Origin: a virus
Length of the DNA: 22,034 nucleotides
Direction: 5' to 3' (one strand)
Virus record (IMG/VR): IMGVR_UViG_3300023184_000569
Span: 1 to 22,034 of that record
Positions within the stretch are counted from its first letter, which is position 1, and the number at the start of each line of letters is the position of its first letter. Shown here piece after piece: positions 1 to 22,034 of the stretch. A program made the position numbers and the translations under genes. The notes under the pieces are model-generated. The model saw only the letters and a program-made list of their open reading frames with translations, was not told where the DNA came from and searched no databases.

Positions 1-330
1 TTAGTAGAGGGTCAATATCGTGGATCACATCAATTAGGACTACACCAAGGTAAATATGAAGCATTAAGACAAAAAAATAATGTTAAAGTATATCGAGATG
101 CTAATAAAGATATGAAATATGATGAAAGTAAAATACAAGAAGGTGTTTTTGGTATAAACATACACAAAGCTGGTGCGGATTCAACCTATGTTGAAAACTG
201 GTCAGAAGGTTGTCAAGTATTTAAAAAAGCAGCAGATTTTGAAGAATTTATGAAGATAATTAGAAAATCAAGAGATATTCACGGAAACTCTTTCACATAC
301 ACACTAATTGAAGCAAAGGACATAGTTTAA
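1..330 (+). CDS. C-terminal part of a possible cell-wall-active protein with an SxGC motif (5' end outside window)
   Basis: The frame is open from base 1 to the TAA at 328-330, so the gene begins before the window and 109 residues are visible. The visible part reads LVEGQYRGSHQLG...KYEAL, then a VYRD segment, then GVFGINIHKAG and NWSEGCQVF. A His followed 16 residues later by a Cys in an SxGC context resembles the active-site arrangement of YkuD-type L,D-transpeptidases (H...S-x-G-C). The same kind of block occurs at the C-terminus of phage and bacterial peptidoglycan-associated proteins. I infer a lytic or wall-modifying role; the missing N-terminus could carry a peptidoglycan-binding or hydrolase domain. 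A methionine at 112 is internal and should not be used as the start. The stop abuts the convergent sigma-factor gene with no gap. Confidence 0.6.
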   Translation, partial: LVEGQYRGSHQLGLHQGKYEALRQKNNVKVYRDANKDMKYDESKIQEGVFGINIHKAGADSTYVENWSEGCQVFKKAADFEEFMKIIRKSRDIHGNSFTYTLIEAKDIV

Positions 331-343
331 TTATAAACTATGT
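320..343. repeat. Perfect inverted repeat over two abutting stop codons
   Basis: Ten-base arms (320-329 and 334-343) are exact reverse complements around a 4-base ATTA loop. The repeat contains the TAA of the upstream plus-strand gene and the TAA of the minus-strand sigma gene. It could fold in either transcript and act as a bidirectional 3' end. No clear T-tract follows on the plus side, so intrinsic termination is uncertain. Confidence 0.55.
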
Positions 344-696
344 AACCCCTGACCATCATTAGAACCTTCAATGGAGATAACTTTAATTAAATTATCGTTA
401 TCTCCTTTTTTCTTGTATAATTCATTAAAACCTTTAGCTATACCTCGTTTAAAAACTTCTGTAAAGTAAGCAAAAGCATTAACAGATTTCTCTTCATTAA
501 AATTATACCAATTTTGGAACATATCTAAAAGTCCAGATTGATAACAATCCATTTTATCATCATTAGACCAATATCTCATCTTTTTAATGGTTTCTTTTGC
601 TAGGAGCTCTAGCATTTTTTCTGATTTTCTAGTCAAACGACCTTGGGCCTTTGATATAATCATTTCAACATATAAGTCTTTATTATTAAGATACAT
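331..696 (-). CDS. gp55: Late-transcription sigma factor, T4 gp55-like
   Basis: This 121-residue protein begins with MYLNNKDL, close to the YVNNKEL near the start of T4 gp55. Residues 43-97 (WSNDDKMDCYQSGLLDMF, then WYNFNEEKSVNAFAYFTEVFKRGIAK) match the gp55 core with its helical NFDE...PHAYIT pattern, the sigma region-2-like part that binds RNA polymerase core. In T4, gp55 recognises the single TATAAATA late promoter element and works with the sliding clamp and gp33. Here it would switch the host polymerase to the structural genes around it. It is clearly shorter than T4 gp55 (185 aa): the region after the KKKGD at 95-99 is only about 20 residues and ends GLHSL, so the C-terminal beta-flap-binding extension is short or different. 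Its stop touches the convergent upstream gene. No Shine-Dalgarno precedes the ATG. Confidence 0.85.
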   Translation of the reverse strand: MYLNNKDLYVEMIISKAQGRLTRKSEKMLELLAKETIKKMRYWSNDDKMDCYQSGLLDMFQNWYNFNEEKSVNAFAYFTEVFKRGIAKGFNELYKKKGDNDNLIKVISIEGSNDGQGLHSL

Positions 697-764
697 TCAT
701 AAGCATTTATTTTTGGAGTACGAAACTCTTTAACGCTTTAATATTTATTATATTCATAAAATGA

Positions 765-794
765 AAAAAGACGAAATATATATTTCGTCTTTTT
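765..794 (-). terminator. Intrinsic terminator after the 427-aa gene
   Basis: The 15-base arms 765-779 and 780-794 are perfect reverse complements (AAAAAGACGAAATAT and its complement). Read on the minus strand the stem ends in a run of six T. It lies 20 nt past the stop of the minus-strand gene at 814. The A/T symmetry would let it also work on the plus strand, but no plus-strand gene needs it. Confidence 0.85.
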
Positions 795-813
795 CAAGTA
801 TATTTTTTAAATA

Positions 814-2097
814 TTAAGCTCTAACTCTTTCTTTATACTGTAATTCTTTAACTGCTTGTAATTCTAAAGATAGATTTTCTTCTCTTTTCTTTAAGTTAAC
901 TAGAGCTTCATTTAATACTTCTGTGTTTCCTATCATTTTAATAGATCCTTCAACTTTTGAAATATTAAATTGAACATCCTCTAACTTTAGAGTTATTTCT
1001 CTTTCTTTATCTTCTAGTTTTCTTTTAGAAACTAATTCTTTTGAAAGTTTGTTTTCGAAGAAATATGTTAAATCATAATTCAATTCATTTCTAACTTCAT
1101 TAACCAATTCCAAAGCTGATTCATATTTAAAGAATGAATTACCATATCTCTCATCGCAACGATAAATAAAAGTATTATTCTTATAATTAAATGCAAAAAC
1201 TTCTAATGTAGGAGTAATTAAATTGCTAACTCTTTTAACAACATCAAGTTCAACAAAAGAATCAATATTTTTAGAAACTTCTACTAAAAGTGGGTAAAAA
1301 TTCTTATTAACAATAGGAACAACTGGTGACGAGAATAAACTTTCTAAAGTTGTTTCTTCATTTAACTCATCCTCATTTATAAAAATACCACCCTTAGATG
1401 ATACTGATAAACCAACTGTTAAATATTCTGAAATTCTGAAATCGATTCTAGACTCATTAATTGTGCAGAATTGCATAGCAGTTTGTAAAGTTCTTAAAGT
1501 ACGAAGTCTTTCTTCATCTTTGATATTATTCTCTAATAAAGTTTTCTCTATTGAATTCTCCGATAAAATAAACCAAGAATCTCTAACAAATGCTAAATGA
1601 CCTTCTTCAACTTGTTCAACAATGGTATAAACAGATTCTCCCTTACCACCACTTAATAAGTTTGTCTTTTGTTCTGGTGATTTTGATAAATTATGAACAA
1701 ATAATTTAATTTCAGGAACCCAATCGTAAACAGCTAATTCATTTAAAATTTTAGCCATTCTATCTTGGTCAGTCTCTAAATTAATAGTTTGTAACAACAC
1801 ATTAATAGGTTGACGATAAAGTTCTCCTTGGTTTTTTGAATTTAAAACATTATATAAATTTTTCAATTCATACAATAATTCATAATTCTTGATATCATTG
1901 TTAAGACTTTCCAAAAAAGCTTTAACCTGTTTATCATAAGTAAAAGGTTTTAATCTTTCATTCAAAGAAAGAATTAATTGCTTTTCTGATAATTCATTTG
2001 TGGAATTTAAATGTCCCTCAATTACATATTCAACGTCTGATTGTTCAAAAGACAATGACTTTTTGAAGTTAAACAACTCAAGTTTAAGATTCTTCAT
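814..2097 (-). CDS. Unknown phage protein with C-terminal coiled coil
   Basis: I cannot assign a function to this 427-residue protein. It is soluble and acidic-to-neutral, with no signal peptide or membrane segment. The N-terminal part (about 1-130) is helical, with SEKQLILSLNERLKPF and KAFLESLNNDI. A mixed alpha/beta middle follows (about 130-345), including the conserved-looking blocks LNELAVYDWVPEIK, VYTIVEQVEEGHLAF and FRISEYLTVGLSV. The last 70 residues (about 355-425) are Lys/Glu-rich heptads, a probable coiled coil. It is the second gene of a minus-strand pair behind the gp15-like tail gene, with its own TATATA-type element upstream and a strong terminator after it. A structural or assembly role in the virion is likely from context only. 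It opens MKNLKLELFN, faintly like the MKxLK...LFEN leaders elsewhere in the window but without the acidic cleavage residue. Confidence 0.8.
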   Translation of the reverse strand: MKNLKLELFNFKKSLSFEQSDVEYVIEGHLNSTNELSEKQLILSLNERLKPFTYDKQVKAFLESLNNDIKNYELLYELKNLYNVLNSKNQGELYRQPINVLLQTINLETDQDRMAKILNELAVYDWVPEIKLFVHNLSKSPEQKTNLLSGGKGESVYTIVEQVEEGHLAFVRDSWFILSENSIEKTLLENNIKDEERLRTLRTLQTAMQFCTINESRIDFRISEYLTVGLSVSSKGGIFINEDELNEETTLESLFSSPVVPIVNKNFYPLLVEVSKNIDSFVELDVVKRVSNLITPTLEVFAFNYKNNTFIYRCDERYGNSFFKYESALELVNEVRNELNYDLTYFFENKLSKELVSKRKLEDKEREITLKLEDVQFNISKVEGSIKMIGNTEVLNEALVNLKKREENLSLELQAVKELQYKERVRA

Positions 2098-2120
2098 ACT
2101 TTTGCATTTTATTTTTTTTA

Positions 2121-2135
2121 TATAAACTATATATT
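2121..2135 (-). promoter_or_regulatory. Candidate late promoter element for the 427-aa gene
   Basis: On the minus strand this reads AATATATAGTTTATA, ending 23 nt before the ATG at 2097. It belongs to the TATATA family seen in front of most genes here and resembles the T4 late TATAAATA box. An ATATAGTTTAT 11-mer is shared with the minus-strand region upstream of the gp15-like gene (3202-3212). AT richness makes chance matches likely. Confidence 0.35.
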
Positions 2136-2163
2136 ACAATTAAAAAGTCTATTTTTTCATTTT

Positions 2164-3171
2164 TCATTCTAAAGAATTATTTGAATTTGGATTTATATCC
2201 TTAGCACTAGCAATGAGTAATGGTTGTAAGTTATTGAACCACCTAGTTCTATAAGGCTGTATTACACTACCAGCATCACCGACTAAAAATGATACTACTT
2301 GATTATCGGAATTAAAATTAAGGGATTTAGATAAAGTAATCTCACTTGTTTCTAAATTTATATCTGTAACTATTGTCCCATTAGGGATAACACCACCAAT
2401 TATTTGTTGACCGATAGATATATCAGATATAGATGATACTTTTTTATTACTACCTATACAATTTTTAGTGAAAAGTGGTCCAACTTTTATAACATTTGAT
2501 CCGGAGGTAACTACTGCCGCAGTTTCAACTTTACAATCTCTAGCACTTGTAAATGCTGGATAATATGTTTGAACCTCTAATGATAAAGTCAATTTTATCG
2601 TATTATCACTTTTTAAATTTTTCTCTCGTGTTATCTCAATTGCATCACTATCTGGCATTGTTAAAACAGCATCAATATTCATATAATTATGTTCAAAATA
2701 AATAAATCTATATAACCATAGTGTATTCATTATCTCTTGGGCACATTTAAAAACATCAATCTCACTTTTTAAAAGAATTACTAAATCATATGTTACAGTA
2801 ATAGGAATAGCTCTAACTTGTTTTAATAGTTTTTTAACTTCAACATTATCTTCAACAACTGCTCTAAGCCAAACATTAGGGTTTCTAAACTCATCACTTC
2901 TAATATTAAAATTATTAAGTGTTAAATGTCCTCTAGGTATTTGGTCAGTATTTAATTCAACATATCTATTTTCAGAGACTATATCATCTTGAAATGAATC
3001 TAAAAGAAATCTTTCATCTCCACTAAGTGAATAATAAATAGGAACTTGAACACTTATATCACCTGCTGTAAAACGATTTACCCAATTTAACCTACCCTCT
3101 AGAGTATCCAAAACACAAACGGTTAAATCTCGAAAGAAAACCTCATCAAAGTTAAACTTTTGTCCTATCAT
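2164..3171 (-). CDS. gp15: Tail sheath stabilizer/completion protein, T4 gp15-like, with an extra C-terminal domain
   Basis: This 335-residue protein matches the gp15 pattern along its first 210 residues: FFRDLTVCVLDTL near the N-terminus, VQVPIYYSLS (41-50), IPRGHLTLNNF (78-88), then IPITVTYDLVILLKSEIDVFKCAQEI (122-147), an NIDAVLTMPDSDAIEI stretch and LSLEVQTYYPAF. In T4, gp15 forms the hexameric cap that completes the tail and joins it to the neck. Residues about 213-303 are extra. They contain ISIGQQIIGGVIPNGTIVTDI followed by EITLS, the glycine-rich beta repeat (G..V.G..IP.GT.V..I....ITLS) found in many phage surface proteins. The gp15-like sequence seems to resume at PYRTRWFNNL. The gene diverges from the clamp-loader gene, with only 39 nt between start codons. 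Confidence 0.72.
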   Translation of the reverse strand: MIGQKFNFDEVFFRDLTVCVLDTLEGRLNWVNRFTAGDISVQVPIYYSLSGDERFLLDSFQDDIVSENRYVELNTDQIPRGHLTLNNFNIRSDEFRNPNVWLRAVVEDNVEVKKLLKQVRAIPITVTYDLVILLKSEIDVFKCAQEIMNTLWLYRFIYFEHNYMNIDAVLTMPDSDAIEITREKNLKSDNTIKLTLSLEVQTYYPAFTSARDCKVETAAVVTSGSNVIKVGPLFTKNCIGSNKKVSSISDISIGQQIIGGVIPNGTIVTDINLETSEITLSKSLNFNSDNQVVSFLVGDAGSVIQPYRTRWFNNLQPLLIASAKDINPNSNNSLE

Positions 3172-3176
3172 GAGAG

Positions 3177-3188
3177 TATATATAAAAA
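3177..3188 (+). promoter_or_regulatory. Candidate late promoter element for gp44-like gene
   Basis: TATATATAAAAA lies 22 nt before the ATG at 3211, inside the 39-nt gap between the divergent gp15-like and gp44-like genes. It includes TATAAAAA, which differs by one base from the T4 late element. Chance occurrence in AT-rich DNA cannot be excluded. Confidence 0.35.
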
Positions 3189-3210
3189 CATTTTCTTTTC
3201 AATAAACTAT

Positions 3211-4182
3211 ATGTCGATAAAAAATTTACTACTTTGGGAAAAATATAGACCAAAAACAATAGATGATACTATTTTATTACCAAGGATCAAGTCACACTTT
3301 GAAAATGGTGTAAATAAAAATTATATTTTATATGGTCATTACGGAACAGGTAAAACGTCTTTAGCTAGAATCTTAATTGGTAAGTATTCAAAGGATAAAG
3401 CATTTTTAGAAATTAATAGCTCACTGTACACATCTATTGATGTTTTAAGAAGTGAGGTAGAAAAGTTTTGTAAAACTCAACCTATGTTAGAAACTGAAGA
3501 TCCAATAAAATATATATTTTTAGATGAGTTTGAAAGGGTTTCTCCACAATATCAGGATGCTCTAAAAGCATTTATTGAGACATACCACAGAAATGTCAGA
3601 TTTATTTTAACTACAAATCATATAAATAAAATATCAGATGGAATAAAATCTAGATTTACTTGCTTAGACTTTGACTGTCAAGATCCACAAGAAGAGAAAT
3701 ACTTAAAACAAGAAATTTATAAAAAGATAACATCAACTGTTGCACCATCAGAAGAATTAAATATATCAAAAGAGCATCTTGTTCAGCTAATAAATAAAAA
3801 ATTTCCAGACTTTAGAGGTATGTTTGTTGAAATACAAAACTTTAAAGATACTGGTGAGTTAAATATAAATTCCTCAAATACCTCAAATAAATTAAAAAAT
3901 GATTTATATGAATTACTCTATAATAAAAGTATTGACTATGAATTCATCTATCACTTTTTAATGGGTAATTTTGGACCCGATAAAATTGATTCTGTAATAA
4001 AACTATTAGGAAAAAGTTTTGTAGATTGGAGTATATTGGAGAAAAAAGAAAATATTGAAAAATTATTTGAATTAAATTATATAATATCAGAATATTCATC
4101 AAAATTAGAAACTAATACTGATCCTATAATTTTGGGAATGACAGTAATTGGTAAATTTAGAGATATACTAATTGGAAAGTAA
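3211..4182 (+). CDS. gp44: Sliding-clamp loader large subunit (AAA+ ATPase), T4 gp44-like
   Basis: The 323 residues compare with 319 in T4 gp44. It opens LLLWEKYRPKTIDDTIL, the clamp-loader box equivalent to EQKYRPSTIDECIL of T4. Walker A is GHYGTGKT at 42-49, Walker B is FLDEF with D105 and E106, sensor 1 is TTN at 134-136, and the SR arginine-finger motif is at 147-148 (SRC in T4, SRF here). The protein would load the ring clamp on DNA for replication and, through the clamp, activate late transcription with gp55. I chose the ATG at 3211 because homology begins there; an in-frame start at 3160 would add 17 unrelated residues and overlap the divergent gene. The small loader subunit (gp62) does not follow; gp25 does, after 19 nt. 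Confidence 0.93.
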   Translation: MSIKNLLLWEKYRPKTIDDTILLPRIKSHFENGVNKNYILYGHYGTGKTSLARILIGKYSKDKAFLEINSSLYTSIDVLRSEVEKFCKTQPMLETEDPIKYIFLDEFERVSPQYQDALKAFIETYHRNVRFILTTNHINKISDGIKSRFTCLDFDCQDPQEEKYLKQEIYKKITSTVAPSEELNISKEHLVQLINKKFPDFRGMFVEIQNFKDTGELNINSSNTSNKLKNDLYELLYNKSIDYEFIYHFLMGNFGPDKIDSVIKLLGKSFVDWSILEKKENIEKLFELNYIISEYSSKLETNTDPIILGMTVIGKFRDILIGK

Positions 4183-4201
4183 TTTTTAAATATATACCAA
4201 T

Positions 4202-4579
4202 ATGGCAGAATTAGATTTTAAAGATTATTATATTGGTTATGTAGGTCATCCAAGATTTGTTGTTAACAAAATTGTTGAAGACGACCTAATTAGAGTAATT
4301 ATTCAAAAATATGAGATGATACTGTTCACAAACAAAGGTGATCTTTTAGGAGATCCAGATTTTGGTTGTGATTTACCAAGACTTTTATTCCAAACAAAAG
4401 TTTCAGCGCAAGGAGTTAAGAAAATTATTCTTCAACAAATCCAAAAATATATTACTGAATTATCGAATACTAATTTTGGATTACAAGCAACATTCTTTCA
4501 AGACCCTGAGAATTATCAAGACGTACTTCAAATTGATTTCCAACTAGCTGACTATGAAGTTTACGCACTAATATCCTAA
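4202..4579 (+). CDS. gp25: Baseplate wedge protein, GPW/gp25 family
   Basis: This 125-residue protein is the usual size of the family (T4 gp25 is 132). The family signature is clear: a helix (IIQKYEMILFTNKGDLLGDPDFGCDLPRLLFQ, 34-64), including FGCDL...LF, which matches PEFGCDLSDQLFE of T4. The beta-rich C-terminus (VLQIDFQLADYEVYALI) also fits. gp25 is the wedge core that docks the first sheath ring to the baseplate, so it works directly with the sheath protein encoded later in the window. It is probably co-transcribed with the clamp-loader gene. Only 3 nt separate its TAA from the stop of the convergent giant gene. An ORF inside it in another frame is a shadow. Confidence 0.92.
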   Translation: MAELDFKDYYIGYVGHPRFVVNKIVEDDLIRVIIQKYEMILFTNKGDLLGDPDFGCDLPRLLFQTKVSAQGVKKIILQQIQKYITELSNTNFGLQATFFQDPENYQDVLQIDFQLADYEVYALIS

Positions 4580-4582
4580 CTA

Positions 4583-7500
4583 TTACGATGGGTAATAAGA
4601 TTGTGTTATAACAGTCAATCCAGATACTGAGTTAGTACCGAGTTTTAGTCCTGTAACATCCTGTAACATTTGATCAGTCTCTTGTAGTAACCCAGCTCTA
4701 TATCTAAGAACATATGACTGTGTAGAAGTTAAACTATTATAATATGTTACAAATAATAGACGAACATCAAAGTTAGTACCTGTAACTCTATTTTGATAAT
4801 ACACATAACCGAAAGGACCTAAATTAGTATTGAATCCTTCAACAACTTTTTGGAAGTTATCTCCATAGATATAGTTATCAGAAGACTCTATGATATTGAT
4901 ACCATGTTGTGAGAATGTTGACCATTTAAAGTCTTGTGCTTGGTTACCATATGTTGGCCAATTTGTGAATGATTGTGTATAAGACCTTATATTAGATAAT
5001 CCAGCTGATGATCTGCTATAAATATAGTAATATTGAGGATTTAAATTACCAACAGTAGAGAATGTTAAACCATAGTTCTGACCGGTTGATAATCTAGCAT
5101 AAATATTATAAGAACCATTCGAAGAAATAGGAATTAATCCTTGGTTATTTGCAGTATTAACAGAATCTCTCCAGAATGCCTTACCACCAACTGCAACATC
5201 ACCTCTAATCTCAATAGAAACAGTACCACTAGGTGGTAAATTACCTGTCCAATTTAGCTCATTGCTCATAACATACGCAGAACCTATGTTTGAAACAACA
5301 TAAGGATTTTGAACATATGTGAAATCACCACTTAATTCAATTCTAAAATTATTAACAGTGAAGCTTGAATTGTTCTCTATAACATATGGATATCCATGTT
5401 TTATACGTGGATAGATTATATCGTTAGAACTATTTAAGTAAGGTCTATCAGTATAATTACCGTGTATATCCAAGAATCCTTTTGTAAATGGATAAGATGT
5501 CATTGTTAGATTAGGAACCTTATCAATATCAGCATAAACAATAGGAAGTGTAGCATCTCTATATTGTTTTGTAGTCAAGTTAGTAAATGCTTCAATTTCT
5601 TGTATATCCAATATACCCTTAATCTCAAAGTTCTTTCTATCTCTGTAAATCATACCATATCCATTATCCGATGTAACTTCAATAACTAAATATGGTGTTA
5701 TATTTGAATCAATTGTGAAGTTGAATGGATTTAAATTATCAATGAATCTATATTCTGATATTTTATCAACAGGAACTAAATCGATTTCTTTCCATTCAGT
5801 TATATCCAACCAATTAGAACCTACTCCCTCATCCAGGACTGGAGAAACTATCGAACTGGTAGCACCACCTTGTTCTGTCCAAACATATATTAACCTGTTG
5901 TACTTGACAACATCTCCAATTTTATAGGATGTTCCATAAAGCCATGTTTCAGCATTTTCAAATTTTCTAGGATTATTAGTTTTGTTATTAATAATAACTG
6001 ACTCATATAATTTATCATAATAAACAACTCTTTCTTCGACTTGATAGTTTCTAAAAGCATACCACTCTCTATAGATCTCATAAGTTCTAATATCTACTGT
6101 GTAGTAATCTGGAAGTAAACTTGATGTTGCTGATCCGGAGATATAAAAATCCAAAACACAGTTATATACAGTAGAACCACTATTAACAGGTAATAAATAA
6201 GCCTCATTCAAATCGAAAGTTATTGGTGTGAAGTTCTGTTTAATATTAAAAAACTGAGCATCTCGTGACTGATGAACCACAGTAGTACCACCAACAAAAT
6301 CAGCTCTACCAGTTATATCCAATATTTTGTGTGTAATTGGTATGATATTTTTCTGTAGCCAATATTTTAATCCTTGTAACTTCTTCTGAACCTCTTCAAG
6401 AGTATAATAAAGAACATTATTACCCTCTTTATCTGTAATTCTAAATGTCAAATTAAAAAGATTTGTATCTTCAAATTTAGAATTCGGAAAAGTATGTTTT
6501 ATAAAATCATTATCCTTCCAACCCTCAACAGTATTATCAAATATATCAGGTATTTCAACTTTAAATAACTTAGAATAATTCTCAGACTCAACATCTACAT
6601 TTCGATAATACTCATTTAATTCTAAATCATTATATCCAAAATAATTAATAGCATTTATTATAGACTTATAACTTCCAATATATGGATATATAAGATTCTT
6701 CATCATCAACATCTCTTTTCTCTTAGCATTAAGATAGTTCCAGTCTATGCCTTCTTCTTTTATGTCATATTCTTTGAATATATAAACATCATCAGATGAT
6801 ATTAATTTACCAACATTATTCAACTCAACGTGATATCTAATATCTTCTATTTCCGTCTGAGCCAATACATTAAATCTACCTACTTCTCTATTCCAAACTT
6901 TAAATCTACAAGATAAATATGTTGTTAAATATGTTTTTGGGAAATCGTTAATTATTGTAGATTCAGTTTCAAGTGAGTCAACATCTTTAAAGTAATCAAC
7001 AATAATCTCTCTACTAAAAACGCTTCTTATTTTAAGAAGATAACCATTATTATTTGATAAATATTGTTTTTTAGTATTTGTAACATCTTTAATAAAGATA
7101 GCTAGATGTTGTCCAACCTTTAGACCTCTAAAATTACCTAAAGAGTCAGTTGTAAAATAACTTGTAGAATTCTCTGGTAATGAAATTATACCATACCTAT
7201 CACCAGAAAATTCATCAAATATTGTTTCAAATGAAACAATATCATTATTATAAGAATTGGTTGTTATTGTGAAGTCCACATATTCTTTTTTATAAACCTG
7301 CAAGACGCTTCTAAGAGCACCTTCATCAGCAGAGTTGAATCCAATAAAAAGTTGTATAGGCTCTGGAACAACACTAACATCATTATTATCATCTATAAAC
7401 TCAAGATTATTCTCAACAACATCAAAAATAGTTTGTTGATAATCAGGAATAGATATTTTAGTTAAGTCTTTATTAGGTTTTCTATTTAAAATTGTTGTTT

Positions 7501-10500
7501 CTAATGGTTTCTCACCATTGTAAGCTAAAATTCCAGCAGTTGGTAACTGATCGCCTGTAAAGTCATACATGAAAAACTGAGGAACATTATCAGAAAACCA
7601 TTTCCAGTATAAACTAACAGTTGGTCCACCATTGAAATTCTCACGAGGTCTTCTTATATACTCACGAACATTTAACCAAAGATAATCTCTGTCAACATAA
7701 TCAGATGCCAAAGTTCCATAAAAATTATCATTAGATGACGTAGGACTTAGTGTATCTAGATTAAAATAACTTCCTAGATAAACTTGAACCTCAACAACTT
7801 GCTCACTATCTGGTTGTATTGCCCAAATACTTCTTCTATCAGGATTATAAATCAACTTAGTTAATATACCACCAGAAAATGGCTCATTATGTTTTTGTTG
7901 ACCTGTTGCGGAGTCTATAACTAAAATTTGATTATTAGCACCAATATAGATATCACCATCAAACTGATTTAGGGCTTGATTACCATAGTCAACGGGTGAT
8001 GATGTGTAGTTAATAGCATCAGTATCAACATAAAGTGATGTAAAAATAACATCGGTTGATGAGTTCATAGTACTATTCAAATTATTAAATAATAAACTAT
8101 TAAAATTACCACTTGATACAGAAGGAATATCAATAATAGTTCCATTATCGATTTTCTTTAGATTTGAGCCTTCAGCAAATAGATAAATAGATTCATTTTC
8201 TGGATCGTATGCAATGGAATTAGTAGCGACTAAAATACTATAAGTATAATCAATTGTTCTTGAACTACCATCTATCTTCAAAATAGCAACCGAGTCTGTA
8301 GTAACATACATATCTGATTCAAAGTCATTGAAGACCATGTTATAAGTATAATATGGTGTGGTATTAATTATTGTTGGACTTGTGGATCCAACCGGATAAA
8401 CATATATCGAAGTATCATTCTCAAACGACACATAGATATCACCATTACTATTATTCAATTGTATAGCATAAGCATCTGAAGCAAATGAATAAGATGCGAT
8501 AAGTAAGTTTATAAAAGGATCTACCTGATATAGAGTATTTTTAGATAAGGCATAAACATAGTTTGAAATACTATTATAACATAATCCTATACTTTGTGTT
8601 ATACCAAACAATAGATCAGTAGTTACTGTTCCATAAAAAGAATCAAAAACTCTTAGTTGATCACCAAGAACATATATCGAATTAACTGGCTCAACATAAG
8701 TTATATCAACCATGTTATTAACACCACCATACTGATAAGGTATATAAGTATTACTAAAGATATACTCAATACTAAAACTAGCCGTAAATGCAAGTTTATC
8801 ATACATACCTCTAAGAAGATCTGGAACCCAAGCTGGAGGACAACCAGTTTGACCGAAACCAATAGTAAAAGCTACAGTTGTGAACGCTGAGTTATTACAC
8901 AAAGAATCGGTAAGACCCCAGAATGGTCCCTCATAGCTTAGGTTTATAACATCAGGATTTAAATAAAGTGAATTAAATTCTATATTTTGTAAAGTATAAT
9001 AGGTCTTATTTATACCAACTACTTGACCAGTTGCAAATCCAACCTCTTCTAAAGATTCTCCACTAGCTGTTCCTAACAATATCTCATTAGAAGTTATAAG
9101 TGGACCGTGATTTCCACTATATTTTTTTATTATACGATAAGTGTCTATCCCAGGCAATGATGACTTACCAACATTAATTTGTAAATTAACTCTTTGTTTT
9201 TGTTTTTTAATATTAAACTTTAACGCACTAGCCGCATTTGAAACATAAATTCCAAAGTCGTTAATTGTTTCAGCCCAATTTTCAACCCAATTTCCAAGAG
9301 TAGTTGGAATATCGACAATACCACCACTATAAATAACAGTTTCCTCATATGACCTACCATTAATGATAATAGATAAGAATTTACCCATATCATAAAATGT
9401 AACGATTGAATGTTCAATATAAAAATCAGCAGTTGTTCCCACCTGAACAGTAAAATCAATAGGAACATTTGGAAAATCTGTACTTAATTTTATTGAATTG
9501 TAATAGACCGATGTATATCCGACCGTAATCAATGTTGGTAAAATACCAAGTGTATTTAATGTAAGAAAGTGTCTTGTTAACCAATTTCTTAAAGTCTTAT
9601 CAATAGTTCTTTGCATATCAACGAGACCAGATGAGTAAACCCATGCCACTCTCTCACTATAAACCATTTTATTTATCTTAATAAGTATTCCAAACTCATC
9701 AATATCTGTAAAGACTATACTATATTCCCAATTACTTGAGTAATCATAATTAAACTCTTTTACAAGTCTTTCATAAGTTTCAATACACTTTTCATAAACA
9801 TACTTAACACCACCTATACTATAAGAAGGTCCTACCTCATTATAATAATAATTGACAGTTGCGTAATCTGTTGGATATATTAGGTCAGCTTTTAATTGAC
9901 TATCATCATAATATAAATCTATATTAAAATACTTTAATTCGTCTTTAAACTTCTCAGCTGTAGTTGCTAGTGTTATTGCGGTTGATTGTGTATAAGACTG
10001 TGTAAAATAAATATGATCACTTGTTAAATATATTTCACCACCTACCAAATATTCTGAAACTATAGCTCCTGATGTAGAAGATGGTTCGATTGATAAATAT
10101 GTTGGTAAACTCCAATATAATAAAGAAGTTGTTGTTCCTGTAGGATAAATAGAATCGGTAGCACCAGACCAAGTATATGATTGTATGCACTGATATATCT
10201 CATTATTCCAAATAACTTGACTTCCAGTTGCATAATATGTTAGATTAACATTGCCTCTAAAAGAACTTATTGAAGAAACTTTAAAAAAGTCAAAATTCAA
10301 AGATGAATTAGGAACTTTAAATTCAGTACCCGGTTTCAAAATAGTTGGAACTGGATCTCCAAATGTTAATGACTTAGCAGTTGAATCAAATGTTATAGGT
10401 CCTCTATAAACTCTAGGTAAGTCTGTCTTAGTTATAACTTCTAATATAAGTGTAGAATCGGTAGGTAAGAATTGTAAATCATATTCAAAATGTAGAACAT

Positions 10501-11227
10501 CATAGATATTAGGATTCTTTATCGTAACAACATCAACATCATGATATCTACCAGTTTTTCTATAACTATCATTTTTTTGAGTATTGATTAGATTTAACTT
10601 TCTATATTGATAAAGTCTATCATAAAAAGTAGGCTCATTCCAAATAGATAAAGTATCTCTTAGTTGAGGAGTTATATAGTTATAAATACCTATTATATCA
10701 ACACCTTCGATTGTTACACCATCATAGCTTGAAGTTAATCCATATGATCCACTATAAGTATTCTCAAAAGCTTCGTTATTCATCAACGAAAGTATTAATA
10801 CAGCTCCTTTTTTAGAACCAACTACCGAATATACTCTATTCGGATCAGTGAATTCAAATATTGGACTATTGAATCTTAAAAATGTTCCTAATTTATATCT
10901 AGCTTCTATGTTTTTACCATATACCCACTTAGAAAAATAATTTTGCTCCTGGTTTACTGGTTCAATTTTAGTAATTGAATAAGTAGCAACACCTTGATAA
11001 AAGTGAAATCCAAACTCATTAAATAATTGAAATCTTCTTAAACTTAAATATGATTGATTCTCATACTCAAATGCAGGTATCTTCTCAAAAAGATAAAGAG
11101 CTTGTGTCTTAAATGTATCATTTGAGCTCTCAGGGAAAAGAATGTCACCCTCATATCTCTCGGATGTTTCATTATAATAAAAATTTAATGGATTTCCTTC
11201 TTTATCAAAGAATATTAAGTTCTGCAT
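4583..11227 (-). CDS. Giant tail/baseplate structural protein with probable beta-propeller and carbohydrate-binding-like segments
   Basis: This single 2214-residue frame covers 30% of the window. It is rich in Tyr, Ser, Thr and Asn with many short beta strands, as in phage tail and baseplate surface proteins. About residues 840-1152 contain seven repeats of the form [hydrophobic]-x-N/D-x-x-x-x-x-[IV]Y[VA]...[hydrophobic]-D (for example VNSIYVLGDQLRVFD, SNYVYALSKNTLYQVD, NGDIYVSFEND, ESDMYVTTDSVAILKID, ENESIYLFAEGSNLKKID, DGDIYIGANNQILVID, DRRSIWAIQPDS). This is a YVTN-type propeller. Segments near 337-379 (WNNEIYQC...W) and 1719-1817 (two repeats with V-x-Y-x-x-x-x-Y) resemble type-3 chitin-binding folds. 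A block near 1524-1542 (SIINAINYFGYNDLELNEYY) looks conserved in large phage baseplate proteins. It could be a gp7- or gp10-like wedge part or a fibre anchor; I cannot decide. It is next to gp25, which supports a baseplate location. Confidence 0.8.
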   Translation of the reverse strand: MQNLIFFDKEGNPLNFYYNETSERYEGDILFPESSNDTFKTQALYLFEKIPAFEYENQSYLSLRRFQLFNEFGFHFYQGVATYSITKIEPVNQEQNYFSKWVYGKNIEARYKLGTFLRFNSPIFEFTDPNRVYSVVGSKKGAVLILSLMNNEAFENTYSGSYGLTSSYDGVTIEGVDIIGIYNYITPQLRDTLSIWNEPTFYDRLYQYRKLNLINTQKNDSYRKTGRYHDVDVVTIKNPNIYDVLHFEYDLQFLPTDSTLILEVITKTDLPRVYRGPITFDSTAKSLTFGDPVPTILKPGTEFKVPNSSLNFDFFKVSSISSFRGNVNLTYYATGSQVIWNNEIYQCIQSYTWSGATDSIYPTGTTTSLLYWSLPTYLSIEPSSTSGAIVSEYLVGGEIYLTSDHIYFTQSYTQSTAITLATTAEKFKDELKYFNIDLYYDDSQLKADLIYPTDYATVNYYYNEVGPSYSIGGVKYVYEKCIETYERLVKEFNYDYSSNWEYSIVFTDIDEFGILIKINKMVYSERVAWVYSSGLVDMQRTIDKTLRNWLTRHFLTLNTLGILPTLITVGYTSVYYNSIKLSTDFPNVPIDFTVQVGTTADFYIEHSIVTFYDMGKFLSIIINGRSYEETVIYSGGIVDIPTTLGNWVENWAETINDFGIYVSNAASALKFNIKKQKQRVNLQINVGKSSLPGIDTYRIIKKYSGNHGPLITSNEILLGTASGESLEEVGFATGQVVGINKTYYTLQNIEFNSLYLNPDVINLSYEGPFWGLTDSLCNNSAFTTVAFTIGFGQTGCPPAWVPDLLRGMYDKLAFTASFSIEYIFSNTYIPYQYGGVNNMVDITYVEPVNSIYVLGDQLRVFDSFYGTVTTDLLFGITQSIGLCYNSISNYVYALSKNTLYQVDPFINLLIASYSFASDAYAIQLNNSNGDIYVSFENDTSIYVYPVGSTSPTIINTTPYYTYNMVFNDFESDMYVTTDSVAILKIDGSSRTIDYTYSILVATNSIAYDPENESIYLFAEGSNLKKIDNGTIIDIPSVSSGNFNSLLFNNLNSTMNSSTDVIFTSLYVDTDAINYTSSPVDYGNQALNQFDGDIYIGANNQILVIDSATGQQKHNEPFSGGILTKLIYNPDRRSIWAIQPDSEQVVEVQVYLGSYFNLDTLSPTSSNDNFYGTLASDYVDRDYLWLNVREYIRRPRENFNGGPTVSLYWKWFSDNVPQFFMYDFTGDQLPTAGILAYNGEKPLETTILNRKPNKDLTKISIPDYQQTIFDVVENNLEFIDDNNDVSVVPEPIQLFIGFNSADEGALRSVLQVYKKEYVDFTITTNSYNNDIVSFETIFDEFSGDRYGIISLPENSTSYFTTDSLGNFRGLKVGQHLAIFIKDVTNTKKQYLSNNNGYLLKIRSVFSREIIVDYFKDVDSLETESTIINDFPKTYLTTYLSCRFKVWNREVGRFNVLAQTEIEDIRYHVELNNVGKLISSDDVYIFKEYDIKEEGIDWNYLNAKRKEMLMMKNLIYPYIGSYKSIINAINYFGYNDLELNEYYRNVDVESENYSKLFKVEIPDIFDNTVEGWKDNDFIKHTFPNSKFEDTNLFNLTFRITDKEGNNVLYYTLEEVQKKLQGLKYWLQKNIIPITHKILDITGRADFVGGTTVVHQSRDAQFFNIKQNFTPITFDLNEAYLLPVNSGSTVYNCVLDFYISGSATSSLLPDYYTVDIRTYEIYREWYAFRNYQVEERVVYYDKLYESVIINNKTNNPRKFENAETWLYGTSYKIGDVVKYNRLIYVWTEQGGATSSIVSPVLDEGVGSNWLDITEWKEIDLVPVDKISEYRFIDNLNPFNFTIDSNITPYLVIEVTSDNGYGMIYRDRKNFEIKGILDIQEIEAFTNLTTKQYRDATLPIVYADIDKVPNLTMTSYPFTKGFLDIHGNYTDRPYLNSSNDIIYPRIKHGYPYVIENNSSFTVNNFRIELSGDFTYVQNPYVVSNIGSAYVMSNELNWTGNLPPSGTVSIEIRGDVAVGGKAFWRDSVNTANNQGLIPISSNGSYNIYARLSTGQNYGLTFSTVGNLNPQYYYIYSRSSAGLSNIRSYTQSFTNWPTYGNQAQDFKWSTFSQHGINIIESSDNYIYGDNFQKVVEGFNTNLGPFGYVYYQNRVTGTNFDVRLLFVTYYNSLTSTQSYVLRYRAGLLQETDQMLQDVTGLKLGTNSVSGLTVITQSYYPS

Positions 11228-11250
11228 CTACTAATCAAATACTATTTTGA

Positions 11251-11260
11251 ATATATATAA
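11251..11260 (-). promoter_or_regulatory. Candidate late promoter element for the giant gene
   Basis: Minus-strand TTATATATAT, 23 nt upstream of the ATG at 11227, in the 84-nt divergent gap. Same motif class and spacing as in front of the other late genes. No Shine-Dalgarno is visible between it and the start. Confidence 0.35.
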
Positions 11261-11284
11261 AAACTTTAATTCTTGATGGAGAAT

Positions 11285-11297
11285 TAATATATAATAA
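11285..11297 (+). promoter_or_regulatory. Candidate late promoter element for the 11312-13783 operon
   Basis: TAATATATAATAA, 14 nt before the ATG at 11312. It shares the TATATAAT core with the element before the tail tube gene. It would drive all five co-oriented genes, which have no other intergenic room for a promoter. Confidence 0.35.
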
Positions 11298-11311
11298 AAA
11301 TTCAAATATTT

Positions 11312-11890
11312 ATGAAATATATTAAAAGATTCAATGTAGAAGAAGCTATTTCTGAGCATCTTCAATATCACATAAACAATGATATGTCTATTACTGAAAA
11401 TATATTCAGATATGGTTCAGAATCTTACTTTAATCTTTTAAAAGAATCTAGAGAACTATATGATAGAGGATTAATTGAGTTATCTGGTCATGATAAAGAA
11501 CTTTTTGAAAATTCAGATATCGGAAAATTTGAAATGTTTGATGGAGAATTGGTTCCACTTGATTTACCATTAGAGATTATGGAGGAAATTAATGAGGCTG
11601 AATATAAAGGAAGAGAGGTTGAATTGAACCATCCAACAAGGAGCTCAGGCCCAAAGAAGTATAAAGTATTTGTTAAGAATCCAAAAACTGGAAATGTTAA
11701 AGTGGTTCATTTTGGAGATGTTTCGGGTGGATTAACAGCAAAAGTATCTGATTCAAAGGCTAGAAAATCCTTTGCGGCTCGTCATCAATGTCATTTGAAA
11801 AAGGATAAAACTAAACCAGGATATTGGGCATGTAGATTAAATAAATTTGGTCATCTTTTTGGCGGAAAAACTTATCCTGGATACTGGTAA
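11312..11890 (+). CDS. Candidate head-targeted protein with a KTKPGYWxCR C-terminal domain
   Basis: The 192 residues fall into three parts. Residues 1-16 (MKYIKRFNVEEAISEH) form a basic-amphipathic leader with possible ISE cleavage at 13-15. Residues 38-88 (SYFNLLKESRELYDRGLIEL, then SDIGKFEMFDGELVPLDLPL) form a small acidic domain of a type seen in T4-like phages. Residues 114-178 (KKYKVFVKNPKTGNVKVVHFGD...KARKSFAARHQCHLKKDKTKPGYWACRLNKFG) match a short domain that recurs in T4-like phage proteins and has no firm function. Cys160 and Cys174 with nearby His could bind metal. The protein ends KTYPGYW, repeating the PGYW of the domain. It is the first gene of a five-gene run; the next ATG starts one base after its TAA. 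Confidence 0.85.
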   Translation: MKYIKRFNVEEAISEHLQYHINNDMSITENIFRYGSESYFNLLKESRELYDRGLIELSGHDKELFENSDIGKFEMFDGELVPLDLPLEIMEEINEAEYKGREVELNHPTRSSGPKKYKVFVKNPKTGNVKVVHFGDVSGGLTAKVSDSKARKSFAARHQCHLKKDKTKPGYWACRLNKFGHLFGGKTYPGYW

Positions 11891-11891
11891 T

Positions 11892-12698
11892 ATGAAACAT
11901 CTAAAATCATATAAATTATTTGAAAACTCATTCTTCACAATAAGTGAGGATAGAAGAAAAAAGTTAATTAACTTTATAAATAGTAGTCTAGACGGCACTG
12001 ATTTTGATTTTTCTTCTTGGATATATCAAAATATAATTAGAGGAAAAGAAGAACATACAGAACTTAATGATTTTATTCAAAAAGTATCTCCTAATTGGAA
12101 AAAAATGCTTGATGAGTACTTATCTAAGTATAAAAGTGGAGTAATGAAAATTGGACAAGATGATCAAAATGAGTGGTTTGGAGTAAATTACAACTCAAAT
12201 CTTAAACAAAAAGAAGTAAAAGGAGATCTTGAAATAACAAAAAATTTTTATGTAACATTTGAAAAAAGTGAAGATAATTTGAAAAGATGGTTTAATGGTC
12301 TTGCATCTCTTATAAGTGACTTCTATAAGGCTTGCACGGAAGGTGAATTAAAAAACTCTGCAATTTCTTTTAAATGTGGATATGATGCCAAACATTTTAT
12401 TGAAGACAATGACCATTTAAAGTTTTATTGGTATAAAGATGAAGATAAAAATAAGGTATTAGAATTATATAATAATTGGTTGAAGAAAACTGGTATAAAG
12501 ACTCAAAAAAGAGCTTACGATTTTGGAATAGATACTGCAAAAGGTAAAGATAAAAACAGTTTTGGATTAATGGTTGCAAATAAGGTGAATGATCAATTTC
12601 AAAAACTCAAATCACAATATGGTAAAAAGTTTACTGCCGATCAATATGTAGATTACATAATAGATATGTTAAATAAAACAAAGTTTAAAATTGACTAA
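11892..12698 (+). CDS. Candidate head-packaged protein with leader peptide; HopA1-like layout (tentative)
   Basis: This 268-residue protein starts MKHLKSYKLFENS, almost the same leader as the protein at 13098, with a possible prohead-protease site after LFE (9-11). I chose the ATG at 11892 because the leader begins there and the junction TAA-T-ATG with the upstream gene is tight; an in-frame start at 11847 would lie inside the previous gene. The mature part is alpha/beta and soluble. Its second half has a strand (NFYVTFEKS), a helix, a strand (SAISFKCG), a DNDHLKFYWYKD block, another helix (VLELYNNWLKKTG), then FGIDTAKGKDKNSFGLMVANKV. This order of strand, helix, FK, charged-hydrophobic strand and SFG resembles HopA1-family effectors. 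That match is by eye and weak. Otherwise the function is unknown. Confidence 0.82.
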   Translation: MKHLKSYKLFENSFFTISEDRRKKLINFINSSLDGTDFDFSSWIYQNIIRGKEEHTELNDFIQKVSPNWKKMLDEYLSKYKSGVMKIGQDDQNEWFGVNYNSNLKQKEVKGDLEITKNFYVTFEKSEDNLKRWFNGLASLISDFYKACTEGELKNSAISFKCGYDAKHFIEDNDHLKFYWYKDEDKNKVLELYNNWLKKTGIKTQKRAYDFGIDTAKGKDKNSFGLMVANKVNDQFQKLKSQYGKKFTADQYVDYIIDMLNKTKFKID

Positions 12699-12699
12699 T

Positions 12700-13101
12700 A
12701 TGAAAATAAAAAAATTTAACGAATCAAATTCAGATAAATTAGATGAAGAATATTTATCATTCATATTTAGTGAGCTCATTGATAATGAAGCGGAGGTAGA
12801 GTCCGAAGAATTAAAGTCACAAAAATATTGGCATATATTTTTAGAAGAGCCTCAATTAAACTTAAAATTTAATTCGATTGACGACTACACAAAAAGTACA
12901 GAGGAAATATATAATTTTTCTAAAGAATTAGAATCATGCTTTAAAAGGATAGATGACGATTTCCCTGATGCTAAATATGAAATTGTAATAGAAGAAATAA
13001 TAGATGAAAAAGGTAATTATATATTTGATAGAGGAATTGATAGAGACTTTGAATTTCCAAAGAAATTACAAAGAATAATAATAATCACATTTAATTTATG
13101 A
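12700..13101 (+). CDS. Small unknown protein with short leader peptide
   Basis: The 133-residue protein begins MKIKKFNESNSDKL, a shorter version of the leader on its neighbours, with a possible cut after FNE (6-8). The chosen ATG repeats the TAA-T-ATG junction of the gene before; a TTG nine bases upstream is in frame but overlaps the previous stop. The body is acidic: an N-terminal helix (EEYLSFIFSELIDNE), a helical middle (SIDDYTKSTEEIYNFSKELESCFKRI) and two terminal strands (KYEIVIEEII, QRIIIITFNL). The overall helix-strand order and the I-x-I-x-F ending resemble the next gene product, so the two may be distant paralogues. No known family recognised. Confidence 0.8.
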   Translation: MKIKKFNESNSDKLDEEYLSFIFSELIDNEAEVESEELKSQKYWHIFLEEPQLNLKFNSIDDYTKSTEEIYNFSKELESCFKRIDDDFPDAKYEIVIEEIIDEKGNYIFDRGIDRDFEFPKKLQRIIIITFNL

Positions 13102-13520
13102 AGTATCTAAATAATTATAAATTATTTGAAAATTCAGAATATGACGATGCTAAAGAGAATTTAGAATTTATTTTATTAGATATAAAAGATTTAGGACTGA
13201 ATTATTCAATTTTTGGAAGAAGTAAATTTTTAGACAATCCCGGTGAAATGTGGTATAGAAATACTAAAGTTGAAAAAGGTTTTAAGGAATATATAAGCCT
13301 ATCAATTGGAACAAGAAAAGATTGTATAGATGAAATTTTAGATATAATAAAAGAATGTATTAATTACATGACAAATAATGATTGGAAATATAGTACAAAA
13401 ATAGATAGAGGTGTTAGTATGGTTGATATAGACATACATCAAATAGTTCCTTTATTCAATCAAAATAGAGATATTACAAAATATTTAGGACAAATACATA
13501 TACACTTTTGGAAAATATGA
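13098..13520 (+). CDS. Small unknown protein with leader MKYLNNYKLFEN
   Basis: The 140-residue protein overlaps the previous stop by 4 nt (ATGA), implying translational coupling. The leader MKYLNNYKLFENS matches that of the protein at 11892 in 9 of 13 residues, and the first 39 bases match in 32 positions. The body is a small alpha/beta domain: helix (DDAKENLEFILLDIKDLG), strand (LNYSIFG), strand (EYISLSIG), helix (CIDEILDIIKECINYM), strands and a final GQIHIHFWKI. No catalytic motif is evident. The shared leader and operon place it with the possible head-packaged proteins. Cleavage after LFE (9-11) would leave a mature chain of 129 residues. Confidence 0.82.
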   Translation: MKYLNNYKLFENSEYDDAKENLEFILLDIKDLGLNYSIFGRSKFLDNPGEMWYRNTKVEKGFKEYISLSIGTRKDCIDEILDIIKECINYMTNNDWKYSTKIDRGVSMVDIDIHQIVPLFNQNRDITKYLGQIHIHFWKI

Positions 13521-13783
13521 CACTACCATTTAAAGAAGAACAGGTATCTGAAAATAATTTCATCAGAACATTCTATCAAGATGTTGATTCAGGAGATTTA
13601 TATTGGCATCGTGATTTTGAAGATAGAATAATAGAATCAATTGAAGAAACTGATTGGAAATTTCAACTAGATGATAAATTACCAATTAATATAGAAGGTG
13701 AAATATTTATACCAAAGGGTTTATATCATAGAATAATAAAAGGAAATGGTGATTTAAAAATTAAATTAAAGAAACTAATTTAA
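13517..13783 (+). CDS. Small conserved phage protein with WHRD and H-containing C-terminal strand (cupin-like barrel possible)
   Basis: The 88-residue protein overlaps the previous gene by 4 nt (ATGA). A TTG nine bases upstream is in frame but unnecessary. It carries LYWHRDFEDRIIESIEETDWKFQLDDKLPINI (28-59) and IFIPKGLYHRIIKGNGDLKIKL (63-84), a pattern I recognise from short hypothetical proteins in many phages (WHRD-x-EDR, TDW-x-x-Q-x-D, LP, HR-x-IKG-x-GDL). The strand pattern and the late IPKG-x-x-H are cupin-like, suggesting a small beta barrel, but metal ligands are incomplete. Unlike the four genes before it, it lacks the MK...FE leader. It ends directly against the convergent nuclease gene (stops at 13781-13783 and 13784-13786). 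Confidence 0.8.
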   Translation: MTLPFKEEQVSENNFIRTFYQDVDSGDLYWHRDFEDRIIESIEETDWKFQLDDKLPINIEGEIFIPKGLYHRIIKGNGDLKIKLKKLI

Positions 13784-14890
13784 TTACTCACTCTTAACTT
13801 TATAATTCTCATTATAAATACGAATAACCTCTCCAAATTCTACCAATATACTCTCTTTAAAGGACTCATTATCATAATTTTGATTTTGAATATATCCTTT
13901 AATAAACTCTTCATATTCCAATTGAATAGAAATTTGTAATTCTTCTTCTGTTAATTCTTTTTCTTTCTTTTCTTTTTCAGTTTTAACAATATCATCAAGA
14001 TATTCAACTGAAGCAAAATTACCAACTTCTAATATTGTTTCTAATTTTCTTCTTAATTTACGATTATTAATTAATAAGTTATTTGATATAGATAAATCAA
14101 TATAATCTTTGGTATCTTTTAAAGAATCAATTAATTCAATATCATCCTCATTAACAACTTGAAATTTCTTAAATACTGGAGAGTAGGTATTAGGTTCGAA
14201 ATGTATTTTACCACTAACTAAATCTAAAACGGTAATTCCTTTTTGGTCACCCATATCATTACGATCCATTTGGTATGGGCTTCCAACAAATGTAAAATTC
14301 TTATTAGTTTGGCGTATATGTATATGACCCGAAAATACGTGTTTAAATCGATTAAATTCATCCACATCTATCTTATCAGCATTCCTATGGGCAACCGAAT
14401 TTAAATGCATCCTACACCCATTTAAATCACTATGGCAAAATAGATAATCCCCTGAATTAGACTGAAGTTGTTTAATCATTTCTAATCTTTTCTCAATCCA
14501 AGGCATTAATACTAATTTACTGCCAAAAACCTCAATGGTTGAAGTTTCAGTATAAACATTAATATTTTCAACAAAATTAAAAAGTCGAACTGAGTTAATA
14601 TCATTAGAACCTTTATTCCAAAGGTCATGATTACCAACAATCAAATGAACTGGAAGTATTTTAGATATTTCAGTTAATATCTTTTCAGCTTTATATGATG
14701 CGATAATGGGAATTGATGTTCGATTATCATAAAGGTCACCACAATGTACTAGTATATCACCTTCATTAGAATTTTCTTTTAAATATGGTATGAAGAAATT
14801 ATAAAAATAATCTTCCATCATATTTAGCCATTTATCTAGATTATTAACATAGACACCAAAATGCCAATCTGTTGTAATAAATACTTTCAT
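13784..14890 (-). CDS. gp47: Recombination endonuclease subunit, T4 gp47/SbcD-like metallophosphoesterase
   Basis: This 368-residue protein (T4 gp47 is 339) shows all phosphoesterase motifs in order: TTDWHFG with D8 and H10, CGDLYDNR with D52 and D55, VGNHD with N87 and H88, the CHSD histidine at 153, and SGHIHIRQ with H189 and H191, followed by FVGSPYQMDR. These bind two Mn ions in Mre11/SbcD enzymes. The C-terminal third has a Lys/Glu-rich helix (DDIVKTEKEKKEKELTEEELQ) that probably contacts the ATPase partner gp46. The complex resects DNA ends for recombination-dependent replication in T4. gp46 normally lies close to gp47 but is not in this window. The gene starts from its own upstream TATATAAA element and ends back-to-back with the plus-strand operon. 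Confidence 0.95.
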   Translation of the reverse strand: MKVFITTDWHFGVYVNNLDKWLNMMEDYFYNFFIPYLKENSNEGDILVHCGDLYDNRTSIPIIASYKAEKILTEISKILPVHLIVGNHDLWNKGSNDINSVRLFNFVENINVYTETSTIEVFGSKLVLMPWIEKRLEMIKQLQSNSGDYLFCHSDLNGCRMHLNSVAHRNADKIDVDEFNRFKHVFSGHIHIRQTNKNFTFVGSPYQMDRNDMGDQKGITVLDLVSGKIHFEPNTYSPVFKKFQVVNEDDIELIDSLKDTKDYIDLSISNNLLINNRKLRRKLETILEVGNFASVEYLDDIVKTEKEKKEKELTEEELQISIQLEYEEFIKGYIQNQNYDNESFKESILVEFGEVIRIYNENYKVKSE

Positions 14891-14910
14891 TCATATAACT
14901 ATATTTTCAA

Positions 14911-14918
14911 TTTATATA
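14911..14918 (-). promoter_or_regulatory. Candidate promoter element for gp47-like gene
   Basis: On the minus strand TATATAAA, within ACTATATAAATTG; the overlapping TATAAATT is 7 of 8 to T4 TATAAATA. It ends 20 nt before the ATG at 14890. Recombination genes in T4 are mostly early or middle, so the match may be fortuitous. Confidence 0.3.
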
Positions 14919-14947
14919 GTGAAATGATGTATATGTTCTTATAAATA

Positions 14948-14977
14948 AAAAAACCGATAGAAATCTATCGGTTTTTT
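14948..14977 (-). terminator. Intrinsic terminator after tail tube gene
   Basis: Thirteen-base arms AAAAAACCGATAG (14948-14960) and its complement (14965-14977) with a 4-nt loop. It lies 19 nt past the tail tube stop and gives a T-run when read on the minus strand. It separates the tail tube from the gp47-like gene downstream on the same strand, so the two are separate units. Confidence 0.9.
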
Positions 14978-14996
14978 AATTATTTTTATTTTACTA

Positions 14997-15623
14997 TTAA
15001 TATCCTTCAACAAATGGAGGAGCGATAGTAAAGTTATTATCGATGTATTCATCAACCCAGTAGTCAGCTGTAAAGTTAGCTGTGATGTTTTGAAGTATAC
15101 CTTGTCCTTCATAAGTTAATGATGGACTACTTAATGATTTAAGTTGAACGTTTTGGAATGTAACTCTTCTTAGAACTAATCCTTTTTTATCGTGTTGATT
15201 AACAATCATTGTGCCAATCATATCAGCCTTATAATGTAAGTAACCATTTTGAGAATTCCAAGCCAAATCGTACCAAGCTTTTAAAGCTGCCCAACTTTCC
15301 ATAGAACCGTTATTATTAACATTTACATTAAATGTAACAGCCAAATCATCGATGTGAGTTTCAGCAGGACCCGCATTTAAGAAGGCTCTAGTTGTATATT
15401 TCCATCTTTGGTTAGAAGTTGCAATAGCTTTATTTGTAAGATTCAAGTCAACGCTTAGTGCTTGTTGTAATAACAACACTGGATCTCTACCTTGAGCTTG
15501 AAGTATTGTTGGTAGTACAAATGTAATCTCAAATAGATTCAAATATACTGGTTCTTGTGGCTGTGTTCCAGGTCCTCCGGGACTACCAGTCATTTGTAGT
15601 TGAGTAAAATGTGGAAGCGGCAT
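14997..15623 (-). CDS. gp19: Tail tube protein, T4 gp19-like
   Basis: The 208 residues are slightly longer than T4 gp19 (163), mainly through an N-terminal Pro/Gly-rich stretch (residues 11-25). The tube fold signature is clear: VYLNLFEITFVLP (26-38), LKAWYDLAWNSQNGYLHYKADMIGTMIVNQHDKKGLVLRRVTFQNV in 114-159, and FTADYWVDEYID near the C-terminus. Copies stack as hexameric rings inside the sheath and form the channel for DNA. The gene stands alone between a strong terminator and a leader with a palindrome, as expected for a very highly expressed product. It has no Shine-Dalgarno. It diverges from the gp26-like gene across 222 nt. Confidence 0.93.
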   Translation of the reverse strand: MPLPHFTQLQMTGSPGGPGTQPQEPVYLNLFEITFVLPTILQAQGRDPVLLLQQALSVDLNLTNKAIATSNQRWKYTTRAFLNAGPAETHIDDLAVTFNVNVNNNGSMESWAALKAWYDLAWNSQNGYLHYKADMIGTMIVNQHDKKGLVLRRVTFQNVQLKSLSSPSLTYEGQGILQNITANFTADYWVDEYIDNNFTIAPPFVEGY

Positions 15624-15648
15624 AACTTTTTATATTATTTTTTTATTT

Positions 15649-15665
15649 AATTGTTCTGAACAATT
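15649..15665 (-). repeat. 17-bp palindrome in the tail tube leader
   Basis: AATTGTTC-T-GAACAATT has perfect 8-base arms with one central base. As RNA it could form a 7-bp stem with a 3-nt loop. It lies between the candidate promoter element (15671-15680) and the tail tube start, at the place where transcription would begin, so it may form a 5'-end stem-loop; a protein operator is the alternative. Confidence 0.55.
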
Positions 15666-15670
15666 ATAAA

Positions 15671-15680
15671 TTATATATTT
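15671..15680 (-). promoter_or_regulatory. Candidate late promoter element for tail tube
   Basis: Minus-strand AAATATATAA, 47 nt upstream of the tail tube ATG, further away than for the other genes because the palindrome lies between. The rest of the 222-nt gap (about 15681-15807) holds AT-rich sequence in which I see no gene. Confidence 0.38.
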
Positions 15681-15807
15681 AATTTATTCCTGTCCGTATT
15701 CAATTTATTTATTTTTCTCTATTATATATTCATATAAAAAATCGACTTTTTTCCTTTTCTAATCGAAAAACCTTGAAAATTTTAAAAACAATAGAGGAGA
15801 CTTAAAC

Positions 15808-15822
15808 TATAAGTATATATAT
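15808..15822 (+). promoter_or_regulatory. Candidate late promoter element for gp26-like gene
   Basis: TATAAGTATATATAT ends 23 nt before the ATG at 15846. TATAAGTA differs from the T4 late element TATAAATA at one base. A GAGGAG at 15794-15799 is too far from the start to be a ribosome-binding site and would lie upstream of the transcript. Confidence 0.4.
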
Positions 15823-15845
15823 CCTAAAAAATAAGTAAAAAAGAC

Positions 15846-16796
15846 ATGGCGAATAATAAAGAAATGTCAGAAGAAGACTTCCTTAGAAAACATCTAGAAG
15901 AGCAAGAAAATAAATCTAATTTCAATCCTGCTCAAAATATGATAGATCAAGCACCTAGTAAACAAGCTGTTGATTCAACAAGAACAACTGATCTACAATA
16001 CTTTAACTATGATGTAAAAGATTTACCTTGTGGTAAATTTTATCCATCTGGAACACTTCTAATGATTAGACCGGCTCAGGTTAAAGAAATCCAAGCATAT
16101 TCAATGGTGGATGATAACAACTTCTATGATATAGTTGAAAAAATGAATGATATGCTACAAGCATGTGTTCGTGTAAAATATCCAAATGGTAATATAGCTA
16201 GTTACTTAGATGTTAAAGACCAGGATAGATTATTCTTAGTATTTGTGATTAGAGAATTAACTTTCCAATCTGGAAATTCACTAGGAGTCGGTGTTAGATG
16301 TACATGTGGTGCAGAAAATCAAGTTGAATTGATTAGATCTAATTTTAAATTTCATGAATATGATAATAGAATAGATAAATTCTATAATAAATCTAAAAAT
16401 TCATTTGTATTTAAAACTATAAATAACAAAGAATTTGAATTAACACCTCCTAATATTGGTATTCAAAAGTCATTTACTGATTATATTATCAAAGAAAATA
16501 ATGAAAATAAAACTCCAAATCTATCATTCTTGAAGATAATTCCATTTATGTTGGAAGGAAGAACTTCGATAACATATGAGGGTATAAAATCTAAATTACA
16601 AGAGTTTGAACAACTAGATGATGTTTCATTTCAATTCTTAAATGGAGCTGTTTCTAAAATGACTTTTGGTATTAAAGATTTATCTAAATCTTGCAGTTCG
16701 TGTGGAGTGGAGGTCCGCACAGAGATGCAATTTCCCAACGGAGCGTCAGGTATTTTCGTTGTTCATGATGCCTTTGAAGCCTTTATTAAAGAATAA
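15846..16796 (+). CDS. gp26: Baseplate hub/assembly protein, T4 gp26-like, with split zinc-knuckle cysteines
   Basis: The 316-residue protein resembles the T4 baseplate (gp26-type) family. After a polar N-terminus (1-50) comes LPCGKFYPSGTLLMIRPAQVKEIQAYSMVDD (60-90), the family's usual opening, then an all-helical middle with DVKDQDRLFLVFVIRELTF (122-140). Two cysteine pairs, CTCG at 152-155 and CSSCG at 283-287, could together bind one zinc ion, linking the middle to the C-terminus. In T4, gp26 is a minor protein needed for hub assembly. The stretch encoding CSSCG is unusually GC-rich and uses codons rare in the rest of the window. The gene overlaps the start of the small downstream gene by 29 nt. 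Confidence 0.82.
   Translation: MANNKEMSEEDFLRKHLEEQENKSNFNPAQNMIDQAPSKQAVDSTRTTDLQYFNYDVKDLPCGKFYPSGTLLMIRPAQVKEIQAYSMVDDNNFYDIVEKMNDMLQACVRVKYPNGNIASYLDVKDQDRLFLVFVIRELTFQSGNSLGVGVRCTCGAENQVELIRSNFKFHEYDNRIDKFYNKSKNSFVFKTINNKEFELTPPNIGIQKSFTDYIIKENNENKTPNLSFLKIIPFMLEGRTSITYEGIKSKLQEFEQLDDVSFQFLNGAVSKMTFGIKDLSKSCSSCGVEVRTEMQFPNGASGIFVVHDAFEAFIKE
16700..16720 (+). other. GC-rich RNA hairpin inside the gp26-like gene
   Basis: Bases 16700-16706 (GTGTGGA) pair with 16714-16720 (TCCGCAC) through seven pairs, one of them G-U, around a 7-nt loop. It sits in a 60-base stretch (16691-16750) with 34 G or C, nearly twice the local average, and 45 nt upstream of the tandem ATGs of the next gene. A role in controlling translation of the overlap is possible. 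Confidence 0.5.
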
Positions 16797-17025
16797 ACTA
16801 CTGCTTCAAAAACATTATCATGTAAATGAATTTTGTATAGATGAGTGGCCATTTTGGATGTTAGAAGAAAATATCAAAATAGTCAACGAACTAAATGAAG
16901 AAGAAGAAAAACAAAGAAAACAAGAAGAGGACTCACAACAGAAGTCAATGCCTAACTTCAATCCAAACTCTATAATGAGTGGAATGGGAAATATGGGAGG
17001 AAATATTCCTAACTTTGGTGGATAA
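16768..17025 (+). CDS. Small protein overlapping gp26-like gene; probable baseplate-hub assembly partner
   Basis: The 85-residue frame is +1 relative to the upstream gene and overlaps its end by 29 nt. Tandem ATGs at 16765 and 16768 are the only methionine starts that keep the homologous-looking part (LLLQKHYHVNEFCIDEWPFWMLEENIKIVNEL). The frame stays open upstream to 16663, so a TTG at 16666 or frameshifted fusion are alternatives. A short helical protein with this H-x-x-x-E-x-D-x-x-PFWM-x-E pattern follows gp26-type genes in many myoviruses and probably corresponds to a chaperone for the hub (gp51-like role, inferred from position). The C-terminus is Glu/Gln/Lys-rich, then Asn/Gly/Met-rich and disordered (MPNFNPNSIMSGMGNMGG). 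A terminator begins 5 nt after the stop. Confidence 0.78.
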   Translation: MPLKPLLKNKLLLQKHYHVNEFCIDEWPFWMLEENIKIVNELNEEEEKQRKQEEDSQQKSMPNFNPNSIMSGMGNMGGNIPNFGG

Positions 17026-17030
17026 AAATA

Positions 17031-17060
17031 AAAAACTCAGATTTAAATCTGAGTTTTTTT
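17031..17060 (+). terminator. Intrinsic terminator after the gp26-like operon
   Basis: Fourteen-base perfect arms (17031-17044 and 17045-17058; AAAAACTCAGATTT and its complement) followed by a T-run to 17060. It ends the plus-strand unit 15846-17025. Confidence 0.92.
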
Positions 17061-17083
17061 ATGCAACAATTTTAATAAAATAA

Positions 17084-17111
17084 AAAACCCAGATATTTCT
17101 ATCTGGGTTTT
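17084..17111 (-). terminator. Intrinsic terminator after tail sheath gene
   Basis: Arms AAAACCCAGATA (17084-17095) and its complement (17100-17111) with a TTTC loop. On the minus strand it lies 19 nt past the sheath stop and runs into a T-tract. With the terminator at 17031 it forms a back-to-back pair between convergent units. Confidence 0.92.
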
Positions 17112-17130
17112 AATATTTAATATTATCTCA

Positions 17131-20100
17131 TTATGAGTTAATGAATCCACCTGCTGAAATTGCTCCAGTTCTAAGTATTGTGATGTTGTTCACAATGATA
17201 CCCATACCCTTGATTGGTTCAACATAAGTGTCAAGAACACCAATTTGATTATCAATGATTTCTGCCGTGTTGTTCTCTTCATCGATCTTATTGAAGTAAT
17301 TGTAAAGACCGTTTTGAGCCACATATTTCTCACAAATAACGTCAGCTTGTAACTTGATTTGTGCTCTAATTTCTGCTGTGTTGAATTTCCATTGGAAGTC
17401 TAACAACATTCTAGATAACTCTCTTTCAAGTTCAATCAATACCTCTCTTACGTGGATAAGTGAAAGTGCTGACTTGTAAAGTACTTGAGCTGTATTTTCA
17501 GTCTCAATTACGAATCCTCTATTTCTCTTGAAAGTCAATGGATTCATTTGAGCTTGATTTAAATACTCAAGATCAGAAGGAGTGAATATCTGCTCAAGGT
17601 CTTGTATACCAGTAATTCTACCGTTATTAACACCCGCAGCGATTGTCCAAGGAACAATACTTGTAGTAGTACTATTATGTTTTCTCATAAAAGTTAACCC
17701 TACATATGAAGATGGTGGTACATCGATTGGTCTACCAAAATCATCAATTGTTACATATGGTAAGAAATAACCAACAGAAGTTACACCAGTACCTTTACCA
17801 AATGAGTAAAGGAATTCAGGATTACTTTCTGGGTCACCACCCTTAGCAATATACTCAAGTTGTAGTGTTCCATTACCATCTTTAAATGTTGGGGAAACTG
17901 AATTCTTGAATGTTTTCAATGATGGCATATTCAAGATACCAAAAGCATCTAAACGGTCACCACATATATCAACCAATTGTTGTTTAGAATCTGGTGTTAA
18001 ACCAAGACCAAAAGAGTCAATTAAATATCTGAAGTCAAATGCTTCTTTATTTGTTAACGCTTTGAACAATGGTGTTCCTTTTGTAACAACATCAAGTATA
18101 GCTGATTGTTTTGCTTCAGTACCATCTGGTATAGATGCTTCTCTAATTCTAAATCCTTTAAGTGATATTGCCTTATATGTTGAAACATAATCTTCAATCT
18201 TAGTATATCTATTAGTTTGTTTATCTCCATTAAATGTTCTTAACTTAATAGATGAATCACAAGATAACTCTACATATTCGCTATTGACAGACCAAACTTT
18301 CTTAGTTTGTATTCTTGTAAGCTTTTTCGGCATCTGGTCTGCTTTTAATAAAGTAGGATCATAAGATGCTTCAAGATAATCTCCAACTTTAACTTCTGAG
18401 TATCTACTTCTCTTAACAAGAATCTTATTTGGAACTGCCACCCATCCTGATGGATATTCAACTTCAACAGTTTGTTTGAAATTACTCTTTGATGATTTAA
18501 CATAAAGTATACCATTAGTAGCAAGTGCACTATCAGTAGTAGGATTAACAGAGCTTAATACTGACTGAGTTCCTAAATTATAGTTTTCAAATGTAACAAC
18601 TAAATCTCCGTTATCTTTTTGATAAGGTGCTAAATAAATTGGACTACCATTAAATTGAGTATTGTAACCATATAATTTACTTATATTGATTGTTTCATCA
18701 ACAAGTGTTTCATAAACTTCATAAGCGTAGAAGCTATAAGAACCGGTGTCAATAGTGTTGATAACTCCACCACTATAAGTTCCTAATAAAGCCGCTCTGC
18801 CTGGGATACCTAAATCACCCGTAGCATCACCTGGTAACTGTAATCCATTTTCTACAGTCATACCCTCGTCATACTTTATCTCAAATGCTCCACTGTTATT
18901 AACACCACCGATTAAGAATTGATAACCTAAAACGTCAGAACTTCTATCTCCTTGATAGTCATTCAACTCTTGGAAGTATGCGTTATTTTCAGTTGCATAA
19001 TTTCCACTTTCATCGACTCTAAATATAACATAGTTATATCCAGATAATGAAGCTGTAACACTAGCACCAGGTACAAATTGTACTTGAACACCATCCCAAA
19101 TCTCATTTTGATAGAATACATCACCTGTTCCCACCAAACCTTGGTCATATTTTGTATAGAATTGTGAATATTTACCAACAACACCAAATGATGCAGTAGT
19201 ACCATCCAATATTGGTAAAGTATTTTTAGTTTCAAAACCAGCGTAGTCAATTAAGAATTCATCATCTAATTTGTAGAATACAAGTTCTCCGTCTTCAACA
19301 ACATCTTGAATATCAGCATATGTCAATCCAGTTCTAACGACAAACGACTTATTAACAGTAGCTCCAGTTTTAATATCACTGAATGTTACTTCTGATAAAC
19401 TCTTTTTAGTAGTTTCATAGTTAGCATTTCCACTACCACCAGGGCCTAATAACATAAGTCCTCTAGATGTAGTACTTGTATCAATATAAGATAAAATTGA
19501 ATTAAACATTTTAAATCTTCTATATTGTTCATATTCTTTAACATCTGGTGTAGAGTTGGTATCTAAGAATTCAACTTTGAAATCTCCCTCGTTCAATGTT
19601 AATTGAGGAGTTGAAGCTGTGCTGATTATATAATCACCACTATTTGAGAATTCCATTGTAACGTATGCACTTGAACCACCATTACTTGTAGAATTTATAG
19701 TCACAGGATTATCATTTTCACTACCTGGAACAAATAGACCATTATTTAACTCAGCATCACCCCAATGTAAAACTATATCAGTAGCAGCAACAGTTGCCTT
19801 TGAAGAAGTAGCGGTTGATACTTTAACAGTAATATTTCCACTTGATTCAAGTACAAAAGCCCAATTAAATGAATTAGTACCTGAAATACTTGGGAATGAA
19901 CTAGCTTTTAATTCAACAGAATATGTACCAGATAGAGGAACATAATTTCCACCAATAATAGCATAACCATTATCAGAAGTACTATCTACAGTATATGTTC
20001 TTGTCCAACTTGTAGTTCCAGTAGTAACAAAACTAGGACAGTGAAGATCGTTTACATATCCTTCTGCGAACCAATAGGTTCTATTAGGATTTGCGATATA

Positions 20101-21342
20101 TCCTAAATTTTCTCCCGATAAAACACCACCTAAAACAGTTCCTGTGTTATCATTATAAGAGTGCGGATACTCACCATCTGGACTGTTCTTTAATGCTGCT
20201 GCATTATAATCAGAAAATAAAGCAACTACGTTACCTGGTCTATCTAACACTCTATTAGGAAATGTCACCGTCTCAGTAATTTGTTCTTTATAAGATAAGA
20301 AGTTAATTGATAGTTCACCATCAATATTACCATCATTTGAATCTAAAGATTGATAATATGTCTCGTCTAAAGATGGAGGATTACTTAATAAGTCATCCGA
20401 AACTAAACCATTTCCAACTAAGTCAACAAGACCTTTTGGATAATCTGTTTCAAATAAGTCATTATTGAACGCACAAAATAGACCAGTTCTATCTGTTTCT
20501 CTGTTTATAACAGTTTCAACAAAGATATTTCTACCATTTAAGTCTCTAAAGTATGGAATCATAGAAAGTCCTTCATAATATCCTAATAGAGTTACATTTC
20601 TATCATTAGCGAAGTTTCTAATTTGAGATTTTTTAAGACCATCTGCTGAAAAATAGGCTGTCCATCTTGGATCAACTGACAATTCTTGGTAATTTGACCA
20701 ATCTCCACCAACTACTATAACATCAACTAAATAGTCAGATGCTAAATCTGTAGGATATAAATAAGGTGGAAGTTTTTCGATAGAACCATACCATTCAAGT
20801 AACGGTCTATCAAATCCAGAAACTGCAGATTTAACACAGAATACTGTTACAAATTTATCAGATAAGTTTGTAAAATTTAATACTCTACCCTCATATCCAG
20901 AGTTTGATTTTGTTGCATCAATGAATGCATCTGTATCTCTCTTCCAAAATCCAGTTGTGTCGAAATATTTTCTGTATGCTGCTGTTCTCTCAACGTCATT
21001 GTTATAAATTGGAGAAGCTGATAATGATTGATACTCAACAGTATCAAGAGCATCATCAGTCAACAATAGGTTAACTGCGTAGACAGGAGCTGCCTCTAAC
21101 ATTTTAGAAATGGTTCTGTGGAAGAATGATCCTTTTCTCTCTAATTGTCTATCAATAGAACCAAAGATTCTTTCAAGATCACCAACAGTCTTTAATAATA
21201 CTGCTGAGTTAACTGGACCTTTTTTAGAGAATCCAATAACCAAATTAGCAAAACCCTCCACTGTTGGACTTGTAATAATCGATTTGTCAATCTCTTCTAT
21301 AAAGATTCCTGGTCTTTTGTATTTACCGATTTGAATTGCCAT
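17131..21342 (-). CDS. gp18: Tail sheath protein, T4 gp18-like, greatly enlarged
   Basis: The N-terminus (YKRPGIFIEEID, 8-19, then VIGFSKKGPVNSAVLLKTVGDLERIFG) and the C-terminus identify a contractile sheath subunit. The C-terminal domain is complete: SYVGLTFMRKHN, PWTIAAGVNNGRITGIQDLEQIFTPSDLEYLNQAQMNPL, RGFVIETENTAQ, HVREVLIELERELSRMLLDFQ, then an amphipathic end. This region interlocks neighbouring subunits around the tail tube. The total of 1403 residues is about twice T4 gp18 (659). The excess lies in the middle and is beta-rich and Ser/Thr/Gly-rich; about 451-581 looks like an immunoglobulin-like or jelly-roll module (GTYSVELKASS, NFWAFVLES-type strands, SGDYIIS). Such domains sit on the outside of the contracted and extended sheath. 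The gene has no Shine-Dalgarno and is its own unit behind a TATATAAA element. Confidence 0.95.
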   Translation of the reverse strand: MAIQIGKYKRPGIFIEEIDKSIITSPTVEGFANLVIGFSKKGPVNSAVLLKTVGDLERIFGSIDRQLERKGSFFHRTISKMLEAAPVYAVNLLLTDDALDTVEYQSLSASPIYNNDVERTAAYRKYFDTTGFWKRDTDAFIDATKSNSGYEGRVLNFTNLSDKFVTVFCVKSAVSGFDRPLLEWYGSIEKLPPYLYPTDLASDYLVDVIVVGGDWSNYQELSVDPRWTAYFSADGLKKSQIRNFANDRNVTLLGYYEGLSMIPYFRDLNGRNIFVETVINRETDRTGLFCAFNNDLFETDYPKGLVDLVGNGLVSDDLLSNPPSLDETYYQSLDSNDGNIDGELSINFLSYKEQITETVTFPNRVLDRPGNVVALFSDYNAAALKNSPDGEYPHSYNDNTGTVLGGVLSGENLGYIANPNRTYWFAEGYVNDLHCPSFVTTGTTSWTRTYTVDSTSDNGYAIIGGNYVPLSGTYSVELKASSFPSISGTNSFNWAFVLESSGNITVKVSTATSSKATVAATDIVLHWGDAELNNGLFVPGSENDNPVTINSTSNGGSSAYVTMEFSNSGDYIISTASTPQLTLNEGDFKVEFLDTNSTPDVKEYEQYRRFKMFNSILSYIDTSTTSRGLMLLGPGGSGNANYETTKKSLSEVTFSDIKTGATVNKSFVVRTGLTYADIQDVVEDGELVFYKLDDEFLIDYAGFETKNTLPILDGTTASFGVVGKYSQFYTKYDQGLVGTGDVFYQNEIWDGVQVQFVPGASVTASLSGYNYVIFRVDESGNYATENNAYFQELNDYQGDRSSDVLGYQFLIGGVNNSGAFEIKYDEGMTVENGLQLPGDATGDLGIPGRAALLGTYSGGVINTIDTGSYSFYAYEVYETLVDETINISKLYGYNTQFNGSPIYLAPYQKDNGDLVVTFENYNLGTQSVLSSVNPTTDSALATNGILYVKSSKSNFKQTVEVEYPSGWVAVPNKILVKRSRYSEVKVGDYLEASYDPTLLKADQMPKKLTRIQTKKVWSVNSEYVELSCDSSIKLRTFNGDKQTNRYTKIEDYVSTYKAISLKGFRIREASIPDGTEAKQSAILDVVTKGTPLFKALTNKEAFDFRYLIDSFGLGLTPDSKQQLVDICGDRLDAFGILNMPSLKTFKNSVSPTFKDGNGTLQLEYIAKGGDPESNPEFLYSFGKGTGVTSVGYFLPYVTIDDFGRPIDVPPSSYVGLTFMRKHNSTTTSIVPWTIAAGVNNGRITGIQDLEQIFTPSDLEYLNQAQMNPLTFKRNRGFVIETENTAQVLYKSALSLIHVREVLIELERELSRMLLDFQWKFNTAEIRAQIKLQADVICEKYVAQNGLYNYFNKIDEENNTAEIIDNQIGVLDTYVEPIKGMGIIVNNITILRTGAISAGGFINS

Positions 21343-21370
21343 ATTTTTTTAATTATTTTTTATTTTATGT

Positions 21371-21380
21371 TTTATATATT
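21371..21380 (-). promoter_or_regulatory. Candidate late promoter element for tail sheath
   Basis: Minus-strand AATATATAAA, 28 nt upstream of the sheath ATG in the 66-nt gap behind the coiled-coil gene. The leader between element and start is almost pure A/T with no Shine-Dalgarno. Confidence 0.38.
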
Positions 21381-21408
21381 AAAAGAAAAAACCAATTTTT
21401 TTCTATTT

Positions 21409-22032
21409 TTATATTTTACTAGATAGATTTTTAATTTTAGATTCTTCGTCTTTCATATCCTTCTTGAAATCCTCTCTTTTCTTCTGCCAAGATGTTATAT
21501 CTCTTTGTAAAATAGATTTATTTTTATTGATATTATCCTTTAATTCAACTAGTTTTTTTCGATTTCTATCTAAACTAATAGATATCTGATCTTTTCTTTT
21601 TAGTGACAAATCCATTTCCGACTCATCAGTAAGACGATTTATCTCGTCATTTGTCTTCTTAACTCTGTCTTCATCTTCTCCAATCTTTTCTTGTAAAGTG
21701 TTCTTTCTTCTTTCCATCCTAAGAATATTTTCAAAACTTTGAAGAAATCTGTTTCTTTGACGTGTCTCTTTTTTATTTTGATAAACTTTATTCATCAACT
21801 CTTTCTCAAGGTCGGAATCTGACTGAATTTTAGGATCTTTAAAGATAGACTCCATTTGTTGTCTTCTATTCTTAAAATCCTCTAAATTTTTAATAACATC
21901 GGCTAAAACATTCTTCTCAGTATCTTTTGTCTGAGTATCTAATTGAGGATCGGGAGAAACTGATTTAATATCATCAGTTCCAATAGGTTCATCTGCTTCT
22001 AGGAATAGATAAAAATATTTAAGATATTTCAT
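21409..22032 (-). CDS. Coiled-coil protein with capsid-targeting-like leader; candidate prohead core/scaffold protein
   Basis: The 207-residue protein begins MKYLKYFYLFLEADEP, the same leader class as the 11312-13520 proteins, with a possible cut after FLE (10-12). An acidic, Pro/Thr/Ser-rich linker (13-40) is followed by about 160 residues of highly charged Lys/Glu/Asp/Arg helix with heptad spacing (for example NLEDFKNRRQQMESIF, RMERRKNTLQEKIGEDEDRV, LDRNRKKLVELKDNINKNKS), almost certainly a long coiled coil. T4 scaffold and core proteins (gp22, gp67, gp68) are similarly small, charged and helical and are processed by the prohead protease. No sequence match to any one of them is claimed. It precedes the sheath gene on the same strand. 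The start codon is two bases inside the window edge, so a more upstream start cannot be excluded, but the leader match supports this one. Confidence 0.8.
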   Translation of the reverse strand: MKYLKYFYLFLEADEPIGTDDIKSVSPDPQLDTQTKDTEKNVLADVIKNLEDFKNRRQQMESIFKDPKIQSDSDLEKELMNKVYQNKKETRQRNRFLQSFENILRMERRKNTLQEKIGEDEDRVKKTNDEINRLTDESEMDLSLKRKDQISISLDRNRKKLVELKDNINKNKSILQRDITSWQKKREDFKKDMKDEESKIKNLSSKI

Positions 22033-22034
22033 AT

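Follow-up and report, generated by a model that had tools for sequence, protein, structure and literature searches.

The question raised by this locus is what a β-propeller embedded in a tail protein of 2214 amino acids does for the phage that encodes it. The locus lies in a 22,034-nucleotide stretch of viral DNA (IMG/VR record IMGVR_UViG_3300023184_000569, positions 1 to 22,034), referred to here as the window. An earlier note on this DNA had placed a seven-bladed propeller of the YVTN type at positions 7772 to 8709 and considered a receptor-binding or a spacer role for it. Our preferred reading, to which we assign a probability of roughly 0.55, is that of a baseplate protein with an optional, surface-displayed propeller that serves as an adhesion or binding platform. 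The carrier gene and its neighbors in the window are the following.

2164 to 3171: protein weakly resembling T4 gp15
3211 to 4182: clamp-loader-like AAA protein
4202 to 4579, plus strand: gp25-like baseplate wedge gene (PF04965, phrog_261), adjoining the carrier ORF
4583 to 11227, minus strand: tail/baseplate structural protein of 2214 aa, the carrier of the propeller, an intact ORF with relatives in huge-phage contigs
14997 to 15623: tail tube gene
17131 to 21342, minus strand: tail sheath, 1403 aa

The presence of gp25-like, tube, sheath, and gp15-like genes around the ORF identifies this as a contractile-tail region. The gp25-like gene matches PF04965 with an E value of 6.5e-4, which is below the curated cut-off, and phrog_261 with an E value of 1.5e-6. 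It is chiefly the final 400 to 470 residues of the sheath that match sheath families; T4 gp18 has 659 residues, and the sheath of the window is about twice that length. Searches of the whole 2214-aa protein against Pfam and PHROGs returned nothing except a sub-threshold match to the carbohydrate-binding module CBM_5_12 (E = 0.0011), which covers residues 331 to 352 and one further stretch. The closest annotated phage records are LR756502 (642 kb) and LR745206 (634 kb), to which the protein is about 51% identical over 85% of its length. Both of these relatives are Mahaphage genomes, members of a clade predicted to infect Bacteroidetes (PMC7162821), and by analogy the host of the window's phage would be of the Bacteroidetes type. 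The 2214-aa protein is best explained as a conserved structural part of the baseplate in the contractile tail of a huge phage of the Mahaphage type.

By gene position, the carrier resembles a wedge protein. In the flavobacterial jumbo phages Tenacibaculum PTm1 and Chryseobacterium MA9V-1, its homologue lies directly downstream of a gp6-like wedge gene. Of seven huge-phage records tested, six have a gp6-like gene of its own, distant from the carrier gene. A conserved stretch of the core, KR...IGSYKSIINAINYFGYNDLELNEYY, looks like P2 gpI by eye, and hhalign aligned the same KR...GS..II.AI..FGY...L.EYY columns of the core with gpI (E = 0.14; gp7, E = 0.24). None of the scores of the core profile against gpI, gp7, or the controls gp6 (E = 0.11), gp8 (E = 0.19), and gpJ was significant. 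Because the gpI value is no better than those of the unrelated controls, we do not claim membership in the T4 gp7 / P2 gpI group. A model of the core built from the propeller-less relative L029 and 61 further relatives was weak (mean pLDDT, 61) and gave no significant fold match in the PDB. The lack of a confident family or fold match for the core counts against the baseplate-platform reading.

Alignment of the window sequence with 21 relatives, followed by AlphaFold modeling of residues 775 to 1212, divides the middle of the protein as set out below together with its other parts.

8918 to 11227, minus strand: N-terminal region ahead of the propeller, residues 1 to 770 (median pairwise identity, 49%)
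7778 to 8749, minus strand: predicted eight-bladed β-propeller, residues 827 to 1150 (AlphaFold, Foldseek, and profile match to 1l0q)
6038 to 7669, minus strand: conserved core past the propeller, residues 1187 to 1730, which evolves more slowly than the other two parts measured
4583 to 5515, minus strand: C-terminal module, residues 1905 to 2214 (310 residues), confined to the window's clade

Residues 827 to 1150 were modeled as an all-β ring with block pLDDT values of about 87 to 96; the final block of the model, which extends beyond the end of the domain, has a value of 77, and the flanks of the propeller are of low confidence when modeled in isolation. The model shows a closed ring of four-stranded antiparallel blades, that is, a β-propeller fold, as had been claimed for the interior of this protein. 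DSSP lists 32 strands, which form seven complete four-stranded blades, three C-terminal strands, and one N-terminal strand; from the strand order, the N-terminal strand (residues 827 to 834) would complete blade 8 and thereby close the ring. In Foldseek comparisons (best E value, 2e-14), the propeller fits the eight-bladed structures Tako8 (TMt, 0.80 to 0.81; rmsd, 3.2 to 3.7) and human ODA16 (TMt, 0.83; rmsd, 3.1), as opposed to a TMt of 0.63 to 0.68 and an rmsd of about 5 or more for the seven-bladed YncE and Gbeta. As modeled, the propeller has eight blades, not seven.

Its sequence is nevertheless of the YVTN/YncE type. The repeats and their N/D...[IV]Y[VA]...D pattern are present in the 2214-aa ORF, as reported earlier. 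The propeller profile matches 1l0q, an archaeal S-layer protein of the YVTN type, with an E value of 7.9e-11, and YncE (3vgz) with an E value of 0.001, and the NCBIfam YncE model matches 11 of the 22 family members (best E value, 7.7e-7), which bears out the YVTN assignment. With eight blades where that family has seven, the domain is best described as a YVTN-like relative and is not filed as a member of YncE. The individual blades were scored on the left-out blade with a profile trained on the other seven, against 20,000 shuffles.

8726 to 8749, minus strand: N-terminal strand, residues 827 to 834, outside the coordinates of the earlier note (DSSP and strand list)
8603 to 8716, minus strand: blade 1, residues 838 to 875 (p = 0.009)
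8483 to 8602, minus strand: blade 2, residues 876 to 915 (p = 5e-5)
8357 to 8482, minus strand: blade 3, residues 916 to 957 (window p = 0.02; family median, 0.004)
8225 to 8356, minus strand: blade 4, residues 958 to 1001 (p = 1e-4)
8111 to 8224, minus strand: blade 5, residues 1002 to 1039 (p = 2.5e-4)
7991 to 8110, minus strand: blade 6, residues 1040 to 1079, degenerate in sequence (p = 0.19; family median, 0.07)
7865 to 7990, minus strand: blade 7, residues 1080 to 1121 (p = 5e-5)
7778 to 7864, minus strand: blade 8, three C-terminal strands, residues 1122 to 1150 (window p = 0.12; family median, 0.005)

Five blades of the window (1, 2, 4, 5, and 7) are recognized at p < 0.01; blades 3 and 8 reach this level only at the family median. 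Profile detection of the repeats, proposed earlier as a check, thus recovers every blade in the window or the family except blade 6, in which TMNSST replaces the [IV]Y[VA] strand and which fails at both levels (p = 0.07 to 0.19). The degeneracy of blade 6 is probably why seven repeats were counted originally. That count is not upheld, nor is the statement that a ring needs seven copies to close: rings of several blade numbers close, five-, seven-, and eight-bladed propellers exist, and the present ring has eight. The coordinates 7772 to 8709 missed the N-terminal closing strand; the domain runs from 7778 to 8749. A ring of seven blades with one additional, non-blade hairpin pair would accommodate the degenerate blade 6, the weak blade 8 of the window sequence, and the seven blades of the closest sequence relatives, YncE and 1l0q, yet it is very improbable given 32 high-confidence strands and the far better fit of eight-bladed structures (rmsd of 3.1 to 3.7 versus about 5 or more).

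The propeller is widespread among relatives of the carrier and can be absent. Scans of viral contigs with the whole protein, the core, and the propeller yielded 81 distinct proteins in which both flanks are present. The propeller is found in 78 of them, in one piece of 320 to 353 residues in all but two. Since these 76 one-piece propellers match nearly the full profile, the blade number looks constant. Within the annotated phage collection, the same propeller was found only in the two Mahaphage records. A cellular origin of the propeller was considered and rejected: the sole genome-contig match is L142 (JAIOYD010000005.1), which was assigned to a Rickettsiaceae MAG, encodes the same tail protein, and is probably a mis-binned phage contig. 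Among the other homologues, the ORF of L052 (IMGVR_UViG_3300008262_000850) is in three pieces, by sequencing error or decay, and is open in its close relatives L039 and L040; L068, L083, and L086 have about 90 extra residues at one N-terminal position near residue 287.

The three proteins without the propeller are L029 and the more distant L003 and L004, from genomes of 636 and 735 kb. Comparison with relatives lacking the insert had been suggested in the earlier note as a check on a modular propeller in a baseplate-region protein, and it supports that view, both flanks being intact in these proteins. Whole-record searches of the 636-, 735-, and 462-kb genomes found no copy of the propeller anywhere, and a weak W03 match covers flank only. 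The L029 ORF is open for 1594 aa and has 13 residues where the window has 340 (residues 820 to 1160), the ends of its linker agree with the predicted domain boundaries to about 10 residues, and its neighboring genes are unchanged. Its core is 79% identical to that of L012, and it belongs to a five-member clade (support, 97/99) in which all remaining members carry the propeller. Parsimony requires two propeller changes on the tree, with the root state either way. Because L029 is nested among propeller carriers, loss is the natural reading there, and the sequences are most naturally taken as a clean loss of exactly the propeller domain; L029 is represented by one metagenomic contig, for which mis-assembly is a less likely explanation. 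Both the structure and the modularity of the propeller are well supported.

The propeller also diverges rapidly. In pairwise comparisons, the propeller has a median identity of 39%, the N-terminal part 49%, and the core 60%. Within the propeller, the A and B strands and the AB turns, which make up the repeat framework, are the best conserved, and the BC, CD, and DA loops are poorly conserved; Y, N, D, and G of the framework occupy the most conserved positions, and no active-site cluster is evident on one face. Identities of propeller and core are correlated (0.75), so that inheritance largely tracks the core, while some distant pairs have propellers more alike than their cores predict, a hint of possible exchange.

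Several relatives carry added modules. In L106 (IMGVR_UViG_3300010885_067607) and L109 (IMGVR_UViG_3300042691_048368), an insert of 650 to 680 aa in the D5-A6 loop splits the propeller (approximately residues 1064 to 1744 and 1038 to 1691 of the respective ORFs). These inserts match PSII_BNR (Ycf48), a propeller-type repeat module, at 4e-27 and 2e-32, and since L106 and L109 are sisters on the tree, they probably go back to one insertion event. The L021 ORF ends in a C-terminal array of seven fibronectin type III (fn3) matches (approximately residues 1880 to 2796; E = 1.2e-37). A second, classic YVTN repeat domain is found inside a putative fiber protein of 799 aa on the 385-kb contig behind L061 (L223, positions 2187 to 4583), and the adjacent 634-aa protein (L223, from position 4598) looks like a paralogue of it without the YVTN domain. 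It is tentatively conceivable, and on balance rather doubtful, that in Mahaphage-type phages the optional propeller is a mounting ring on which a plugged-in BNR domain, a propeller within a propeller, alters or extends host recognition.

Retention by nearly all relatives together with clean loss in one makes the propeller look like an optional surface-binding attachment that is not essential for assembly. In the mechanism that we propose, the autonomous, closed eight-bladed YVTN/YncE-type propeller is a plug-in domain in the linker between two conserved halves of the carrier. It would most likely project, with presumed surface exposure, from the periphery of the baseplate and would act as a non-enzymatic binding platform whose variable loops touch a glycan or protein of the host surface or hold a further adhesin. 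Fast divergence, dispensability, the lack of a conserved active site, the adhesin-like modules of relatives, and receptor-binding precedents among phage propellers count toward binding, and on these grounds we infer that the propeller may bind a receptor. Fast divergence and loss would also fit an idle spacer, and with 78 of 81 relatives keeping the propeller, it is rarely dispensed with. Phage propellers can also be structural, as in the nozzles of T7 and SU10 (PMC10607447). A structural spacer or assembly scaffold, which would widen or stiffen the baseplate or dock a tail protein and make no host contact, is a possible explanation, although a less likely one. In its favor, 76 of the 78 carriers keep the propeller at a nearly constant length, and inheritance mostly follows the core. 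On the other side, L029 and the 636- and 735-kb genomes manage without it, the propeller diverges faster than either flank, and conservation lies mainly in the repeat framework, where an interface within the baseplate would be expected to show as a conserved patch on the surface.

It is improbable that the propeller is an enzyme that, like some phage propeller domains, breaks down or modifies a polymer of the host surface. Many enzymes have a propeller fold, one is present in the endosialidase of phage K1F (PMC10607447), and a propeller family associated with PQQ catabolism is a weak sequence neighbor; against this, no enzyme family matches the domain convincingly, and the conserved framework residues form no evident cluster on one face.

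The binding-platform reading can be set against known propellers. 1l0q and YncE share with the window propeller the four-strand blade, the strand-B Y, the N/D-rich AB turn, and a significant sequence match, but they are seven-bladed and cellular, whereas the window propeller is eight-bladed and lies inside a phage tail protein. Tako8, a designed protein, and the WD40 protein ODA16 are the best matches in overall shape and blade number, with 9 to 17% identity and no meaningful sequence relation. The phiKZ protein gp131C (4GBF) likewise has a propeller in a baseplate protein of a giant myophage, at the periphery; there the domain is C-terminal and seven-bladed, in contrast to the internal, eight-bladed one described here, and 4GBF was not among the best 50 Foldseek matches. 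Receptor binding has been proposed for the propellers of gp131C and of phi11 Gp45 (PMC4901313). In Gp45 and PRD1 P2, a propeller serves in phage adsorption (PMC4901313), with five blades and in dedicated receptor-binding proteins as opposed to a wedge-type protein. In T7 and SU10, the propeller is again in a tail structural protein, but these are short-tailed phages and it forms part of the nozzle.

In our literature search, we found no paper on this propeller domain in huge phages. The model points to an eight-bladed ring as a form that a YVTN-like sequence can take. The clear boundaries of the domain, the natural domain-less version in L029, and the nested versions in L106 and L109 make its function directly testable. 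Knowledge of the largest phages comes from metagenomes (PMC7162821), and the domain bears on how the baseplates of such phages meet their hosts.

What the first reader, a model, noticed from the sequence alone, without database searches (positions are those of the whole stretch)
11312..13520. A run of adjacent genes sharing a capsid-targeting-like leader peptide
Four consecutive products begin MKYIKRFNVEE, MKHLKSYKLFEN, MKIKKFNES and MKYLNNYKLFEN, then diverge completely. T4 internal proteins begin MKTYQEFIAE, a capsid-targeting sequence removed by protease gp21 after (L/I)-x-E. Here LFE-N in two proteins and ISE or FNE in the others fit the same logic. If so, this operon encodes proteins packed in the head and delivered with the DNA, a set of possible host-takeover or anti-defence effectors not described from this sequence.
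Basis: partly seen in the sequence, partly recalled or inferred. Interest (0 to 1): 0.78.

Follow-up and report, generated by a model that had tools for sequence, protein, structure and literature searches.

The report
Capsid-targeting leaders throughout megaphage genomes
These neighbouring genes share a short start peptide that looks like the tag phage T4 uses to load proteins into its head, and related giant phages carry it on more than a hundred different genes, so they may inject far more proteins into bacteria than was thought.

Summary
The window is 22 kb of a megaphage related to LR745206.1 (W01) and LR756502.1 (W02). It has four consecutive leader genes and a fifth beside the tail sheath. 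The leader is genome-wide: 131 of 882 (W01) and 171 of 912 (W02) called genes, against 5.7 and 6.7 after shuffling N-termini. One form has the core of the T4 capsid-targeting sequence, [YF]xxF[IL]xE; the same profile finds T4 IPII and IPIII. Relatives encode a T4-type head protease (phrog_207, 2.7e-30). That protein and the capsid protein carry conserved [LI]NE-S and INE-N sites matching the leader's end, and two small proteins join leader to capsid-protein arm at that point. Leaders come and go on RNA ligase, CCA enzyme, PPK2 and Acb1-like proteins, and are absent from UvsX (0 of 11). Leader genes share a promoter-like element with portal, protease and tube genes. Best explanation: a greatly expanded T4-type capsid-targeting system loading late-made cargo into the head for injection. 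Packaging, cleavage and effector roles are inferred, not shown. New variant of a known kind.

The parts
11312..11890 (+). leader gene 1 (192 aa); leader MKYIKRFNVEEAISE, conserved cleavage candidate [IV]SE before H/N; C-terminal domain of phrog_7595 (no known function)
11892..12698 (+). leader gene 2 (268 aa); leader MKHLKSYKLFE before N; no relative found
12700..13101 (+). leader gene 3 (133 aa); leader MKIKKFNE before S; residues 1-3 and 5-9 invariant in 7 homologues, residues 1-9 unstructured in the model
13098..13520 (+). leader gene 4 (140 aa); leader MKYLNNYKLFE before N; leader differs from that of a near-identical homologue up to this point
13517..13783 (+). small protein without leader; conserved partner gene next to gene-1 homologues in other phages
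11286..11293 (+). AATATATA promoter-like element 19-26 nt before the gene 1 start codon
   Evidence: sequence; element
21409..22032 (-). fifth leader gene (207 aa), MKYLKYFYLFLE before A, next to the tail sheath; 15 homologue entries start alike by eye
331..696 (-). late sigma factor-like protein (phrog_234, 3.7e-7); context for late transcription
17131..21342 (-). tail sheath (phrog_34521, 1.7e-89), no leader; neighbour of the fifth leader gene

Best explanation
The leader is a T4-type capsid-targeting sequence. Cargo genes are transcribed with the head genes from an AATATATA-type promoter; two hydrophobic positions of the leader (residues 4 and 7 in most, as in T4 IPIII) dock the protein to the prohead core; the S77-type head protease cuts after the conserved Glu ([FLIY]xE before S/N/A); the mature body stays in the head and is injected with the DNA. 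Genes 1-4 and the 21409 gene are five members of a cargo set of roughly 130-170 genes per genome, part of which plausibly acts against host defences. Shown by computation: the shared leader, its enrichment, modularity, T4-like core, protease family, matching capsid-protein site, shared promoter element. Inferred: docking, cleavage, packaging, injection, function.
For: Genome-wide leader: 131/882 and 171/912 genes against 5.7 and 6.7 for shuffled N-termini. Selection by the first four residues only: 273 of 3397 genes start M[KR][YH][LI] against 21 of 14495 internal Met; 90% of those starts have a Glu at 8-13, 45% of 20 internal ones. T4-like core and recovery of T4 IPII/IPIII. Intermediate forms such as MKYIKEYEEFILEA in LR756500.1. 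Protease and capsid-protein sites. Leader joined to the capsid protein's post-site arm in W01_157 and W02_165. Toggling on enzymes, 0 of 11 UvsX. Leader exchange upstream of FE-NSE with a 200/207 identical body. Promoter element W01 33/42 vs 71/299, W02 43/52 vs 70/303, repeated in G001 (18/21 vs 61/184) and W05 (7/11 vs 12/144). Leader unstructured in the gene 3 model.
Against: No virion or N-terminal data. First-Glu P3 residue is L/I in only 114 of 319 leaders. The promoter element also precedes W01 UvsX, PhoH, SbcC and others and is not significantly enriched in W06, W07, G004, G005, G007; W01 and G004 RNA-ligase operons show the other element. G002 has the protease and a VNEN capsid site but only 5/402 leaders (shuffled mean 1.35, max 3). 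Leader proteins include three peptidoglycan-hydrolase-type families and a PQ-loop membrane family. Bodies are acidic, whereas T4 IPs are basic (PMC9026906).
Confidence: 0.8

Rival explanations
1. The leader is a sorting tag for another place (replication compartment, membrane-associated site, tail) and the Glu is part of the binding motif, not a cleavage site.
For: Leaders occur on many enzyme types, including lysins and a membrane family; cleavage is not shown.
Against: T4 IP leaders match the same profile; leader end equals the capsid protein's conserved site, with a natural fusion at that point; promoter shared with head genes; leader proteins poor in membrane segments in W01 and W02 (4/131 vs 65/751; 2/171 vs 70/741), though not in G001 (2/48 vs 22/351).
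Confidence: 0.1
2. The tag does target the prohead, but the cargo is mainly core or filler protein needed for building very large heads, not injected effectors.
For: The largest cargo family has 60 members, 52 with leader; the 21409-type gene is conserved beside the sheath; T4 core proteins are also cleaved (PMC9026906).
Against: Enzymes with repair or anti-defence families among the cargo; cargo genes turn over fast (43/108 W01 leader genes have any W02 body homologue against 407/774 others).
Confidence: 0.25
3. The similarity is inherited: the leader genes are diverged copies of one ancestor, and the N-terminus is its best-kept part.
For: Tandem runs of leader genes (adjacent pairs 34 vs 9.7 expected in W01; 51 vs 16.3 in W02) and one large paralogous family.
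Against: 307 leader proteins fall into 196 greedy families, 109 singletons, with unrelated Pfam domains; the same enzymes occur with and without the leader.
Confidence: 0.05
4. The shared start is a nucleotide-level device (promoter plus start-codon cassette or translation signal).
For: A shared upstream element.
Against: Leader codons are used in synonymous mixtures close to each genome's own bias; related leaders differ in length and sequence but keep the residue pattern.
Confidence: 0.03

Closest known systems
T4 internal proteins IPI-IPIII and their capsid-targeting sequence (PMC9026906, PMC12373910, passages)
   Same: Short N-terminal leader shared by otherwise unrelated proteins; spacing Y-x-x-F-I-x-E; targeting residues 4 and 7; head protease of the same family; variable accessory genes
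   Different: 131-171 carriers per genome instead of a few; dominant derived form MK[YH]LKxFNES / MK[YH]LKxYKLFES; acidic bodies; many recognisable enzymes as cargo; protease fused to a long scaffold-like part
phiKZ inner-body and SPN3US ejection proteins (PMC13282480, PMC9026906 passages; PMC7411985 listing)
   Same: Large set of head proteins cut by a gp21-related protease and injected
   Different: No short shared leader of this kind is described in the passages seen; direct membership not tested here
Tenacibaculum phage PTm1 'prohead core scaffolding protein and protease'
   Same: Protease-scaffold in one polypeptide next to the capsid gene
   Different: PTm1 has no leader enrichment (2 of 280 genes)

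Membership tests
T4-type capsid-targeting sequence | N-terminal peptide of 10-19 residues shared by unrelated bodies | tested here: met
T4-type capsid-targeting sequence | Hydrophobic/aromatic residues at the targeting positions (4 and 7 in IPIII) | tested here: met
   [LI]4 in nearly all and [YF]7 in 150 of 156 seed leaders (columns 4 and 7); class B Y-x-x-F spacing; positions from PMC9026906
T4-type capsid-targeting sequence | Glu after (L/I)-x as cleavage site | tested here: inconclusive
   Glu conserved; P3 is F/L/I/Y in 234 of 319 but L/I in only 114 of 319; class B mostly I/L
T4-type capsid-targeting sequence | Leader removed in the virion | not testable with these tools
   needs virion proteomics
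T4-type capsid-targeting sequence | Sufficient to package a foreign protein | not testable with these tools
   needs fusion experiment
Peptidase S77 head protease (relatives) | Family profile match | tested here: met
   phrog_207 2.7e-30; Pfam S77 in 8 of 10 records at E<=1.1e-4 but 0 of 10 over Pfam's cut-off
Peptidase S77 head protease (relatives) | Next to portal and capsid genes | tested here: met
   W01 portal 193127, protease 198546, capsid protein 200752
Peptidase S77 head protease (window's own genome) | Presence | not testable with these tools
   record is a 22 kb fragment
Injected anti-defence internal protein | Injected and inhibits a host defence | not testable with these tools
   only family hints: Acb1-like, RNA ligase, CCA enzyme

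The most novel reading that the evidence does not exclude
Members of this megaphage group load a virion-borne arsenal of well over a hundred different proteins through one short, swappable N-terminal tag, including RNA-repair enzymes and an Acb1-like anti-CBASS candidate made late and delivered to the next cell; the tag is an open docking code onto which genes are constantly recruited.
Probability: 0.55. Interest if true: 0.88.

Novelty: new variant of a known kind. Interest (0 to 1): 0.75.

Why it matters
If true, a 10-15 residue tag read from sequence alone predicts the injected proteome of uncultured giant phages, turning hundreds of unnamed genes into a ranked list of candidate host-takeover and anti-defence proteins. 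It offers a reason why such phages keep so many small accessory genes, and a testable packaging code that could be compared with the T4 system.

Tried and rejected
Rejected: gene-duplication origin (unrelated domains); DNA-level cassette (synonymous codon mixture). Led nowhere: fold search of the gene 1 model (best E 1.2) and of the gene 3 model (best E 4e-3, TM to the query 0.36-0.45); Pfam on window leader proteins (no hit); profile search from the bodies. The gene 1 model is only moderate (mean pLDDT 72.7) and gives its leader weak strands at residues 3-5 and 12-14, so it does not show a free leader. Idea that the N-terminal extensions of phage S21 proteins (PMC7162821 passage) are this leader: S21 frames in six records are only 64-78 aa and my look at the N-termini printed nothing, so not pursued. 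W02's CCA enzyme (MIITKYAKFLES) and G001's Acb1-like protein (MGKIKTYSEFMFISE) look like carriers by eye but score under my thresholds and are not counted. An earlier count gave looser toggling counts (by eye) and gene 1's site as E15 in entry 5; the report's counts and E14 replace them.

Rows dropped before counts: genes across 20 kb piece borders (1 of 108, 7 of 142, 5 of 131 class B, 10 of 134 promoter set); one further class B protein (1290 aa, L162) left out of A3 by me; weak hits under cut-off L294 and L304 left out of family counts. Only the first 25 families were shown.

Full report
Observation. Four consecutive + strand genes at 11312-13520 start MKYIKRFNVEE, MKHLKSYKLFEN, MKIKKFNES and MKYLNNYKLFEN. 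Their bodies were not linked to each other by profile searches over 15 genomes or fragments. A fifth carrier, MKYLKYFYLFLEADEP, lies at 21409-22032 on the minus strand beside the tail sheath. The window is a 22,034-base virus record whose nearest named relatives are two uncultured megaphage records, LR745206.1 (W01) and LR756502.1 (W02): two records matched by megablast in pieces at 75.0% and 77.7%, and tail sheaths 52% identical.

The leader is genome-wide. I called ATG genes of at least 60 codons in W01 and W02 and built a leader HMM from 156 of their N-termini. At score >=10 it takes 108 of 882 W01 genes and 142 of 912 W02 genes, against 4 of 3076 and 5 of 3253 internal-Met controls. A second matrix for the form [YF]-x-[EQDK]-F-[IL]-[NK]-E-[SENA] brings the union to 131 of 882 and 171 of 912; shuffled N-termini give 5.7 and 6.65. 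Other genomes: G001 48/399, G005 26/174, G004 25/215, W06 (735 kb phage LR756501.1, first 200 kb) 33/228, W05 21/328, W07 19/298, G007 11/173, G003 10/222, window 5/18; low in G002 5/402, PTm1 2/280, Lak-B5 1/158. In T4 it takes 3 of 240, two of them the MKTYQEFIAE starts at 65416 (100 aa) and 65834 (193 aa), which I identify from their leader as IPII and IPIII. A test that does not presuppose the Glu: 273 of 3397 genes start M[KR][YH][LI] against 21 of 14495 internal Met, and 90% of the starts have Glu at residues 8-13 against 45% of 20 internal ones. Leader codons are synonymous mixtures, so selection acts on the peptide.

Match to the T4 capsid-targeting sequence. In T4 IPIII residues 4 and 7 matter for targeting and 8 and 10 for processing, and gp21 cuts after L/I-x-E (PMC9026906, passages). 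The class B form has the same Y-x-x-F-I-x-E spacing. LR756500.1 shows intermediates such as MKYIKEYEEFILEANEAK. The window's form keeps a hydrophobic residue at 4 and an aromatic one at 7, then FNE or [LI]FE. With the first Glu at 8-14 taken as P1 (319 leaders), P1' is S in 132, N in 41, A in 23, and P3 is F/L/I/Y in 234 but L/I in only 114. So the strict T4 rule is met by a minority.

Protease and capsid protein. Ten related records were searched for Peptidase_S77: 8 match at E 1.0e-6 to 1.1e-4, none over Pfam's cut-off; G001, a miss there, has a blastp homologue. PHROGs gives head maturation protease 2.7e-30, capsid protein 3.8e-24 and portal 2.2e-59 for the W01 genes. The protease lies in a 690-789 aa protein whose remainder looks like a scaffold; PTm1's annotators name such a protein 'prohead core scaffolding protein and protease'. 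In six genomes the capsid protein has INE-N and the protease protein [LI]NE-S after its protease part; G002 has VNE-N and NES. Two small proteins, W01_157 and W02_165, carry a leader (ending FIE-N and FNE-D) followed directly by the capsid protein's post-site arm: a natural exchange at the proposed cut.

Modularity. Same families, with and without leader, by my thresholds: PPK2 5 of 6 matches over cut-off (W01, where the second ATG is needed, W02, G004, G005, one of two in W06); T4-type RNA ligase 3 of 6 (W01, W02, G004; not W05, W06, T4); CCA-adding enzyme 3 of 8 (W01, G001, G004; W02 by eye only); Acb1-like 3 of 6 (W01, W02, W05; G001 by eye only; not the second W05 copy or T4); UvsX 0 of 11. 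In RNA ligase the leader sits in front of the place where the leaderless W05 protein starts (IPSYEEAV). Window gene 4 and L028 share 200 of 207 body bases but only 20 of 30 leader bases, with the change at FE-NSE; both leaders keep the pattern. Gene 3's residues 1-3 and 5-9 are invariant in 7 homologues whose identity to the window protein is 44-70%, yet residues 1-9 are unstructured in the model. Gene 1 homologues vary in leader length but most keep [IV]SE before H, N or S; four (L039, L030, L034, L042) have PSE instead and a longer start.

Expression. Upstream gaps of at least 45 nt: AATATATA precedes 33/42 leader genes against 71/299 others in W01 (p 7e-12) and 43/52 against 70/303 in W02 (p 2e-16). 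The motif was found in these two genomes; it repeats in G001 (18/21 vs 61/184, p 4e-6), W05 (7/11 vs 12/144, p 3e-5) and G003 (5/7 vs 24/93, p 0.02), and is not significant in W06, W07, G004, G005 and G007. Background on the reverse strand of the same stretches is 66/341 and 64/355. It precedes the portal and protease genes of both genomes and W02's capsid gene; W01's capsid gene and both sheath genes have a near variant. Non-leader genes with it (124 of 134 scanned, first 25 families shown) include portal, head decoration, tail tube, baseplate wedge and fibres, but also PhoH, SbcC and a methyltransferase; W01 UvsX has it too. Genes with TATTTGT[AT] (77 scanned, first 25 families shown) include ribonucleotide reductase, nicotinamide phosphoribosyltransferase and RNase H; leader genes have it in 1/42 and 1/52. 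So most leader operons look late, with exceptions (RNA-ligase operons of W01 and G004). The window encodes a late-sigma-like protein.

Cargo. Pfam hits among scanned leader proteins (107 of 108 W01 class A; 135 of 142 W02 class A; 125 of 131 class-B-only, first 25 families shown) include tRNA nucleotidyltransferase, NFACT-R, RNA ligase, PPK2, Acb1-like/2H phosphoesterase, NUDIX, Sa_NUDIX, methyltransferases, SET, HNH, HSP20, and also M15 peptidase, lysozyme, GH108 and PQ-loop. Most match nothing. The Acb1-like hits also match 2'-5' RNA ligase families, two of them better, so anti-CBASS function is only a lead. 307 leader proteins form 196 greedy families, 109 singletons; the largest has 60 members, 52 with leader. 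Leader genes are neighbours more than expected and conserved less (43/108 vs 407/774 with any body homologue). In the window the cargo locus lies inside a conserved gene pair (gene 1 homologue plus the 13517 gene) that is adjacent in immuto, pT24 and Melnitz, so genes 2-4 look inserted. In Melnitz the domain sits at the end of a 650 aa protein starting MKKFSEIIEA with neighbours starting MQGFKTFLSEA and INFSKYITED.

Literature. T4 Ip1-3 are injected, block different GmrSD enzymes and share only the leader (PMC12373910, passages). A 2021 paper states that no megaphage had been cultured (PMC9723777, part 1 of 2 read). I found no paper tying capsid-targeting leaders to huge phages: searches (0 papers for 'huge phages' with 'capsid targeting sequence'), and term look-ups in PMC13282480, PMC7162821, PMC12363816 and PMC7824862. 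Subscription papers, most preprints and supplements were not searched.

Verdict. Confidence 0.8 for a capsid-targeting leader, lower for an effector role.

Noticed in passing
W01 LR745206.1 198546-200669; W02 225272-227371: Head protease and a long coiled, repeat-bearing part in one 690-789 aa protein, instead of separate T4-like gp21 and gp22.
   Followed up: partly
W01_383 (291407-291880), W02_440 (315773-316270): 157 and 165 aa proteins that resemble only the N-terminal region of the capsid protein (W01_383 with INEN), a possible second targeting route.
   Followed up: no
W02_742, W01_742, G001_328, G004_88, G005_62: Proteins of 166-277 aa with other N-termini that end in or carry the capsid protein's GMGxV...GSGD arm.
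   Followed up: no
W01 202508-202897 (L079:2508-2894): NFACT-R RNA-binding domain protein with leader directly beside the capsid gene; the W02 homologue has another N-terminus.
   Followed up: partly
upstream regions of W01 and W02: A second promoter-like motif TATTTGT[AT] before nucleotide and NAD metabolism genes.
   Followed up: partly
W01_67 family, 60 members in W01, W02 and G001: Large paralogous family, 52 of 60 with leader, no Pfam name found.
   Followed up: partly
window 11312-11890 and 13517-13783: Conserved gene pair also adjacent in Flavobacterium phage immuto, Tenacibaculum phage pT24 and Methylophilales phage Melnitz; function unknown.
   Followed up: partly
window 4583-11227: 2214 aa protein with no PHROGs match.
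   Followed up: no
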